From: an uncultured Oscillospiraceae bacterium
GTDB taxonomy: Bacteria > Bacillota > Clostridia > Oscillospirales > Oscillospiraceae
DNA: 64,000 nucleotides
Assembly (NCBI GenBank): GCA_947626315.1
Contig: CANQRQ010000001.1
Coordinates: forward strand, 1-64,000
Reading direction: 5' to 3'
A program made the translations under genes and the position numbers. This document shows, piece after piece, positions 1 through 64,000 of this stretch. Within the stretch, counting starts at the first letter, position 1; every line of letters begins with the position of its first letter. The notes under the pieces are model-generated. The model was not told the origin of the DNA. It searched no databases and worked only from the letters and a program-made list of their open reading frames with translations.

Positions 1-15
1 TTTTCCCTTATTTGC

Positions 16-70
16 AAATAAATGTTGGGTGTACCTCAGCCTTGCGGCCGAGTTACCCCAACATTTATTT
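16..70 (-). terminator. Large inverted repeat downstream of nth
   Basis: Bases 16-29 and 57-70 form a perfect 14-bp AT-rich stem around a 27-base interior that can fold weakly itself. It lies just past the nth stop codon on the minus strand, so termination of nth is the simplest reading. There is no clean T-run after the stem, so factor-independent termination is not certain. Confidence 0.45.
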
Positions 71-90
71 TAGAACCTTTTTTTGCCTTT

Positions 91-726
91 TCAGCCAGAG
101 AAGCTCTGGCACAGGTGCCGGACGCAGCAGGCGGCGCAGTTGGGCTTTCGCGCGTCGCAGACGGCCCGGCCGTGAAGGACGATGCAGTGGCAGAAATCCG
201 AGGAGTGCTCCGGCGGCAGCAGCTTACGCAGCTCCATCTCGATCTTTACCGGGTCCTTCAGGTTGTCCACCAGACCCAGGCGGTTGCTGATGCGGATGCA
301 GTGGGTGTCCACCACCGTGGAGCCAGGGACCTTGAACACGTCTCCCAGGATCAGGTTGGCGGTTTTGCGGCCCACGCCGGGCAGCGCGGTCAGCTCCTCC
401 ATGGTGCGGGGCAGCTGCCCGTTGTACTGGCTCAGCAGCACCTGGGCGCAGGCCACGATGTCCCGGGCCTTGGCCCGGTAAAAGCCGCAGGAGTGGACAT
501 AGGCCTCCACCTCCTCCACCTTCGCCTCCGCGAAGGCCTCCAGCGTGGGGAAGCGGGCGAAGAGGGCGGGGGTGATTTTGTTCACCCGCTCGTCCGTACA
601 CTGGGCGGCCAGCCGCACGGAGAACAGCAGCTCATAGTCCTTCCGCCAGTCCAGGGTGCAGTCCGCCAGAGGGTATTCCTCCAGCAGCAGCCGGACGATC
701 TCATTGACCTGTTCCTGTGTGCGCAT
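91..726 (-). CDS. nth: Endonuclease III (DNA glycosylase/AP lyase)
   Basis: This is a base-excision repair enzyme that removes oxidised pyrimidines and nicks the abasic site. The 211-residue protein has the expected family length. It shows the helix-hairpin-helix LPGVGRKTANLILG, which carries the catalytic lysine, then VDTHCIR with the catalytic aspartate. The C-terminal iron-sulfur motif C-x6-C-x2-C-x5-C sits at C190, C197, C200 and C206. The ATG at 726 has a GGAGGG ribosome site about 8 bases upstream. A strong promoter directly precedes it and overlaps the terminator of the upstream gene, so nth is probably transcribed alone. Confidence 0.96.
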   Translation of the reverse strand: MRTQEQVNEIVRLLLEEYPLADCTLDWRKDYELLFSVRLAAQCTDERVNKITPALFARFPTLEAFAEAKVEEVEAYVHSCGFYRAKARDIVACAQVLLSQYNGQLPRTMEELTALPGVGRKTANLILGDVFKVPGSTVVDTHCIRISNRLGLVDNLKDPVKIEMELRKLLPPEHSSDFCHCIVLHGRAVCDARKPNCAACCVRHLCQSFSG

Positions 727-761
727 AAGTCTGCCCTCCGTCGAAAAAAGAAGATACGCCC

Positions 762-790
762 ATTATAAAACGGAGCTTGACGAAGGTCAA
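762..790 (-). promoter_or_regulatory. nth promoter, TTGACC-17-TATAAT
   Basis: On the minus strand TTGACC (790-785) and TATAAT (767-762) are separated by 17 bp. The -35 hexamer lies inside the terminator hairpin of the upstream peptidyl-prolyl isomerase gene. The match to sigma-A consensus is close; activity is inferred. Confidence 0.7.
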
Positions 791-797
791 GCTCCGT
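768..797 (-). terminator. Terminator of the parvulin-type gene
   Basis: Bases 770-781 and 786-797 form a 12-bp GC-rich stem with a 4-base loop, followed on the minus strand by a short T-run. It sits 18 bp after the isomerase stop codon. The same DNA also carries the nth promoter. Confidence 0.75.
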
Positions 798-814
798 AAA
801 AGACAGAAATTCCG

Positions 815-2047
815 TCAGCCTGCAACGTAGTCCAGCAGATCCACCGGCGCAAAGCCCTCGGCGTAGGTAAACGGATGGCTGTCGTAATAGGCCTGGAGCT
901 GGGCGGCGTACTCCTCGTTGGAGGCCATGCTCCGGGCGGTCATAGGCGTCTGCCCGTCGCTGGCGTACTGGATCACCGCGTCCGCGCTCAGCGGCAGGCG
1001 CATGATGACGTGGTAGCCGTAGCTGCTCTCCACCGGGTCGGACACCTGATAGTCCCCCAGGGCGTTGACCATGTCCTCAAACTCCGCTACCATGGTGCCG
1101 GGGGTGAAGGTGTAGCCGTCGGGATAAGCCGTCTTGCCCGTGTCCTCGCAGAATTCTTCCTTCAGCTCCTTGAACCGGGCCAGCAGCTCCTCCGGGTCCT
1201 GAATGGCCTGGAGCTCCTCGGCGATGGCCTGGGCCTGATCCCGCTTCTGGGCCTTCGCCTCCTCGTCCAGGGCCTCGCCGGTCTCCGGGTCAACGCTCAT
1301 GAGCAGGATGTGCCCCGCGGAGAGATAGCCCCCGTTCTCCAGCCAGTCCATGGCCAGGTCCTCGTCATAGAGCTCGCCGGTCTCGCCGTAGAGCTGGATA
1401 TAGCCCTGCCGGTAGAGCAGGTTGGTCTCGTTGATCCAGCGGTAGAGCTCCGGGGTCATGTAGCGCTCCGCCAGGTAGGCGGCAAAATCTTCTTCTGTGG
1501 CGCCCTCGCCGCAGAGGGTCATCATATCCGACTGGATATCCTCCTCCATCTGGGAGCGGACCTCCTCCGGCAGGCTGACCTGGTTGGCCTGGGCAAAGTC
1601 CCGGATGGCACAGAGCATGGTCAGGGTCTCCTCCGTGGAGCGCAGGGTCATCTCCGCGTAGCTGACGCCCTCGGCATATTCGTCCGCCCAGGACAGCTCC
1701 GTGCCGTAATAGGAGGACATGCTCTCAAAAAAGTCCGCCACGTTCTCCGCCTGGGAGTAGAGCATATAAAAATACAGAGCCCAGCTGGCCTGGGTGCCGC
1801 CCAGGGTGAGGACGGTCTCCTCCGGGGCGTGGAGGGCATAGATGGCACCGTAGTCCAGCCCGGACGGGGCGGCCGCCTCCTCCGGCTCGGCGGGGATCTC
1901 CAGTGCCACGGACGGCGCCGGGGTATCCTCCGGGGTCTCCTCAAGCACGGCGGGGATTTCCTGAGCGGACGGGGCGCGGCTCACAGCGCCCGCCAGGGCC
2001 GCGAAGACCAGGCACAGCGCCAGCATAAGGGCAAGAAGTTTTTTCAT
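815..2047 (-). CDS. Secreted parvulin-type peptidyl-prolyl isomerase (SurA/PrsA-like)
   Basis: This is predicted to help fold exported proteins outside the membrane. I chose the ATG at 2047 because it begins a clean signal peptide (MKKLLALMLALCLVFAALAG) and has AAAGGAAC about 8 bases upstream; an in-frame ATG at 2089 would bury the signal. The 410-residue product has an acidic Pro/Ala/Glu-rich linker after the signal and a helical SurA-N-like middle region. The parvulin domain lies near the C-terminus, beginning at LSAGHILL and ending at YGYHVIMRL. The signal peptide lacks a lipobox cysteine, unlike PrsA, so the protein is either released or held by the uncleaved signal. It lies 79 bp downstream of mfd and has its own terminator. 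Confidence 0.8.
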   Translation of the reverse strand: MKKLLALMLALCLVFAALAGAVSRAPSAQEIPAVLEETPEDTPAPSVALEIPAEPEEAAAPSGLDYGAIYALHAPEETVLTLGGTQASWALYFYMLYSQAENVADFFESMSSYYGTELSWADEYAEGVSYAEMTLRSTEETLTMLCAIRDFAQANQVSLPEEVRSQMEEDIQSDMMTLCGEGATEEDFAAYLAERYMTPELYRWINETNLLYRQGYIQLYGETGELYDEDLAMDWLENGGYLSAGHILLMSVDPETGEALDEEAKAQKRDQAQAIAEELQAIQDPEELLARFKELKEEFCEDTGKTAYPDGYTFTPGTMVAEFEDMVNALGDYQVSDPVESSYGYHVIMRLPLSADAVIQYASDGQTPMTARSMASNEEYAAQLQAYYDSHPFTYAEGFAPVDLLDYVAG

Positions 2048-2126
2048 CGGTTCGGGTTCCTTTCCGTATTTGTTCCGTACTGTCTGCAATATACCATAAA
2101 CGCCGCGTTTTCACAAGAGAAAAGCG

Positions 2127-5100
2127 CTATTTGGCCGCCGGTTCCCCGGCAAAGGACGCCCAGTCGGCGGTGAAGCGGCGGGCCTCGTCAATGACCCGGG
2201 TTTTGCTTTTGATCTTCAGGCTCAGGCAGGGCCGGGAGCCCGCTTCCACATGCAGCCGGCCCTTGTATGCCGGCATCGCGTACAGGGCGGAGACCTTTTC
2301 CATGTCGAAATCCTTCAGGGTGAAGCGCAGACACCCCTGCTTCTGGGAGATGTCCGTGATGCCGGCCCGGCCCGCCTCCCCCCGAAGCAGCGCCACTTGG
2401 ATCAGGGCGTTGACCCCGGAGGGCGGGTCCCCAAAGCGGTCGATCAGCTCGTCGGTCAGGTCATCCGCCTCCGCCTCGTTGCGGATCAGGGCAATGCGCC
2501 GGTAGAGGTCCATCCGCTGCTCCTGGGAGGGGATGTAGCGATCGGGGATGTTGGCCGCCACGGCCAGATCCGCCGAGCAGTCCGCCCGCTGGGGCGGCTG
2601 GATGCCCCGGGCCTCCAGCACCGCCTCGCTGAGCAGCTTCATGTACATGTCATAGCCCACGTCGATCATGTGGCCGGACTGCTCCGCCCCCAGCAGATTG
2701 CCCGCGCCCCGGATCTCCAGATCCCGCATGGCGATCTTGAAGCCGGAGCCGAACTGGGCAAAGTCCCGGATGGCGTTGAGCCGCTTTTCCGCCACCTCGG
2801 TGAGTACCTTGTCCCGCCGGAAGGTCAGGTAGGCGGAGGCCCGCCGGGTGGACCGGCCCACCCGGCCCCGGATCTGGTGCAGCTGGGCCAGGCCCAGCCG
2901 GTCCGCGTCCTCGATGATCAGGGTGTTTACATTGGGGATGTCGATGCCGGTCTCGATGATGGTGGTGCAGACCAGCACCTGCACCTGCCCGTTGACCACG
3001 TTCTCCATCACGGAGGCCAGGGCCGCCTTGTCCATCTGCCCGTGGGCCACCGCGATGCTCACCCCCTCCAGCAGCTCCGAGAGCCGCCGGGCGGTGCGCT
3101 CGATATCCTCGATCCGGTTGTGCAGGTAGTACACCTGCCCGCCCCGCTGGAGCTCCCGGCGGATGGCGTCGGCCAGGATCCCCCAGTCGTGCTCCATCAC
3201 GAAGGTCTGCACCGGCAGCCGGTCCTCCGGCGGCTCCTCGATGGTGGACATGTCCCGGATGCCGGACATGGCCATGTTCAGGGTCCTGGGGATGGGCGTG
3301 GCGGACAGGGTCAGCACGTCCACCCCCCGGGACAGCTCTTTAATATGCTCCTTATGGGTGACGCCGAAGCGCTGCTCCTCGTCCACCACCAGCAGGCCCA
3401 GGTCTTTGAATTTCACGTCCTTGGACAGGAGCCGGTGGGTGCCGATCACCAGGTCGCAAGCCCCGGAGGCCAGGTCCCGAAGGGTCTCGGCGGCCTGCCC
3501 GCCGGTTTTGAAGCGGCTGAGCACCGCGATATTCACCGGAAAGCCGAAGAAGCGCTGCAGCGCCGTCTGGTAGTGCTGCTGGGCCAGGACGGTGGTGGGC
3601 ACCAGAATAGCAGCCTGCTTCCCGTCCAGGACGCACTTCATCACCGCCCGCAGGGCCACCTCCGTCTTGCCGAAGCCCACGTCCCCGCAGAGCAGCCGGT
3701 CCATGGGCACGGCCGACTCCATGTCCCGCTTGATCTCGGCGGTGCAGCGGAGCTGGTCGTCCGTCTCCGTGTAGCCGAAGTTGTCCTCAAATTCCCGCTG
3801 CCACTCGCTGTCCGGCGAGAAGGCGTAGCCGGGCAGCCTCTGCCGCTCCGCGTAGAGGCTGATCAGCTTTTTGGCCATGTCCTTGGCGGCGCTTTTGGCC
3901 CGGGAGCGGGTCTTGGCCCACTCGGTGCCCCCCATTTTGGAGAGCTTCACCGGCTTATCCTCTCCGCCGCCGGTGTATTTGCTCACCAGGTCCAGCTGGG
4001 TGGCGGGGACATAGAGGCTGTCCGTCCCGGCGTAGTTGATTTTTACATAGTCCTTTTCAAAGCCGTCTACCTGCATCTTTACGATGCCGGCAAAGCGGCC
4101 GATGCCGTGGGCCTCGTGCACCACGTAGTCCCCCACGGACAGATCCGCGTAGGACTCGATCCGCTCCCGCCCGGCGGGCAGCGCCCCGCGCCGGGCGCTC
4201 TTCCGGGTCTTGACCCGGAGCAGCTGGGCGTCGGTGAGGATGGCCAGGCGCAGCCCCGGGTACTCGATCCCCGCGGAAAAGGCCCCCAGGCCGATGACGC
4301 AGGCCCCCTTCTCCGGCAGGCGGTGCAGAGGCTCCTGGAGAGGGGCGCTGATGCCCTGATTCTCAAAAAAGTCCCGAAGCACCTGGGCCCGCCTCTGGTC
4401 CGCCGCCAGGATCACCACCCGGTAATCCTGCTTGAGATAGAGCCGCAGATCCTCCGCCGCGGCCTGGGCGCTGCCCGCGTAGGAGGGCAGCTGCTTGGCC
4501 GGAACGCTGACCAGGGTCCGGGGGGCCACCGGCCCCCGGCCCACGATGAAGGCGTCCGCCATGTACAGGGGAAAATCCTCCAGACGCCGGAACAGAGCCT
4601 CCGGGCTCAACAGGAAGCTGTCCGGGCTCATGGCCATCCGGCCCCGCTTCTGGAGCTCCCGCAGATCCTCCCACAGCTGCTTGGCAAAATCCCGGGCCCG
4701 CTCCGCGCAGCGGGCGGGCTGGTCCAGCAGCACCAGGGCCTCCGGCGGGATGTAGTCCGCCCCCGAGGCCATGGGGTATAAAAGCGGCAGATACCGGTCT
4801 GCGTCGGACAAAAGCGCGCCGTTTCGCAGCCGCTCCGTGTCCGCGCGGAGGCCCGCCGCCGTGGCGGCGGCGTTTTCGCTGCTCCGCCGCCGGGCGTAGC
4901 GGTCCGCGTAACGGTCAAGCTCTTTGCACAGGGCCTCCGTCCCCCCCGCGGTCAGGGAGGGCAGCGCCTCCGCCGCCGGCAGAAGCACGCAGCTGTCGAT
5001 CGGGTCCCCCCGCCGCTGGGAGGAGATGTCGAAGCGGCCCATGGAGTCGATCTCGTCCCCCCAGAACTCCATGCGCACCGGCTCCGGGTCCGACGGGGAG

Positions 5101-5648
5101 AAGAAGTCCAGAATGCCGCCCCGGCGGGCGTACTGCCCCGGCCCCTCCACCTGCTCGGCCCGGACGTAGCCGCAGCGCAGCAGCGCGTCCTCCACGTCCT
5201 CAATGGGCAGGCTGTCCCCGCAGCGTAGGGTGAAGGAGGCCCGCAGCAGGGTCTCCGGGGGCATGCAGCGCTGCAGCAGGCCGGACACGGAGGCCACCGC
5301 CACGGCCGCTTGCCCGGCGGCCAGGGCGTACAGCGCGGCGATCCGCTGCTGCTCGCCCTGATGGGAGGCGGCCTCGGCGGGGTAAAAGGAGAAGTCCCGC
5401 ATGAGCAGGGTCCGCACCGGCTCGGCGAGCATGGAGCGCAGATCGTTGGCGAAGCTCTCCGCTGCCGTGTCGTCCGGGCAGATCACAAAGAGGGGCCGGT
5501 CCAGCCGGCCCCGCAGCGCCGCCCCCAGATTGGCCCGGTGCACCGCCGACAGGCCGGAAACGAGCGCAGGAAGCCCGCCGCTCTCCACCAGAGAGGGGAG
5601 GGCGGCGGCTTCCCGGTTTTCTAAAATTTGGTCGATCAGAATGTTCAT
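2127..5648 (-). CDS. mfd: Transcription-repair coupling factor
   Basis: Mfd is a DNA translocase that removes stalled RNA polymerase and recruits UvrA. At 1173 residues the length is normal. The order is a UvrB-like N-terminal region, the RNA polymerase-interaction domain (VGDYVVHEAHGIGRF), then a RecG-like helicase with Walker A GDVGFGKT (lysine near residue 661), DEEQRFG near 756 and the VHxxIRGRVGR-type motif VI, followed by the C-terminal TRCF domain. The start at 5648 lacks an obvious ribosome site; AAGGAGG occurs only about 45 bases upstream, so the exact start is less certain than the identity. Confidence 0.97.
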   Translation of the reverse strand: MNILIDQILENREAAALPSLVESGGLPALVSGLSAVHRANLGAALRGRLDRPLFVICPDDTAAESFANDLRSMLAEPVRTLLMRDFSFYPAEAASHQGEQQRIAALYALAAGQAAVAVASVSGLLQRCMPPETLLRASFTLRCGDSLPIEDVEDALLRCGYVRAEQVEGPGQYARRGGILDFFSPSDPEPVRMEFWGDEIDSMGRFDISSQRRGDPIDSCVLLPAAEALPSLTAGGTEALCKELDRYADRYARRRSSENAAATAAGLRADTERLRNGALLSDADRYLPLLYPMASGADYIPPEALVLLDQPARCAERARDFAKQLWEDLRELQKRGRMAMSPDSFLLSPEALFRRLEDFPLYMADAFIVGRGPVAPRTLVSVPAKQLPSYAGSAQAAAEDLRLYLKQDYRVVILAADQRRAQVLRDFFENQGISAPLQEPLHRLPEKGACVIGLGAFSAGIEYPGLRLAILTDAQLLRVKTRKSARRGALPAGRERIESYADLSVGDYVVHEAHGIGRFAGIVKMQVDGFEKDYVKINYAGTDSLYVPATQLDLVSKYTGGGEDKPVKLSKMGGTEWAKTRSRAKSAAKDMAKKLISLYAERQRLPGYAFSPDSEWQREFEDNFGYTETDDQLRCTAEIKRDMESAVPMDRLLCGDVGFGKTEVALRAVMKCVLDGKQAAILVPTTVLAQQHYQTALQRFFGFPVNIAVLSRFKTGGQAAETLRDLASGACDLVIGTHRLLSKDVKFKDLGLLVVDEEQRFGVTHKEHIKELSRGVDVLTLSATPIPRTLNMAMSGIRDMSTIEEPPEDRLPVQTFVMEHDWGILADAIRRELQRGGQVYYLHNRIEDIERTARRLSELLEGVSIAVAHGQMDKAALASVMENVVNGQVQVLVCTTIIETGIDIPNVNTLIIEDADRLGLAQLHQIRGRVGRSTRRASAYLTFRRDKVLTEVAEKRLNAIRDFAQFGSGFKIAMRDLEIRGAGNLLGAEQSGHMIDVGYDMYMKLLSEAVLEARGIQPPQRADCSADLAVAANIPDRYIPSQEQRMDLYRRIALIRNEAEADDLTDELIDRFGDPPSGVNALIQVALLRGEAGRAGITDISQKQGCLRFTLKDFDMEKVSALYAMPAYKGRLHVEAGSRPCLSLKIKSKTRVIDEARRFTADWASFAGEPAAK

Positions 5649-5699
5649 GGCAGAAATGCCTGCTTGCTTGATTTAAACAGAGAAAGGCCTCCTTGCAAA

Positions 5700-6932
5700 T
5701 CAGTCCTTTTCCTTCGGCGCTTCCACCGTAAAGCTTACCGCCGCTTCCAGCCGGGCCCCGCTGTCCGTGGTGAAGACCACGGCGGCGGTATAGGTCCCCT
5801 CCGCAAGCCCCTCCCGGGGCTGCACAGTCCAGAAATTGCCGGAATCCGTCCCCGCGGAGATCCGCCTTCCGGCGGTGCTGCCCAGCTGGAAGCAGTCCGC
5901 GTTGTCTCCGGTCAATTCCGCCCGCTGGATATGGGCGTCCGTAGGGCCGGGGTTAAAGAGGGTGATGGGCTTCCCCACCAGATTCCGGTAGCCCCGGGTC
6001 TGGCTGACAAGCTCGGGGGCTTCCAGCCGGACCACCGCGTAGGCGGCCTCCGCCGTCTCGCTGGGCTCCGCGCCCTCCGCGACGGCGATCGCCTTGATCA
6101 CGGCCCCCTCTGTCACGGTGATGGGGCCGGTGTAGCGGCCCTTGCCCGGCTCCGGCTCGCTGCCGTCCTCCGTGAAGTAGATGGCGGCGCCCGCCGGCCC
6201 GCTGAGCTCCACATACTGCTTTTCTCCGTAGGTGCCGGGCTCAGGGCTGAACTGGGGCGCGTCCGGCTGAAAGGCCAGCGCCACAAAGGCGGAGCTATCC
6301 AGGTCCTTCAGTACATAGCCTCCCTCGCCGTCCGGCTCCAGGCTGCCCGCGCTGCTCTCCGCCCGGAGGATGGAGAAGCCCTCCCTGGGCCGGATAAGGC
6401 CGGTCTCCTCCCGGAGCAGCCAGCCGTCCCCGCCCGGGTCCTCCTCCAGCCCCTCCAGCTGGGCAAAGGCGCTGTAGTCCTCCGCGAAGCGGACCCGAAT
6501 CCCTTCGTTGTCTTCGGCATTTTCGGGCGTTTCGGCGGTTTCGGGAGCTTCGGCAGGCTCTTCCTCCGCTCCGTCCCCGTAGACCGTGGCGCCGTTGCTG
6601 TGCACCTGCCCGGCGTTGTTGTAGACGGTGCCGCCGTTGGAATAGACGGTGCCGCCGTTGTTGTACACCAGGCCGCCGTTGTTATAGACCAGGCCGGCGT
6701 TGTTGTAAACCGTGGCGCCGTTATTGTAGACGGTGCCGCCGTTGTTGTAGACAATGCGCAGATCGGTGGTGAAAAGGCTGTCCTCCGGGCCGTTATAGAG
6801 CGGCTCGTCCGCCGGAGAAGCCGTCTCCTCCGGCCGGTCCTCGCTGCTCAGGGCCAGGGCCGAAGCCGGCAGCGCCCAAAGCGCCGTCAGCAGCGCCAGG
6901 GCCGCCGCGGTCAGCCTAGCTTTCCTTTTCAT
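5700..6932 (-). CDS. Secreted heptad-repeat protein with chitobiase-C/Fn3-like domain
   Basis: I do not recognise a named family for the whole protein. The ATG at 6932 follows AAAGGAGGAG and starts a 410-residue protein with a signal peptide (MKRKARLTAAALALLTALWA). An N-terminal block of nine tandem seven-residue units of the type VYNNGGT follows at roughly residues 59-121. Later come a segment typical of the chitobiase/hexosaminidase C-terminal or Fn3-associated fold (PQFSPEPGTY to YFTEDGSEP) and a C-terminal Ig-like domain. Both are usually extracellular adhesion or carbohydrate-associated modules. There is no LPxTG, so the protein seems to be released or loosely attached. It begins 22 bp after the nitrilase stop codon, and the two are probably cotranscribed. 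Confidence 0.7.
   Translation of the reverse strand: MKRKARLTAAALALLTALWALPASALALSSEDRPEETASPADEPLYNGPEDSLFTTDLRIVYNNGGTVYNNGATVYNNAGLVYNNGGLVYNNGGTVYSNGGTVYNNAGQVHSNGATVYGDGAEEEPAEAPETAETPENAEDNEGIRVRFAEDYSAFAQLEGLEEDPGGDGWLLREETGLIRPREGFSILRAESSAGSLEPDGEGGYVLKDLDSSAFVALAFQPDAPQFSPEPGTYGEKQYVELSGPAGAAIYFTEDGSEPEPGKGRYTGPITVTEGAVIKAIAVAEGAEPSETAEAAYAVVRLEAPELVSQTRGYRNLVGKPITLFNPGPTDAHIQRAELTGDNADCFQLGSTAGRRISAGTDSGNFWTVQPREGLAEGTYTAAVVFTTDSGARLEAAVSFTVEAPKEKD
6567..6755 (-). repeat. Nine tandem 21-bp repeats encoding VYNNGGT-like heptads
   Basis: In-frame 21-bp units encode VYNNGGT, VYNNGAT, VYNNAGL, VYNNGGL, VYNNGGT, VYSNGGT, VYNNAGQ, VHSNGAT and VYGDGAE, preceded by an Ile. Central units are most uniform and the last ones diverge. 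A period of seven with Tyr-Asn-Asn-Gly suggests a stacked beta structure; that is inference. Confidence 0.85.
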
Positions 6933-6954
6933 GAGCTCCTCCTTTGCCCCCGGT

Positions 6955-7878
6955 TCACTTATCCTCCGCCTTGAGCTGCAGGACGTCCGGCCGGGAATAG
7001 TGTCCGCAGACGTCAAATTCCATCCGGCTGGCCGGAACCTTCTGCATGTCCAGGTCCGCGTAGAGAACGGCCTCCCGGTCCCAGACCGTCTCGGTGACGG
7101 CGTGTCCGTAGGGGTCGATGACGCAGCTGCCGCCCCGGCAGACGATCTCCGGCAGCGCGGCCAGCCGCTCCGGTTCATGAAGCCCCTCCGGATAGCCGAC
7201 CTTGGTGATCAGCATGTCGCAGTTGACCACATAGCAGTGCCCTTCGATGGCGATGTGCCGGACCGTGTCCTGCCACTCCGGGTTGTCGTTGGTGTTGGGC
7301 GCCAGATACAGCGTGATCCCCTTCTGATACAGGGCCGCCCGGGCCAGGGGCATGTAGCTCTCCCAGCAGATCATAGCGCCCATGGGGCCCCAGGGCGTGT
7401 CCGCCACCGGGAAAAAGCCCCTGTCCGCGTCTCCCCAGACCAGACGCTCCGCCCCGGTGGGCTTGAGCTTCCGGTGGGCGCAGAGCAGCTCCCCTTCCGG
7501 GGAGAAGATCAGGTTGCTGTTGTACAGTGTGGCGGTCTCCGCCGCCCGCTCCGATACGCCGATGCTGAGCCAGACCCCGGCCTCCCGGGCGGCCGCTGCC
7601 AGAGCCCGGGTCTCCTCTCCGGGGACCAGGATGGAGTTGTCATAGAAGCGCTTCCAGTCCAGCCGGCCCGGCTCCCCCCGGGCGCCCATCGTGTAGCCGA
7701 AGGTCAGGCCGTAGGGATAGCCGGGGAGAAAGAGCTCCGGGAAAACCACCAGCTCCGCGCCCGCCGCCCCAGTCTCCCGGATCAGGCCCAGGGCCTTCTC
7801 CAGACAGGCGGCCTTGTCAAACAGCACAGGCTCCGCCTGCACCACGGCGATCCGGCAGCTCGTTTTCAAATCCTTCAT
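6955..7878 (-). CDS. Nitrilase (carbon-nitrogen hydrolase superfamily)
   Basis: Predicted to hydrolyse an organic nitrile to the acid and ammonia in the cytoplasm. The Glu-Lys-Cys triad is visible as E48 (VVFPELFLPGY), K137 (HRKLKPTGAE) and C171 (MICWESYMPLAR). The sequences HRKLxPTGxERLVWG and CWESYMPLAR are typical of true nitrilases and cyanide hydratases rather than amidases of the same superfamily. The ATG at 7878 follows AAGGAGGG and gives 307 residues, close to the family length. Its stop is 22 bp before the heptad-repeat gene. The natural substrate cannot be read from the sequence. Confidence 0.85.
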   Translation of the reverse strand: MKDLKTSCRIAVVQAEPVLFDKAACLEKALGLIRETGAAGAELVVFPELFLPGYPYGLTFGYTMGARGEPGRLDWKRFYDNSILVPGEETRALAAAAREAGVWLSIGVSERAAETATLYNSNLIFSPEGELLCAHRKLKPTGAERLVWGDADRGFFPVADTPWGPMGAMICWESYMPLARAALYQKGITLYLAPNTNDNPEWQDTVRHIAIEGHCYVVNCDMLITKVGYPEGLHEPERLAALPEIVCRGGSCVIDPYGHAVTETVWDREAVLYADLDMQKVPASRMEFDVCGHYSRPDVLQLKAEDK

Positions 7879-7906
7879 ACGCAGCCCTCCTTCGCTTGTC
7901 CTGTCA

Positions 7907-7935
7907 ATTATATCCCCCTTTGGAAAAAGTGTAAA
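7907..7935 (-). promoter_or_regulatory. Nitrilase promoter, TTTACA-17-TATAAT
   Basis: On the minus strand TTTACA (7935-7930) and TATAAT (7912-7907) are spaced by 17 bp, about 30 bp upstream of the nitrilase ATG. The remaining 108 bp up to the divergent metNIQ promoter show nothing I can name. Confidence 0.65.
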
Positions 7936-8043
7936 GAAACAAAGGGGTAACAAAAAGCCCGGCAAACTGCCGAAAAGAAATCCCCATCTACCAAGTAGGT
8001 TTAAGCAGAATCCATAAAACGGGGCGGAGCTTGGAAAAAACGG

Positions 8044-8072
8044 TTGACAAAGGGCGGAGATGGCCGTATAAT
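8044..8072 (+). promoter_or_regulatory. metNIQ leader promoter, TTGACA-17-TATAAT
   Basis: Perfect consensus hexamers TTGACA (8044-8049) and TATAAT (8067-8072) with a 17-bp spacer. Transcription should begin near 8079, which puts the ribosome site of the leader peptide almost at the 5' end of the RNA. A constitutive promoter of this strength fits control by attenuation downstream. Confidence 0.85.
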
Positions 8073-8102
8073 GCGGCTGAATCCAAAAAGGAGCGTACCG
8101 AA

Positions 8103-8210
8103 ATGCGTTTTGTCACCGGCAACAGCATGATGGCTGAGATGTGCATGTTCTGCATGTGCCCGATGATGCGCGCGCAAAAATCCGGTTCGCTCTGTTTCAC
8201 AGCCGTCTGA
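8103..8210 (+). CDS. Met/Cys-rich leader peptide of metNIQ
   Basis: A 35-codon frame starts with ATG at 8103, preceded by AAAAAGGAG with a 9-base gap. Its core MMAEMCMFCMCPMM (residues 9-22) has seven Met in fourteen residues; the whole peptide has eight Met and four Cys. It lies between a perfect promoter and an intrinsic terminator, directly upstream of the methionine importer. This is the arrangement of an amino-acid attenuator leader, in which ribosome stalling at Met (or Cys) codons would report shortage of charged tRNA. No SAM riboswitch or T-box is evident in the roughly 230-base leader. The role is inference, but promoter, ribosome site, composition, terminator and context all agree. 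Confidence 0.8.
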   Translation: MRFVTGNSMMAEMCMFCMCPMMRAQKSGSLCFTAV

Positions 8211-8235
8211 AGTCCGTTCTTTTGAACCTATGAGG

Positions 8236-8268
8236 CCGGGAAGCGTGCGAGCTTCCCGGTTTTTCTTT
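8236..8268 (+). terminator. Attenuator terminator between leader peptide and metN
   Basis: Bases 8236-8244 and 8251-8259 form a perfect 9-bp GC-rich stem with a 6-base loop, followed by TTTTTCTTT (8260-8268). A competing fold is possible: TCC (8181-8183) and GGTTC (8184-8188), at the end of the leader frame, can pair with GGA (8239-8241) and GAACC (8224-8228) and so occupy part of the terminator's 5' arm. A ribosome stalled in the Met-rich core would leave 8181-8188 free; one reaching the stop at 8210 would cover it. Confidence 0.8.
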
Positions 8269-8314
8269 GCGCTGATTTCTTTTAATTTTTGAAGTTGGGG
8301 GAACAGAGGATTTT

Positions 8315-9313
8315 ATGATCGAGATCAAAGAGCTTTGCAAGACCTTCCGCATGCCGGACGGCCGGCAGATCACCGCCCTGAGCGACATCAACCTGAGCAT
8401 TCAGGACGGAGAGATCTTCGGCATCATCGGCCTGTCCGGGGCGGGCAAGAGCACGCTGGTGCGATGTATCAATCTGCTGGAGCGGCCCAGCTCCGGCCAG
8501 GTGATCGTGGACGGCCGGGAGCTGACGGCGCTGAAGCCCAAGGAGCTGCGGCAGGCCCGCCGGTCCATGAGCATGATCTTTCAGGACTTCAACCTGCTGA
8601 TGCAGCGGACCGCGCTGGAGAACGTCTGCTTCCCCCTGGAGCTGAACGGCCTGCGGGGCGAGGCGGCCTGGCGGAAGAAGCGGGCCATGGAGCTGTTGGA
8701 GCTGGTGGGCCTGGCCGATAGGGCAAACTCCTATCCCTCTCAGCTCTCCGGCGGCCAAAAGCAGCGGGTGGCCATCGCCCGGGCCCTGGCCACAGAGCCG
8801 AAATACCTCCTCTGCGACGAGGCCACCAGCGCCCTGGACCCCAACACCACCCGCTCCATATTGGACCTGCTGCGGAGGATTAACGAGACCATGGGGGTCA
8901 CCATCGTGGTGATTACCCACGAGATGAAGGTGATCGACCAGATCTGCCACCGGGTGGCGGTGATCGACCAGAGCCGCATCGCGGAGCTGGGCCGGGTCAG
9001 CGAGGTGTTCACCAATCCCCGGTCCGATATCGCCCGGGAGCTGATCATCCCCCGGGACCGGGCGGTGCTGGACACCGCCGGCGGCCGCCGGATCCGCATC
9101 ACTTTCGACGGCAGCGACGCCAAGGCCCCGGTCATCTCCGAGATGGTCCTGGAGTGCCAGGCCCCGGTCAACATCCTCTTCGCGGACACCCGGGAGTTTG
9201 AGGGCGTCACCCACGGGCACATGATCGTGGAGCTGCCCAGCGACCCGCGGCAGGCGGAGAAACTCCTTGTCTGGCTGAAAAACAGCCAGGTGAAGTGGCA
9301 GGAGGAGGCGTGA
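8315..9313 (+). CDS. metN: Methionine ABC transporter ATP-binding protein
   Basis: The ATPase powers uptake of methionine through MetI. It has Walker A GLSGAGKST (from residue 39), Q-loop FQDFNLL, signature LSGGQKQR (about residue 144) and Walker B YLLCDEATSALDP. A C-terminal NIL domain (about 255-330) is the regulatory methionine-sensing domain of MetN proteins. At 332 residues the length is typical. The ATG lies 47 bases after the attenuator T-run with a GGGGGAACAGAGG ribosome region. It is followed after 2 bp by metI. Confidence 0.96.
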   Translation: MIEIKELCKTFRMPDGRQITALSDINLSIQDGEIFGIIGLSGAGKSTLVRCINLLERPSSGQVIVDGRELTALKPKELRQARRSMSMIFQDFNLLMQRTALENVCFPLELNGLRGEAAWRKKRAMELLELVGLADRANSYPSQLSGGQKQRVAIARALATEPKYLLCDEATSALDPNTTRSILDLLRRINETMGVTIVVITHEMKVIDQICHRVAVIDQSRIAELGRVSEVFTNPRSDIARELIIPRDRAVLDTAGGRRIRITFDGSDAKAPVISEMVLECQAPVNILFADTREFEGVTHGHMIVELPSDPRQAEKLLVWLKNSQVKWQEEA

Positions 9314-9315
9314 AC

Positions 9316-9996
9316 ATGCTGTCGGAAATGTTTTATAAGCTCTGGGCAAACCACCTGATCCAGATCGGCATCTGGGAGACCGTCTACATGACCTTCCTCT
9401 CCACCGCCATCGCCTACCTGATCGGCCTGCCCCTGGGTCTGATCCTCACCGTCACCGACGAGGGGGGCATCCGCCCCGTCCGCTGGCTCAACCGGCTGCT
9501 GGGCTTTGTGGTGAACTTTTTCCGGAGCATCCCCTTTATCATCCTCATGGTGGCCATGCTGCCGGTGGCCCGCCTGATCGTGGGCACCGCCCTGGGCAAC
9601 AAGGCCATGATCGTGATGCTGGTCATCGCCGCCGCGCCCTACGTGGCGCGGATGGTGGAATCCTCCGTCAAGGAGGTGGACGCGGGGGTGATCGAGGCCG
9701 CCAACTCCATGGGGGCCAACAACCTGCAGATCGTCCTCAAGGTGCTTTTGCCGGAGGCAAAGCCCTCTCTGATCCTGGGCGCGGTGATCTCCACCGTGAC
9801 CATCCTCAGCTACTCCGCCATGGCCAGCACCATCGGCGGGACGGGTCTGGGGCAGATCGCCATCATTTACGGCCATCAGCGCAGCAATGACGACATCACC
9901 TGGATCTGTGTGATTTTGACTGTAATTATCGTTCAGATAATTCAGGAGGTGGGCAATACCATCGCCCGCCGGACCGATAAAAGAAGCAGAAATTAA
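9316..9996 (+). CDS. metI: Methionine ABC transporter permease
   Basis: A five-helix MetI-type membrane channel of 226 residues. I chose the ATG at 9316, two bases after the metN stop, because GGAGGAGG lies about 7 bases upstream; an in-frame codon at 9295 would overlap metN without a better ribosome site. The EAA-type loop AANSMGANNLQIVLKVLLPEA contacts the ATPase. The position between metN and metQ settles the assignment. Confidence 0.95.
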   Translation: MLSEMFYKLWANHLIQIGIWETVYMTFLSTAIAYLIGLPLGLILTVTDEGGIRPVRWLNRLLGFVVNFFRSIPFIILMVAMLPVARLIVGTALGNKAMIVMLVIAAAPYVARMVESSVKEVDAGVIEAANSMGANNLQIVLKVLLPEAKPSLILGAVISTVTILSYSAMASTIGGTGLGQIAIIYGHQRSNDDITWICVILTVIIVQIIQEVGNTIARRTDKRSRN

Positions 9997-10013
9997 AACA
10001 GGAGGAAACAAAC

Positions 10014-10907
10014 ATGAAAAAGACACTCGTACTCGTTCTCGGCCTGGCCCTGATCCTGTCCCTGGCCGCCTGCGGCGGAAACGCCGCCCCTGCCGCCGAA
10101 GCCCCCGCCGCCGAGGCTCCCGCCGCGGAGACGCCTGCTGAGGAAGCCCCCGCCGCCGAAGACGCCGCCCTGGAACCTCTGGTGGTGGGCGCCAGCTCCA
10201 CCCCCCACGCCGAGATCCTGGAGCAGGTGAAGCCCGCGCTGGCCGAAGCCGGCTACGACCTGCAGATCGTGGTCTATGACGACTACATCTTGCCCAACCA
10301 GGCCCTGGCCGACGGGGACCTGGACGCCAACTACTTCCAGCACACCCCCTACCTGAACAGCTACAACGCCTCCAACGGCACCGACCTGGTGGCCGCAGCG
10401 GCGATCCACTATGAGCCCTTCGGCATCTACGGCAACGGCGTGACCGATCTGGCCCAGCTGGCCGACGGCGCCTCCATCATCATCCCCGCTGACGACAGCA
10501 ACGAGACCCGCGCCCTGTTCCTGCTCCAGCAGGAGGGCCTGATCACCCTGCCCGAGGACGCCAGTGCGGAAGCGGGCGTCACCACCCTGGACATCGTGGA
10601 CGACGGCGGTTATGACATTCAGGCCGTCCAGGCCGACACCGTGCCCGCCCAGCTGGCCAACAGCGCAGAGGGCACCATCGCCGTCATCAACGGCAACTAC
10701 GCCCTGCAGGCCGGCCTGAGCATCGCCGACGCCCTGGCCGTGGAGGACGCCTCCGGCACCGCCGCCCAGACCTACGCCAACGTGATCGCCGTGCGCAGCG
10801 GCGACGAGGGCAGCGAGAAGATCCAGGCCCTGGTCAACGCCCTGCTGGCCGACAGCACGAAGGACTACATCACCGCCACCTACAACGGAGCCGTGGTAGT
10901 TTTCTAA
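10014..10907 (+). CDS. metQ: Methionine-binding lipoprotein
   Basis: The substrate-binding part of the importer, anchored outside the membrane. The signal peptide ends in the lipobox LSLAACGG with the lipidated cysteine at residue 20. A low-complexity Ala/Pro/Glu tether (about 25-50) precedes the NlpA/MetQ domain, which starts at PLVVGASSTPHAEILEQVKPAL and includes the family-typical YFQHTPYLNSYN. It is 297 residues long, 17 bp after metI, and is followed by a very strong terminator. Related NlpA lipoproteins can prefer other amino acids, but metN, metI and the Met-rich leader favour methionine. Confidence 0.94.
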   Translation: MKKTLVLVLGLALILSLAACGGNAAPAAEAPAAEAPAAETPAEEAPAAEDAALEPLVVGASSTPHAEILEQVKPALAEAGYDLQIVVYDDYILPNQALADGDLDANYFQHTPYLNSYNASNGTDLVAAAAIHYEPFGIYGNGVTDLAQLADGASIIIPADDSNETRALFLLQQEGLITLPEDASAEAGVTTLDIVDDGGYDIQAVQADTVPAQLANSAEGTIAVINGNYALQAGLSIADALAVEDASGTAAQTYANVIAVRSGDEGSEKIQALVNALLADSTKDYITATYNGAVVVF

Positions 10908-10910
10908 GAT

Positions 10911-10955
10911 TTTAGCAAAGAAGGGCCGTCATGGCCCTTCTTTGCTAAAAAGAGC
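10911..10955 (+). terminator. metNIQ terminator
   Basis: A perfect 17-bp stem (10911-10927 with 10933-10949) and 5-base loop, starting 3 bp after the metQ stop codon. The A/T-rich base of the stem gives T-runs on both strands, so it may act in both directions. Confidence 0.9.
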
Positions 10956-11110
10956 TGCAGCCCGCTGCAGCGCACGACAAACCCCGTCAAAGACGGGGTT
11001 TGCGCACGTTTGCGGGCTGAGAAGTGTTTTTTCCGAGGCACATGTCCCCGGAAAAAACGAATTAAATTGCTTTCGCGCCTGCGGGCGCGAAACTCTGCGA
11101 GGCTTTTTTC
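10956..11110. repeat. Chain of hairpins between metQ and the M14 peptidase
   Basis: Three further inverted repeats fill this gene-free stretch. One is 10978-10988 with 10992-11002 (11 bp, 3-base loop), enclosed by 10959-10965 with 11012-11018. The second is 11027-11035 with 11049-11057 (9 bp). The third is 11071-11079 with 11084-11092 (9 bp). They lie downstream of both convergent genes and may be stacked terminators. I see no gene here. Confidence 0.6.
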
Positions 11111-11142
11111 TATATTGAATATTGAAAGACTTTTCCCGCCGC

Positions 11143-12420
11143 TCAGGTGAGCAGCGCGCCCAGGGTCAAAATGCCCAGGTTCTTTTCATAGAGGGCGGGG
11201 AAGTCCGTGACCGGCAGCGGGTTCTGCCCCAGGCCGGCCTCCATCGTGAAGCCCGGCCGGTCGAACTCCCGGATGAACCAGTCCTTATAGCCCGCGAAGC
11301 CGGAGGCGAAGGGCGCCTCCTCCACGGCATAGCCGGAGAGCTGGGAAAAGATCCGGGCGATGCGCAGCCCCTCCGGGGGCTCGTAGTCCAGATAGCGCCA
11401 GTAGAGCACCTCCCCCTGGCTGTGGTAGGCCAGGGTCAGCGCCGGGTCGAAGGCCAGGGTGAAGGCGTACATGGCCCGGCTCTCCGGGGCGCACAGGGGC
11501 GCGGCGCCCACAAAATCCGCCGGGGCGGGCCCCCGGACGCCCTGGGCGGCCTTGTTCTCCCAGGCCTGCTCCCAGCCGGCGGGGTATTGGAGATTCAGGT
11601 CCACCCCCCGGATGTTGGCTTTCCAGCCATCGGGAAAGGGGATCTGCGGAAAACGCGCGGCAATGTCCCGGGCGGCGCGGAAGAAAGCGCCCTCGCGCAG
11701 CTCGCCGGTAACCAGGTCCATCCCGTCCGGGTTCACCGCCGGGAGGATGCAGAGGGTGGCGTAGTCCAGGATTTCCCGGGCGGAGCGGCCGCAGAGCTCC
11801 CGCCCGTAGGCATAGGCTTCCGCCAACTCCTCCGTGAAGCGCAACAGCAGCGGCGTGGTGATCCACTCGTTGGCGTGGTGGGCGGCGTTGTAGGCCACCC
11901 GGTTCGCGCCGCGGCCCAGGCTCAGCCGCCAAAGGGGGCGGCCCATGACGCTCCGGCCGATCTCCCCTACGCGGAGAAAGGGATACCGGGCGGCCAGACC
12001 CCGCACGCAGAAGCCCACCAGGGCGGAGCTGTAGTTCAGGTCCCCGGGCACTACCGGAAAGCCCAGGGGGACCTTCAGCCGCGCCCCCGCCCCTAGGTTC
12101 CCGGCGGAAAGGCCGGGGTTGGCGGTCAGGATCGCCGCCTCCGAGCTGCCGAAGCGGCCGGCCACGGCCCGGAGGCTGTCCCCCGGCGCCGTCCGGTACA
12201 CCAGGCAGCCGGTGTACCAGGGCAGCAGCGCCCGGTGCGTGGCCGGGCCCGCGACGCCGTCGGCCCGAAGGCCCATCCGGCGCTGGAACTGCCGCAGCGC
12301 CCGCTCGGTTTCACCGCCGAAGAGCCCGTCGCAGACCGGCGTCCCGCAGTCCGCCCGCCGGAGCCCCAGCTGCAGCAGCTGCACCGCCGGTCCCCGGCTG
12401 CCCGGCCTGAGAATCCTCAT
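11143..12420 (-). CDS. LysM/peptidoglycan-binding M14 carboxypeptidase (gamma-D-glutamyl-diaminopimelate peptidase type)
   Basis: Predicted to cleave the gamma-D-Glu to diaminopimelate bond of cell-wall peptides. The ATG at 12420 follows GGGAGGGG and gives 425 residues. There is an N-terminal peptidoglycan-binding domain (about 1-70, ending ADGVAGPATHRALL), a LysM domain (about 75-120, YRTAPGDSLRAVAGRFG) and an M14 zinc carboxypeptidase domain. The zinc ligands are expected in NAAHHANEW and LAYHSQGE, and the catalytic glutamate in FTMEAGLGQNP. This architecture matches endopeptidase I of Lysinibacillus sphaericus. Like that enzyme it has no signal peptide, so it may act inside the mother cell on spore peptidoglycan or on recycled wall peptides; location is inference. 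Confidence 0.88.
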   Translation of the reverse strand: MRILRPGSRGPAVQLLQLGLRRADCGTPVCDGLFGGETERALRQFQRRMGLRADGVAGPATHRALLPWYTGCLVYRTAPGDSLRAVAGRFGSSEAAILTANPGLSAGNLGAGARLKVPLGFPVVPGDLNYSSALVGFCVRGLAARYPFLRVGEIGRSVMGRPLWRLSLGRGANRVAYNAAHHANEWITTPLLLRFTEELAEAYAYGRELCGRSAREILDYATLCILPAVNPDGMDLVTGELREGAFFRAARDIAARFPQIPFPDGWKANIRGVDLNLQYPAGWEQAWENKAAQGVRGPAPADFVGAAPLCAPESRAMYAFTLAFDPALTLAYHSQGEVLYWRYLDYEPPEGLRIARIFSQLSGYAVEEAPFASGFAGYKDWFIREFDRPGFTMEAGLGQNPLPVTDFPALYEKNLGILTLGALLT

Positions 12421-12490
12421 ACGCGTCCCCTCCCTGTAAACCGGTTCAGGCCATGTATATGCGCCCGGCCCGGGAAACAGACCCGCCCGC

Positions 12491-12519
12491 TTGCTTTCAG
12501 GCGGGAAATCGGGTATGAT
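12491..12519 (+). promoter_or_regulatory. proC promoter, TTGCTT-17-TATGAT
   Basis: TTGCTT (12491-12496) and TATGAT (12514-12519) are 17 bp apart, with the proC ATG about 28 bp further downstream. It lies in the 126-bp gap between divergent genes. Confidence 0.6.
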
Positions 12520-12546
12520 GGAGAAAACGGTAAGGAGGAAACGAAC

Positions 12547-13347
12547 ATGCCGGTATTGGGATTTATAGGCACGGGAAATATGGGCGGCGCCCTGGCCAGG
12601 GCCGCCGGGAAAAGGGCGGACAATGAGCTGCTTCTGGCAAACCGAAGCCCGGCCAAGGCGGAAGCGCTGGCCGAAGAGCTGGGCGGCCGGGCGGTGAGCA
12701 ACCGGGAGGCCGCGGCCCGGGCGGACTTTCTCTTTCTGGGCGTCAAGCCCCACCTGCTGCCGGAGATGCTGGCCGGGATCAGGGAGGTCCTGACGGCCCG
12801 GGCGGACCGGCCTGTGCTGGTCTCCATGGCGGCGGGCACCGGGATCGACCGGGTGCGGGAGCTCTCCGGCGGGGCCTGCCCGGTAATCCGCATCATGCCC
12901 AACACCCCCTGCGCCGTGGGGGAGGGAATGATCCTCTACGCCTGCGGGGAGGCGTTGCCGCCGGAAGCGGAGCAGACCTTCCTCAGGGCCATGGCCGGGG
13001 CGGGGCGCTTTGCCCGGATCGAGGAACGCCTGATTGACGCGGGCTCCGCCGTCTCCGGCTGCGGCCCTGCCTTCGCGGATCTGTTCATTGAAGCCCTGGC
13101 GGACGGGGGAGTGGCCTGCGGCTTGCCCCGGGCCTTGGCCCAGGAGCTGGCGGCCCAGATGGCCGTCGGCGCGGCCAGGCTGGTCCTGGAGACCGGGCGG
13201 CACCCCGGCGAACTGAAGGACGCCGTGTGCTCCCCCGGCGGCAGCACCATCCAGGGCGTCCGCGCCCTGGAGCGGGCGGGCTTTCGCGCCGCGGTGATGG
13301 ACGCGGTGATCGCCGCCTACGAAAAGACCCTGGAGCTGGGAAAATAA
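12547..13347 (+). CDS. proC: Pyrroline-5-carboxylate reductase
   Basis: Last step of proline synthesis, reducing pyrroline-5-carboxylate with NAD(P)H. The Rossmann motif GFIGTGNMG is at residues 5-13 and NRSPAKAEAL marks the cofactor-specificity loop. The C-terminal signature AVSGCGPAFADLFIEAL and DAVCSPGGSTIQGVRALE is the ProC hallmark. The ATG at 12547 follows TAAGGAGG with a 9-base gap, giving 266 residues. No other proline genes are adjacent. Confidence 0.96.
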   Translation: MPVLGFIGTGNMGGALARAAGKRADNELLLANRSPAKAEALAEELGGRAVSNREAAARADFLFLGVKPHLLPEMLAGIREVLTARADRPVLVSMAAGTGIDRVRELSGGACPVIRIMPNTPCAVGEGMILYACGEALPPEAEQTFLRAMAGAGRFARIEERLIDAGSAVSGCGPAFADLFIEALADGGVACGLPRALAQELAAQMAVGAARLVLETGRHPGELKDAVCSPGGSTIQGVRALERAGFRAAVMDAVIAAYEKTLELGK

Positions 13348-13393
13348 ACTTAAATTATAACGGTATATACGATTTAATTTAAAATCAAATCAA

Positions 13394-13423
13394 GCGGAAA
13401 GCGGAGCGAAGCCCCGCTTCCGC
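13394..13423 (+). terminator. Possible proC terminator hairpin
   Basis: Bases 13394-13404 and 13414-13423 can form a GC-rich stem with one bulged A. There is no T-run after it, so this is a weak call. The rest of the 145-bp proC-spoVT gap is AT-rich with no clear promoter that I would defend. Confidence 0.35.
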
Positions 13424-13492
13424 CGGCTGCATAATATTCCTTTATCTGCAAACACTATCACGGCAGAGAAAAACAGACAAAGGAGTAAAGAC

Positions 13493-14035
13493 ATGAAAGC
13501 AACCGGAATTGTCCGCAGGATAGATGATCTTGGCAGAGTTGTGATCCCCAAAGAGATCCGCCGCACCATGCGCATCCGCGAGGGCGACCCGCTGGAGATT
13601 TTCACCGATAAGGACGGGGAGCTGATTTTCAAAAAATATTCTCCCATCGGAGAGCTCTCCGATTTTGCCGCCCAGATCTGTGACAGTCTGCGCAAATCCA
13701 CCGACGGCATTGCCGCCGTCTGTGACCGGGACGCGGTCATTGCCATTGCCGGCGGGGCGAAAAAGGAGCTGCTGGACCGGCCGGTGAGCCCCCAGCTCAC
13801 GGAGATCATGGACGCCCGCGGCACCTACCGGCACGCCAACGGCGGCAGCAGCCTGCCCGTCTCCGCCGGGGACGAGAAGTTCTGCCTGTCCGTGGCCGCG
13901 CCGATCATCACCGAGGGGGACGTCATGGGCTGCGTGCTCTTTGTCACGCCCCGGGGCAGCGCCCCTGCCACCGAGGTGGAGTACAAGCTGGCCCAGACGG
14001 TGGCGATCTTCCTGGGAAAGCAGATGGAGAGCTGA
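13493..14035 (+). CDS. spoVT: AbrB-family sporulation regulator (SpoVT-like)
   Basis: A transition-state/sporulation transcription factor. The 180-residue protein has an AbrB swapped-hairpin DNA-binding domain at residues 1-50 (MKATGIVRRIDDLGRVVIPKE) and a C-terminal GAF-like domain (about 55-178). This is the two-domain form of SpoVT, not the short AbrB. The ATG at 13493 follows AAAGGAG by 7 bases. Its presence supports a spore-forming host. The GAF ligand is not known from sequence. Confidence 0.92.
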   Translation: MKATGIVRRIDDLGRVVIPKEIRRTMRIREGDPLEIFTDKDGELIFKKYSPIGELSDFAAQICDSLRKSTDGIAAVCDRDAVIAIAGGAKKELLDRPVSPQLTEIMDARGTYRHANGGSSLPVSAGDEKFCLSVAAPIITEGDVMGCVLFVTPRGSAPATEVEYKLAQTVAIFLGKQMES

Positions 14036-14059
14036 GGGCACGGCGCTCTGAGCAAACGA

Positions 14060-14106
14060 CAGCCAGGCACGCTGACGGATTTTCTCGTCAGCGTGCCTGG
14101 CTGTTT
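14060..14106 (+). terminator. spoVT terminator hairpin
   Basis: A perfect 18-bp stem (14060-14077 with 14086-14103) and 8-base loop lie 24 bp after the spoVT stop codon. Only three T residues follow, but the stem is very stable. Confidence 0.75.
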
Positions 14107-14169
14107 GGCGGAAAAAGCCCCTGTTGTCAGGCTTCCGGCGAAAAACAGGGGAAATTTCGTATTTTCTTC

Positions 14170-14198
14170 TTGACTTTCAGCCTATTCGATGATACCAT
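14170..14198 (+). promoter_or_regulatory. rpsO promoter, TTGACT-17-TACCAT
   Basis: TTGACT (14170-14175) and TACCAT (14193-14198) are 17 bp apart. This leaves an untranslated leader of about 105 bases before rpsO, long enough for the S15 autoregulatory structure found in many bacteria; I cannot fold it reliably by eye. Confidence 0.55.
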
Positions 14199-14311
14199 AC
14201 CAAAGAACGCGCCCGCGCTCTCAGCCCTGGGGTCATGCCGCCGATGCGGTGTCCTTTCCGCCCAAGGCTTGGACGCAGGGTATAGAATTGGAAGAAAGGG
14301 GTATCCTAACC

Positions 14312-14578
14312 ATGATCACCAAAGAAGTCAAGACCAAAGTTATCGCCGAGAACGCCACCCACGAGGGAGACACCGGTTCTCCCGAGGTCCAGATCGCCAT
14401 TCTCACCCAGCGCATCCGCGAGCTGACCGAGCATCTCAAGCAGCACCCCAACGACGGGCACAGCCGTCTGGGCATGTACAAGATGGTCGGCAAGCGCCGC
14501 CGTCTGCTGGACTACCTGGCGAAAAAGGACATTGAGCGCTACCGTGCCATCATCGCAAAGCTGGGCATCCGCAAGTAA
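14312..14578 (+). CDS. rpsO: 30S ribosomal protein S15
   Basis: Primary 16S rRNA-binding protein of the small-subunit platform. The 88-residue product has the family sequence [17 protein letters not shown], the HxxDxHSRxGL-type loop ([25 protein letters not shown]) and ends KLGIRK. The ATG at 14312 follows GAAGAAAGGGG. Its position before pnp is the widely conserved rpsO-pnp order. Confidence 0.98.
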
Positions 14579-14618
14579 AAAGCTTGCGTCCCGCCCATTC
14601 TGAAGGTTATGAAGGTTT

Positions 14619-14658
14619 TTGCAGGGGGACAATTGAATAGGTCCTCCTGCAATTTTTA
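14619..14658 (+). terminator. rpsO-pnp intergenic hairpin with T-run
   Basis: Bases 14619-14630 pair with 14641-14652 (12 bp with one G-U) around a 10-base loop, followed by TTTTTA. In other bacteria the hairpin between rpsO and pnp is both a partial terminator and an RNase III site for Pnp autocontrol; either is possible here. Confidence 0.75.
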
Positions 14659-14726
14659 TAGACCGCCGTTCCCACAAAGCCCGTAAGCGGGGTTCCGTAT
14701 CCGCCCGAAGAAGAAGGAGAAAACAT

Positions 14727-16847
14727 ATGATTATCACCAACAAGCAATTCCCCAACTACAAGAAGTATGAAATGATGTACGAAGGCCGTCCGCTGAGCCT
14801 GGAGGTAGGCAAGCTGGCCGAGCTGTGCAACGCCTCTGTGCTGGTCCGCTACGGCGAGACCACCGTTCTGGTCACCTGCACCGCCTCCGCCCGCCCCAAG
14901 GACGGCATCGATTACTTTCCCCTCGCCGTGGACTTTAATGAGAAGCTCTACGCGGTGGGCCGCATCCCCGGCAGCTTCATGCGCCGGGAGGGCCGTCCCA
15001 GCCTGCCCGCCGTGCTGGCCGGCCGCCTGATCGACCGCCCCATGCGCCCCCTGTTCCCCTCCGACCTGCGCAACGATGTGATCATCGCCTGCGAGGTCCT
15101 CTCCGTGGACCGGGACTGCTCCCCGGAGATCACCGCCATGATCGGCGCCTCCGCCGCCGTCTCCATCTCCGACGTGCCCTTTAACGGGCCCATCGCCGGC
15201 ATCGTCCTGGGCTGGGACGGGGAGAAGTACCTCTTCAACCCCACCAAGGCCGAGCGGGAGACGAACCGCATGACCACCACCGTGGCCGCTACCCACAAGA
15301 AGATCGTCATGATCGAGTCCGAGGCCGACCAGGTGCCCGACGAGGTCATGTATGAGGGCATTGTCCAGGCCCACGAGCATCTCCAGCCGGTGCTGGACCT
15401 GATCGACCGGATGGTTGCCGAGGTGGGCAAGCCCAAGTTCGAGTACGAGCACGCCGCCTTTGACGACGAGCTCTTCGAGCTGCTGGTGAACAACGAGTTC
15501 ACATCCATGGAGGCCTGCATGGACACCGACGACAAGAACGTGCGGGAAGCCCGTGTCAACGAGTGGGTCACCATGGTGCAGGAGAAGTACGGCGAGGAGC
15601 ACCCGGACATGATGCAGTACATGGACGAGATCCTGTACAAGCTGCAGAAAAAGGTCGTCAAGAAGTGGCTCCTGGCCGGCAAGCGGGTCGACGGCCGCCG
15701 CATGGACGAGATCCGGCCCCTGGCCGCCGAGGTTGGCGTGATCCCCCGGGTCCACGGCTCCGGCCTCTTCACCCGCGGCCAGACCCAGGTGCTCTCCATC
15801 GCCACCCTGGCCACCCTCAGCGAGGCCCAGAAGCTGGACACCATCTGGGAAGAGGAAGAGAAGCGCTTCATGCACCACTACAATATGCCCCCCTATTCCA
15901 CCGGCGACGCCCGGCCCGCCCGCAGCGTCGGCCGCCGGGAGTACGGCCACGGCGCGCTGGTAGAGAAGGCGCTGCAGTGCGTGATCCCCAGCATTGAGGA
16001 CTTCCCCTATGCCATCCGCGTGGTCTCCGAGGTGGTATCCTCCAACGGCTCCACCTCCCAGGGCTCCATCTGCGGCACCACCCTGGCCCTCATGGACGCG
16101 GGTGTGCCCATCAAGGCCCCTGTGGCCGGCATCTCCTGCGGCCTGATCCAGGACGGGGACAACTTCACCACCTTTATCGACATCCAGGGCGTGGAGGACT
16201 TCCACGGCGAGATGGACTTCAAGGTGGCCGGCACCAAGAAGGGCATCACCGCCATCCAGATGGACCTGAAGAACGACGGCCTCAAGCATGAGATCGTCAA
16301 GGAGGCCTTTGCCAAGACCAAGGAGGCCCGCTTCCAGATCCTGGACGCCATTATGCTCAAGGCCATCCCCGAGCCCCGGAAGGAGCTGGCCAAGACGGCC
16401 CCCAAGATGATCCAGATGAAGATCAACCCGGACAAGATCCGGGAGGTCATCGGCTCCGGCGGCAAGGTCATCCAGAAGATCACCGCCGACACCGGCTGCA
16501 AGATCGACATCAACGACGACGGCTCCATCTTCATCGCCTCCTCCGATATCGAGGCCTGCCGGGCCGCCCGCAAGACCATCGAGGACATCGTCTTCGAGCC
16601 CGAGGTGGGCGCGCTGTACTACGGCGAGGTCAAGCGGATCATCTCCAACCTGGGCGCCTTCGTGGAGCTGGCCCCGGGCAAGGACGCCATGTGCCACATC
16701 AAGGACCTGGAGTTCAAGCGCACCGAGAAGGTGGAGGACGTGCTGAACGTGGGCGACAAGACCTGGGTCAAGTTCATCGGCATCGACGAGAAAGGCCGCT
16801 GGAACATCTCCCGCAAGGACGCCCTGAAGGAGCGCGGCGAGAAGTGA
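14727..16847 (+). CDS. pnp: Polynucleotide phosphorylase
   Basis: A 3'-to-5' phosphorolytic exoribonuclease of RNA turnover. The 706-residue protein has two RNase PH-like domains (about 10-225 and 320-545) joined by a helical segment. The second core carries GTSQGSICG-type sequence and the catalytic Asp region near [16 protein letters not shown] domain with GSGGKVIQ near residue 576 and an S1 domain (about 620-690, [21 protein letters not shown]) follow. The ATG at 14727 follows AGAAGGAG. Length and domain order are normal. Confidence 0.98.
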
Positions 16848-16867
16848 GATTCCCCGCATAAGTATAA

Positions 16868-16906
16868 AAAAAGAAGCCAAGGCAGTTAAACCTTGGCTTC
16901 TTTTTA
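16868..16906. terminator. Bidirectional terminator between pnp and yesL-like gene
   Basis: A 12-bp stem (16871-16882 with 16891-16902) with an A-run before and a T-run after it. It serves pnp on the plus strand and the convergent gene ending at 16918 on the minus strand. Confidence 0.9.
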
Positions 16907-16917
16907 TATACTATACT

Positions 16918-17565
16918 TTATGCGTCCTTTTCCGGCTGGGAGGGCTCTTCCCGCTCCGTATACTGCCGGAAGACCCGCTCCAGGAACAGGGAGTGAAACA
17001 GAGCCAGCAGGGCGGGGAGAAAAAAGGCCGGCAGCAGAAAGCGCAGGCAGAGCCAGACGCTCCCGGCCAGGGACAGGCTCAGAACCAGGGTGACAGGCAG
17101 CTTTGCCAGAGAGAGCTTCATCGCGGCGGCGCAGAGCGCTTTGACAGAGAAGCGAAAGCGGGACAGCAGGGGGAAGACCCAGCAGAGCGGCCCCGCAGCC
17201 AGCAGCAGCAGGACCAGAGCGGCCCCCTCCGCCGGAAAGGCCAGCTGCTCCGGCAGGGGCAGGGATATCAGCAGCCGCAGAACCAGCAGGCACAGTAGCC
17301 ATAGGCCCCCCAGCAGCAGAGCGGCCAGGCAGCCGGACTTCAGCTCCGCCCGGAAGGTGCGGAAAAAGCGGGAGAGGGGGTTTGCCTCCTTTTGCCGGAG
17401 GCCCCGGGCGGCCGCATCATAGAGAGCGGCGGAGGCCGCCCCCGCCGTGATCAGGGGCAGGGAGAACAGCAGCCACAGCAGGCTCAGCAAAAAGAGATCC
17501 GCCAGAACGCCGAAGGGCTTCCAGGCAAAGCTCTCCGGGTTAAAAAAGCGGTTATTATTGCCCAT
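16918..17565 (-). CDS. YesL/DUF624-family membrane protein
   Basis: A polytopic membrane protein of 215 residues with about five hydrophobic helices. The N-terminal pattern, Phe/Trp-rich then LADLFLLSLLWLLFSLPLITAGAASAALYDAA, is typical of YesL-like proteins found beside carbohydrate ABC transporters in Firmicutes. Its molecular role is unknown. The start overlaps the end of the SGNH hydrolase gene by 11 bp, so the two are translationally coupled. It is the last gene of a three-gene minus-strand unit with the ROK-like kinase. Confidence 0.75.
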   Translation of the reverse strand: MGNNNRFFNPESFAWKPFGVLADLFLLSLLWLLFSLPLITAGAASAALYDAAARGLRQKEANPLSRFFRTFRAELKSGCLAALLLGGLWLLCLLVLRLLISLPLPEQLAFPAEGAALVLLLLAAGPLCWVFPLLSRFRFSVKALCAAAMKLSLAKLPVTLVLSLSLAGSVWLCLRFLLPAFFLPALLALFHSLFLERVFRQYTEREEPSQPEKDA

Positions 17566-18223
17566 GGCCGTCCAGCAGCGCCGGGACCAGCCCGGCCAGG
17601 GCCTCTGCCAGCTGCCGGTGGCCCTTCCGGGTCAGGTGCATAAAGTCCTTTTTGTTGAACTCCGCCAGGCCCTCCGCGTCCAGAAAGGCAAAGCCCAGCC
17701 GGTCGCAGATCTCCCGGTAGCGCTCCGCCAGACCCCGGGATTTCTCCGGGCAGCCCCGGCCCATAGGCTCGCCGCAGGGGTCCCCGTACATCCCCTCCCC
17801 GATATGGGGCGGCGCGATGATCAGGATGCGGGGCCTCCCGTCCCGCCAGGCGGGGACGGCGGCGGCCTTTGTGGCCAGCCGCTCCATCCCGATGCCGATG
17901 CAGGCGGCGTTGGCCCCCAGGCGCTCCTTGGTGTCGTTGGTGCCCAGCATGATGATCAGCAGGTCCACCGGCTCGTGGCTCATCAAGCAGGAGTAGATGG
18001 CGTCCAGCCCGGACATGCACTCGTGCAGGGGGTCGGGAAAAACGGTGGTGCGGCCGGAGAGCCCCTCCTCCAGCACCAGGTAATTTTCTCCCAGCGCCTT
18101 TTGCAGAAGACAGGTCCAGCGCTCCTCCTCGTTGAAGCGATCCCCCCCATCGGCGCAGTCAGCCGGCTCGGCGCAGTAGCCGTGGGTGTTGGAATCTCCG
18201 AAACAGACGATGTGTTTTTTCAT
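17555..18223 (-). CDS. SGNH/GDSL-family hydrolase
   Basis: A predicted esterase of 222 residues. The SGNH blocks are visible: block I FGDSNTHGY with the nucleophilic serine at residue 11, block II glycine in LSGRTT, block III GTND, and block V DFMHLT with the Asp-x-x-His pair. There is no signal peptide, so it acts in the cytoplasm. In a cluster with sialate lyase and GlcNAc epimerase genes, removal of O-acetyl groups from sugars is a reasonable guess; the sequence alone does not show the substrate. It starts 18 bp after the ROK-like kinase gene. Confidence 0.85.
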   Translation of the reverse strand: MKKHIVCFGDSNTHGYCAEPADCADGGDRFNEEERWTCLLQKALGENYLVLEEGLSGRTTVFPDPLHECMSGLDAIYSCLMSHEPVDLLIIMLGTNDTKERLGANAACIGIGMERLATKAAAVPAWRDGRPRILIIAPPHIGEGMYGDPCGEPMGRGCPEKSRGLAERYREICDRLGFAFLDAEGLAEFNKKDFMHLTRKGHRQLAEALAGLVPALLDGHGQ

Positions 18224-18241
18224 AGCAGCCTTTTAACTCCC

Positions 18242-19624
18242 TTATCTTTTCCGCTCCGGCAGGGAGGCCGCCGCGGCGGACTGGCCCACCCGGCGGAACT
18301 TCTCGTCCGGCAGGGCGATGTCGATGGCCTGGCTGAGGGCCGGGTATTCCCGCTCCAGCACCTGGCGGCAGGCGGCCAGCAGCGTGTCGCCCCCTTTGCC
18401 GGACATGACCCGGCCCAGCAGCAGCACATGGCGGTAATGGTAGAGGTCGTCGTACAGGGCCAGCGTGTGGGCCAGATAGACCCCGATGCTCCGAAAGACG
18501 GCGGCGGCCCGTGGGTCCCCGGCCTCCATCAGCGCCTGCACCGCCTTCAGCTTCTCCGCCGGGGACAGCCCGCTGTCCAGCTCGATCCCCGCCGCCGGGG
18601 CCAGCTTGATGACGCCGTCCTGGGAGAAATACTTCACGCCGCAGCCGATGTCCAGGGACCACTCGTCCCGCATGGCGCCGGGGTTGGCGTCCACGGGGAT
18701 GAAGGCCAGCTCATTGAGCCAGCCGGTGATGCAGCCGTTTTCGTCCACGTAGCCCCCGGCCTCGCTGGTGCCCATGGCCAGGCCCAGCACGTTGCTGTCC
18801 TCCAGGCTCATGGCCCCGGCCAGGGCGGTCACGTCCCCGTCGTTGACCACGCAGCAGGGCACGTCTCCGAAGCAGTCCCGAATGGCGCGCAGGTAGATGT
18901 CCTTCACCTTCCGGTCAAACAGGTCCTTCGGCACCTTCAGAAACAGGGAGGCGGCCATGGTCCGGTCGTTGATGAACACCCCCGCCGAGGAGACGCCCAC
19001 CGCGTCCACCCGGGGCAGATGGGCGGCTGCGGCCTTCAGACCGGCCACAATGCCCTCGTAGTGATAGTCCGGGTCGCTGTTGAGCTTGGGGAACCAGACC
19101 ACCTCTTCGGAATAGACCGTCTCTCCGTCCACCACCGCGGAGACCTTCCGGTCGCTTCCTCCGGCGTCAAAGCCGATGCGGCAGCCCTCCAGATGGCCGC
19201 CGATGGCCTTGGGCGAATCCTTGCTCTCGGGGATACGGTCCACATATTTCAGATCAAAGGGCTGTTCAAAGACCCCCGCCATGTAGTCCCAGTCAAATTC
19301 CTGCTCCCCGCCGGGGCCGAAAGCCCGGCAGAGATACTGATACGTGTCCTCGTCCCCGCTGACGTAGACCCGGAACCCGCCCTTCATCCAGAGGATGGTT
19401 TTCACCAGGCGGTTGATGTAGTAGTGATCGGCGGCGCGGAACTCCTCCGTTCCGTGGATAAAGGTATGGCAGGCGGCCATCTCCCCGCCGGAGCGCTCCA
19501 CCGCGATGCCCACCGGCTTGCGGGCCGTCTTTAAAAAGGCCTCGTTGAACTTGTGCAGCGGGATAAAGGCCGGGTCCAGCTCCGGCAGGTTCTCCACGGC
19601 GATCTCAATACCCAGAAATGTCAT
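18242..19624 (-). CDS. ROK-like ASKHA-fold sugar kinase or sugar-sensing protein
   Basis: A 460-residue protein. From about residue 145 it shows the actin-like ATPase pattern: phosphate-1 loop GFDAGGSDRKVSAVVDGE, then VNDGDVTALAGA, and the phosphate-2/adenosine region LGLAMGTSEAGGYVD. The first 145 residues do not match the kinase core and are unexplained. Candidate roles are a GlcNAc or ManNAc kinase, as RokA in Bacteroides sialate loci, or a ROK-type regulator that has kept the sugar pocket. I see no helix-turn-helix and the classical ROK zinc motif is not obvious. It leads the minus-strand unit with the SGNH and YesL-like genes, divergent from the epimerase gene. Confidence 0.65.
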   Translation of the reverse strand: MTFLGIEIAVENLPELDPAFIPLHKFNEAFLKTARKPVGIAVERSGGEMAACHTFIHGTEEFRAADHYYINRLVKTILWMKGGFRVYVSGDEDTYQYLCRAFGPGGEQEFDWDYMAGVFEQPFDLKYVDRIPESKDSPKAIGGHLEGCRIGFDAGGSDRKVSAVVDGETVYSEEVVWFPKLNSDPDYHYEGIVAGLKAAAAHLPRVDAVGVSSAGVFINDRTMAASLFLKVPKDLFDRKVKDIYLRAIRDCFGDVPCCVVNDGDVTALAGAMSLEDSNVLGLAMGTSEAGGYVDENGCITGWLNELAFIPVDANPGAMRDEWSLDIGCGVKYFSQDGVIKLAPAAGIELDSGLSPAEKLKAVQALMEAGDPRAAAVFRSIGVYLAHTLALYDDLYHYRHVLLLGRVMSGKGGDTLLAACRQVLEREYPALSQAIDIALPDEKFRRVGQSAAAASLPERKR

Positions 19625-19673
19625 TGAAGGGACCTCCCAAACAAGGATAAATCACAGAGGATATGCTGGGATC

Positions 19674-19703
19674 ATTATACCACGGCGCGGAGGGGCCTGT
19701 CAT
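19674..19703 (-). promoter_or_regulatory. Promoter of the ROK-like kinase unit, ATGACA-18-TATAAT
   Basis: On the minus strand ATGACA (19703-19698) and TATAAT (19679-19674) are 18 bp apart, about 50 bp upstream of the kinase ATG in the divergent gap with the epimerase gene. Confidence 0.55.
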
Positions 19704-19740
19704 TAGAAAATTAAAATTATTTTTAGAAAATATTTTTGTT

Positions 19741-19753
19741 GAAAAAATCTTTC
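19741..19753 (+). promoter_or_regulatory. Candidate RpiR operator, GAAA-N5-TTTC
   Basis: GAAAAAATCTTTC lies 41 bp upstream of the epimerase ATG. The same spaced palindrome, GAAA-N5-TTTC, recurs upstream of the sugar-binding protein gene at 21941-21953. The two sites flank the epimerase-rpiR pair, so they are candidates for the RpiR product. The site is in AT-rich DNA, so chance is a real alternative. Confidence 0.4.
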
Positions 19754-19793
19754 TGCAATGATAAGCTGGAATAAGAGAGGAGGCGGTTCTGCA

Positions 19794-21011
19794 ATGGACA
19801 GAAAAAGACTGGCCGAGGCGCGGGAATGGCTCCGGGAGGAGCTGGACCGCTGCACGGCTTTTTGGCTGAAAAACGGACTGGACCGGGAACACGGCGGGGT
19901 CTACACCTGCCTGGACCGGGAGGGGAAGATCTTTTCGACGGATAAGAGCGTCTGGATGCAGGGGCGCTGCGGCTGGGTGTTTGCCTGGCTCTGCCACCTG
20001 TACGGGCCCCGGCCGGAGTGGCTGGAGGCCTCCAAAAGCTGCCTGGACTTCATGGAAAAATACTGCATCAACCCCCAGGCGGCGGGGCGGATGTATTTCA
20101 CCGTCACGGAGGACGGGAGACCCCTGCGCCAGCGGCGCTATTATTTCTCCGAGGCCTTTTACGCCATGGCCAATGCCGAGTATTACGGCGTCACCGGGGA
20201 CAGGGCCTGCCTGGAACGGGCCCGCCGGGCCTATGAGCTGTACTGGGACCTGAGCCGGGGAGCGCCCGACCCCACGGGCCTGGGGCCCAAGACCGTGCCG
20301 GAGACCCGGACAGGCCGCTCCTTCGGCATCCCCATGATCTACCTGAACGTCACCGCCGTGCTGCGCCGCTGCGATCCGGAGCGGGCGGCGCTGTATGACA
20401 GCCGGGCCGCCGTCTGCGTGGAGGAGATTTTCCGCTACCATGTGAAGCCGGAGCTGAAGTGCGTTCTGGAAAACGTGGGGCCGGAGGGGGAGGCGCGGCT
20501 GTATTACACCGACGGCCGCGTGGTCAACCCCGGGCACGACATCGAGGGGGTCTGGTTCCTGCTGGACTATGCCCGGCGCAGCGGCCGGACGGAGCTGGTG
20601 GAGAAGGCGGCCCGGATCTTTGACTGGGCCATAGAGCTGGGCTGGGATAAGGAGTACGGCGGGCTGCTGTACTTTGTGGACGCCCTGGGCCGCCCCCCCG
20701 AGGCCTATGAGCACGACATGAAGCTCTGGTGGCCCCACAACGAGATCGTGATTTCCTCCCTGATGCTCTACCGGGACACGGGGGAGGAGAAGTATTTGGA
20801 CTGGTTCTTCAAGACGCTGGAGTACTGCCGCGCCCATTTCTCTGACCCGGCCTACGGCGAGTGGTACGGATACCTGCGGCGGGACGGAAAGCCCACGGAG
20901 CCGCCCTGCAAGGGATCCACCTTCAAAGGCCCCTTCCATCTGCCCCGGATGCTGGGCATGGCGGACGGGCTGATCGGCGAGATCCTGGCGAAAGAGCCGG
21001 ACCCGGCGTAA
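19794..21011 (+). CDS. N-acylglucosamine 2-epimerase (AGE/RENBP family)
   Basis: Interconverts free ManNAc and GlcNAc in the cytoplasm. The ATG at 19794 follows AGAGAGGAGG and gives 405 residues, the normal AGE length; an upstream in-frame ATG at 19758 has no ribosome site. The protein is an alpha/alpha-barrel with YYFSEAFYAMANAEY, NPGHDIEGVWFLL (His 248), KLWWPHNE (His 315) and FKGPFHLPRML (His 382). These blocks resemble mammalian renin-binding protein/AGE much more than cellobiose 2-epimerases. With the NanA-like lyase downstream, it would convert ManNAc from sialic acid to GlcNAc before phosphorylation, as in Bacteroides. rpiR follows after 15 bp. Confidence 0.85.
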   Translation: MDRKRLAEAREWLREELDRCTAFWLKNGLDREHGGVYTCLDREGKIFSTDKSVWMQGRCGWVFAWLCHLYGPRPEWLEASKSCLDFMEKYCINPQAAGRMYFTVTEDGRPLRQRRYYFSEAFYAMANAEYYGVTGDRACLERARRAYELYWDLSRGAPDPTGLGPKTVPETRTGRSFGIPMIYLNVTAVLRRCDPERAALYDSRAAVCVEEIFRYHVKPELKCVLENVGPEGEARLYYTDGRVVNPGHDIEGVWFLLDYARRSGRTELVEKAARIFDWAIELGWDKEYGGLLYFVDALGRPPEAYEHDMKLWWPHNEIVISSLMLYRDTGEEKYLDWFFKTLEYCRAHFSDPAYGEWYGYLRRDGKPTEPPCKGSTFKGPFHLPRMLGMADGLIGEILAKEPDPA

Positions 21012-21026
21012 AGACAGGAGGCGACT

Positions 21027-21896
21027 ATGCCCGCAGAGGAAAAGAGCGTAGCTGAAAAAATAAGCGCGGAATACTATGAGCTGACCGCGGCGGAGAAGCG
21101 AACGGCGGACTATGTGATCGTCCACCAGCAGGAGGTCCAGTTCATGTCCATCTCCGAGCTGGCGGAGGCCTGCGACGTGGCGGAGGCCACGGTCTCCCGC
21201 TTCTGCCGCCGCCTGAACTACAAGGGCTACAACGCCTTTAAGCTGGCCCTGGCCCAGTCCACGGCCCAGCAGCGGGCGGCAGGGGCCAACCCCCTCTCCG
21301 GCCAGGTCCAGGAGGGGGACAGCCTGGAGGAGGTCTGTCAGAAGCTCTATAACGCCAACGTGGGGGCCCTGACCCAGACCTTGGAGCTTCTGCGCCCGGA
21401 GACGGTGGGCGCGGCAGTGGACCTGATGGAGCAGGCGGGAAAGGTGCTGTGTATGGGGCAGGGCGGCTCCATGGTGCTGGCCCAGGAGGCGGCCCATCTG
21501 TTCTCCACCGCCAGCGGCAAGTTCTTCGCCGTGTCCGACTCCCATATGCAGGCCATGGCGGCCACCAATCTGTCGGAGGGGGACGTGATCCTCTTCTTCT
21601 CCTATTCCGGCGCCACCCGGGACATGCTGGAGACGCTGAGCCGGGCCCGGGACCGGGGCGGAAAGAGCATCCTTGTCACCCGCTACCCCAAATCCCCCGG
21701 GGCGCTGCTGGCGGACGTCGTGCTCCAGTGCGGGGCGGACGAGAGCCCGCTGCAGCTGGGCTCCGCCCAGGCGAAAATCGCCCAGATCTATGTGGTGGAC
21801 GTGCTGTTTTCCGAGCTTTGCCGCCGGAATATGAGCGCCTGCCGGGAGAGCCGGAGCCGGGTGGCCCAGGCCCTGGCGGATAAGCACGTGGGGTAA
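21027..21896 (+). CDS. RpiR/MurR-family transcriptional regulator
   Basis: A sugar-phosphate-responsive DNA-binding protein of 289 residues. The N-terminal RpiR helix-turn-helix (about 1-80) includes MSISELAEACDVAEATVSRFCRRL. A SIS sugar-isomerase domain (about 125-260) with GQGGSMVLAQEAAHLF and FFSYSGATRDMLE binds the effector. The ATG follows ACAGGAGGCGACT, 15 bp after the epimerase gene. Regulators of this family control sialate and MurNAc genes in other Firmicutes, so local control of the epimerase and transporter units is likely. Repressor or activator cannot be decided here. Confidence 0.9.
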   Translation: MPAEEKSVAEKISAEYYELTAAEKRTADYVIVHQQEVQFMSISELAEACDVAEATVSRFCRRLNYKGYNAFKLALAQSTAQQRAAGANPLSGQVQEGDSLEEVCQKLYNANVGALTQTLELLRPETVGAAVDLMEQAGKVLCMGQGGSMVLAQEAAHLFSTASGKFFAVSDSHMQAMAATNLSEGDVILFFSYSGATRDMLETLSRARDRGGKSILVTRYPKSPGALLADVVLQCGADESPLQLGSAQAKIAQIYVVDVLFSELCRRNMSACRESRSRVAQALADKHVG

Positions 21897-21940
21897 ACCG
21901 GAAGGGTTTTTGCAAGAAAAAATCAGAAACAACAAATTAC

Positions 21941-21953
21941 GAAAATTTTTTTC
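21941..21953 (+). promoter_or_regulatory. Candidate RpiR operator upstream of the sugar transporter
   Basis: GAAAATTTTTTTC (GAAA-N5-TTTC) ends 9 bp before the -35 hexamer of the transporter promoter. It matches the site at 19741-19753 in spacing and half-sites. Position fits activator or repressor binding. Confidence 0.4.
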
Positions 21954-21962
21954 AAAAATCCA

Positions 21963-21991
21963 TTGACAAATCCTTCCTAGTCCTGTAATAT
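21963..21991 (+). promoter_or_regulatory. Promoter of the sialate-type transporter operon, TTGACA-17-TAATAT
   Basis: TTGACA (21963-21968) and TAATAT (21986-21991) with a 17-bp spacer, about 80 bp before the binding-protein ATG. The long untranslated leader contains no clear structure. Confidence 0.75.
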
Positions 21992-22072
21992 TTTAAACAC
22001 GGAAACTGCCGGCAGCTTGTCCGGCGGATTGCGAATAACGCGAAAAAAGTTCAAAACAAAAGGAGGAACAAG

Positions 22073-23443
22073 ATGAAAAAGCTTATTGCCCTGCTTCTGG
22101 CCGCGCTGATGGTGCTGTCTCTGGCCGCCTGCGGCGGCTCCAGCGCCCCCGCTGCTGAGGCTCCTGCCGCTGAGGCCCCCGCGGCCGACGCGCCTGCTGC
22201 CGACGCTCCCGCGGAAGAAGCGCCCGCCGCCGCGGCGACGGAACTGACCCTGTGGACCTACCCCATCGGCAACTGGGGCAACTCGGATACCGTGGACGCC
22301 CTGATGGCCGATTTTGAGGCCGCTACCGGCATCAAGGTCACGGTGGAGTATCTGGACTATACCAGCGGTGACGACCAGGTCAACTCCGCTCTGGAGGGCG
22401 ACGCCGCTCCCGACCTGATCATGGAAGGTCCCGAGCGTCTGGTTGCCAACTGGGGCGCCAAGGGCTACATGGTGGACATCGCCGACCTGTGGGATGACAC
22501 TGACAAGGCCGAGGTCAACGCCGCCTGCGTTTCCGCCTGCTTCACGGAAGACGGCGCCTGCTATGAGTATCCCGTGGTCATGACCGCCCACTGCATGGCC
22601 ATCAACTATGACGCCTTCGTGGAGGCCGGGGCGGACCAGTATGTGGACCTGGAGAGCCACACCTGGACCACCGAGCAGTTCATCCAGGCCGTCAAGGCCC
22701 TGTATGACCACTATGGCGACACGGTGGCTGCCGTGTTCTGCGGCGGCCAGGGCGGCGACCAGGGCACCCGCGCGCTGGTGAACAACCTCTACGGCGGCAC
22801 CTTCACCAACGCCGAGCACACCGCTTACACCGCGGACAGCGAGGAGAACATCAAGGCTCTGGAGCTCCTGCAGGGCATGGACGGCATCAGCTTTGACGCC
22901 AGCATCGTCGGCGGCGACGAGATCGCCCTGTTCTATCAGGAAGTTCTGAAGATGGCCTTCTGCTGGAACATTGCCCAGCAGCTCAATCCCAACTCCGCCG
23001 GCACCGGCGAAGAGCTGACCCTGAACGGCCAGAAGATCGAGTTCATGTCCTTCCCCTCTGAGACCGGCGAGAGCAAGCTGCAGGGCGGCATCTGGGGCTT
23101 CGGCATCTTCGATAAGGGCGACGCCGCCAAGATCGAGGCTGCCAAGACCTTCATCAAGTATTTCTGCGACGGTGAGGGCACCGAGGCTGCCGTCAAGGCC
23201 GCCAACTACTTTGCCGTCCGCGATACCGCCGAGGGCATCGACCTGAGCGGCATCTGGGCCGACAACGCCATCATGAACGAGTACAACAAGCTCATGCCTT
23301 ACCTGGGCGACTACTATCAGGTCACCACCAACTGGGCCGTGGCCCGTACCGAGTGGTGGAACATGCTCCAGCGCATCGGCACCGGCGGGGATGTAGCCAC
23401 CGAAGTGGCCACCTTTGTCGCCAACGCCAACGCGGCCGCCTGA
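22073..23443 (+). CDS. Sugar ABC transporter substrate-binding lipoprotein (family 1)
   Basis: The extracellular sugar receptor of a CUT1-type importer. The signal peptide ends in LSLAACGG, with the lipidated cysteine at residue 20, followed by an Ala/Pro/Glu/Asp-rich tether to about residue 58. The binding domain starts at ELTLWTYPIGNWGNSD and includes DLIMEGPERLVANWG, the usual family 1 layout; the protein has 456 residues. RBS AGGAGG precedes the ATG. Downstream permeases and the NanA-like gene suggest sialic acid or a sialylated or GlcNAc-containing sugar as ligand. No ATPase gene is adjacent, so a shared MsiK-type ATPase elsewhere is expected. Confidence 0.88.
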   Translation: MKKLIALLLAALMVLSLAACGGSSAPAAEAPAAEAPAADAPAADAPAEEAPAAAATELTLWTYPIGNWGNSDTVDALMADFEAATGIKVTVEYLDYTSGDDQVNSALEGDAAPDLIMEGPERLVANWGAKGYMVDIADLWDDTDKAEVNAACVSACFTEDGACYEYPVVMTAHCMAINYDAFVEAGADQYVDLESHTWTTEQFIQAVKALYDHYGDTVAAVFCGGQGGDQGTRALVNNLYGGTFTNAEHTAYTADSEENIKALELLQGMDGISFDASIVGGDEIALFYQEVLKMAFCWNIAQQLNPNSAGTGEELTLNGQKIEFMSFPSETGESKLQGGIWGFGIFDKGDAAKIEAAKTFIKYFCDGEGTEAAVKAANYFAVRDTAEGIDLSGIWADNAIMNEYNKLMPYLGDYYQVTTNWAVARTEWWNMLQRIGTGGDVATEVATFVANANAAA

Positions 23444-23492
23444 CAGGCGCGCCGGCCATAGCACCGCTTAAGAGTTTTCTTCCAGGGTGCGC

Positions 23493-23526
23493 GCCCTCCC
23501 TGCCTCAGCGCAGGGAGGGCTTTTTT
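23493..23526 (+). terminator. Intra-operon terminator after the binding-protein gene
   Basis: A perfect 11-bp GC-rich stem (23493-23503 with 23510-23520), 6-base loop and six T residues. Partial read-through would give more binding protein than permease, a common design. Confidence 0.85.
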
Positions 23527-23594
23527 AAACCGGGCCGGAGGGCCCGGCGTGAGAACAGCAGGCCAATATTCTCCAAAGAGAGGGGGCTTTTCCT

Positions 23595-24503
23595 ATGCGC
23601 GCTTCCCGCCCCGGCATGAGCCGGGCGCTGGTCAGACGGGAGACAATCGCCGGTTACCTGTTCCTGCTGCCCAGCCTGTTCTTCTTTCTGGTCTTTGTCA
23701 TCTATCCCATGTTCATGTGCATTTACACCAGCTTCTTTGACTCCAATATGGGCAAGGACGCGGTGGACATGTTCATCGGCCTGGGCAACTATAAAGAGCT
23801 CTTCCAGGACAAGATTTTTCTGGGCGCTCTGAAAAACACGGCGATCATCGTGCTGGTCTCGGTTCCCACCGTCTGCGCCTTTTCCCTGTGGGTGTCCTCG
23901 GCCATCTACAACATGAAGCCCGTCTTCACCTCCGCCTTCCGCTGCATCTTCTACCTGCCGGTCGTCACCGGCTCCGTGGCGGTGACGGTGGTCTGGAAGT
24001 GGATGTATAACAACTATTACGGCATCTTCAACTATCTGGGCAAGAGCGTGGGCCTGATCGACAGCAACATCAACTGGCTGGGCGATCCGAAATATGCCCT
24101 CTGGTGCATCATCCTCATCCTCTTCACCACCTCCGTGGGCCAGCCGATCGTGCTGTACGTCTCCGCCCTGGGCAACGTGGACCAGACCCTGGTGGAGGCC
24201 GCCGAGGTGGACGGGGCCACCAAGACCCAGGTGTTCTGGAAGATCAAGTGGGCGCAGATCATGCCCACCACCCTGTATATCCTCATTATCACCACCATCA
24301 ATTCCTTCCAGTGCTTCGCCCTGATCCAGCTGCTGACCTCCGGCGGGCCGAGCCACAGCACAGACACCGTGATGTACTACATATACTACACGGCCTTTAA
24401 GCTCTACCGCTACGGCTACGGCAACGCCATGGGCGTGGTGCTGATGGTGATCATCGCGATCCTCTCCGCTATCCAGTATAAGCTGGGCCAGACGGATTCT
24501 TAA
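23595..24503 (+). CDS. Sugar ABC transporter permease (MalF/UgpA type)
   Basis: A six-helix membrane subunit of 302 residues. It starts with a basic N-terminus and the helix TIAGYLFLLPSLFFFLVFVIYPMFMCIYTSF, typical of MalF-like permeases without the large periplasmic loop. The cytoplasmic EAA loop reads EAAEVDGATKTQVFWKIKWAQIMPT. AGAGAGGGGG lies about 8 bases before the ATG. The second permease follows after 14 bp. Confidence 0.92.
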   Translation: MRASRPGMSRALVRRETIAGYLFLLPSLFFFLVFVIYPMFMCIYTSFFDSNMGKDAVDMFIGLGNYKELFQDKIFLGALKNTAIIVLVSVPTVCAFSLWVSSAIYNMKPVFTSAFRCIFYLPVVTGSVAVTVVWKWMYNNYYGIFNYLGKSVGLIDSNINWLGDPKYALWCIILILFTTSVGQPIVLYVSALGNVDQTLVEAAEVDGATKTQVFWKIKWAQIMPTTLYILIITTINSFQCFALIQLLTSGGPSHSTDTVMYYIYYTAFKLYRYGYGNAMGVVLMVIIAILSAIQYKLGQTDS

Positions 24504-24517
24504 AGGAGGCGGGAACC

Positions 24518-25441
24518 ATGACGACAAAGAAATCTGCGCTCTATAAAATCATCGCCTTTGTGCTGGTGCTGATCCTGGCGCTGCTGTTCACCTTCCCGCT
24601 GTACTGGATCCTGACCGGCTCCTTTAAGACCCAGAAGGAGATCAACTCCACAAGCCCCGCCTGGTGGCCCAGCGAGTGGACCATGAAGAACTATGAAAAC
24701 CTGATGGGGAAAATGAAGGCGCCCCTGTGGGAGGTCTCCGTCCCCTTCAGCCAATACTTTACGGAGGACGGCACAGCCACCGTGGTCTCCGCCGGACCCC
24801 AGGTGCCCGGCGCCATCCGCTGGATGCTGAATACCATCTGGATGGCGGTGGCGGCCATGCTGCTGACCTGCCTGACCTCGGCCCTGGCGGGCTATGCCCT
24901 GGCGAAAAAGCGCTTCATCGGCCGGACGCTGATCTTTACCCTCATTGTCTGCGCCATGGCCCTGCCGAAACAGGTGATCCTGATCCCGCTGATCCGGGAG
25001 ATGTCCAGCCTGAAGCTGTACAACACCATCAGCGCGGTGATCTATCCCATTGTGGGCTGGCCCTTCGGCGTTTTTCTGATCAAGCAGTTTGCCGAGGGGA
25101 TCCCCGGCGAGATCATTGAAGCCGCCCGGATCGACGGCGCGGGAGAGGTCAAGACCTTTACCACCGTGGCCTACCCCATGATCAAGCCCGGCGTCGGGGC
25201 GCTGGCGATCTTCACCTTTATCAACTCCTGGAACGACTATTTCATGCAGCTGATCATGCTCTCCAGCACCAAGAATCTGACCATCTCTCTGGGCATAGCC
25301 AAGATGCAGGCGGAAAACTCCACAGACTACGGCCTGATCATGGCGGGCGCGGCCTTCGCCGCGGTGCCCATTATCACGGTCTTTCTGATCTTCCAGAAAT
25401 ACTTTACCAAGGGCATCACGATGGGTGCGGTGAAGGGCTGA
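24518..25441 (+). CDS. Sugar ABC transporter permease (MalG/UgpE type)
   Basis: Partner permease of 307 residues, with the first helix IIAFVLVLILALLFTFPLYWILTGSFKT and EAA loop EAARIDGAGEVKTFTTVAYPMIKPG. It has an extended loop between the first two helices (roughly residues 40-95) that is somewhat longer than usual for MalG-type proteins. AAAGGAGGCGGG precedes the ATG. The NanA-like gene follows after 15 bp, placing uptake and cleavage in one transcript. Confidence 0.92.
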   Translation: MTTKKSALYKIIAFVLVLILALLFTFPLYWILTGSFKTQKEINSTSPAWWPSEWTMKNYENLMGKMKAPLWEVSVPFSQYFTEDGTATVVSAGPQVPGAIRWMLNTIWMAVAAMLLTCLTSALAGYALAKKRFIGRTLIFTLIVCAMALPKQVILIPLIREMSSLKLYNTISAVIYPIVGWPFGVFLIKQFAEGIPGEIIEAARIDGAGEVKTFTTVAYPMIKPGVGALAIFTFINSWNDYFMQLIMLSSTKNLTISLGIAKMQAENSTDYGLIMAGAAFAAVPIITVFLIFQKYFTKGITMGAVKG

Positions 25442-25456
25442 CAGAACGGAGAAGCT

Positions 25457-26368
25457 ATGAACGAAAAACGCGAAAAATATCAGGGAATCTTCCCCGCCTT
25501 CTATGCCTGCTATGACGAGCGGGGGGTTGTCTCGCCCCCCCGGGTCCGGCAGCTGACGGAGTATCTGATCGGCAAGGGCGTCACCGGGCTGTATGTGGGC
25601 GGCTCCTCCGGGGAGTGTATCTACCAGTCCGTAGCGGAGCGCAAGCTGGTGCTGGAAAATGTGACGGCCCAGGCGGCCGGCCGGGCGGTGATCATCGCCC
25701 ATGTGGCCTGCAACAACACCGCCGACAGCATGGAGCTGGCCGCCCATGCGGAGGGCCTGGGGGTGGACGCCATCGCCGCCATCCCGCCCATCTATTTCCA
25801 CCTGCCCGAGCACGCCATCGCCCGGTATTGGAACGATATCTCCTCCGCCGCGCCCCATACGGATTTCATTATCTACAACATCCCCCAGTTGGCGGGCGTG
25901 GCCCTCAGCAGCGGCCTGCTGCGGAAAATGCTGGCCAATCCCCGGGTGATCGGGGTCAAGAACTCCTCCATGCCGGTGCAGGACATCGAAATGTGGCGGG
26001 ACGAAGGGGCCCTGGTCTTCAACGGGCCTGACGAGCAGCTGGTCTCCGGCCTGGCCGCCGGGGCCGTGGGCGGCATCGGCGGGACCTACGGGGTGATGCC
26101 GGAGCTGTATCTGGCGATCTACCGGCATGTGGCCCGGGGAGAGCTGGCCCTGGCCCGGGAGATTCAGGACGCCTGCTGCCATGTGATCTATGACATGTGC
26201 TCCGGCACGGGCAACATGTACGCCGTCATCAAAGCCGTCCTGCGGGAGATGGGCGGGCCCGATGTGGGCGGCGTGCGTCCCCCGCTGACGGACACGGCCC
26301 CCGGCGACCGGGAGATGATCTGCCGCTGCGCGGCCAAAATCCGGGAGCTGACGGCAAAATACGCCTAA
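25457..26368 (+). CDS. nanA: N-acetylneuraminate lyase-like aldolase (DHDPS/NAL family)
   Basis: Predicted to cleave sialic acid to ManNAc and pyruvate through a Schiff base. The 303-residue barrel has GLYVGGSSGECIYQS (the NAL form of the GxxGE motif), Tyr 140 in IIYNIPQLAGV, the Schiff-base Lys 168 in GVKNSS, and NGPDEQLVSGLAAGAVGGIGGTYGVMP. These segments are closer to NanA than to dihydrodipicolinate synthase. The AGE-type epimerase and sugar importer upstream support the role. Other members of the family act on related keto acids, so biochemical proof is absent. It is the last gene of the transporter operon. Confidence 0.8.
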   Translation: MNEKREKYQGIFPAFYACYDERGVVSPPRVRQLTEYLIGKGVTGLYVGGSSGECIYQSVAERKLVLENVTAQAAGRAVIIAHVACNNTADSMELAAHAEGLGVDAIAAIPPIYFHLPEHAIARYWNDISSAAPHTDFIIYNIPQLAGVALSSGLLRKMLANPRVIGVKNSSMPVQDIEMWRDEGALVFNGPDEQLVSGLAAGAVGGIGGTYGVMPELYLAIYRHVARGELALAREIQDACCHVIYDMCSGTGNMYAVIKAVLREMGGPDVGGVRPPLTDTAPGDREMICRCAAKIRELTAKYA

Positions 26369-26399
26369 TACCGCCGGTTTGCGAAAAACCGGGAGCAGC

Positions 26400-26432
26400 G
26401 GCCACTCGAAGCTTCGTGCCGGGTGGCCCTTT
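26400..26432 (+). terminator. Hairpin between nanA-like and nahK-like genes
   Basis: GGCCAC (26400-26405) can pair with GTGGCC (26423-26428), the loop can fold as GAAGCTTC, and CTTTT follows. The stem is short, so termination is probably partial. The rest of the 142-bp gap is Pur/Pyr-biased and carries no gene. Confidence 0.5.
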
Positions 26433-26510
26433 TCCCCCGCCGGCAGGGGAAAATTTTGCGGAAAGCGGAAAATTTTCAGACTGCTTTGAAAAAAACGCAG
26501 GAGAAGGAAT

Positions 26511-27566
26511 ATGGAAGAAGCGATCAGACAGTTCAGGCTGGATACCCCGCCGGTATCCTGTGAGCGCTACGGCTTTGGCCACATCAACCGCACCTATCTT
26601 GTCCGGACCGAGAGCGGCCGGCGCTATATCCTCCAGTGGGTGAATTCCACGGTCTTCCCGGATGTGCACGGGCTGATGGAAAACGTCATTGCCGTGACCC
26701 GCCGCCTGGCAGAGCGCTCGGCGGATCCCCGGAGCCATCTGAGCCTGGTGCCCACCCTGGAGGGGCAGCCGTACTGGACCGACCCGGCGGGGGAGGTCTG
26801 GCGGCTGTACGACTTCATTGAGGACAGCCTCTGCCTCCAGGCCCCGGAGACGCCGGAGGACTTCTATCAAAGCGCCGTGGCCTTCGGCTGCTTCCAGGCC
26901 GCCATGGCGGATTTTCCGGCCCAGTCCCTGCATGAGACGATCCCTCATTTTCACGACACCCCCGACCGCTATCGGAAGTTTCACGCCGCCCTGGCGGCGG
27001 ACGCGGCGGGCCGGGCCGGGGAGGCGGCAGAGGAGATCCGCTTCTATCTGGACCGGGAGGAGGAGGCCGGCGCGCTGCAGCGGATGCTGGCAGACGGCGA
27101 GCTGCCCCTGCGGGTCACCCATAACGACACCAAGCTCAACAACGTCATGCTGGACGCGAAAACCCGCCGGGCCCTCTGCGTCATCGATCTGGACACGGTG
27201 ATGCCCGGCCTGGCCGCCTATGACTTCGGGGACTCCATCCGCTTCGGCGCCTCCACGGCGGCGGAGGACGAGCCGGACCTGGACAAAGTGGCGCTGAATC
27301 TGGAGCTGTTCGCCATTTATTCCAAGGGCTTTGTCCGCGCCTGCCCGGCGCTGACCGGCCGGGAGCGGGAGACCCTCCCCCTGGGGGCCAAGCTGATGAC
27401 CCTGGAGTGCGGCCTCCGCTTTCTCACCGACTATCTGGAGGGGGACCGCTATTTCCAGACGGATTTTCCCCGGCACAACCTGCTCCGCTGCCGGACCCAG
27501 TGTAAGCTGGTCGCCGACATGGAAAAGAAGTGGGACGAAATGGGCCGGATCATCCGCGGCCTGTGA
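26511..27566 (+). CDS. nahK: N-acetylhexosamine 1-kinase (NahK-like phosphotransferase)
   Basis: Predicted to phosphorylate GlcNAc or GalNAc at C1 with ATP. The 351-residue protein follows Bifidobacterium NahK block by block as I recall that sequence: YGFGHINRTYLV, GRRYILQWVNSTVFPDVHGLMENV, HETIPHFHDTPDRYRKF, LRVTHNDTKLNNVMLD (catalytic Asp 206), IDLDTVMPG, DFGDSIRFGAST and LECGLRFLTDYLEGD. The fold is that of aminoglycoside phosphotransferases. RBS CAGGAGAAGG precedes the ATG. In bifidobacteria NahK serves lacto-N-biose/galacto-N-biose use; here no phosphorylase is present, and it may act on GlcNAc made by the epimerase. The AraC-type gene follows after 26 bp. Confidence 0.85.
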   Translation: MEEAIRQFRLDTPPVSCERYGFGHINRTYLVRTESGRRYILQWVNSTVFPDVHGLMENVIAVTRRLAERSADPRSHLSLVPTLEGQPYWTDPAGEVWRLYDFIEDSLCLQAPETPEDFYQSAVAFGCFQAAMADFPAQSLHETIPHFHDTPDRYRKFHAALAADAAGRAGEAAEEIRFYLDREEEAGALQRMLADGELPLRVTHNDTKLNNVMLDAKTRRALCVIDLDTVMPGLAAYDFGDSIRFGASTAAEDEPDLDKVALNLELFAIYSKGFVRACPALTGRERETLPLGAKLMTLECGLRFLTDYLEGDRYFQTDFPRHNLLRCRTQCKLVADMEKKWDEMGRIIRGL

Positions 27567-27592
27567 GCGGCGGAGAGAGGAAGGAGAGGGCC

Positions 27593-28447
27593 ATGAACAT
27601 CCTGTTTAATTCGGACAAGCTTTTGCGGCTGATCACCAATCTGCAGAGCTTTACCGGCATCAGCACCAGCGTCTACGACGCCGACGGAAAGGGCATCCAG
27701 TTGGGCGGGGAGCACTGCGCCTTTTGCCGCCTGATGAACGCCGACCCGGAGGGGCACGCCCGCTGCCAGGCCAGCGACGCCCAGGCGGTGCGCCGCAGCG
27801 ACGCGGTCCGTGGGCTCTACGGCTACCGCTGCCACGCGGGGGTCAACGAGATGGTCCTGCCCATCTATGACAGCGGGGTGCCCGTGGCCTATTTGGCCTT
27901 CGGGCAGCTGCTGGACACCGCCCCCACCGAGCAGCAGTGGGAGGCGGCGCGAAAGACCCTGGGCTGGTACAAGGGGGACCTGGCGGAACTGAAGGAGGCC
28001 TTCTTCCAGATGCGGCGGCTCTCCCCCCTGGAGATGAACGCCTACGCGGAGATCCTGGAGGCGCTGGCCCTCTATATCCGGCAGGAGGGCGTGATCCGCT
28101 CGGCGGAGTATACGGACCAGCAGAAGCTGGAGCTGTACCTGGACGAGCACTACATGGAGCCCCTCTCCCTGAGCCGCATCGCCGGGGACCTGCACATGGG
28201 GACTACCAAGCTCTGCGCCCTGGCCAAAAAGCTCTCCGGCGGCAGCACCCTTACCCGGCTCATTGCCCAGCGGCGGGTGGAGGCCGCCAAGGAGCTGCTG
28301 CTGAAAAGCGACGCGCCGGTGGCCGCCGTGGCGGAAAAGGTGGGCTTCAGCGACTACAATTATTTCACCAAAATCTTTAAATCCGTCACCGGCATCACCC
28401 CCAGCGCCTACCGGAAGGAGAACCGCCGGAGCCCCGACCGGTTCTGA
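27593..28447 (+). CDS. PocR-domain AraC-family transcriptional regulator
   Basis: A 284-residue regulator. Residues about 1-165 form a PocR sensory domain with the cysteine pattern HCAFCRLMN and GYRCHAGVNEMVLPI, in which a ligand or metal may bind. Residues about 180-280 are an AraC DNA-binding domain, LSLSRIAGDLHMGTTKLCALAKK then VGFSDYNYFTKIFKSVTGITPSAYRK. The ATG at 27593 follows GAAGGAGAGG; I chose it over an in-frame start overlapping nahK because the domain begins there. It probably activates the sugar importer immediately downstream. Confidence 0.88.
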   Translation: MNILFNSDKLLRLITNLQSFTGISTSVYDADGKGIQLGGEHCAFCRLMNADPEGHARCQASDAQAVRRSDAVRGLYGYRCHAGVNEMVLPIYDSGVPVAYLAFGQLLDTAPTEQQWEAARKTLGWYKGDLAELKEAFFQMRRLSPLEMNAYAEILEALALYIRQEGVIRSAEYTDQQKLELYLDEHYMEPLSLSRIAGDLHMGTTKLCALAKKLSGGSTLTRLIAQRRVEAAKELLLKSDAPVAAVAEKVGFSDYNYFTKIFKSVTGITPSAYRKENRRSPDRF

Positions 28448-28702
28448 GCGGGGGCTTTCCCAGCAATAGGGAGTATATTTCTCAAAACTGAAAGATTTTC
28501 CCTATTATTTACCAATAATAACAAGTATAATAAGGGGTAGAAAAGAGCTTTTGGTTAAAATGCCGTCAATATCGGCCGTTTTAGGGGGGCGCCCCCCTAT
28601 CTCGTATTCCGCTTGCGGAATACGAGGATAAAGCCTTGGAAAAAGCGTGTTGTCGGCGCGCGAGCGCCTGATAATAAACAAAAATTTTATGGAGGAAACA
28701 CA
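28448..28702. other. 255-bp gap before second sugar transporter, with two hairpins
   Basis: A possible -10 box TATAAT is at 28526-28531 with only a weak -35 match. Bases 28583-28598 are a perfect loopless 16-bp palindrome of G and C runs. Bases 28601-28612 and 28615-28626 form a 12-bp stem with a 2-base loop. Both would lie in the untranslated leader of the binding-protein mRNA. No gene is visible. Confidence 0.6.
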
Positions 28703-30031
28703 ATGAAAAAGTTCTTAGCAATGCTTCTTGCGCTGGCAATGGTGTTTGCTCTGGCTGCCTGCGGCGGAAGCTCCGCCCCGGCCGCTGAGGCACCCGCTGC
28801 CGAGGAACCCGCCGCCGAAGAGCCGGCCGCCGACAAGCTGCCGCTGAACGTCATCATTTCTCAGTACGGCAACAACACCCAGGCCTGGTGGGACGGCGTG
28901 TTCGTGCCCGGCTTTGAGACCGCCCACCCCGACATTGATCTGACGGTGGAGATCGTCTCCTGGAACGACCTGTACACCGTGGTCTCCAACCGCATCACCA
29001 ATGAAAATGTGCCCGACATTCTGAACATCGACACCTTTGCCGACTATGTGGCCGACGATCTGCTGATGCCCGCCGAGGAGTACACCTCTGCCGAGCTGAA
29101 AGCGAAGATCATCCCCAGCTTCTGGAACGCCAACGAGCTGGACGGCACGGTTTGGGCCCTGCCCATCCTGGCCTCTGTCCGTTCCCTGTTCTACAATGTG
29201 GACATCCTGGAGGCTGCCGGCGTGGAAGTGCCCACCACCTGGGACGAGGTGAAGACCGCCTGCGCCGCCATTCAGGCCTATGACCCGGACATCACCCCCT
29301 GGAGCCTTGACGTGTCCTCTGACGAAGGCCAGGCCGCTTTCGGTTACTACACCTGGAACAACGGCGGCGGCTTCGTGGACGACAACGGCGACTGGGCCCT
29401 GAACAGCGCCGCCAACGTGGAAGCCCTCAACTTCATCAAGGAGATGGTGGACGCCGGCTACTGCTTCGCCGATCCCATGAACGCCACCCGTTATCCCCAG
29501 CAGGACGCCTTCAACGCCGGCTCTCTGGCGATGATGATCGGCCCCTGCAACATGATCAGCGCCTCCTCTGAGGTCAACTACGGCGTGGCCCCCATGCCCA
29601 CCAACGGCGGCAACAGCCCCGTGGCCTTCGGCGTGTGCGACCGTCTGATGGCCTTCAAGAACGACTCCGCTCCTGACCAGGCCGCCCGTACCGCCGCCAT
29701 CAGCGCTTTCTTCGATTACTTCTACGATCAGGAAGTGTACTCCGAGTACATGGTATATGAGGGCTTCCTGCCCGTCACCAGCGACGCCTCCGCCTATCTG
29801 CCGGAGCACGCCGACCAGTTCAACAAGTGCGAGGCCAACGGCGGCACGCCCGGTGAGAACGACTACTTCGCCACCTGGTGCGGCATGCTGGCCGACTGCG
29901 ACTTCTATCCCGCTTCCCGCGCGGAGTGGATCGACGTAAAGCAGGGCGTCATTGACGCCGAGCAGCAGGTCCTGGAGGGCGCCGACGCCCAGGCCGTTCT
30001 GGACGAGCTGCAGAGCGCCATCGCCGGCTGA
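28703..30031 (+). CDS. Second sugar ABC transporter substrate-binding lipoprotein
   Basis: A family 1 sugar-binding lipoprotein of 442 residues. The ATG at 28703 follows GGAGG and starts the signal peptide MKKFLAMLLALAMVFALAACGG with the lipid-anchor cysteine at residue 20. A short Ala/Pro/Glu tether leads to the binding domain, which begins LPLNVIISQYGNNTQAWWDG; VPDILNIDTFADYVADDLL and LPILASVRSLFYNVDILEAAGV follow. It is clearly distinct from the upstream binding protein, so the island imports at least two ligands. Its position behind nahK and the AraC-type regulator suggests an amino-sugar oligosaccharide, but that is inference. Confidence 0.88.
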   Translation: MKKFLAMLLALAMVFALAACGGSSAPAAEAPAAEEPAAEEPAADKLPLNVIISQYGNNTQAWWDGVFVPGFETAHPDIDLTVEIVSWNDLYTVVSNRITNENVPDILNIDTFADYVADDLLMPAEEYTSAELKAKIIPSFWNANELDGTVWALPILASVRSLFYNVDILEAAGVEVPTTWDEVKTACAAIQAYDPDITPWSLDVSSDEGQAAFGYYTWNNGGGFVDDNGDWALNSAANVEALNFIKEMVDAGYCFADPMNATRYPQQDAFNAGSLAMMIGPCNMISASSEVNYGVAPMPTNGGNSPVAFGVCDRLMAFKNDSAPDQAARTAAISAFFDYFYDQEVYSEYMVYEGFLPVTSDASAYLPEHADQFNKCEANGGTPGENDYFATWCGMLADCDFYPASRAEWIDVKQGVIDAEQQVLEGADAQAVLDELQSAIAG

Positions 30032-30070
30032 GACAGCCATCCGATCCTTAAACCCTGAGTAAAGAACCCG

Positions 30071-30100
30071 AGGGGCCGGACCTGCTCCGGCCCCTCTTCC
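30071..30100 (+). terminator. Hairpin after the second binding-protein gene
   Basis: A 10-bp GC-rich stem (30071-30080 with 30086-30095) followed by a pyrimidine run. It probably reduces transcription into the permease genes. Confidence 0.55.
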
Positions 30101-30155
30101 CTTTATCCGATTGCCGCAGTTGTCACGATTCCCTTATTTTGGGAAGGGGGTTATC

Positions 30156-31046
30156 ATGAAAAAACAGCCTGTCCTGAAAAAAGCGGAGCCCTATCTCTGG
30201 CTGGCGCCCAGCGTCCTTCTGATGCTGTCCATGATCGTCGTCCCGGTGATCACGGTGTTCCGGCTGTCCGTGTCAGACATCAGCCGCGCTGGCGTGATCA
30301 AGGGCTTTGCCGGCCTGGAGAATTTCCAGGCCATCTTCGCTTCGTCCAAGTTCTGGCACACGCTCCAGAACACGCTTGTCTGGACGGTGGTGGTGGTGGG
30401 TGTGTCCACACTGCTGGGCTTCATCATCGCCATGGTACTCAATCAGAAATTTACAGGCCGGAAAATCGTCCGGGCCATTGTGGTCTTCCCCTGGGCGACC
30501 AGCCTGATCATCCAGTCCATAGTCTGGAAATACATCATCACGGCCGACTTCGGCTCCCTGAACGTCATTCTGCGGAAGCTGGGCATTATCAGCCAGAACA
30601 TCAACTGGACGCCCAACGCCACGGCCTATTTCGCCTGGGAGTGCTGGATCGGCATTTTCGTGACGGTCCCCTTCGTCACCTTCTGCGTGCTCTCCGGCCT
30701 GCAGAGCATCGACGAGAACTATTACGAGGCGGCGGAGATCGACGGGGCCGGCTTCTGGAAAAAGCTGGGCAGCATCACCCTGCCCCTGCTGAAGCCCTCC
30801 CTGACGGTGAGCACGGTGCTGAACATCATCTATGTGTTCAACTCCTTCCCTATCATCTGGACCATCACCAAGGGCGACCCGGCGGACAAAACCCACACCC
30901 TGGCCACTTACCTCTATAAGCTGGCCTTCACCAACGGGCGCATGGGCCAGGCGGCGGCGGTGTCGGTGGTCGGCTTTGTGATCCTGTGTATCTGTGCGGG
31001 CATCTATATGGTGCTCAGCCTGAAAGCGGAAAAGGAGGGACAGTGA
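30156..31046 (+). CDS. Sugar ABC transporter permease (MalF/UgpA type)
   Basis: A six-helix permease of 296 residues. I chose the ATG at 30156 because GGGAAGGGGG precedes it and the protein then begins MKKQPVLKKAEPYLWLAPSV, as usual for the family; an in-frame start at 30111 has no ribosome site. The EAA loop reads EAAEIDGAGFWKKLGSITLPLLKPS. Its stop codon overlaps the start of the next permease (TGATG). Confidence 0.92.
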   Translation: MKKQPVLKKAEPYLWLAPSVLLMLSMIVVPVITVFRLSVSDISRAGVIKGFAGLENFQAIFASSKFWHTLQNTLVWTVVVVGVSTLLGFIIAMVLNQKFTGRKIVRAIVVFPWATSLIIQSIVWKYIITADFGSLNVILRKLGIISQNINWTPNATAYFAWECWIGIFVTVPFVTFCVLSGLQSIDENYYEAAEIDGAGFWKKLGSITLPLLKPSLTVSTVLNIIYVFNSFPIIWTITKGDPADKTHTLATYLYKLAFTNGRMGQAAAVSVVGFVILCICAGIYMVLSLKAEKEGQ

Positions 31047-31888
31047 TGGCAGACCGTCGGCGCAAAAACCCCTGGACCCGGGTCCTCCTGTATCTTTTCG
31101 TGTTTGTGCTGTGTATCGTGATCCTGTACCCCTATTTTGTCATGTTCACCACAGCGGCCAAGACAAGGGAGGAGATGTACGCCCTGGACATGACCATCCT
31201 CCCGAAGAAGTGGATGTGGTCCAACTTCGTGGATGTGTGGAGCCAGGCGCCCATCCTCCGGTATTTTCTGAACTCCATCATTGTGGCGGGCGGCGCCACC
31301 GGAATCGCCATCCTGTGCGGCATTCCGGCGGCCTACGCCATGAGCCGGATGCAGTTTAAGGGGAAGGGCATCTTCCTGGGCGCGGTGATCATGAGCCAGA
31401 TGTTCGCCCCGGTGGTGCTTTTGATGGGCATCTACCGGCTGATGCTGGACCTGCACCTCACCAACAACCTGCTGGGCCTGATCCTGCTCAACGCGGCCTT
31501 CAACCAGGCTTTTGCCATCTGGCTGCTCCGGGGCACCTTCCTGTCCATCTCCCCGGAGATGGAGCAGGCCGCCAAAATTGACGGCTGCACCACGGTGGGC
31601 TCCCTGATCCGGGTGCTGCTGCCCATGGCCGCCCCCGGCATCGTCACCACGCTGATCTTCGTCTTTATCAACGCCTGGAACGAATACACCATGGCCCTGA
31701 CCCTGATCAGCACCGACACCCTCAAGCCCATCACCGTAGGCCTGAACGTCTTCAACGGCTTCAACATGATCCAGTGGCAGTACATGTTTGCCACCAGCAT
31801 CTTTGCCACCATCCCGGTCATCATCCTCTTCCTGTGCATTGAAAAGCACTTGGCGGCGGGCCTGACCTCCGGCGGCGTCAAGGGCTGA
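31046..31888 (+). CDS. Sugar ABC transporter permease (MalG/UgpE type)
   Basis: A 280-residue partner permease, with EAA-type loop EQAAKIDGCTTVGSLIRVLLPMAAPG and C-terminal GLTSGGVKG, typical of the family. AAAGGAGGG precedes the ATG, which overlaps the previous stop codon by one base. No ATPase gene follows; the transcript ends at a terminator 22 bp downstream. Confidence 0.92.
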   Translation: MADRRRKNPWTRVLLYLFVFVLCIVILYPYFVMFTTAAKTREEMYALDMTILPKKWMWSNFVDVWSQAPILRYFLNSIIVAGGATGIAILCGIPAAYAMSRMQFKGKGIFLGAVIMSQMFAPVVLLMGIYRLMLDLHLTNNLLGLILLNAAFNQAFAIWLLRGTFLSISPEMEQAAKIDGCTTVGSLIRVLLPMAAPGIVTTLIFVFINAWNEYTMALTLISTDTLKPITVGLNVFNGFNMIQWQYMFATSIFATIPVIILFLCIEKHLAAGLTSGGVKG

Positions 31889-31907
31889 GCGGCAGCTCCG
31901 TTAGAAC

Positions 31908-31935
31908 AAAAAGCTCCCTTTCCGGGAGCTTTTTT
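31908..31935 (+). terminator. Terminator of the second sugar transporter operon
   Basis: An 8-bp stem (31911-31918 with 31924-31931) extended by an A-run before and a T-run after, with a 5-base loop. From 31936 to 32032 the DNA is AT-rich and holds no recognisable feature. Confidence 0.85.
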
Positions 31936-32032
31936 GACGGCGGAAAATTAAAAAATGAAATTTAGTTTTTGCAAGATTTCATGCGTTTTCAAGAGAATTT
32001 AAAAGGATTAAAAATCAGAATTAAATTTCCGG

Positions 32033-32061
32033 TTGACAGGCCCTTTTTCCTGTGGTATAAA
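32033..32061 (+). promoter_or_regulatory. rplM-rpsI promoter, TTGACA-17-TATAAA
   Basis: TTGACA (32033-32038) and TATAAA (32056-32061) with a 17-bp spacer. The leader to rplM would be about 55 bases and contains the short direct repeat GTCAATAC twice. Confidence 0.8.
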
Positions 32062-32122
32062 AGAGAAGCGCGTTAAAAGTCAATACGTCAATACTTTTTA
32101 TTTCTATATGGAGGCACACATC

Positions 32123-32551
32123 ATGTCCACAACTATGGTCACCAAGGAGACCGTTACCCGCAAGTGGTACGTCCTTGACGCCGCCGGCAAGCCCCTGGGC
32201 AAGACCGCGGCCCTGGCCGCCGATCTTCTCCGCGGCAAGCTGAAAACCGACTACACCCCTCATGTTGACTGCGGCGATTACGTCATTGTCATCAACGCCA
32301 AGGAAGCCGTCCTCACCGGCAAGAAGCTGGAGCAGAAGTATTACCGGACCCACTCCGGCTACCCCGGCGGCCTGAAGGAGACTCAGTACAAGCACCTGAT
32401 GGAGAAGAAGCCCGAGCTGGCCATGCGGCTGGCGGTCCGGGGCATGCTCCAGAAGAACACCATTGCCCAGTGGCAGCTCAAGCGCCTGAAGGTCTTTGCC
32501 GGCGCGGAGCATACCCACGCGGCCCAGAAGCCGGTCGTCTGGGATCGTTAA
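32123..32551 (+). CDS. rplM: 50S ribosomal protein L13
   Basis: Early-assembly large-subunit protein of 142 residues. Family sequences include RKWYVLDAAGKPLGKTAALAADLLRGK, KTDYTPHVDCGDYVIVINA, YYRTHSGYPGGLK and AVRGMLQKNTIAQWQLKRLKVFAG. The ATG at 32123 follows TATGGAGGCA. It is paired with rpsI 15 bp downstream, the near-universal arrangement. Confidence 0.98.
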   Translation: MSTTMVTKETVTRKWYVLDAAGKPLGKTAALAADLLRGKLKTDYTPHVDCGDYVIVINAKEAVLTGKKLEQKYYRTHSGYPGGLKETQYKHLMEKKPELAMRLAVRGMLQKNTIAQWQLKRLKVFAGAEHTHAAQKPVVWDR

Positions 32552-32566
32552 AGGAGGAGAAGAAAG

Positions 32567-32977
32567 ATGGCAACCTATAAGACCAAGAAGCCCTATATGT
32601 ACGGTACCGGCCGTCGGAAATCCTCCGTGGCCCGGGTTCACCTGATCCCCAACGGCACCGGCGTCATCACCATCAACGGCCGCGATATTGACGATTATTT
32701 CGGCCTGGACACCCTGAAGCTCATCGTTCGTCAGCCTCTGGTCGCCACCAACACCGTCGGCAAGGTGGACATTGAGGCCACCGTCTCCGGCGGCGGCGTC
32801 TCCGGCCAGGCCGGCGCCATCCGGCACGGCATCGCCCGCGCCCTGCTGGTGGTGGACGAGAGCTACCGTCCCGCTCTGAAGGCTGCCGGGTTCCTGACCC
32901 GCGACCCCAGAATGAAAGAGCGCAAGAAGTACGGCCTCAAAGCCGCCCGTCGCGCTCCGCAGTTCAGCAAGCGCTAA
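32567..32977 (+). CDS. rpsI: 30S ribosomal protein S9
   Basis: Small-subunit head protein of 136 residues whose C-terminal tail reaches the P-site tRNA. It has [17 protein letters not shown]-like and [19 protein letters not shown] blocks and ends [27 protein letters not shown] precedes the ATG. Twenty bases of its 3' coding end (32916-32935) recur in inverted orientation just downstream at 33029-33048. Confidence 0.98.
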
Positions 32978-32993
32978 TCTGTACAATACCCTC

Positions 32994-33023
32994 ACCGGCC
33001 GGTCCATTGGACCGGCCGGTTTG
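32994..33023 (+). terminator. rplM-rpsI terminator
   Basis: A 12-bp GC-rich stem (32994-33005 with 33009-33020), 3-base loop, then TTTGTT. Confidence 0.85.
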
Positions 33024-33164
33024 TTGCTGCCGTACTTCTTGCGCTCTTAGCCGTAAAAAGGGATCTTATGAAGAGCAAGTGCATAAGAACTTTTTGATGT
33101 AGGGAACAAATTATGGCAATTTATTTAGCAAAAGTTCCCCAAAACAAAATAGGAGGATTTCCAA

Positions 33165-33197
33165 GGGGCTGCAGCAAAATGCTGTAGCCCCTTTTTT
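33165..33197 (+). terminator. Terminator-like hairpin in the rpsI downstream gap
   Basis: Bases 33165-33175 pair with 33181-33191 (11 bp with one G-U) around a 5-base loop, followed by TTTTTT. No certain gene precedes it within 180 bp, so it may end a lost gene, an unnoticed small RNA or rpsI read-through. Confidence 0.75.
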
Positions 33198-33262
33198 ATA
33201 GAAGACTTGTATAAGGCGGCCCATTCATCGGGAAATTCCCCCATTTTACTCCTCTGAATATA

Positions 33263-33291
33263 TGGAAAAAGCTGAATATTTATGTTATAGT
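33263..33291 (+). promoter_or_regulatory. Possible promoter of the zinc-ribbon array
   Basis: A -10 box TATAGT (33286-33291) is preceded by TG in the extended -10 position, with only a poor -35 match (TGGAAA, 33263-33268). It lies 80 bp before the first gene of the array. Confidence 0.4.
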
Positions 33292-33370
33292 AATTTCAAT
33301 ACGTATGCACAACGGTTTTACAAAACAGAAGCTTTGGGAAAAAGAGAGAAGCAAACGGGGAGGAAACAGC

Positions 33371-34117
33371 ATGCCTTTTTGTCAAAACTGTGGGAACCAG
33401 ATCCCGGAAGGGACCAGGTATTGCCAATTCTGCGGCGCAGCGCAGACGGCCGGGAGCGCCGCTCCCTCTGAACCGGCCTGGCAAAGCCCCGCGCCGGGAC
33501 CGGCGGCGGCCAGGGGCTCGTCTGGCCCGGAGGAGCGGGTATTTTTGGGCGTCATCGGGATGCTGCTGGGCGTCGTCGTTGTCTTTCTCATGCCGATCGC
33601 CATGGAGCCGGCGGGCGTCTGGGTCGGCATTCAGGGCCTGTGTATGGGCCTGACGGTCTTTTCCGGCTACCGGATGCTGAGTCGGAGGCTGGGCGTACCC
33701 GGGACCGTGATCTGCGCTGCCAGCGCCGCGGCGGCGGTGATCCTGGCCGAGGCGTTCGTGTGGATGCTGTTTGCCGAGACCGCCCCTGTATACCTGCCCT
33801 ACAGCGGCTTCGGTCTGCTGGGGACACTGCTGCGGGAAGGGCTTGCCGGCAGCTTTGCCCTCTATCTGGCGCAGGCTGTCCTGTTCGCCCTGGCGGGCGG
33901 GGCGCTGCTGGCCGTGCCGGATCTCCGGGCGCAGCGGCTGCACCCGGACCGGATGCCCAGGCTTCGGCCGGGGCTCATCTTCCTGCTTATGTTCCTGTTG
34001 ATGGTGGCCTGCTTCGCCCTTTTTGCCTCCGGCGAGAATACGGAGACACCGACCAACAGCTATGCCTATCAGACCGTGACGCATTTCATGCGGGGCTACG
34101 CGGCCTCCCGGCCGTAG
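33371..34117 (+). CDS. Zinc-ribbon protein 1, five-helix membrane protein
   Basis: Unrecognised function. The 248-residue product starts with a double CxxC zinc ribbon (C4, C7, C18, C21; MPFCQNCGNQIPEGTRYCQFCG). A Pro/Ala/Ser linker follows, then about five hydrophobic helices (near 57-78, 83-103, 113-134, 160-182, 203-222). The ATG at 33371 follows GGGGAGGAAAC; an in-frame ATG at 33305 would put 22 unrelated residues before the ribbon. It is the first of seven consecutive genes with the same N-terminal module. The ribbon is expected in the cytoplasm. Confidence 0.8.
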   Translation: MPFCQNCGNQIPEGTRYCQFCGAAQTAGSAAPSEPAWQSPAPGPAAARGSSGPEERVFLGVIGMLLGVVVVFLMPIAMEPAGVWVGIQGLCMGLTVFSGYRMLSRRLGVPGTVICAASAAAAVILAEAFVWMLFAETAPVYLPYSGFGLLGTLLREGLAGSFALYLAQAVLFALAGGALLAVPDLRAQRLHPDRMPRLRPGLIFLLMFLLMVACFALFASGENTETPTNSYAYQTVTHFMRGYAASRP

Positions 34118-34133
34118 GAAGGAGAGCAGCGGT

Positions 34134-34796
34134 ATGTATTGCGGAAACTGCGGAAAACAGCTCCCAGACGGCGTGAAGTTCTGCCCTGCCTGCGGCGCGG
34201 CCCAGACCGTGACCGCCGCCCGGCCGGCCCAGTCCGTCCAGCCTCCGGCGCAGGCGCCTGCTGGCAAAAAACCGGCCGGTCTGATCCTCATAGCGGCGGT
34301 GCTCGCGGCGGCGGTGCTCCTCGGGGCGCTGGTCATCGCCCCGAACATGGGCAGTCCCTGCGAGAAGGCGGAACGGCAATTTCATAAAATTAACAGCTTT
34401 GAAGATATCATAGAAAAAGGGCCAGATATCGCGGACCTGCTTTTGGGCATGGCCCAGACCGACATCGACGGGGCCGTGTTTGAGAGGCTCGTCGCCAACG
34501 GGCCGGACTACTATTACCTGCCCGGTCACTGGTACGTCGAGGGGAAGGACGTGGGCCTCTCGATGAAGTGCGAAGCCGGCCGGGTCGCCAGCGTTGAGAT
34601 TGCCATCACGGGCGGCGGCGGCCTGAGCGGGCCGGCGCTGACCGGGCTCAGGGATGAGGCCGTCTCCGCCTACGGTCCGGACTACGAGCAGACGGAGTGG
34701 GGAGGCATCTACATCCATCATACCTGGGCGAAAACGGACCTGGTGTTCGAGATGGCCAACGATGGGACGGGCATTGTGTACTTCAGATTCACGTAA
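34134..34796 (+). CDS. Zinc-ribbon protein 2, single-pass with outside domain
   Basis: A 220-residue protein with zinc ribbon at 1-22 (C3, C6, C17, C20), an Ala/Pro linker, one membrane helix (about 49-69, GLILIAAVLAAAVLLGALVIA) and a C-terminal domain of about 150 residues predicted outside. That domain has an alternating beta pattern ending VFEMANDGTGIVYFRFT; I cannot name its family. GGAGAGCAGCGG precedes the ATG, 16 bp after gene 1, so the two are cotranscribed. Confidence 0.78.
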   Translation: MYCGNCGKQLPDGVKFCPACGAAQTVTAARPAQSVQPPAQAPAGKKPAGLILIAAVLAAAVLLGALVIAPNMGSPCEKAERQFHKINSFEDIIEKGPDIADLLLGMAQTDIDGAVFERLVANGPDYYYLPGHWYVEGKDVGLSMKCEAGRVASVEIAITGGGGLSGPALTGLRDEAVSAYGPDYEQTEWGGIYIHHTWAKTDLVFEMANDGTGIVYFRFT

Positions 34797-34818
34797 AAGC
34801 TATCGGGAGGAAAACGGT

Positions 34819-35634
34819 ATGTACTGTCAAAACTGTGGGAACCAGATCCCGGACAATGCCCGCTTCTGTCCCCGCTGCGGCACAGACCTGTATGCGGGCC
34901 GGAGCGGCGCCGCGCCTGCGCCGGAACCGTGGCGGGCGGCGCCGGCCCCCGAACCGGCGCGGCGGAGCGCTGCCCAGCCGGCATGGAGCGCGGACGCGGG
35001 CGGCGCTACGATGCTGGCGGAGATGCGCCGGAAGAGCCTTCGGACCGGGGCCCTGAGCTTGGGGCTTGCTCTGGTGATCCCCTTGCTGCTGCTCATAGCG
35101 GGAGAGCCGATGGCGGGGCTTTGCGTCGGCGTTGTGCTTATTCCGATTGGGGGATTCCCCCTGATCAAAGCGCTCAGAGGCGGATACCAGAAGCAGATCC
35201 GGGATTTCATCGCGGCCAACGGCTGTGCCCGGGAGGCGGAGCGGTTCTATTACAATACGACGCCGGTCTGGCGAGAGGTGCGTCTGGGACGGGACTTTGT
35301 GTATTTCCGGGCGGGCTCGAAGGATATCCTGCTCCGCCCCTGGGACGTGGCCTGGGCGTACCGCCATGTGTACACGCAATACGTGCTCATCGTCATCCCG
35401 ATCGCGAGGAGCTATTCGGTCGTCGTACGGACCATGGGTGGAAAGACCTACAGCCTGACTGCCAACAAGAAGATCGCCAATGAGCTCCTGGAGGCCATGC
35501 AGCGCGTTCTGCCCGGCACCCTGTTCGGCTATGACAGCAATCTGGAAAAGGTCTATAAAGAAAACCGGCAGGCCTTCGCCGCCCGGTGGGAGGAGAAGGT
35601 CCCCGGCTGCATGACGGGGCATACGCCCATGTAA
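34819..35634 (+). CDS. Zinc-ribbon protein 3, two helices and PH-like cytoplasmic domain
   Basis: A 271-residue protein. The ATG at 34819 follows TCGGGAGGAAAA and puts the ribbon (C3, C6, C17, C20) at the very start. A Pro/Ala linker, two adjacent helices (about 79-118) and a soluble domain (about 125-271) follow. The soluble part, with VWREVRLGRDFVYFRAGSKDILLRPWDVAWAYRHV, reads like a bacterial PH or membrane-sensing domain; this is a tentative fold guess. A 29-base stretch of its ribbon (34825-34853) is identical to gene 1 (33380-33408). Confidence 0.75.
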   Translation: MYCQNCGNQIPDNARFCPRCGTDLYAGRSGAAPAPEPWRAAPAPEPARRSAAQPAWSADAGGATMLAEMRRKSLRTGALSLGLALVIPLLLLIAGEPMAGLCVGVVLIPIGGFPLIKALRGGYQKQIRDFIAANGCAREAERFYYNTTPVWREVRLGRDFVYFRAGSKDILLRPWDVAWAYRHVYTQYVLIVIPIARSYSVVVRTMGGKTYSLTANKKIANELLEAMQRVLPGTLFGYDSNLEKVYKENRQAFAARWEEKVPGCMTGHTPM

Positions 35635-35661
35635 GGCGGAAAAGAAAAAGGAGAGGAAACG

Positions 35662-36078
35662 ATGTTTTATTGCCATAATTGCGGAACGCCGGTCCCGGAA
35701 AACGCGAGATTTTGCCATGTCTGCGGCGCGGAACAGTTCCTTGAGGAAGCGGCCGAAGCGCCGCCGCTTGAGTGGAGCAAGGCCCACCCGGAAGAGGCGG
35801 CCAGGGTCAGCCAGCCCGCTCCCCGGGAAAGCCAGAGGTCTTCCTGGGAGGCGCGGCGGCCGGAGCCTGTAACGCCTCCTGAGCCGGTCAGGGAAGAGCC
35901 GCCCGTTCAGCCTGCTCCCGCGCCTGCGGCCCCGGCCGCGCCGCCCCCGGTGCCTCCCAGGCCGGAAGCGCCCCAGGTGCAGATCCCGTTTCCCTCCGGC
36001 TCCTATACCTGGGAGAACGTGAAGATCAGCGGCGAGTTCAAAAACGGCGTCGGCTCCATCACCATCACGTTCAACTGA
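35662..36078 (+). CDS. Zinc-ribbon protein 4, small soluble, Pro-rich
   Basis: A 138-residue protein: ribbon MFYCHNCGTPVPENARFCHVCG (C4, C7, C18, C21), an acidic then Pro/Ala-rich stretch (about 50-112) and a short C-terminal beta segment (SYTWENVKISGEFKNGVGSITITFN). There is no membrane helix. AAAGGAGAGGAAAC precedes the ATG, 27 bp after gene 3. Function unknown; the small size suggests an adaptor or a shortened relative of gene 5. Confidence 0.75.
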   Translation: MFYCHNCGTPVPENARFCHVCGAEQFLEEAAEAPPLEWSKAHPEEAARVSQPAPRESQRSSWEARRPEPVTPPEPVREEPPVQPAPAPAAPAAPPPVPPRPEAPQVQIPFPSGSYTWENVKISGEFKNGVGSITITFN

Positions 36079-36093
36079 GACAGGGGGAGAGTT

Positions 36094-36729
36094 ATGTATT
36101 GCCATATCTGCGGAAAGCGGATCCCGGACGGGTCTAAATTCTGCCGCTATTGCGGCACCCGGCAGCAGCTTATGCCCGGCGGCCCGGCGGAGCCGCCCCG
36201 GCCCCAGCCCGGCGTGGGCCCCAGCGCGGAGTCTCCGGAGTATCATTACAGCTATGTAAAGGCCCAGCCGCAACCGGCCCCCAAGCCGCAGCCGCGTCCC
36301 CAGCCTCAGCCTGCGCCCCCGCCCCGGCCGGCCGCCGCTCCCCAGCCAAGGCCCCAGCCGCAGACCGCGCCGGGCGCGATGCTGGGCAGCGGCCAGTGCG
36401 TCTACAAGGTGGCCCTTGACAGCGAGTTTAAGAAGTTTGAATTTGGGGGCATGCCGGAAGGAACCGTGGAGATCTATGAGGACCGGCTGCAGTTTTTCAA
36501 AAAGAGCAAGGCGGTGGCCGTGGCCTTCGGCCAGATCGGCCGGGCCCTCAACGGAAAGGGCAAGGAGGATATCGTCCTCTTCCGCCGGGACCTGCGCCCC
36601 GGCACGGTCACAGCGGAGAAGACCCTGTTCCAGTTCTACCTGACAGACGGACGGCGGGCCTATATCCAATTTGGCGGACACGGCGCGCGGGAGGGCGCTG
36701 CCGCTATGCGCCGCTTCCTGAATATCTGA
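36094..36729 (+). CDS. Zinc-ribbon protein 5, Pro/Gln linker and PH/GRAM-like domain
   Basis: A 211-residue protein with ribbon at 1-22 (C3, C6, C17, C20), a repetitive Pro-Gln linker (about 65-100, PQPAPKPQPRPQPQ) and a C-terminal domain (about 105-211). The sequence GTVEIYEDRLQFFKKSKAVAVAFGQIGRAL resembles PH/GRAM-type domains, and so a tentative relation to gene 3. No membrane helix is seen. It starts 15 bp after gene 4. Its TGA stop codon is also the first three bases of a dispersed repeat. Confidence 0.75.
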   Translation: MYCHICGKRIPDGSKFCRYCGTRQQLMPGGPAEPPRPQPGVGPSAESPEYHYSYVKAQPQPAPKPQPRPQPQPAPPPRPAAAPQPRPQPQTAPGAMLGSGQCVYKVALDSEFKKFEFGGMPEGTVEIYEDRLQFFKKSKAVAVAFGQIGRALNGKGKEDIVLFRRDLRPGTVTAEKTLFQFYLTDGRRAYIQFGGHGAREGAAAMRRFLNI

Positions 36730-36902
36730 TACTATTCTCAAATAAAAAGGTGACTTTTTATTTGAGAGGCGCCGCATAAAGCGTCGCCCTTTTCGGCGGC
36801 TTTGTCGCCGAAAAGACGTCTCATGCGATTTTCTACGCGCTACGCGCTATAAAAAGCAGCCATTTTTCAAATGTCTACTTTTTAAAGAAAATCAGTATGA
36901 TC
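36727..36902 (+). repeat. Dispersed repeat, copy A (about 176 bp)
   Basis: Nearly identical to the reverse complement of 59244-59420, with about ten differences. It begins at the stop codon of zinc-ribbon gene 5. It contains a perfect 13-bp hairpin near the left end (CTCAAATAAAAAG paired across GTGA), a second stem of about 10 bp around CTTTTCGGCG, and a CGCGTAG direct duplication. The ends form an imperfect terminal inverted repeat: TGATACT-ATT on the left and, reading inward from the right, TCATACTGATT. This looks like a non-autonomous MITE-like element or a structured 3'-end repeat. Confidence 0.85.
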
Positions 36903-36927
36903 TGTTCATTCACCGGGAGGATCGAAT

Positions 36928-37842
36928 ATGTACTGTCAAAATTGCGGAAAGCAGCTGCCCGAGGGGGCGCGGTTCTGTAATGTCTGCGGCGCGCCCCAGA
37001 TGGAGGCGCGGAGCGCCTCTGCCCCGGAGCCGGTCCGGCAGGCCTCCTATCCCCCGCCCCAGCCCGTGCCCCAGCCGAAAAAGAAATCCAAGGCCGGCCC
37101 CATCATCGCGGTGGCGGTGGTCCTGGCCGCCCTGCTCCTGGGGCACTTCGTCATCGCACCGGCCATGCGGCAGGACCGCGCTCCGGCAGAGAGCGCGGAA
37201 ACGGAGACCGGCGACCCGTCCGGGAACTCCCCCGGCGAGTCCTGGAGCCGGGCAAGGGCCAGCGCCCGGCGGACCTCCGGCGGGGACAGCAGCTCCGATG
37301 AGGGCAGCGCTTCCAACGAGAGCGGTACCTCTAACAGGGACAATTCCTCCGTCGAAGAGAGCCGGGAGACAAACGACGCGTATTTCCAGGCTTTGTCCGT
37401 CCTCGGTTATCAGGTGCCGACCTCCGATATGAAAATGAAGGAGGGTCTTGAAAACCCGACCCTGGAGTTCTTTGTCCGGGACAACGGGGACGGCTCCATC
37501 GAGTGCTACGACTATGCCGCCGAGGGCGATACGGTGGTCAAATACTATGAAACGTTCCTGCTGGATCTCACCATCCTGCCTGCGGAAGAAAAAGAGCGGG
37601 TCATCGGAAGCCTGACGGAGCGGCTCCCGGAGCTGAACGAGCTGGACTTTGTCACCGCGGACTATAAAGAGGGCAACGGCGGCTCGCTGGGTATCCTGTC
37701 TGTCATATGTACGGATCTTGACAGGGAGGAAAACCGTCAGATCCTTTGCGACATGGGTATTTTCAGCGAGGATGGCAGCTGGTCCCTCTCTGAGCTCAAG
37801 AAAGAGATAACGTCCGCCGGCTTTATCAGCATGTATAAATAA
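36928..37842 (+). CDS. Zinc-ribbon protein 6, single-pass with Ser-rich stalk
   Basis: A 304-residue protein: ribbon at 1-22 (C3, C6, C17, C20), Pro-rich linker, membrane helix (about 57-77, AGPIIAVAVVLAALLLGHFVIA), a Ser/Asp/Glu-rich stalk (about 85-150) and an outside domain (about 155-304) of unknown family. CGGGAGGAT precedes the ATG. It is separated from gene 5 by the 176-bp repeat but then runs directly into gene 7 (21 bp). A 38-base segment (36956-36993) is identical to gene 7 (37892-37929). Confidence 0.78.
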   Translation: MYCQNCGKQLPEGARFCNVCGAPQMEARSASAPEPVRQASYPPPQPVPQPKKKSKAGPIIAVAVVLAALLLGHFVIAPAMRQDRAPAESAETETGDPSGNSPGESWSRARASARRTSGGDSSSDEGSASNESGTSNRDNSSVEESRETNDAYFQALSVLGYQVPTSDMKMKEGLENPTLEFFVRDNGDGSIECYDYAAEGDTVVKYYETFLLDLTILPAEEKERVIGSLTERLPELNELDFVTADYKEGNGGSLGILSVICTDLDREENRQILCDMGIFSEDGSWSLSELKKEITSAGFISMYK

Positions 37843-37863
37843 TGCGGGAAGGGAAGAGATCCC

Positions 37864-39273
37864 ATGTATTGCTCAAATTGCGGGAAACAATTGCCCGAGG
37901 GGGCGCGGTTCTGTAATGTCTGCGGCGCGGAGCAAAGCCCGGACCAGAGCGCCGCTCCGGCGGCTGTCCCCCGGCCTGAGACGCGAAAGGCCGCTGCCGC
38001 CCCGGCGGCGAAGCAGAAGGAGAAATTTTATGACAAGGCCTGGTTCTGGCTGCTGTGCATGGCGGGCCTGCTGATTTGGGGCTTCTATCCCATGCTGTTC
38101 GGAAAAGAGGAGCCCGCAGCGGAGCCGCTCAGCCTGCCCGAAAAAGCGCCTCTGGAGGAGCTGGTCCCGGAAGGGGTCCCCATTCTTGACGGCGGCGGCT
38201 ATCTGCTGGGCAGCGATACGGAGGAGGGGACGGCCGCCTACGACGCGCAGTACGCGGTTTTCCGGGAGCAGCTGGACGCCGCCATACGGGAGCAGCAGCC
38301 CCAGGTGTGCATCGTATCGGCCCTGCCCTTGAACTATGACACGCTGGGCGAGGCCTACGGGTATCCCTATTTCTGGCTGAAGTCCATGAGCCTCCAGCAA
38401 GGCACGGCCCTGTGGAAGGGAGAAACGGAAATTTACAGGCTCTACAGCTTTACCTACTTGGAAACGCCTGACCGGATCCCGGCCATGCAGGCCCAGGTGG
38501 ACGCCGCCCGGGAGAGATACCTGAGCCTGATCCCGGCGGGTGCCGACCCGTGGACAGCCGCCCGGATCGTCCATGATGAAATGGTCCGTTCCATCACCTA
38601 CGACCAGACCAAGAGCCTTCCCCACTGCCATGATATTTACGGCGCGCTGGTGGAAAACACCGCCGTGTGCCAGGGCTACGCCTACGCCTTCAGCTATATC
38701 ATGTCGGAATGGCTGCTGCGCAGCGGCAGCCGGTCTCCCCTTGTCACTGAGGACGCGAACTTCTACCGGGCCTATATATCGGAGGACCATGCCTGGAACG
38801 ATTCGTGGATCACAGATGCGGGTGACGGCATGATCGACGTTACCTGGGACGATCCGGACATGACGGACGCCTACGGAGAGCCCTATATCCTGTATGTCTA
38901 TTTCGGCTTGACAGGGGAGGAGATCGAGGCCGTCGACCACCATGAGTTCGCCGGTACCAACCGTCCCCCGATCACTGACTTTTTCCTGGGCGAGTACGGC
39001 AACTACTACAAGCACGAGGGCTGTTACCTGAGTTCCTTCGACCTGAACGCGATCACCTCCGTCTTTGCCGGCCAGTACGGCGCCGGGAAGAATGTGCTGA
39101 GCGTCCGCTTCGAGACGCAGGAGGACTATGACCGGATCAAGACCTGGATCGACAGCAACCCCCAGGAGGGACAGGACGTCCTCTCCCAGATCGGCTATTA
39201 CGGAAGATCCGCGTATCTCGCGAAGGACGAGTGCCGCGTCTTCAACATCCTGCTGAATTTCCCCGAGACATAA
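37864..39273 (+). CDS. Zinc-ribbon protein 7 with transglutaminase-like domain
   Basis: A 469-residue protein: ribbon at 1-22 (C3, C6, C17, C20), a short linker, one membrane helix (about 57-77, AWFWLLCMAGLLIWGFYPMLF) and a large outside part. Residues about 215-340 form a transglutaminase-core domain with the Cys-His-Asp triad visible as C269 (NTAVCQGYAYAF), H309 (EDHAWND) and D325 (DVTWDDPD). Such domains act as protein crosslinkers or cysteine peptidases. It is the only member of the array with a recognisable catalytic domain. It is last in the array and followed 4 bp later by a terminator. Confidence 0.82.
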   Translation: MYCSNCGKQLPEGARFCNVCGAEQSPDQSAAPAAVPRPETRKAAAAPAAKQKEKFYDKAWFWLLCMAGLLIWGFYPMLFGKEEPAAEPLSLPEKAPLEELVPEGVPILDGGGYLLGSDTEEGTAAYDAQYAVFREQLDAAIREQQPQVCIVSALPLNYDTLGEAYGYPYFWLKSMSLQQGTALWKGETEIYRLYSFTYLETPDRIPAMQAQVDAARERYLSLIPAGADPWTAARIVHDEMVRSITYDQTKSLPHCHDIYGALVENTAVCQGYAYAFSYIMSEWLLRSGSRSPLVTEDANFYRAYISEDHAWNDSWITDAGDGMIDVTWDDPDMTDAYGEPYILYVYFGLTGEEIEAVDHHEFAGTNRPPITDFFLGEYGNYYKHEGCYLSSFDLNAITSVFAGQYGAGKNVLSVRFETQEDYDRIKTWIDSNPQEGQDVLSQIGYYGRSAYLAKDECRVFNILLNFPET

Positions 39274-39276
39274 ACA

Positions 39277-39306
39277 AAAAAGGGCCGTTTCGGCCCTTTT
39301 TTGCTT
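39277..39306. terminator. Bidirectional terminator between zinc-ribbon array and sigma-factor operon
   Basis: AAAAAGGGCCG pairs with CGGCCCTTTTT across TTT. A-run and T-run flanks suit both convergent transcripts. Confidence 0.88.
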
Positions 39307-39309
39307 TTT

Positions 39310-40233
39310 TTATCCTCTGCCCGGTTCTAAGATGGTATAATTCTGCTGGTTCAGATCCCCGGAAAAAGCGGCGGTGGCGCCGGTTTTCAGGACCTTGAGC
39401 CCGTCCGCGATCTTGTTCAGCGTCTCCGGGTCCTCTGTCCCCGTGACGGAGAGGAGATAGCCCTCCTCCTGCTGGAAGCGGAAAACGTAGTTCACCCGGT
39501 CCATTCCCATGTTTGACAGGCTGGAGTAATCCGCCGTGGCGGTGAGACAGGTCCACTGTTCGTCGGTCTCCTCGCTGAGGATCTCCACCGCGCCCCCCGT
39601 CTGCCCGACCAGGAAGGACAGGCCGTAGAGATCGGCAGGACTGTAGATCCTGATCTGATAGGGAATGTCGCCGGAGCCGCCGGGGACGTTTTCGCAGAGC
39701 CAGTACCACTGCTCCAGCTCCTCCTGGCTCAGACCCGCATCCGCCGCCAGCCGCTCCAGTACCGCGTCCTCGTCCAGGCCCTCCTCAAAGGCGGTTCTGG
39801 ACGCCCGGCCCTTGAGATTGGACCAGGCCGAATAGATGCCGGAGCTGTCCAGGTTGCCGGTGCCGTCCGGCGGCAGGGGGAGCCAGCCGGGCTGGAAGTA
39901 GTACAGATTGCCCTCCTCGGGCACGTCAAAATGCAGGACCAGGAGGGGGTTGGAGGCGGTATCGTGGTCGTCCCAGCGGTAGATCTGCCGCTCGCCCTGG
40001 TTGAGCTGCACGTTCATCCGGCTCAAATAGGCGGCAAAGGCGGTAATGGAAAAGAGCGAGGCCAGAACGGCCGCCAGCAGCAGCACCCGGACCGTCTTGC
40101 CCGAGCGGCGGGGGGCCTTGGCGTTCCCCCTGTGCCGGAGTTTGTCGTAGCTGCGCTCCAGCCCGGCCTGTACCGGCTCGGGCAGGCTGATATCCTCTTT
40201 GAAAAGGGCGGTAAGCTCTCTGTCCAAATCCAT
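39310..40233 (-). CDS. Putative membrane partner (anti-sigma-like) of the ECF sigma factor
   Basis: A 307-residue protein with a short basic cytoplasmic N-terminus (about 1-46), one membrane helix (about 47-68, VRVLLLAAVLASLFSITAFAAYL) and a 240-residue outside domain. The C-terminal part (VNYVFRFQQEEGYLLSVTGTEDPETLNKIADGLKV) resembles the DUF4367-type domains often seen behind ECF sigma genes. Its ATG directly follows the sigma-factor stop codon with no gap, and its AAGGAG site lies inside the sigma gene, so translation is coupled. An anti-sigma role is inferred from order and topology; no zinc HxxxCxxC anti-sigma motif is present. Confidence 0.65.
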   Translation of the reverse strand: MDLDRELTALFKEDISLPEPVQAGLERSYDKLRHRGNAKAPRRSGKTVRVLLLAAVLASLFSITAFAAYLSRMNVQLNQGERQIYRWDDHDTASNPLLVLHFDVPEEGNLYYFQPGWLPLPPDGTGNLDSSGIYSAWSNLKGRASRTAFEEGLDEDAVLERLAADAGLSQEELEQWYWLCENVPGGSGDIPYQIRIYSPADLYGLSFLVGQTGGAVEILSEETDEQWTCLTATADYSSLSNMGMDRVNYVFRFQQEEGYLLSVTGTEDPETLNKIADGLKVLKTGATAAFSGDLNQQNYTILEPGRG

Positions 40234-40770
40234 TCAGATACACTCCTTTCCTTTTAATACGGCGGCCAGCCGCTCCCGGCCTCGTTTCAGCCGGGAGCTG
40301 ACCGTCCCGGTGGGAAGATGGAGGAGAACCGCAATCTCCCGGACAGAGAAGCCCTCTCCGTAGAAGAGGATCAGCACCGGGCGGTAGTCCGGCGGGAGGC
40401 AGTTGACCAGGCTCTCAAAATGCAGGTTTCCTGGGTCCGGATTCTGCACCGGGACCTCTGGGAGCTTGTCCATGGAGACCAGCCGCTCCCGCCGGCGCCT
40501 CACGTCGATGCAGTGGTTGATCAGCACCCGGATCAGCCAGGTTTTGAAATAGGTGGGCTTGCGCAGCTGGCTCAGGTACTCCCAGCAGCTGAGGACCGTC
40601 TCGGAGACGGCGTCCTCGATATCCATGGGCTCCGTGAAAAAGCCCCGGGCCACCTTGTAGAGAGACTGCTTGTGCTGCTCGATCAAGCGGATGAAGGCCT
40701 CGGCGTCCCCCGCCTGGGCCTTGGCCAGTAAATCTTCCGTGGGGCATCCCTCCTCTGCTGCCGGCTTCAC
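40234..40770 (-). CDS. ECF-type RNA polymerase sigma factor
   Basis: A 178-residue sigma factor. Region 2 (about 20-95) has FIRLIEQHKQSLYKVARGFF and DIEDAVSETVLSCWEYL, then YFKTWLIRVLINHCIDVRRR. Region 4 (about 120-175) has LPPDYRPVLILFYGEGFSVREIAVLLHLPTGTVSSRLKRGRERL. The longest frame opens with GTG at 40770 without a clear ribosome site. GAGGAGGG lies inside the frame at 40750-40757 but has no good in-frame start at the right distance. A nine-codon frame (MKTPNHRRL) ends at TGA overlapping this GTG, so coupling is possible. The exact start is open; the identity is not. Confidence 0.92.
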   Translation of the reverse strand: MKPAAEEGCPTEDLLAKAQAGDAEAFIRLIEQHKQSLYKVARGFFTEPMDIEDAVSETVLSCWEYLSQLRKPTYFKTWLIRVLINHCIDVRRRRERLVSMDKLPEVPVQNPDPGNLHFESLVNCLPPDYRPVLILFYGEGFSVREIAVLLHLPTGTVSSRLKRGRERLAAVLKGKECI

Positions 40771-40852
40771 AGCCGGCGGTGATTGGGTGTTTTCATCCTA
40801 TTAGACGGGGAAGGCCCCGTTTTGGTTGCGCGGCGGAAAAATTTTTATAAGT

Positions 40853-40887
40853 AAAAAAAGGGAGGCTCGCCGCACCGACGAGCCTCC
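40853..40887 (-). terminator. Terminator of the aminotransferase gene
   Basis: On the minus strand a 9-bp stem (40887-40879 with 40869-40861) is followed by a seven-T run. It lies 22 bp past the aminotransferase stop codon. Confidence 0.88.
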
Positions 40888-40908
40888 ACTATTGTATATG
40901 TGTGTTTG

Positions 40909-42102
40909 TCAATGGCTCTTGTTGTACGCCTCAATGGCGATGGCCAGCACCTCCATGGCCCGCTCGATGTCCTCCTGCTTGAGGACGTAGGCCATGCGGA
41001 CCTCGTTCTTGCCCTTGTTGGGGGTGCCGTAGAAGGGCTCGCCGCAGGCGAACATCACCGTCTCCCCATCGCAATCAAACTCATTGAGCAGCCAGTGCTG
41101 GAAGGTGTCCGCGTCGTCCACGGGCAGCGCGGCCATGATGTAGAACGCACCCTTGGGCTCGGCGCAGACGATGCCGGGGATCTTCTTGAGCCCGGCCAGC
41201 ATCGTGTCTCTCCGGCGCTTGTACTCTTCCCGGGTGGCGGCAAAATAGTCGGAACCCACAGAGTAGAGGGCGGCGGCGGCCATCTGGTCCACCGTGGCGG
41301 AGGCGAGGCGGCACTGGCACCACTTCATGGCCTGAGCCATAAAGGCCTTGTTCTTGGAGATGAGCATGCCCACCCGGGCGCCGCAGGCGGAGAAGCGCTT
41401 GGACACGGAGTCGATCACGATCACGTTGTCCTCATAGCCCTCAAATTGCAGCGCGCTCATCAACGGCTCGCCGCTGTAGATAAACTCCCGGTAGACCTCG
41501 TCGCAGACGATCATCAGGCCGTGCTCCTTGGCGATGTCCAGCATCAGCTTCAGCTCGTCCCGGCTGAGGACCGCGCCGGTGGGATTGCCGGGGTTGGTGA
41601 TCATGATGGCCTTGGTGCGCTCGTTGATGCAGGCCTCCACCCGCTCCCGCACAGCATATTTGTAGCCCTCCTCGGGGCAGGTGGTCAGGGGGTGGATCGT
41701 CGCCCCGGCCAGGGTGACGGAGGTGTGATAGTTGGGGTAGAAGGGCTCGGGAATCACGATCTCGTCCCCGTCGTCCAGCAGGGTGGCCATGGTCATCTGC
41801 AGGGCCTCGCTGCCGCCGCTGGTGGCCAGGATCTCTGCCCGGCTCAGGGTAACACCGATGTTGGCGTAATAGCCCCGCACGGCGTCCAGCAGCTCAGGGA
41901 TACCTCCGGAGGGCGCGTATTCCAAAACAGGCGGGCTGAACTCCTTCAGCGCCTGATAGTAGGCGTCCGGCGTGCGGATATCGGGCTGGCCGATGTTCAG
42001 GTGGTAGATCTTGATCCCCCGCTTGACCGCTTCGGCGGCTTCGCCGTTAAATTTGCGCATAGGGGACAGCCCGCACTTTTCCATTTTCGATGAGAATTTC
42101 AT
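40909..42102 (-). CDS. Pyridoxal-phosphate aminotransferase, class I/II (aspartate-type fold)
   Basis: A fold-type I aminotransferase of 397 residues. It has HLNIGQPDIRTPDAYY, SGGSEALQMTM, the substrate/cofactor blocks ITNPGNPTGAVLS and VCDEVYREFIY, and the Schiff-base lysine in SVSKRFSACGARVG; the C-terminal arginine region is GKNEVRMAYVL. The family covers aspartate, aromatic and alanine-type enzymes and the substrate is not readable. GAGGAGGCGC precedes the ATG. It is a single-gene unit with its own promoter and terminator. Confidence 0.9.
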   Translation of the reverse strand: MKFSSKMEKCGLSPMRKFNGEAAEAVKRGIKIYHLNIGQPDIRTPDAYYQALKEFSPPVLEYAPSGGIPELLDAVRGYYANIGVTLSRAEILATSGGSEALQMTMATLLDDGDEIVIPEPFYPNYHTSVTLAGATIHPLTTCPEEGYKYAVRERVEACINERTKAIMITNPGNPTGAVLSRDELKLMLDIAKEHGLMIVCDEVYREFIYSGEPLMSALQFEGYEDNVIVIDSVSKRFSACGARVGMLISKNKAFMAQAMKWCQCRLASATVDQMAAAALYSVGSDYFAATREEYKRRRDTMLAGLKKIPGIVCAEPKGAFYIMAALPVDDADTFQHWLLNEFDCDGETVMFACGEPFYGTPNKGKNEVRMAYVLKQEDIERAMEVLAIAIEAYNKSH

Positions 42103-42130
42103 GGTTGCGCCTCCTCACTAAGATTAACAT

Positions 42131-42159
42131 ACTTTACCACAGTTTGAAGTATTTCGCAA
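42131..42159 (-). promoter_or_regulatory. Aminotransferase promoter, TTGCGA-17-TAAAGT
   Basis: On the minus strand TTGCGA (42159-42154) and TAAAGT (42136-42131) are 17 bp apart, 29 bp before the ATG. Confidence 0.55.
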
Positions 42160-42188
42160 GAGCCGCGGCCTCTTTTTTCCGATCCGGC

Positions 42189-42217
42189 TTGAACCGGCCC
42201 CCGGGATTTGGTAAAAT
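42189..42217 (+). promoter_or_regulatory. addBA promoter, TTGAAC-17-TAAAAT
   Basis: TTGAAC (42189-42194) and TAAAAT (42212-42217) with a 17-bp spacer, 41 bp upstream of addB. It is back to back with the aminotransferase promoter. Confidence 0.6.
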
Positions 42218-42258
42218 GAGGTGAGAAAAAACGCGCGCGGCGGAAAGGAGGTCCGGAG

Positions 42259-45200
42259 ATGCTGAGGCTGATTTTGGGCAAGGCGGGCACGGGCAAAACC
42301 GCGTCCATCATAGAAGAGATTGCCCAAGCGGTGAAGAACCGGCAGGGCGGACGCATCCTGCTGGTGCCGGAGCAGTACAGCCACGAGGCGGAGCGGGAGC
42401 TCTGCGCCGCCTGCGGGGACAGCCTGTCCCTCTACGCGGAGGTGCTCAGCTTCACAGGCCTGGCCCGGCAGGTGGAGGCCCGGACCGGCGGCGGGGCCGC
42501 CCGGCTTCTGGACAAGGGGGGCAGGCTTCTGTGCATGTCCCAGGCCCTGGGCAGCGTGGGCCCCAGGCTGCGGGTCTATTCCCAGGCCCAGCGGCGGGCC
42601 GAGCTCCAGATCTCCCTGCTGGAGGCGCTGGATGAGCTGAAGGCGGCCTGCATCACGCCGGAGCGGCTGGAGGAGGCCGCCGGGCTCTGCGGCGACAGCT
42701 TTGGGAAAAAGCTGTCGGACCTGGCGCTGATCTGCGCCGCCTATGACGCGGCGGTGGCCAACGGCCACGCCGACCCGGCCGACCGGCTCAGCGCCCTGGC
42801 CGAAGTGATCGGGCAGGAGGGGCTGGGCGCGGGCCTGAGCGTGTATGTGGACGGCTTTGTGGACTTCACCCTCCAGGAGCACCGGGTGCTCAGCGCCCTG
42901 CTGCGGACCGGGGCGGAGCTGACCGTGTGCAGCACGGTGGACACCCTGGACGGCCTGAACGAGATCTATGAGCTCTCCCGGCGCTCCTGCCGCCGCCTGG
43001 CGGCCCAGGCGAAGGAGCTGGGGATCCCGGTGCAGACGGAATACCAGCAGGAGGACAGCGAGTCGGACCAGCTGCGCTTTTACGCGGACCGGCTGTTCGG
43101 CTTTGAACCGGGGGATTTCACCGGAGAGACGGGGAAGATCCGCCTGTTCTGCGGCGAGAGCAAGAGCGCCGAGTGCGAATTTGCCGCGGCGGAGGCCCTC
43201 CGCCTGGTGCGGGAGGAGGGCTGCCGCTGGCGGGATATCGCCGTGGCCGTCCGGGGCTTTGAGGACTACCGGGGGACCCTGGAGAACGTGTTCCGGCTGT
43301 ACGGCGTCCCCCTGTTCTTGACACGGAAGAGCGAGCTTTTGTCCAAGCCGCTGCCCGCGCTGATCTCCCTGGCCTATGAGATCGTGGAGGGCGGCTGGAA
43401 CGTGGATGACGTGATCAGCTGCATCCGCACCGGCCTTACCGGCCTCAGCGCCGCCGAGGGGGACGAGCTGGCCGCTTATGTGTATAAATGGCAGCTGCGG
43501 GCCCCGGCCTGGGAGGGAGAGCGGGACTGGCGGCAGCACCCGGACGGCTACGGCCATGAGCTGGACCAGGAGGCCCTGGCCCGTCTGGAGGAGATAAACC
43601 GGCTGCGCCGCCGCTTTTCCGGCCCATTGCTGCGCTTTCAGCGGCAGGGGCGGGCGGCGGCCACCGGAGAGGAGCAGGCCGCGGCCCTGGCCGGGCTGCT
43701 GACGGAGCTGGAGCTCCCCCGGCAGCTGTCGGAGCGGGCGGCGGAGCTGGAAAGCGGCGGCATGGAGGAGCGGGGCCGGGAGCTGCGCCAGCTCTGGGAT
43801 TTGACCGTCTCCGCCCTGGAGCAGAGCGCCGCCATCCTGGGCGGCACGGAGCTGAGCATGGCCGACTTCGGCCGGCTCTTCACCCGGATGCTCTCCATGT
43901 ACGACGTGGGGACCATCCCCGTCTCTCTGGACCGGGTCTCCGCCGGGGACTTTGACCGGATGCGCCGCCGGCGCATCAAGCACCTGCTGGTGCTGGGCTG
44001 CAGCGACGACCGGCTCCCCCAGACGGAGGCCGGCGGCGGCATCTTCACCGAGGAGGAGCGCCAGCGGCTCCTGGCCATGGATCTGGGCCTGGCCGGGGGC
44101 GAGAGCGAGCTGTGGCGGGAATTTTCCCTGATCTATCACTGCCTGAGCCTCCCCTCCCGGAGCCTGTGCCTGAGCTATGCGGCCCTGGGCGAGGACGGAG
44201 AGGAGCGGCGGCCTTCCTTCGTGATCTCCCGGGCGGCCGCCCTCTTCGACCTGCGGGTCCGGCCGGTGGACCTGGACGACGCCCGGCTCTCCGCCCCGGC
44301 CCCGGCCCTGGCCCTGGCCGCCCACAGCTTTCGGGGCGGCGGCCGGGCGGCGGCCTCCGCGGCGGCCTACTTTCAGGAGACGGAGCCGGAGCGCTTTGAA
44401 CGGCTCCGGGCCGCGTCCAGGATGGACCGGGGGCAGCTCTCCCGGACCGCCGTGGAGAGCCTGTACGGGGCCCGGCTCCGGCTCAGCGCCTCCCGGATCG
44501 ACAAATTCGCGGCCTGCCGCTTCGCCTATTTCTGCCGCTACGGCCTGAAGGCGCAGCCCTTTGAGCCCGCCTCCTTCGACCGGCCGGATGTGGGCGTCTT
44601 TATGCACGATATTCTGGAAAAAACCGCCGGCGAGGTGGCCGCCCGGGGCGGCTTCCGCCAGGTGAGCGACGGGGAGCTGCGGGAGATCGTAAAAAGCCGG
44701 GTGGCGGACTATATCGACCGGGAGCTGAACGGCTTCGGCGAGAAGAGCGCCCGCTTTGTCTATCTGTTCAAGCGGCTGGAGGGGGATGTGCAGCAGGTGG
44801 TGGCCGACATGGCCGACGAGCTGCGCCGTTCGGACTTTGTGCCGCTGGACTTTGAGCTGGACTTCTCCAAGACCCGGGAGCTGGGGGAGCTGGCGCTGGG
44901 CCAGGGGGAGGAGAGCCTCCGCCTGACCGGCATCGCCGACCGGGTGGACGGCTGGGTGCACGACGGGAAGCTCTACCTGCGGGTGGTGGATTACAAGAGC
45001 GGCAGCAAGAAATTTTCCCTGACGGACGTGTACTACGGCATGGGGCTGCAGATGCTCTTGTATCTCTTCGCCCTGGAGGAGGGCGGAAAGAACCGCTACG
45101 GCCGGGAGATCGTCCCGGCGGGGGTGATCTATGTCCCGGCTAGGAACGACCTGGTGGCGGCGGAGCATGAGCTGGACGGGGAGGAGGCCGAGCGGGCCCG

Positions 45201-45588
45201 GAAGAACAAGCTGCGCCGCAGCGGCTTCGTCCTGGACGACCCGGAGCTGATCCAAGCCTGGGAGCAGGGGGAGGAGCAGCGGTACATCCCGCTGCTCAAC
45301 GCCCGGAGCCGGCAGGTAAACGCCGCCACGGCGGCGCAGATCGGCGCCCTCTGCGGCCGGGTGAAAAAGACCCTGGCCCACATGGCCGGGGAGCTCCGCC
45401 GGGGCAGCATCGCCGCCGACCCCTATTACCGGAGCCGGCAGGAAAACGCCTGCGAGAACTGCGAGTTTGCCGGCGCCTGCCACTTTACCGACGGCGAGAA
45501 TGGCGAGCGCTTCCGGATCCTCCCGGCCAAGAAGCCGGAGGAGGTCTGGGGCCCGGCGGAAGGAGGGGAAGAGCATGAGCACGTTTAA
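42259..45588 (+). CDS. addB: ATP-dependent helicase/nuclease subunit B
   Basis: The AddB part of the AddAB enzyme that processes double-strand breaks for recombination. The 1109-residue protein has an N-terminal Walker A (GKAGTGKT), a degenerate helicase core and a C-terminal nuclease with LRVVDYKSGSKKF. The iron-sulfur staple is complete: C753 in FAACRFAYFCRYG, then C1065, C1068 and C1074 in CENCEFAGAC. AAAGGAGG precedes the ATG. Its end overlaps addA by 14 bp. Long open frames on the opposite strand are shadows of the high-GC third positions. Confidence 0.95.
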   Translation: MLRLILGKAGTGKTASIIEEIAQAVKNRQGGRILLVPEQYSHEAERELCAACGDSLSLYAEVLSFTGLARQVEARTGGGAARLLDKGGRLLCMSQALGSVGPRLRVYSQAQRRAELQISLLEALDELKAACITPERLEEAAGLCGDSFGKKLSDLALICAAYDAAVANGHADPADRLSALAEVIGQEGLGAGLSVYVDGFVDFTLQEHRVLSALLRTGAELTVCSTVDTLDGLNEIYELSRRSCRRLAAQAKELGIPVQTEYQQEDSESDQLRFYADRLFGFEPGDFTGETGKIRLFCGESKSAECEFAAAEALRLVREEGCRWRDIAVAVRGFEDYRGTLENVFRLYGVPLFLTRKSELLSKPLPALISLAYEIVEGGWNVDDVISCIRTGLTGLSAAEGDELAAYVYKWQLRAPAWEGERDWRQHPDGYGHELDQEALARLEEINRLRRRFSGPLLRFQRQGRAAATGEEQAAALAGLLTELELPRQLSERAAELESGGMEERGRELRQLWDLTVSALEQSAAILGGTELSMADFGRLFTRMLSMYDVGTIPVSLDRVSAGDFDRMRRRRIKHLLVLGCSDDRLPQTEAGGGIFTEEERQRLLAMDLGLAGGESELWREFSLIYHCLSLPSRSLCLSYAALGEDGEERRPSFVISRAAALFDLRVRPVDLDDARLSAPAPALALAAHSFRGGGRAAASAAAYFQETEPERFERLRAASRMDRGQLSRTAVESLYGARLRLSASRIDKFAACRFAYFCRYGLKAQPFEPASFDRPDVGVFMHDILEKTAGEVAARGGFRQVSDGELREIVKSRVADYIDRELNGFGEKSARFVYLFKRLEGDVQQVVADMADELRRSDFVPLDFELDFSKTRELGELALGQGEESLRLTGIADRVDGWVHDGKLYLRVVDYKSGSKKFSLTDVYYGMGLQMLLYLFALEEGGKNRYGREIVPAGVIYVPARNDLVAAEHELDGEEAERARKNKLRRSGFVLDDPELIQAWEQGEEQRYIPLLNARSRQVNAATAAQIGALCGRVKKTLAHMAGELRRGSIAADPYYRSRQENACENCEFAGACHFTDGENGERFRILPAKKPEEVWGPAEGGEEHEHV

Positions 45589-48500
45589 GCCTACCGCCTC
45601 TCAGGCGGCCGCTATCGGCGCACGGGGCGGAGCGGTGCTGGTGTCCGCCGGGGCGGGCAGCGGCAAAACCAGGGTGCTTACAGAGCGCCTCATGGCCTAT
45701 CTCACGGACCCGGAGGCCCAGGCAGATCTGGACAGCTTCCTGATCATCACCTTTACCAACGCCGCGGCGGGGGAGCTCCGGGGCCGGATCATGGAGGCCC
45801 TGGCGGAGGCCCAGGCCGCGGACCCGGCCAACCGCCGGCTGCGGCGGCAGAGCGCCCTCTGCCGCCGGGCCGCTATCGGCACCATTCACAGCTTCTGCGG
45901 CAATCTGCTGCGGGAGAACAGCCATTTGATCCCAGGGCTCTCGCCGGATTTCCTCATTGCCGACGACCGGGCCCAGGCCATGAAGCCCGGCGCTTTGGAG
46001 CGGGTCCTGGAGGACCGCTATGAAAAGCCGGAGCGGTACCCCGGCTTCCTCCTGCTGGTGGACACCGTAGGCGCCGGGCAGAACGACCGGGGCCTGGAGC
46101 AGCTGGTGCTGGAGCTGCACCGGAAGATCCAGTGCCACACCCGGCCGGAGAGCTGGGCGGAGGAGCAGATCCGCCGGCTGCGGAGCCCCGCGGCGGACGC
46201 GGGGGAGACCGTCTGGGGCCGGGAGATCCTGGGCTTTGCCGGGGAGACCGCCGGGTATTGGAGCCGGGAGCTGGACCGGGTGCTCCAGGCGCTGGAGGCG
46301 GAGGAGAAGATCGGCGCCGCCTACCGGGACAGCCTGGCGGAGACGGCGGAGGCGGTCCGTGCCCTGTGCCGCTGCCTGGACCGGGGCTGGGACCGGGCCC
46401 GGGCCTGCTTCCCGGTGCCCTTCCCCAAGTTGAAGGCCCTGCGCAACTCCCCCGACCCGTCCCTGTCCGACTGGGTGAAGGCCCGGCGGGAGGCCTGCAA
46501 AAAGGCCATGGGCCGGCTGGAAAAAATGTTTCACGGGGACTCCCGGACGCTGCTGCGGGATATGGACGCCGCGGCCCCGGCCATGGAGGCCCTGCTCCGG
46601 CTGACCCTGGATTTCGACCGGGAGTACGCCAAGGAAAAGCGCCGGGCCGGCATCGTGGACTACGCGGACCTGGAGCATATGGCGGCGCAGCTGCTCACCG
46701 ATGAGGACGGCAGCCCCACGGAGGCGGCCCGGCAGGTCTCCCGGCGCTATACGGAGATCATGGTGGACGAGTACCAGGACGTGAGCCAGGTGCAGGATAC
46801 CATCTTCCGGGCTGTCTCCCGGGAGGGGAAGAACCTCTTCCTGGTGGGGGATGTGAAGCAGTCCATTTACCGCTTCCGCCTGGCCGACCCGGAGATCTTC
46901 ACCCGGAAATACCGGGAATATAAGGACGATCCGGCGCCCGGCGAGCCCCGGCGCATCCTGCTGCAGGAGAATTTCCGCTCCCGCCGGGAGATCCTGGACG
47001 CTGTCAACGCCGTCTTTTCCCTGTGCATGTCCCGGCGGCTGGGCGATCTGGACTACGACGAGGCGGCGGCGCTGAAGCCCGGCGCGCCCTATGAGGGGGA
47101 GGTCCCCCGGCCGGAGCTGCTCCTTCTGCGTGCCGCCGGAGAGGAAGGGGACGAGCGGCGGCCGGAGAAGCGGACGTTGGAGGCCGCGGCGGTGGCGGCA
47201 AAGATCCGGGAGCTGGTGGGATCCGGCGTCCGCATCCGGGACCGGGACGGGGACCGGCCCCTGGGCTATGGCGACGTGGCGATCCTGCTCCGCTCGGCCA
47301 ACGCCGTGGGCGACGTGTACCGCCGGGAGCTGGTCCGGCAGGGCATCCCCGTGGCCGCAGGCCAGGGCGGCGGCTTCTTTGCCTCCGTGGAGGTGTCCAC
47401 GCTGGTGTCCGTGCTGGAGCTGATCGACAATCCCCGCCAGGACATCCCCCTGATCGCGGTGCTCCGTTCCCCCGCCGTGGGCTTCAGCGCCGACGAGCTC
47501 TCCGCCATCCGAGCCCAGACGCCCAAGGGAGATTTCTATACCGCCCTGTGCGCCCGGGGGGAGACAGACGAAAAATGCCGGCGCTTTCTGGAACAGCTGG
47601 AGGCCCTGCGCGCCGCCGCGCCGGATCTGAGCGCCGCAGAGCTCACCTGGCGCGTTCTGGAGCGCTTTGACCTGCTGGCCGTGTGCGCCGCCATGGCGGA
47701 CGGGGAACGGCGCAAGGCCCGCCTCATGGCCATGACCGCCCTGGCGGACCAGTTCGAGACCACCGGCTACCGGGGGCTGCACCGCTTTGTCCTCTGGCTC
47801 CGGCAGCGGGCGGCGGACGGGGAGCGGGAGCCGGCCCTGGGGGCGGAGGCCGCCTCCGCGGTGCGGATATTATCCGTCCACAAGTCCAAGGGCCTGGAGT
47901 TCCCGGTGGTTTTCCTCTGCGACGGGGCCCATCAGTTCAACAGCTCGGACAGCAAGGCCAAGGTGCTGATCCATCCGGAGCTGGGCCTCGGGCCCAAGCT
48001 CACCAATCTGGAGCTGCGGCACGAGTACCCCACCCTGGCCCGAAACGCCATCCGGCTCCGGCTGGACCGGGAGATGCTCTCCGAGGAGATGCGGCTTTTG
48101 TACGTGGCGCTGACCCGGGCCCGGGAGCGGCTGTTTATCACCGCCGCGCTGAAGGACCCGGAGAAGGCCCTGGCGGAGGCGGAGCCGGAGCTGTCGGTCC
48201 CCCTGGACCCGGAGGTGCTGGCCCGGGCCGCCGCGCCGGTGGACTGGTTGCTCCGGGCGGCGCTGGCGGACAGGCAGGAGCATCTGCGCCTGCAGATCCT
48301 CCAGCCCGCCGGAGAGGAAGAGGACCGGGAGGAGGCGGCGCCCGCCGCCCAGGCGGACGGGGCGCTCACAGAGCAGCTGCGCCGCCGGCTGGCGTTTCAG
48401 TACCCCTACGCCGCGGCGGAGGAGCTGCCCTCCAAGGTGACGGTCACGGAGCTGAAGGACCGGGCCGAGCCGGACGAGGACGCCCAGAGCCTCCGGCCGG

Positions 48501-49072
48501 CGGAGAGCCGGCCCTTCCGCCTGCCGGATTTCACCCGGAAGGACCGGCCGGTCACCGGCGCGGAGCGGGGCACGGCCACCCATCTGGTGCTGCAGCATAT
48601 GGATTTTGCCCGGACGGCGGACGCCGGCCAGATTCAAAGCGAGATCGAGCGGCTGCGGCGGCAGCGCTTCCTGTCGGACCGGGAGGCCGCCGCGGTGGAC
48701 GCCGGAGCCATCGAAAAGCTCTTCCGTTCGCCGCTGGGCGCCCGGCTCCTGCGGGCGAAAAAGCTCCGCCGGGAGTTTCGCTTCTCCCTGCTCTGCGGCG
48801 CGGAGGAGGTCTTCGGCAAGGCGGAGGGGGACAGGCTGCTGATGCAGGGCGTGGTGGACTGCTTCTTTGAGGAGGACGGGCAGCTGGTGGTGCTGGACTA
48901 CAAGACGGACCGGATCGCCGGCCCGGAGGCGCTCCGGGAGCGGACCGAATTTTACGCCGGGCAGCTGCGCAGCTATGCCCTGGCCCTGGAGCGGATCTGC
49001 GGCAAGCCGGTGAAGGAGTGCGTGCTGTACTTCCTCTCCGCGGGACGGGCGGTCTCCCTGCCCATCCGTTAA
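45575..49072 (+). CDS. addA: ATP-dependent helicase/nuclease subunit A
   Basis: The motor subunit of AddAB: UvrD-like 3'-5' helicase with C-terminal nuclease. I chose the ATG at 45575 because AAGGAGGGG precedes it and the protein then starts MSTFKPTASQAAAI, as usual for AddA; it has 1165 residues. Visible motifs are Walker A SAGAGSGKTR, DEYQDVSQVQD (motif II), VGDVKQSIYRFRLADP (motif III), VHKSKGLEFPVVFLC (motif V) and LYVALTRARERL (motif VI), and the nuclease motif VVLDYKTD near residue 1105. It forms an operon with addB. Confidence 0.96.
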   Translation: MSTFKPTASQAAAIGARGGAVLVSAGAGSGKTRVLTERLMAYLTDPEAQADLDSFLIITFTNAAAGELRGRIMEALAEAQAADPANRRLRRQSALCRRAAIGTIHSFCGNLLRENSHLIPGLSPDFLIADDRAQAMKPGALERVLEDRYEKPERYPGFLLLVDTVGAGQNDRGLEQLVLELHRKIQCHTRPESWAEEQIRRLRSPAADAGETVWGREILGFAGETAGYWSRELDRVLQALEAEEKIGAAYRDSLAETAEAVRALCRCLDRGWDRARACFPVPFPKLKALRNSPDPSLSDWVKARREACKKAMGRLEKMFHGDSRTLLRDMDAAAPAMEALLRLTLDFDREYAKEKRRAGIVDYADLEHMAAQLLTDEDGSPTEAARQVSRRYTEIMVDEYQDVSQVQDTIFRAVSREGKNLFLVGDVKQSIYRFRLADPEIFTRKYREYKDDPAPGEPRRILLQENFRSRREILDAVNAVFSLCMSRRLGDLDYDEAAALKPGAPYEGEVPRPELLLLRAAGEEGDERRPEKRTLEAAAVAAKIRELVGSGVRIRDRDGDRPLGYGDVAILLRSANAVGDVYRRELVRQGIPVAAGQGGGFFASVEVSTLVSVLELIDNPRQDIPLIAVLRSPAVGFSADELSAIRAQTPKGDFYTALCARGETDEKCRRFLEQLEALRAAAPDLSAAELTWRVLERFDLLAVCAAMADGERRKARLMAMTALADQFETTGYRGLHRFVLWLRQRAADGEREPALGAEAASAVRILSVHKSKGLEFPVVFLCDGAHQFNSSDSKAKVLIHPELGLGPKLTNLELRHEYPTLARNAIRLRLDREMLSEEMRLLYVALTRARERLFITAALKDPEKALAEAEPELSVPLDPEVLARAAAPVDWLLRAALADRQEHLRLQILQPAGEEEDREEAAPAAQADGALTEQLRRRLAFQYPYAAAEELPSKVTVTELKDRAEPDEDAQSLRPAESRPFRLPDFTRKDRPVTGAERGTATHLVLQHMDFARTADAGQIQSEIERLRRQRFLSDREAAAVDAGAIEKLFRSPLGARLLRAKKLRREFRFSLLCGAEEVFGKAEGDRLLMQGVVDCFFEEDGQLVVLDYKTDRIAGPEALRERTEFYAGQLRSYALALERICGKPVKECVLYFLSAGRAVSLPIR

Positions 49073-49098
49073 AATCCGCCGGAAAAAGGAAAAAAGAC

Positions 49099-49127
49099 TT
49101 GCAAACGGACGCGCCCTGTGTTAAACT
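49099..49127 (+). promoter_or_regulatory. rpmE promoter, TTGCAA-17-TAAACT
   Basis: TTGCAA (49099-49104) and TAAACT (49122-49127) are 17 bp apart, giving a leader of about 60 bases before rpmE. Confidence 0.6.
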
Positions 49128-49193
49128 ACCATTTGCGCCTTGTAACTATGCCAACAGGCACAATCAAGGCAGCCTTAGACGAGGAGAACCGAT

Positions 49194-49394
49194 ATGAAAG
49201 CAGGAATCCATCCCAATTATCAGCCGACGACTATCCGCTGCGCCTGCGGCGCCGTGATCGAGACCGGCTCCACCAAGCAGAACATCACTGTTGAAATCTG
49301 CTCCAAGTGCCATCCCTTCTATACCGGCAAGCAGAAGCTGGTGGACACCAGCGGCCGCGTGGATAAGTTCAACAGAAAGTACGGCATCAAGTAA
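49194..49394 (+). CDS. rpmE: 50S ribosomal protein L31 (zinc-binding form)
   Basis: A 66-residue ribosomal protein. It is the cysteine-containing type, with C16, C18, C36 and C39 (CAC and CSKC) to bind zinc, and ends [20 protein letters not shown] precedes the ATG. The zinc form suggests zinc-replete growth; no zinc-free paralogue is in the window. Confidence 0.98.
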
Positions 49395-49425
49395 TCGGGC
49401 GGTCTATAAAAAGCCTGATACAGGC

Positions 49426-49463
49426 AAAAGCCCCGGCGCGTTTTTTCGCGCCGGGGCTTTTGC
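49426..49463 (+). terminator. rpmE terminator
   Basis: A perfect 15-bp stem (49426-49440 with 49447-49461) with a 6-base T loop and a T-rich 3' arm. Confidence 0.88.
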
Positions 49464-49590
49464 TAAGGCCGGCAGGAAAGCGCCTCCGGTCCGGGCTTTC
49501 GCACGAAGCCCCGGCCGGCAGGGCCGTTTTATTGTTCAAATAACCGATAATTATAAGGGGAAACCTGGTAAATTTAGAACTTTTTACAAA

Positions 49591-49619
49591 TTGACAAACC
49601 CGTGGCGAGCATGTAAAAT
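49591..49619 (+). promoter_or_regulatory. opp operon promoter, TTGACA-17-TAAAAT
   Basis: TTGACA (49591-49596) and TAAAAT (49614-49619) with a 17-bp spacer. The first codon of oppA is about 310 bases further on, so the operon has an unusually long leader. Confidence 0.75.
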
Positions 49620-49625
49620 TTTATT

Positions 49626-49934
49626 AATAATTAAAAATAAGAGGATGGGCGCCTTGTTTGTCCTCTTAGCCTTCCGGGCGCGGCAGCGCGCAGGGAGGAA
49701 GGCGTTTTCGGAATACCCGCGCGGGTATTCCGGCATTCCGGCAAAGCCGGAATGCCTTTCGCAGAGTGCCGCAGGCAGTCTGCGGTCCTTTTATCCGGGG
49801 AGACTTTAGTTGTTTGCACTGATAAAGCTTTCCTTTTTTTGTACGGAATTTAGCCTTTCAGGGCGTATTTCGGGCCGGACTCCGGCCCCTTTATGTCTTA
49901 AAAAGGTTAAAGATAAAAATTTAGGAGGAAAATT
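49626..49934 (+). other. Structured 5' leader of the opp operon
   Basis: The leader contains consecutive hairpins: AAGAGGA with TCCTCTT (49639-49645, 49661-49667), GCCTTCC with GGAAGGC (49669-49675, 49697-49703), a perfect 24-bp palindrome (49709-49732), and an 11-bp stem with a 3-base loop (49732-49742 with 49746-49756, sharing one base with the palindrome). CCGCAGGCAGTCTGCGG follows. It matches no riboswitch that I can recognise. The palindromes may be repeats rather than a regulatory RNA. No convincing gene lies here. Confidence 0.55.
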
Positions 49935-52181
49935 ATGAAGAAGAGAATCCTGTGCATGCTGCTGGTTCTCGCCATGGCTGTCTCTCTGGCGGCCTGCGGC
50001 GGAAGCAGCTCCGGCACGACTGCTCCGGCGACTGAGGCCCCCGCGGCCGACGCCCCCGCTGCTGACACCCCCGCTGAGGGCAACGGCTACACCAGCCTGG
50101 ACTGGGAAGCCATTGACGCCATGGACTATGACGAGGCCTGCGAGACCGTCTATGAGGCGGTTCTGGGCGACTTCGCCAGCGCCTATGCCGACGCCAAGGA
50201 GGAGACCGGCGCCATGCGTATGGCCATGATGGCTCTGGCCGAGGCCAAGCTGGTTGAGTCCGGCGCTTTCCTGCCCATCTACACCCAGGGCGGCAACTAC
50301 GCCATGACCCGCGTGGTGCCCCGTTCCAACGCCGCCACCACCCTGTGGGGCCTGGACGAGTACCGCTATCACACCCTGCTGGTGACCAACGAGCTCATTA
50401 AGAGCGAGGACCGCACCGAGCTGCTGAACCTCTGGAACGCTGCCGAGACCGCCGATGATTACCACACCGCGGCCAAGGAGTACCTGGAGGGCAAGGGCTA
50501 CACCTTCTCCGACACCTATGTTGAGTCCAACGGCTACAACGTGAACATCTGGGACACCATCGCCACCAGCTACACCTCTGACTCCATGTTTATCTCCGGC
50601 ACCTATGACAACCTGCTGGAGTATGACTGCAAGGGCGTGCAGCAGCCGGGCCTGGCCGAGAGCTATGAGGTCTCCGACGACGGCACCGTCTACACCTTCC
50701 ACATCCGCGAGGGCGTGAAGTGGGTGGACCAGCAGGGCAGCGAGATCGGCGAAGTCACCGCTGACGACTGGGTGGCCTCCATGGAGCATCTGCTGGACAA
50801 CGCCGACGCTCTGGGCTATCTGCTCACCAACACCGACGGCTGCGGCCTGAAGGGCTTTACCGACTACCTGGCCGGCGACATCACCGACTTTAACGAGATC
50901 GGCGTGAAGGCCGTTGACAAGTACACCCTGGAGTACACCCTGGAGGCTCCCTTCGCTCCCTTCGTGACCATGCTGGGCTATGCCTGCTTCGCTCCTCTGA
51001 ACCGTGACTTCTACCGTTCTCAGGGCGGCACCTTCTCCGCCGAGGGCGAGAGCTACACTCCGGGCGACTTCGGCAAGACCCCTGCCAACATCGCCTACTG
51101 CGGCCCCTACCTGATCACCAACTACACCGCGCAGAACGTGACCCGCTATGAGGCCAACCCCACCTACTGGAATCCCGACGCGATCACCACTCCCAACCTG
51201 GTCTACAGCTTCAACGATGGCTCCGACGTGCTGCGTGCCTATAACGAGGCCAAGGAAGGCACCATCTCCGGCTGCGGCATCAACTCCTCCGCTCTGGAGC
51301 TGATGAAGGCCGACACCACCACCGCTGTGGACGGCTCCGAGGGCACCTACTTCGACCTGTTCAAATATGTCTCCTCCGGCACCGGCACCACCTACTGCGG
51401 CTGGTTCAACGTCAACCGCGGCACCTGGGCCAACTATGACAACCCGGACGTGGGCGTCTCCCCCAAGACCGACGAGGACATTGCCCGCTACCGCGACGCC
51501 ATCGTGAACCAGCACTTCCGTCTGGCTCTGGCCGAGGCCATTGACCGCGGCTCCTACAACGCCCAGATCGTTGGCGACGAGCTGAAGTATGCCCGTCTGC
51601 GCAACTCCTACACCCCCGGCACCTTCGGCTTCCTGTCCGAGGAAGTGACCGTTGACATCAACGGCACCGCCACCACCTTCCCCGCCGGCACCGCTTTCGG
51701 TGAGATCGAGCAGGCTCAGATCGACGCTGACGGCGTGGCCCTGAAGGTTTGGGATCCCAACGGCGACAGCGGCGCCGGTTCCGGCGACGGCTTCGACGGC
51801 TGGTACAGCCCGGAGAACGCCAGAGCCGAGCTGGAGCTCGCCATTGCCGACCTGGCTTCCATCGGCGTAGAGATCTCCGCCGAGAATCCCATCTATGTGG
51901 ACTACCCCTACGGCTCTTACGCCGAGACCTCCACCAAGATGGCCAACTCTCTGAAGCAGAGCGTGGAAGACGCTCTGGAGGGCAAGGTCATTGTGAACCT
52001 GATCGCCTTCGATAAGGACACCGACGAGGAGAGCGCCACCTACCGCTTCTCCGCCGGCAATGAGGGCAACTTCGACCTGTCCACCGGTTCCGGCTGGGGC
52101 CCCGACTACGGCGACGCCCAGTCCTATCTGGATACCATTCAGCTCTACGGCTACATGTGCAAGAACCTGGGCCTGTTCTGA
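49935..52181 (+). CDS. oppA: Oligopeptide-binding lipoprotein (family 5) with apparent circular permutation
   Basis: Extracellular receptor of a peptide importer, 748 residues. The signal peptide ends VSLAACGG (cysteine 21) and an Ala/Pro tether follows. Residues about 62-152 (EAKLVESGAFLPIYTQGGNYAM, then TTLWGLDEYRYHTLLVT) resemble the last 90-100 residues of ordinary OppA proteins. The usual N-terminal start (NIWDTIATSYTSDSMFISGTYDNLLEYD, PGLAESYEVSDDGTVYTFHIREGVKW) comes only after about residue 196. The protein then stops right after GWGPDYGDAQSYLD and about 19 more residues, where normal relatives continue with the missing lobe. TAGGAGGAAAA precedes the ATG. Confidence 0.9.
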   Translation: MKKRILCMLLVLAMAVSLAACGGSSSGTTAPATEAPAADAPAADTPAEGNGYTSLDWEAIDAMDYDEACETVYEAVLGDFASAYADAKEETGAMRMAMMALAEAKLVESGAFLPIYTQGGNYAMTRVVPRSNAATTLWGLDEYRYHTLLVTNELIKSEDRTELLNLWNAAETADDYHTAAKEYLEGKGYTFSDTYVESNGYNVNIWDTIATSYTSDSMFISGTYDNLLEYDCKGVQQPGLAESYEVSDDGTVYTFHIREGVKWVDQQGSEIGEVTADDWVASMEHLLDNADALGYLLTNTDGCGLKGFTDYLAGDITDFNEIGVKAVDKYTLEYTLEAPFAPFVTMLGYACFAPLNRDFYRSQGGTFSAEGESYTPGDFGKTPANIAYCGPYLITNYTAQNVTRYEANPTYWNPDAITTPNLVYSFNDGSDVLRAYNEAKEGTISGCGINSSALELMKADTTTAVDGSEGTYFDLFKYVSSGTGTTYCGWFNVNRGTWANYDNPDVGVSPKTDEDIARYRDAIVNQHFRLALAEAIDRGSYNAQIVGDELKYARLRNSYTPGTFGFLSEEVTVDINGTATTFPAGTAFGEIEQAQIDADGVALKVWDPNGDSGAGSGDGFDGWYSPENARAELELAIADLASIGVEISAENPIYVDYPYGSYAETSTKMANSLKQSVEDALEGKVIVNLIAFDKDTDEESATYRFSAGNEGNFDLSTGSGWGPDYGDAQSYLDTIQLYGYMCKNLGLF

Positions 52182-52219
52182 TTCGTATCTGACCCATCGC
52201 GCAATAGACCTATAACGGC

Positions 52220-52250
52220 AAGGGGGCGGGGAACTTCCCCTCCCCCTTGT
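52220..52250 (+). terminator. Hairpin between oppA and oppB
   Basis: AAGGGGG-C-GGGGA pairs with TCCCC-T-CCCCCTT with one mismatch. There is no T-run. It probably stabilises the oppA message or dampens read-through. Confidence 0.5.
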
Positions 52251-52282
52251 ATCCATAAATAAAGCTTTGCGAGGTCAGAAAT

Positions 52283-53875
52283 ATGGGAAAATTTTTACTG
52301 AAACGCCTTTTGCACGGTCTGGTCTCCGTCATCTGCGTGGTCCTGATCGTGATGCTTTTGATTTATTCGCTTCTGGACCGGAGCAAGATCTTCTCCGGCG
52401 ACCCCAACTTTAACCACACTGCCAGCAACAACCGGATCACCTACCAGCAGACCCGCTGGGAGGACTTCGGCTATCTGGATTATGTGCCCTACGCCGACTA
52501 TGTCAACAGCCTGGCCGCCAACGGCGAGATCGACGAGGCCACCCGCGCCGAAGCAGTCAAAATCGGCAAGACGGAGAAGCAGGACTCCGAGCTCACCGCC
52601 GAGTATGTGGCCAAATTCAAGGCGGAATATGAGAAGCAGGGCTATACCGTGGTGCGGCTGGACGCGGACACCAAGCGCAACGGCCAGCTCCGCGACGGCG
52701 GCCAGCAGGTCCTGTATGCCACCAAGGACATCCCCCTGCTGAAGCGGGCCCTCACCTATTTCACCGACATGTTCTACATTGACAACGTGCACTATGTCCC
52801 CGACAACGTGGATATCGGCAAGCGGGGCGTCACGTTCTCTCTGTATGACCCGGTAAAGAATCCGGAGGGGGCCGAGCACAAGGTCTTCTCGCCGGTGCTT
52901 ATGGGCAACGGCACCATGCATAAATACCTGCTGTACTTTGACGGCAAGTTCCCCTTTATCCACCAGAACATTCTGACGCTGCATCTGGGAGAGTCCTACA
53001 CGGTCAACCGGGGCGTGGACGTGTTCACCACCATGACCGAGACCCAGGGCTCCTATGAGCTGAGCACCGTCACGTATCCCACCGGCGTCACGGAGAATCG
53101 GGCGGACGATCTGCACTCCGCCACCTATGTGCAGGGCTCCCGGGGCGCGACGGCCTCCAACCAGCAGTGGTTTACCGATGACTACACCAACGTGCAGACC
53201 AACAAGGGCGGCATGTCCAAGCTGGGCTACTCCTTTGTGATCGGCATTATCTCCGTCATCATGGCCTATGTGCTGGGCCTGCCCATCGGCCTGCTGATGG
53301 CCCTGAAGAAGGACAAGCTGATCGACAAGATCGGCACCATCTACATCATGTTCATCATCGCCGTGCCCTCTCTGGCCTATATCTTCCTGTTCAAGGCCCT
53401 GGGCGGCAAGGCGGGGCTGCCGACCCTGTTCGACATGGACTCCAGCAGCAAGCTGATGTATGTGCTGCCCATTGTGTCCCTGGCCCTGCCCTCCATCGCC
53501 AACCTGATGAAGTGGATGCGGCGCTACATGATCGACCAGATGAACTCCGACTATGTGAAGTTCGCCCGGTCCGGCGGTCTGACCGAAGGGGAGATCTTCA
53601 CCAAGCACATCTGGAAGAACGCCGCCATCCCCATTGTCCACGGCATTCCCAGCAGCGTGATCTTCTCCATGACCGGCGCCATCATCACCGAGCGCGTGTA
53701 CGTGGTTCCCGGCGCCGGCAACCTGCTGACCCAGGCCATCAACCGCTACGATAACGGCGTCATCGTGGGCGTCACCCTGTTCTACGCCGTGCTGAGCGTG
53801 GTGTCTCTGATCCTGGGCGATATCCTGATGGCCACCGTAGACCCGAGAATTTCTTTCTCCACTAAAGAGAGGTGA
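52283..53875 (+). CDS. oppB: Oligopeptide ABC transporter permease OppB with large outside insertion
   Basis: A 530-residue permease where about 310 is usual. The first helix (about 7-28, LLHGLVSVICVVLIVMLLIYSL) is normal. The second conserved helix resumes only near residue 311 (GMSKLGYSFVIGIISVIMAYVLGLPIGLLMA). The region between is about 280 residues instead of about 70, and should lie outside the membrane. It contains a Glu/Lys-rich helical part and beta-rich parts with no family I can name. The permease core and EAA loop (FARSGGLTEGEIFTKHIWKNAAIPI) are intact, and the end DPRISFSTKER is normal. Confidence 0.9.
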   Translation: MGKFLLKRLLHGLVSVICVVLIVMLLIYSLLDRSKIFSGDPNFNHTASNNRITYQQTRWEDFGYLDYVPYADYVNSLAANGEIDEATRAEAVKIGKTEKQDSELTAEYVAKFKAEYEKQGYTVVRLDADTKRNGQLRDGGQQVLYATKDIPLLKRALTYFTDMFYIDNVHYVPDNVDIGKRGVTFSLYDPVKNPEGAEHKVFSPVLMGNGTMHKYLLYFDGKFPFIHQNILTLHLGESYTVNRGVDVFTTMTETQGSYELSTVTYPTGVTENRADDLHSATYVQGSRGATASNQQWFTDDYTNVQTNKGGMSKLGYSFVIGIISVIMAYVLGLPIGLLMALKKDKLIDKIGTIYIMFIIAVPSLAYIFLFKALGGKAGLPTLFDMDSSSKLMYVLPIVSLALPSIANLMKWMRRYMIDQMNSDYVKFARSGGLTEGEIFTKHIWKNAAIPIVHGIPSSVIFSMTGAIITERVYVVPGAGNLLTQAINRYDNGVIVGVTLFYAVLSVVSLILGDILMATVDPRISFSTKER

Positions 53876-53880
53876 GCGGC

Positions 53881-54852
53881 ATGAACAAAACTGATCTGAA
53901 CGACTTGGGCTATACCGAAGAGGAGCTCTTTTCCCCCGTAGACCACAGCCAGACGGAATCGGAGAAGATCACCGCTCCCCGGTACTCGTACTGGAAGAGC
54001 GTGTTCCGCGTCTTCTTCCGCAACAAGCTGAACATCATCATTCTGTCCCTGCTGATCTTCATGATCCTGTTCGCTTACATCTATCCCTCCGTCACCCATT
54101 ACGACCCCTTTGCCAACCTGCGCGACTCCAACGCCAAGCACCTGAGCCCGGCGGCGGCCATGCAGTACTTCGGGGCCAATATCCACTGGATCCTGGGCGC
54201 CGGCGCCTCCGGCGAGCCTACCTTTGACGCCATCTGGAACGGCTCCCGGATCTCCATCTCCCTGGCCCTGCTCTGCGGCGCTATCAACATGACCATCGGC
54301 GTGATCATCGGCGCCATCTGGGGCTTCTCCAAGAAGGTGGACGCCATCATGATGGAGATCTACAACATCATCGGCAACGTGCCTATGATCCTGATCATCT
54401 CCGTAATGGCCATGCTTTTCGCCCCCACCTTCTGGACCATGGTCTTTGCGCTGACGGTGGTGGGCTGGCTTGGGATCGCCTACTTTATCCGGACCCAGGT
54501 GGTCATCATCCGGGACCGGGAGTACAACCTGGCCTCCCGCTGCCTGGGCACCAGCACCATCAAGATCGCCATGAAGAACATCCTGCCCTTCATGACCTCC
54601 GTCATTGTGACGCTGCTGGCCACCGAGATCCCCTCTTACATAAGCTATGAGGTGTTCCTGGCCTACATCGGCCTGGGCATGAGCGACATGTCCCTGGGCC
54701 GGCTGATCTACGCCGCCGAGCCCGCCATGGTCACCCCTGGCTGGGAGCTGGAGTTCTGGGCCCCCGTGGCCATCGCCTCCATCATCACCGTGGTGCTGTA
54801 TGTGGTGGGTCAGAACCTGGGGGACGCGTCCGATCCCCGGACCCATATGTAA
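53881..54852 (+). CDS. oppC: Oligopeptide ABC transporter permease OppC
   Basis: A 323-residue permease. I chose ATG 53881, 5 bp after the oppB stop, with AAGAGAGGTGAG before it; a GTG at 53872 would overlap oppB. The N-terminal cytoplasmic segment and first helix are typical. The outside motif GTDxxGRD of ordinary OppC is replaced here by ILGAGASGEPTFDAIWNGSRISI, so the loop that meets the binding protein has changed along with OppA and OppB. The EAA loop (LASRCLGTSTIKIAMKNILPFM) and C-terminus are normal. Confidence 0.92.
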   Translation: MNKTDLNDLGYTEEELFSPVDHSQTESEKITAPRYSYWKSVFRVFFRNKLNIIILSLLIFMILFAYIYPSVTHYDPFANLRDSNAKHLSPAAAMQYFGANIHWILGAGASGEPTFDAIWNGSRISISLALLCGAINMTIGVIIGAIWGFSKKVDAIMMEIYNIIGNVPMILIISVMAMLFAPTFWTMVFALTVVGWLGIAYFIRTQVVIIRDREYNLASRCLGTSTIKIAMKNILPFMTSVIVTLLATEIPSYISYEVFLAYIGLGMSDMSLGRLIYAAEPAMVTPGWELEFWAPVAIASIITVVLYVVGQNLGDASDPRTHM

Positions 54853-54864
54853 GGAGGCGGAAGC

Positions 54865-56613
54865 ATGGAAGAGAAAAAAGTTCTGCTGTCCGTCAAGGAC
54901 CTGGTGGTCAAGTTCCGCGTCCGCGGCCGTGTGCTGACCGCCATCCGGGGCATTTCCCTGGACATCTATGAAAACGAGGCCATCGCCATCGTGGGCGAAT
55001 CCGGCTCCGGCAAGTCCGTCTTCACCAAGACCTTTGCCGGCATGCTGGACTCCAACGGCTTCATCGATCAGGGCGAGCTGATCTACAACGACCCCTCCCT
55101 GGCCGACACCACCGTGACCCTGACCCCCGGCGCCCGGCAGCTGATGCAGGGCACCCTGAGCCGCCTGAACGACATCTCCCGCTATGAGCTGGGCGCGGCG
55201 ACCTACAAGCAGATTTTGGAGCTTGAGGCTGAGAAGAAGCGCCGCACCACCCTCTCCGGCGAGGAGAAGGAGGCCCTGGAGAAAGAGCTGGCCGACCTGA
55301 AGTTTGACCGCACCAACCTCTTTAATGAGAAGCAGACCTACGATCCCCACAAGGAAAAGGACCGGATCAAGGCGGCCGACGCCAAGCTCAAGGAGTATGA
55401 CGCCCAGATCAAGGCCCTGGAGAACAAGGAGTCTGAGATCGAGAAGGCAAAAAAGGCCGAGTACGAGAAGGACACCGCTTTTGTCGAGCAGTACAACAAG
55501 CAGATGGCCGAGCTGAAGGCCAAATACGAGCAGGAGATCAAGGGCGAAATCTCTGAGGAGACCAAAAAGCGCAACGAGATCCTGGGCAAAGAGATCCGCC
55601 TGTCCGTGGGCCGCTACGGCCTGGCCAAGCGCATCAAGCTCACCCACGCGCTGCTGGTGGCCCTGAAGAAGGCCATGCAGCTGGGCGTGGACCTGAGCGA
55701 CGAGGCGCAGCTGAACCAGGTGTTCAGTACCGTGGTGTTCCGGGTCAAGTATTTGGACGAGACGGCCAACACCCTCCACGGCACCTGCGTGCTGGATCTG
55801 GCCAAGATCAAGTACACCCAGGACTGGGTGCAGATTCGCGGCAAGCGGATCGCCACTGTGTTCCAGGACCCCATGACCTCCCTCAACCCCATCATCACCA
55901 TCGGCAAGCAGATCAGCTCCATCATCATCAAGCACCAGGGCTGCCCCGAGGTAGAGGCCCGGACCAAGGCCATCGAGCTGATGCACAAGGTGGGCATCCC
56001 CAATCCCGAGGCCCGCTACGACGATTACCCCTTCCAGTACTCCGGCGGTATGCGCCAGAGGATCGTCATTGCCATCGCCCTGAGCTGCCAGCCCAACATC
56101 CTGATCTGCGACGAACCCACCACCGCTCTGGACGTGACCATTCAGGCCCAGATCCTGCGGTTGATCAAGGACCTGCAGAAGGAGTTCGGCTACACCATCG
56201 TCTTTATCACCCATGACCTGGGCGTGGTGGCCAACATCGCCGACCGGGTGGCCGTGCTGTACGCGGGCCAGATCGTGGAGGTGGGCACCGTGGAAGAGGT
56301 CTTCTACGATCCCCGTCACCCCTACACCTGGGCCCTGCTCAGCTCCATGCCCCAGCTGGCCGAGCGCAACACCAAGCTGTTCTCCATCACCGGCACGCCG
56401 CCCTCCCTTTACAACAACATTGTGGGCGATCCCTTCGCGCCCCGGAACCCCTACTGCATGAAGATCGACACCCTAGAAGATCCCCCCATGTTCAAGGTGA
56501 CGGACACCCACTTTGCCAAGACCTGGCTGCTGGATCCCCGGGCCCCCAAGGTGGAAAAGCCCGAGATCATCCAAAATATTCATGAGAAACTCATGAGAAC
56601 CTATAATCTGTAA
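54865..56613 (+). CDS. oppD: Oligopeptide ABC transporter ATPase OppD with coiled-coil insertion
   Basis: A 582-residue ATPase where 320-350 is usual. Walker A GESGSGKS is near residues 45-52. After GELIYND (about 71-77) about 230 extra residues follow, rich in Glu, Lys, Asp and Ala ([40 protein letters not shown]), predicted as a long coiled coil. The normal fold resumes at [23 protein letters not shown], with the Q-loop at about 334. Signature [15 protein letters not shown], Walker [14 protein letters not shown] and the C-terminal oligopeptide/dipeptide domain are intact. The frame is continuous with codon use like its neighbours, so the insertion is genuine coding sequence. Confidence 0.93.
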
Positions 56614-56624
56614 GGGGTGAGAGC

Positions 56625-57935
56625 ATGGCTGAACTGAAAACCGAACAAGGAGCCCGTGCCTCCCATTTCCCCGAGCACGGACCGATCAACGAGGAGGGCA
56701 AGGAAGTCCTTCTCTCCATCAAGAACATCGACATCACCTTCGGCAAGGGAGACAGCGCCGTAAAGGCGGTCACCAACGCCTCCTTCGACATCTACAAGGG
56801 AGAGACCTTCTCCCTGGTGGGCGAATCCGGCTCCGGCAAGACCACCATCGGCCGGGCCGTCATCCGGGTCAACCCCCTGTCCGCCGGCGAGATCCAGTAC
56901 AAGGGCGTGCGCATCTCCGGCAAGATCCCCCACTCCCTGGACCGGGAAGTGATCCGCAACGTACAGATGGTCTTCCAGGACCCCGCCGCGTCCCTGAACG
57001 AGCGCGCCACGGTGGATTACATCGTGTCCGAGGGCTTGTACAACTTCCACCTGTTTGAAAACGAGGCGGACCGGGTCCAGAAGGTGGAGAACATGATCAA
57101 CGAGGTGGGCCTGCTCCCGGAGCACCTGACCCGTTACCCCCACGAGTTCTCCGGCGGCCAGCGGCAGCGGATCGGCATCGCCCGGGCTATGGTCATGGAG
57201 CCGGAGCTGGTGGTGGCCGACGAACCTATCTCCGCTCTGGACGTGTCCATCCGGGCCCAGGTGCTGAACCTGATGAAGAAGTTCCAGCGGGAAAAGGGCC
57301 TGACCTATCTGTTCATCGCCCATGACCTGTCCGTGGTCCGCTTCATCTCCGACCGGATCGGCGTTATCTACAAGGGCCGGATCGTGGAGGTGGCCGACGC
57401 GGAGGAGCTCTTCAACTTCCCCCTGCACCCCTATACCCACTCCCTGATCTCCGCCATCCCCATTCCGGACCCGCTGCTGGAGAAGAACAAGGTGCTCTAC
57501 ACCTACGATCCCTCCATCCACGACTACAGCGAGGACAAGCCGGAGTTTGTGAACATCGGCCACGACCACTGGGTCTACGGCAACAAGAAGGAGATCGAGG
57601 AATACAAGGCCCTGCGGGAAAAGGGCGTGCCTGTTCAGGCAGTCACCATCGCCGACGGGCCTATCGAGCCCGAGGACACCAAGAGCCTGGAGGAGGAGCT
57701 GACCGACGCGGACGAGGCCTTCCTGAAAGCCCCCGTCCACGACACCGGCAGCATCTGGTATGCGGTCCTGTCCTTCTTCCTGCCCCTGCTGGGGCTGATC
57801 GGCGGCCTGATCTTCCGGCATTATCACCACTTCCGGAACTATAAGGCCTGTATGAAGGGCACGGTGATCGGCTTTATCACGCTGGGCGTGATCCTGGCCA
57901 TCTTCCTGCTTCTGCTGATTCTGGTGGTGGTATAG
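56625..57935 (+). CDS. oppF: Oligopeptide ABC transporter ATPase OppF with C-terminal membrane helices
   Basis: A 436-residue ATPase. Residues 1 to about 345 are an ordinary OppF: Walker [11 protein letters not shown]-loop FQDPAASLN, signature [15 protein letters not shown], Walker [14 protein letters not shown]. The C-terminal part is added: an acidic linker ([19 protein letters not shown]), then two strong hydrophobic helices (about 373-392 and 410-435) separated by a basic loop [14 protein letters not shown]. An ABC ATPase of an importer does not usually carry its own membrane anchor. The 11-bp gap after oppD and GGGTGAGAGC support normal translation. Confidence 0.92.
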
Positions 57936-57937
57936 CC

Positions 57938-59188
57938 GTGGGGCGTACCGCGAGATCCCGTGATCTTCCCCACCCCCCACCCGTAGAGAAGATCGAACTG
58001 AGCGAAAAGAACCAGAGAGGGCGGCTCCTTGCAGCCGTCCTCTTTCTGGCCATAGGCGCGGTGGCTCTGGCCTATGGTTTTCTCAGCCTGGTGTCCGGCG
58101 AGGCCGGCTGGCGGGAGATCGAGGCCGCCGACCAGGCGGACAGCTGCGCCGGGGACTTTACCTTCAGCTATCTCGTGAGCGGCGCGGCGGAGAACCGGGC
58201 GGTCACCGCCCTGTACACCCAGGCCGCCCAGACCGCCGGCCGGCTCTTCAGCGCGGACCAGGCCTATGAGGGGGTCAACAATCTCTTCGCCCTTAACAGC
58301 CATCCCAACGAGACGCTGGAGCTGGACCCCGCTTTGTACCGGGTCTTCTCCCTTCTGGAGGCCTCCGGGCGGCGGGATCTGTATCTGGGCCCGGTGTATG
58401 CGGCCTACCGCTATCTTTTCCAGGCCCAGGACGACGCCTACGCCCGGGAGCTGGACCCCTGGCTGGACCAGGAGACAGGGGCCTATTACAGGCAGCTCGC
58501 GGCCTATGCCCGGGACCCGGCAGCGGTAAAGCTGGAGCTGCTGGGGGACAACCGGGCGCGGCTGACCGTCAGCCAGGACTATCTCCGCTTCGCGGCGGAA
58601 AATGAGATCGACCATTTTATCGATTTCGGCTGGATGAAGAACGCCTTTCTCGCGGACTACCTGGCGGAGGCCCTTCTGGCGGAGGGCTATACCCAGGGCG
58701 CCCTCTCCAGCTATGACGGCTTTTCCCGGAGCCTGACGCCGGGGGACATCTCCTATTCTCTGGTCCTCTATGACCGGGCGGGAGAGGGCGCCGTGCCGGC
58801 GGCCGTGATGGACTATACGGCCCCCACCGCCTTTGTCTGCCTGCGGGATTTCCCCTTGGACCGGGGGGACAGCCTGCGCTTCTACCGCTACGCCTCCGGC
58901 GAGACCCGGACGCCCTATGTGAGCCTGGCGGACAGCCTCTGCCACAGCGCCCTCAGCAGCCTGACGGCCTATTCCCAGAGCGCCGGCTGCGGGGAGCTCC
59001 TGCTGGACCTGCTGCCTGTCTACGTGGCGGACAGCTTCGACGAGGCGCCGCTCCTGGCCCTGAGCCGGGAGGGGATCCAGTCCGTCTGGTGTGACGGCGG
59101 CGTGCTGTATTACACCGACCCGGCGCTGGAGCTCCGGGACCTGTATGAGAGCGAGGGACTGCACTACACCGCCGAGCTTGCCTCATAG
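57938..59188 (+). CDS. Membrane-anchored ApbE-like protein of the opp operon
   Basis: A 416-residue protein with GTG start, 2 bp after the oppF stop and without a strong ribosome site, so it probably depends on coupling. It has one helix near 31-52 (LLAAVLFLAIGAVALAYGFL) and a large outside part. NSHPNETLELDPALYRVFSLLEASG and IDHFIDFGWMKNAFLADYLAEALLAEGYTQGALSSYDG follow the outline of FAD:protein FMN transferase (ApbE). However, the metal/flavin-binding DxGGIAKG motif is replaced by DFGWMKNAF, so flavin transfer is doubtful. It may be a structural relative recruited to this transporter. The family call is tentative. Confidence 0.5.
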   Translation: MGRTARSRDLPHPPPVEKIELSEKNQRGRLLAAVLFLAIGAVALAYGFLSLVSGEAGWREIEAADQADSCAGDFTFSYLVSGAAENRAVTALYTQAAQTAGRLFSADQAYEGVNNLFALNSHPNETLELDPALYRVFSLLEASGRRDLYLGPVYAAYRYLFQAQDDAYARELDPWLDQETGAYYRQLAAYARDPAAVKLELLGDNRARLTVSQDYLRFAAENEIDHFIDFGWMKNAFLADYLAEALLAEGYTQGALSSYDGFSRSLTPGDISYSLVLYDRAGEGAVPAAVMDYTAPTAFVCLRDFPLDRGDSLRFYRYASGETRTPYVSLADSLCHSALSSLTAYSQSAGCGELLLDLLPVYVADSFDEAPLLALSREGIQSVWCDGGVLYYTDPALELRDLYESEGLHYTAELAS

Positions 59189-59195
59189 AGCATAA

Positions 59196-59228
59196 AAAAG
59201 CAGAGGATTTCGCATCCTCTGCTTTTCT
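59196..59228 (+). terminator. opp operon terminator
   Basis: A 13-bp stem (59196-59208 with 59214-59226) around TTCGC, with A-run before and TTTT at the end of the 3' arm. It starts 7 bp after the last gene. Confidence 0.88.
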
Positions 59229-59243
59229 ATGCCCCATGGAGGG

Positions 59244-59420
59244 GATCATACTGATTTTCTTTAAAAAGTTAGACATTTGAAAAATGGCTGCTTTTTATAG
59301 CGCGTAGCGCGTAGAAAATCGCATGAGACATCTTTTCGGCGGTTTTGCCGCCGAAAAGGGCGACGCTTCAAGCGGCGCCTCTCAAATAAAAAGTCACCTT
59401 TTTATTTGAGAATAGTATCA
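59244..59420 (-). repeat. Dispersed repeat, copy B (about 177 bp)
   Basis: Reverse complement of the repeat at 36727-36902 with few differences, including changes in the stem around CTTTTCGGCGG that partly keep pairing. On the minus strand it begins exactly at the TGA stop of the hydroxyacid dehydrogenase gene (59420-59418), just as copy A begins at a TGA stop codon. Both copies therefore sit in the same orientation relative to the gene they follow. Confidence 0.85.
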
Positions 59421-60371
59421 GTTTTTGTACACCGGGTAGTCCACCTTCCCGGTCAGGGCGAATTTGACCGCCTGCTCCGCCACCTTGCGCTTCAGGTCCA
59501 CCTGGGCCTGCTGGGAATACCAGCCCATATGCGGCGTGACCAGCAGGTTCTTATGCCGCTGGATGGGGCAGCCGGGCTGCATAGGCTCTCCCTTTACACA
59601 GTCCAGCGCCGCGCCGGCCACCGTTCCGTCCTCCAGGGCCCGGTCCAGCGCCTCCTCGTCGATGATTCCGCCCCGGGCGTCGTTGATGATATAGACGCCC
59701 TTTTTCATGTGCTGGAAGGACTCCGCGTCGAAGATGTACTGTCCCTTAAGGGGCGGGCAATGGATGGAAATGATGTCTGACCGCTCGATCAGCTCCTCCA
59801 GACTGACGCCGGTCACATAACCGCAGGCGTGCAGCTCTCCTGGCTCAAGGTGGTGGTCGCAGGCGATGACGGTGCAGCCCAGGGCGTGCACCCGTTTGGC
59901 GAAGGCCTGGCCGATCCGGCCAAAGCCCAGAATGCCCACCGTCTGCTCCGACAGGCGCTTGATGGGGAACGCCCGGGTACAGTCCCAGGCCTCCGTCTTG
60001 GTGACCTCGTTCATATAGGGGATCTTCCGGACCAGGGCCAGCATCAGCGCCAGGGCGTGATCCGCCACCTCGCCGGTGCCGTAGTCCGGGATGTTGCAGA
60101 CCGTGATCCCCCGTTTGACGGCTTCCGCCACCTCTACGTTATCCACGCCCACACCGTAGCGCACCACCATCTTGAAGTTGGGCAGCTTGTCCATGACCTT
60201 GGCGGTGATGGGGGCGTACTGGTTGATCAGAATATCTGCGTCCCTGCAGTTGGCAATGACTTCATCCTCGGTTTTGCATTGGGTAACCGTGAAGTCCATC
60301 CCGGCGTCCGCCATGACCTTCCGTTCGATCTCCAGGCTGGGATGGTCGGTATCCGTGTACATGATTTTCAT
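59418..60371 (-). CDS. D-isomer 2-hydroxyacid dehydrogenase (CtBP/PGDH-like)
   Basis: An NAD-dependent dehydrogenase of 317 residues. The Rossmann motif is VGILGFGRIGQAFAKR (about 143-158). Catalytic residues are visible as Arg in NDARGGIIDEEAL (about 233), a Glu in CVKGEPM and His in LLVTPHMGWYS (about 283). YGVGVDNVEVAEAVKRGITVCNIPDYGTGEVADHAL is the family segment before the nucleotide domain. The substrate is unknown; in this operon reduction of a keto-sugar acid or removal of a side product is plausible. It is the last gene of the minus-strand operon, 61 bp after the SDR gene. Confidence 0.88.
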   Translation of the reverse strand: MKIMYTDTDHPSLEIERKVMADAGMDFTVTQCKTEDEVIANCRDADILINQYAPITAKVMDKLPNFKMVVRYGVGVDNVEVAEAVKRGITVCNIPDYGTGEVADHALALMLALVRKIPYMNEVTKTEAWDCTRAFPIKRLSEQTVGILGFGRIGQAFAKRVHALGCTVIACDHHLEPGELHACGYVTGVSLEELIERSDIISIHCPPLKGQYIFDAESFQHMKKGVYIINDARGGIIDEEALDRALEDGTVAGAALDCVKGEPMQPGCPIQRHKNLLVTPHMGWYSQQAQVDLKRKVAEQAVKFALTGKVDYPVYKN

Positions 60372-60432
60372 CCTGCTTATCTCCTTTGCTCTGTGTTTGC
60401 TGCCGCTTGTAACAGGGGACAGCCGTTTGCTC

Positions 60433-61200
60433 TTATTTGACCAGATAGCCCCCGTCCACGGGGATCACCGCGCCGTTGATATAGTCCGAGGCCGCGGAGG
60501 CCAGGAAAATGCCGATGCCCCGCATGTCCTCGGGCAGGCCCCAGCGCCCCGCCGGGATCCGGTCGGAGATCTCCTTGAAGCGGGGGTTGGCCGGGTCGGT
60601 CAGCGCCGCGTTCATGGGGGTGTCCATATAGCCCGGCGCCACCGCGTTGACGGTGATGCCGTACCTGGCCCACTCGTTGCAGAGGGCCTTGGTCATCTGA
60701 GCTACGCCGCCCTTGGAAGCGGCATAGGCCGGGACCGTGTAGCCGCCGAAGAAGCTGAGCATGGAGGCAAAATTGATGATTTTTCCTCCCCGACCCTGGC
60801 GGATCATCTGCCGGCCGGCCATCTGGCACAGCAGGAACGGGACGGTCAGGTTGACCTCGATCACCGCGTCCCAGTCCTCGACAGGGAACTCCTCGCTCTT
60901 GTGCCGCCGCTGAATGCCCGCCGCGTTGACCAGCACGTCCAGCTCTCCGCCCAGCAGCTCCAGGCCCTTCTGAAAGCCCTTCTCCACCGCCGCCCGGCGG
61001 CTCAGGTCGCACTGGAGGCCGTGAGCCTTCCAGCCCCTGGCCCGGTACGCCTCCGCCAGGCTCAGACTTTTGGCCGAGGCACCCAGCAGCACCACTTCCG
61101 CGCCGGCCTCCAGCATGCCCTCCGCCATGCCCTTCCCCAGGCCGCCGCTGCCGCCGGTGAAGAGGATCTTTTTGTCTTTTATACTAAACAGATCTGTCAT
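60433..61200 (-). CDS. SDR oxidoreductase, DhuD/KduD/gluconate 5-dehydrogenase type
   Basis: A 255-residue short-chain dehydrogenase. It has TGGSGGLG (15-22), NAAGIQRR, the catalytic Ser in INFASMLSFFGG and Tyr-x-x-x-Lys in YAASKGG, and the C-terminus DYINGAVIPVDGGYLVK. These are typical of 2-keto-3-deoxygluconate (KduD) and related dehydrogenases. Its start overlaps the stop of the RpiB-like isomerase gene by 4 bp (ATGA), which strongly links the two. In streptococci the pair DhuI-DhuD converts unsaturated uronates from glycosaminoglycans to 2-keto-3-deoxygluconate; I infer the same here. Confidence 0.85.
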   Translation of the reverse strand: MTDLFSIKDKKILFTGGSGGLGKGMAEGMLEAGAEVVLLGASAKSLSLAEAYRARGWKAHGLQCDLSRRAAVEKGFQKGLELLGGELDVLVNAAGIQRRHKSEEFPVEDWDAVIEVNLTVPFLLCQMAGRQMIRQGRGGKIINFASMLSFFGGYTVPAYAASKGGVAQMTKALCNEWARYGITVNAVAPGYMDTPMNAALTDPANPRFKEISDRIPAGRWGLPEDMRGIGIFLASAASDYINGAVIPVDGGYLVK

Positions 61201-61859
61201 ATCGCAGTCTCTTCAATGGCCGTCTGAAGGAGCCGGCGAAGATACGCGCCGATCTCCTGATCCCGGCAGTTGGCAAAGAACATCTGTCCAAAGCGCTCCT
61301 CCGAGATCGTCTCCAAAAGGAATTTCTGATCGATCCGGGAAAGGACCTGAAGAAAATCCAGGCTGGTATTCTTCTTTACCTCGGTCAGGATTCCCCGGTT
61401 TCTTTTCTCCGCCGCAGCCCAGTCCGCCGGGTAGCCCGCGCCCATCTGGCAGCTGAACAGCTTTTCAAAGATGTAGGCCAGATTGATCTCCGCCCCCCAG
61501 CCGAAATCCATAGCGAAGGGAATGGACAGAGCGTTGCCCGCGTTTACCTGCGCGAACAGGTAAGCCTCCAGGGGTTCATGGGCCCAGCCGCACATGACGC
61601 CCGGGAAGGAGTTGCAGGCCAGCATAGCGCCCATCCCGGTGCCGCAGCCGGTGATTACAAAGTCCGCCGCGCCGGAATTGAGCAAAATCCCGGCCAGAAG
61701 GCCCGCCTGCACATAACTCTTCTCGTGGGGATCCTCCTGGGAATAGCGGCCGTAATTAAAACATTCGTGCCCCAGCGGTTCACAGACCTGCTGAAGCGTA
61801 CGAAAAATCAGGGCGTTTTTCGGCGCCTGGCTGTTTTCGTTAATAAGTGCTATTTTCAT
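61197..61859 (-). CDS. RpiB/LacAB-family isomerase, DhuI-like (4-deoxy-hexosulose-uronate isomerase)
   Basis: A 220-residue RpiB/LacA/LacB-fold protein. I chose the ATG at 61859, preceded by GGAG with a 6-base gap; an in-frame ATG at 61871 lacks one. MKIALINENSQAPKN, TGCGTGMGAMLACNSFPGVMCG, NAGNALSIPFAMDFGWGAE and the C-terminus MFFANCRDQEIGAYL agree, as I remember it, with streptococcal DhuI. DhuI isomerises 4-deoxy-L-threo-5-hexosulose-uronate released from hyaluronan or chondroitin. The protein is longer than RpiB (about 150 residues), which argues against a pentose-phosphate role. The coupled SDR gene fits the next step. Confidence 0.75.
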   Translation of the reverse strand: MKIALINENSQAPKNALIFRTLQQVCEPLGHECFNYGRYSQEDPHEKSYVQAGLLAGILLNSGAADFVITGCGTGMGAMLACNSFPGVMCGWAHEPLEAYLFAQVNAGNALSIPFAMDFGWGAEINLAYIFEKLFSCQMGAGYPADWAAAEKRNRGILTEVKKNTSLDFLQVLSRIDQKFLLETISEERFGQMFFANCRDQEIGAYLRRLLQTAIEETAI

Positions 61860-61932
61860 ACATGACTCCATTCTGCCGCTTTGTGCTCTCCGGGAAAAGC
61901 GCTGAAGCGGCGAAGCTGAAATTTCCGGCCGT

Positions 61933-62958
61933 TCACCCTTTTTCGGGCTGCCGCATATTGGTTTCCGGCGGTGGGGTGCAGGAGTCCCGGAAAATCAGAT
62001 ACCCCTGCATGACAATGCTGGGGACGGGCTGCTCCGGGTGTTCGATCTGTTCTACCAGCTTTTGCGCCGCCTGATAGCCCTTTTCAAAGCTGGGCTGGCG
62101 CACGGTCGTGAGCCGGGGCGAGACGTACTTCGCCACCTCCGAATCGTCAAAGCTAATGACGGAAAGCCCCTCCGGGATGCGGATCCCCATCTCCCGGGCC
62201 GCCTGGTAGACGGCAAACGCCACCGTATCGTTGAAGGCCAGAATGGCGGAAACTCTGTTCGGCTGATACAGCAGCTGCTTGGCCAGATTCAGGGCCTTCT
62301 CCTCCGTGATATTGTCACAGGTCACAAAATATTCCTCCGGCGCGCTCAGCCCCGCTTCTGCCAGGGCGGCCCGGTATCCGTCGGCCCGTTTCTGACAGGA
62401 GGAATAGTCCAGCGGCCCGCAGATGTAGCCGATACGCCTGTGCCCGAGGGTAATCAGGTGGCGGACGGCCTCCCGCGCCATGGAAAAATCGTCAATGTCG
62501 ATTTTGCAAAAGGGCGCGGATTCCTTCAGGTAGTCGCCGATCAGCACGAAGGGATATTTTGTCCGGAGCAGCTCCGTGATCAGCGTACTGCTCTGCCGGA
62601 TCCCCATCAGGATCGCCCCGTCGATCAGCCTGTCCCGGAACAGCTCCAGGCAGCGGTGGCTCTGATTGTTGATTTCCAAAACAAGGCGGAAATCCCGCTC
62701 CTTGGCCACGGTACTGATGCCGATCATTGCGTTGAGATAGGTGTCGTTGACAAAGAAATACTCCGGGTCGTGGGAAATGACCAGGCCGATGGATTTGACC
62801 TTTTCTCCCCTCTTCGGCGTGCGGGAATATCCTTCGCAGGCCTTTCGGATCTTTTCCATGGCCGCCTCGCTCACATAGCCGGAGCCGTTGAGCGCCCTTG
62901 AGACTGTCGCGACCCCTACGCCCGCTTCCCTTGCTACGTCATAAATTGTTTTGCCCAT
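61933..62958 (-). CDS. LacI-family transcriptional regulator
   Basis: A 341-residue repressor-type regulator. The helix-turn-helix is MGKTIYDVAREAGVGVATVSRALNGSGYVSEAA at the N-terminus. The ligand domain (about 58-335) has the usual blocks VKSIGLVISHDPEYFF, DGAILMG, HRRIGYICGPLDYSSCQKRADGYRAAL, AILAFNDTVAFAV and LSVISFDDSEVAKYVSPRLTTV. It lies within the operon, 8 bp after the Ldh-family gene and 73 bp before the isomerase gene, so it is probably autoregulated. The inducer is likely an intermediate of the uronate pathway; that is inference. Confidence 0.93.
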   Translation of the reverse strand: MGKTIYDVAREAGVGVATVSRALNGSGYVSEAAMEKIRKACEGYSRTPKRGEKVKSIGLVISHDPEYFFVNDTYLNAMIGISTVAKERDFRLVLEINNQSHRCLELFRDRLIDGAILMGIRQSSTLITELLRTKYPFVLIGDYLKESAPFCKIDIDDFSMAREAVRHLITLGHRRIGYICGPLDYSSCQKRADGYRAALAEAGLSAPEEYFVTCDNITEEKALNLAKQLLYQPNRVSAILAFNDTVAFAVYQAAREMGIRIPEGLSVISFDDSEVAKYVSPRLTTVRQPSFEKGYQAAQKLVEQIEHPEQPVPSIVMQGYLIFRDSCTPPPETNMRQPEKG

Positions 62959-62966
62959 AGTCTGTT

Positions 62967-64000
62967 TTAATAATAGCGCATAAACGGATTCTGCTCTTCC
63001 GGCGTTTCCAGGTCCTTCGCCCAGCCGCAGCCCAGGCGCTGAGCGATCTGGACCAGGCCGAGCCAGGTTGCCTCCGGCAGTTCAATGCCCTTCTCGCTTC
63101 GGACCTTTTCAAAGGAGTACTCAAACTCTCCCGGCAGCAGGACCTCCCGGACGCCCGGCAGCGGGCGGGCGCTTTTGAAGAAGGCGCCGTGGGCGGCGCA
63201 CTGTGCCTCAAAAGCCTCCCGGCCGAAAAAGCCGTCCGGGTTGATTGCCAGCAGGAAGATCCCGCTTTCCGCCTCCGGCGGCCGGTTGTCCTTGATGCAG
63301 GTCCAATATTCGGTGTTGGCCAGGGCAATAGACAGGAGGTCTGTCATGATGCTGAGGCCGGAGCCCTTGGCGCCGCCGCTTATGCCGCCCAGGGGGAGCA
63401 TCGTACCCTGGGGCTCCCGGTAGAAGTCCATCGGGTCGGTGGTGTCGTTCCCCTCCGCGTCGCGGATCCAGCCCAGGGGAACCTGCTTTCCCTCCTGAAG
63501 GTAAGTCCGGACTTTTCCTTCGGCCACGACCGTTGTGGAGAAGTCCAGGAAGACCGGTTTGGCGCCCTTCCTCGGCGCGGCAAACGCGATGGGATTCGTA
63601 CCCAGCCGGGCCTCCGCCGCGCCCCAGGGGGCCAAGGGGCCGCTGTGATAGGCCGCCACGGCACACAGGCCGATCAGGCCCTGCTTTGCCAGGCCCTCTA
63701 CCCAGGCCCCGATTCTTCCGGCATGGTAAGCATGGAGGCTGACCGCGCAGGCCGTCATGGAGCGTTTTGCCTTTTCCGCCACCACCTCTACCATTTTTCT
63801 GCCTACAACTTGGCCGAAGTTGTGGTTCCCGTCGATGACGGCCGTCGTGTCCGTTTCTCTGACCACCTCGACAGGCGTATTGGGGACGATATTTCCGTTT
63901 TCTATTTCTTCCAGATATTGCGGGATCCTTATCACGCCGTGGGAATCGACTCCGTACAGGTTGGCTGTCACCAACTCGTCCATTACGATTTCGGCTTCCT
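62967..64000 (-). CDS. Ldh/MDH2-family NAD(P)H oxidoreductase (YiaK-like), 5' end outside window
   Basis: The frame stays open to the window edge, so the protein is incomplete at its N-terminus; at least 344 residues are present. GVDSHGVIRIPQYLEEIENG, HAYHAGRIGAWVEGLAKQGLIGL, GTNPIAFAAPRKGAKPVFLDFSTTVVAEGKV and GAKGSGLSIMTDLLSIAL define the malate/L-lactate/ureidoglycolate dehydrogenase superfamily, which includes 2,3-diketogulonate reductase. A methionine at 63983 is internal, because family members carry more sequence before GVDSHG. Being first in the visible operon, it may handle a keto-acid of the uronate route. Confidence 0.85.
   Translation of the reverse strand, partial: EAEIVMDELVTANLYGVDSHGVIRIPQYLEEIENGNIVPNTPVEVVRETDTTAVIDGNHNFGQVVGRKMVEVVAEKAKRSMTACAVSLHAYHAGRIGAWVEGLAKQGLIGLCAVAAYHSGPLAPWGAAEARLGTNPIAFAAPRKGAKPVFLDFSTTVVAEGKVRTYLQEGKQVPLGWIRDAEGNDTTDPMDFYREPQGTMLPLGGISGGAKGSGLSIMTDLLSIALANTEYWTCIKDNRPPEAESGIFLLAINPDGFFGREAFEAQCAAHGAFFKSARPLPGVREVLLPGEFEYSFEKVRSEKGIELPEATWLGLVQIAQRLGCGWAKDLETPEEQNPFMRYY

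Follow-up and report, generated by a model that had tools for sequence, protein, structure and literature searches.

A conserved methionine-codon leader upstream of metNIQ in gut Oscillospiraceae: a probable transcription attenuator read by the ribosome

The stretch of DNA analysed here (i.e. the window) comprises 64,000 nucleotides from an uncultured Oscillospiraceae bacterium and carries, on the forward strand, a metN-like gene for an ABC ATPase with a NIL domain (8315-9313, +), a metI-like permease gene (9316-9996, +) and a metQ-like gene for a lipoprotein of the NlpA family (10014-10907, +). The best NCBIfam matches of the three genes were MetN, MetI and MetQ/NlpA lipoprotein, all of them below NCBI's curated cut-offs, and Pfam agreed with the metNIQ calls (i.e. 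ABC_tran and NIL; BPD_transp_1; Lipoprotein_9). Upstream of metN lies a sigma-A-type promoter (TTGACA-17-TATAAT; 8044-8072, +) with TTGACA at 8044-8049 and TATAAT at 8067-8072, and its description in the initial annotation as perfect was borne out by matches at 12 of 12 positions. The 35-codon frame with a ribosome site that had been read behind this promoter was likewise recovered, running from an ATG at 8103-8105 to a TGA at 8208-8210 (8103-8210, +; MRFVTGNSMMAEMCMFCMCPMMRAQKSGSLCFTAV) with GGAG at 8090-8093. Codons 9-22 of this frame (8127-8168, +) form a core of seven Met and three Cys codons, which is conserved in 59 leaders and contains the proposed sites of ribosome stalling. An intrinsic terminator with a T-run ahead of metN (8235-8269, +), also part of the earlier description, was present before the metN start at 8315: its stem (8235-8244/8251-8260) consists of nine standard pairs plus one outer G-U pair, the loop occupies 8245-8250 and the T-run 8260-8269. 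This terminator (8235-8260) was not listed by a simple pattern scanner but was clear on folding. On the opposite strand, a second near-perfect promoter (11/12; 7907-7935, -) points the other way, to frame 6955-7965 (-), and the intergenic region therefore looks divergent.

The distribution of the leader was examined with peptide searches. At E<=1, the window's 35-aa peptide had hits in 25 of 60 genomes, and 12 of these (the window's own counted) were convincing leaders by eye. A 12-row peptide profile (A2) matched 68 of the 102 genomes of the genus at E<=0.5 and 54 of them, again counting the window's own, at E<=1e-5. Weak matches combined with a reading of the region upstream of metN added eight more genomes (i.e. 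G069, G073, G090, G001, G101, G002, G015 and G083), so that by our count of profile matches and additions by reading the leader is present in 62/102 genus genomes. Across the family, A2 matched 33 of 300 genomes at E<=0.5, many of the weak matches being false by eye. A wider profile (A4) at E<=0.01 matched six genomes out of 394 from the order: that of the window, three others in its family and two in a different family. Among 398 phylum genomes it matched that of the window alone; this scarcity indicates that the leader is not a general Firmicute device. No leader match was obtained in a plasmid collection, and the leader occurs once in the window's genome.

A set of 59 leaders was then compared. 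At first selection, 73 candidates of >=15 bits were kept; eleven duplicate places (L002-L010, L012 and L014), L063 (judged by eye to be no leader) and all candidates below 15 bits, including L065, a leader by eye, had been left out beforehand. Removal of L086, L092, L099, L100 and L109, which were partial, doubtful or near-copies, and of nine further near-copies gave the final number. Similar rows persist in this set, with 36 left at 75% identity. All 59 leaders were picked by the peptide profile, the RNA helices playing no part in the choice, and the counts of internal Met codons (6-11 per leader, median 9, 26% of residues) are therefore biased upwards. The Met positions and the Ala-Gln behind them are retained, whereas the two peptide ends drift. 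A promoter with at most two mismatches of 12 precedes all 59 leaders and is perfect in 38, as compared to none in a control stretch approximately 500 bases further upstream, among such loci as reach that far. The initial annotation had suggested a survey of the regions upstream of metN in related Oscillospiraceae, and this recovered Met-rich frames followed by a terminator in 59/59 cases, with a metN- or metQ-like next gene in 58/59 (i.e. 52 metN-like, six metQ-like and one unclassed near a contig end). These observations confirm that the Met-rich leader, with its promoter and terminator before metNIQ, is real and conserved.

Several loci depart from this layout. Another family of the order has the leader ahead of a homocysteine synthase gene at two loci and, by eye, ahead of metN at one; the homocysteine synthase call (TIGR01326) exceeded its cut-off in L153 and narrowly missed it in L151, on a fragment. 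Upstream of metN in L120 is a decayed leader by eye, with a relative-like start, no Met core and a run into a terminator-like hairpin. In L206 a very short Met leader (MLKSDCNIMMGMCMRLTTH), perhaps a minimal form, lies some 100-200 bases ahead of metN together with a terminator-like hairpin. Two Met leaders, L083 and L093, lie approximately 4.4 kb apart on contig 4 of G077, each ahead of its own metN-like gene, the products of which are 41% and 70% identical, respectively, to the window's MetN. In some loci (i.e. L051, L058, L061, L151, L152, L153 and L154, of which L152 and L061 are one and the same place) an additional small frame bearing an R-M-C-[P/R] motif lies between the leader terminator and the metQ or homocysteine synthase gene. 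At least two of these frames have a good ribosome site (e.g. MKWLRERMCPRGTENF.. in L051), and the frame may be another leader. The metL peptide of Streptomyces lividans likewise ends in RRMCAF (PMC8079986).

Folding of the window's leader placed region 1, the Shine-Dalgarno arm (GGAGCGUACCG; 8090-8100, +), in a minimum-energy pairing with region 2 (8183-8193, +), which consists of codons directly after the Met core. Region 2 has an alternative partner, as its bases 8184-8190 are complementary to 8247-8253 (+), i.e. the end of the terminator loop and the first bases of the 3' arm, in a pairing that is exclusive with the terminator. In a MAFFT alignment (A3), 81.6% of 408 cells of this antiterminator were paired as compared to 30-52% when the helix was slid by one to three columns; covariation was 0.446 as compared to at most 0.185 for the slid versions, and none of 500 shuffles reached 0.446. 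Six antiterminator pairs had changed on both sides, a number not above that of the shuffles. The antiterminator covaries nearly as strongly as the terminator, for which 91.2% of 590 cells were paired with a covariation of 0.550. By alignment columns the Shine-Dalgarno helix was weak (54.4% paired, barely more than when slid), as its register differs from group to group. Both alternative helices were first spotted by eye on the same leaders that were later used for testing. In an alignment-free test, run on sets of dissimilar leaders numbering 36, 22 and 15, pairing with the own partner outscored every one of 20,000 random re-pairings for both the protector and the antiterminator helix. Five control pairings (i.e. 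region 2 with the 5' arm or with the spacer; and the spacer, the Met core or the Shine-Dalgarno arm with the 5' arm) showed no own-partner advantage in this test, and the spacer paired less with its own terminator 5' arm than with those of others. These comparisons point to a leader RNA that is a three-way switch between protector, antiterminator and terminator.

The pairing scheme differs from that originally drawn for this locus. The initial annotation had proposed that 8181-8188 pairs with 8224-8241, but the two registers of this helix were paired in 43.8% and 61.6% of cells, without clear covariation excess. Neither the spacer nor the terminator 5' arm gave region 2 an own-partner advantage, the supported partner being 8247-8253. 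Of the earlier attenuator reading, the Met-codon leader with its terminator is supported; the specific antiterminator is not, and the pairing of the Shine-Dalgarno arm with region 2 had been missed.

The spacing of these elements is compatible with control by a translating ribosome. The distance from the last Met codon to the start of region 2 is 15 nt in 34 of the 59 leaders, including the window's, and 18 nt in 12, so that 46/59 have one of these two distances. Given the usual ribosome footprint, a ribosome halted on that codon would leave region 2 accessible, and one further along would cover it. Folding was modelled by ribosome state on RNA ending 4 nt past the terminator loop. Without a ribosome, the mean antiterminator probability was 0.32 (window 0.01), and the Shine-Dalgarno stem held region 2 with a mean probability of 0.42 (window 0.82), exceeding 0.5 in 27/59 leaders; the antiterminator still exceeded 0.3 in 22/59. 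With a ribosome at the last Met codon and the upstream RNA hidden, the antiterminator rose to a mean of 0.83 (window 0.98). With the Shine-Dalgarno arm left free beside the stalled ribosome, the antiterminator reached a mean of only 0.48 (window 0.59), and the model therefore needs a queued ribosome or geometric exclusion; occupancy of the Shine-Dalgarno arm would suit it best. At equilibrium, the complete RNA favours the terminator (mean 0.82, window 0.99), and antitermination would therefore have to be kinetic.

Other regulators of methionine genes were sought at the same loci. Rfam at gathering scores gave no match in the window, nor in any of the 20 leader loci (out of 59) that were scanned, and hence neither SAM-I (RF00162) nor T-box (RF00230) at these places. 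A search of 7950-8340 at E<=5 was also without a match; the initial annotation had named a match to a known SAM riboswitch covariance model as speaking against its reading. Among 30 metN loci from genus genomes without a strong leader match, 15 had a T-box motif and four a leader; the cut-offs placed the remaining 11 in neither class, and L141 among them is a leader by eye. A collection of 62 named metN loci comprised 46 with a leader, four with a T-box, 11 with neither (one of which, L206, is the short leader by eye) and one that was too short; the counts of the two sets cannot be added, since their assemblies are partly shared. No metN locus in either set was classed by the cut-offs as having both a leader and a T-box. 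Rfam confirmed the T-box in 13 of 19 metN loci among 20 source sequences, and all 19 T-box metN loci have GAAC-AUG-G at what we take to be the specifier position.

A MetN tree was built by a quick method with SH-aLRT support only, L141 and L206 being labelled as leader loci despite scores under the cut-off. The T-box row L119, whose MetN is identical to that of L190, falls in a ten-row starred group that comprises four leader rows, two T-box rows and four with neither; this group is nested in a starred group of 35 rows, 23 of them leader. As T-box rows lie within leader-holding starred groups, the two devices were probably swapped at an orthologous gene at least once. SAM-I riboswitches were found in 92/102 genus genomes. 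The window's genome has two, one before a gene read by eye as metK, and seven T-boxes, three of them over the cut-off. The second SAM-I (L149 2847-2972, -) lies upstream of frame 1602-2420 (-), which is nitroreductase-like by eye. With SAM-I placed elsewhere in this genome (e.g. at the putative metK), metNIQ seems to be read out separately.

Taken on sequence and comparative grounds, the leader is probably a ribosome-mediated transcription attenuator through which metNIQ responds to the level of charged methionine tRNA. The initial annotation had read the Met-codon leader and terminator as an attenuator of metNIQ, and the co-occurrence of Met codons, terminator and met gene agrees with this, as does the AUG T-box found instead at related metN genes. 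Sensing of tRNA charging is supported by that T-box and by the similar leader before the homocysteine synthase gene. When Met-tRNA is ample, the ribosome would cross the Met core and cover region 2, the terminator would form and metNIQ would be off. When Met-tRNA is scarce, the ribosome would stop in the Met core and leave region 2, located 15 nt beyond the last Met codon, uncovered. The stalled or the next ribosome would occupy the Shine-Dalgarno arm, and region 2 could then capture the emerging terminator loop and 3' arm before the hairpin closes, allowing RNA polymerase to read through. If there is no translation, the Shine-Dalgarno arm would take region 2 and the terminator would form. This predicted direction, from low Met-tRNA through a stalled ribosome to read-through, fits an importer. 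Besides the equilibrium preference for the terminator and the weakness of the Shine-Dalgarno helix by columns, two further findings weigh against the attenuator: Ala-Gln after the Met core is conserved beyond the needs of tRNA sensing, and one relative, L120, lacks the Met core yet has a terminator-like hairpin.

The Cys codons of the core raise the question of whether stalling at either codon type induces metNIQ. All 59 leaders contain Cys (1-6 residues), and the Cys of the MCM motif is kept in 52/59; this is the only persistent one, however, its seven exceptions (7/59) are all Arg, one base change away, and the remaining Cys positions are often Tyr, Arg, His, Phe, Gly or Ser. Joint sensing of Met and Cys is judged unlikely. 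Conservation after the core bears on a different explanation, in which a Met-rich chain with M-C-M-x-x-x-Ala-[Gln/His] would arrest the ribosome on binding methionine or SAM within the exit tunnel; TnaC and SpeFL are examples of such nascent-peptide sensors. Ala follows the Met core in 52/59 leaders through four synonymous codons and Gln in 43/59, and more distant leaders have, by eye, an Ala-His version. The retention of Ala through synonymous codons hints that the peptide or the first two bases are under some constraint. The Ala-Gln codons adjoin the switching RNA, however, and RNA constraint may explain part of this pattern. Arrest by a ligand would moreover turn the importer on in response to methionine, which is the wrong direction for uptake, and the AUG T-box at related metN genes points instead to tRNA charging. 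A pure nascent-peptide sensor is very unlikely. A hybrid of trp-type and TnaC-type control, in which one leader joins the charging of Met-tRNA (perhaps also of Cys-tRNA) with nascent-chain arrest via M-C-M-x-x-x-Ala-[Gln/His], is quite doubtful.

Two explanations that dispense with the leader codons or with the terminator appear extremely improbable. A riboswitch for SAM or another metabolite, with a fortuitous open frame, might be expected from the frequency of SAM-I in the genus (92/102 genomes), but neither the leader (E<=5) nor the 20/59 loci scanned at gathering scores gave an Rfam match, the codons are the most conserved part and the helices change sequence along with their partners. Similarly, the conserved peptide could be a small functional protein before an incidental terminator, a reading scarcely compatible with peptide ends that vary, a terminator in 59/59 leaders and a region 2 that has two RNA partners.

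The attenuator that we favour belongs to a known principle. As in attenuators of the trp/his/leu type, a short frame rich in cognate codons is combined with alternative protector, antiterminator and terminator helices and with a cognate operon downstream. The antiterminator partner in trp/his/leu-type attenuators is the terminator 5' arm, whereas in the present leader it is the terminator loop and 3' arm; the present leader also uses the methionine codon, and its protector arm is its own Shine-Dalgarno region. The ilvB-II uORF is given as an example of such ribosome-mediated attenuation (PMC10272879). The nearest printed precedent found is the metL leader of S. lividans before metNIQ, which was annotated in 2021 and proposed to be an attenuator (PMC8079986). 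The metL leader resembles the present leader in being short, in having several Met and Cys codons and in its place before metNIQ, and differs in its length of 29 aa, its leaderless start and its phylum (PMC8079986). Its authors found no typical Rho-independent terminator, and the accessible text describes no antiterminator (PMC8079986). The metL and present peptides were set side by side by eye only.

Replacement of one sensing device by another also has a parallel in the Firmicutes. His leader peptides are described as replacing T-boxes at hisS in bacilli (PMC2965389). Like the present leader, they occupy a position at a Firmicute gene that a T-box would otherwise hold, with histidine rather than methionine as the amino acid. 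The AUG-specifier T-box (RF00230) shares with the present leader its reading of Met-tRNA (in uncharged form), its position before metN and its occurrence in the genus; unlike the leader, it binds tRNA directly without translation, and none was found at the window's leader or the 20 leader loci scanned. SAM-I (RF00162) provides methionine-related control in the window's genome but senses SAM and is absent from this leader. Control of methionine genes in Firmicutes has been described mainly via SAM riboswitches and T-boxes. A search of the open-access literature returned no report of a Met-codon leader in Firmicutes, the only methionine leader found being the one Streptomyces annotation.

As a defined RNA switch the leader is open to direct testing, and it provides a marker by which the regulation of metNIQ can be annotated in uncultured genomes from gut and rumen. 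If Met-codon attenuators form a covarying family in gut Oscillospiraceae, at genes that carry an AUG T-box in relatives, two unrelated ways of reading Met-tRNA through RNA would be seen to stand in for one another within a single genus.
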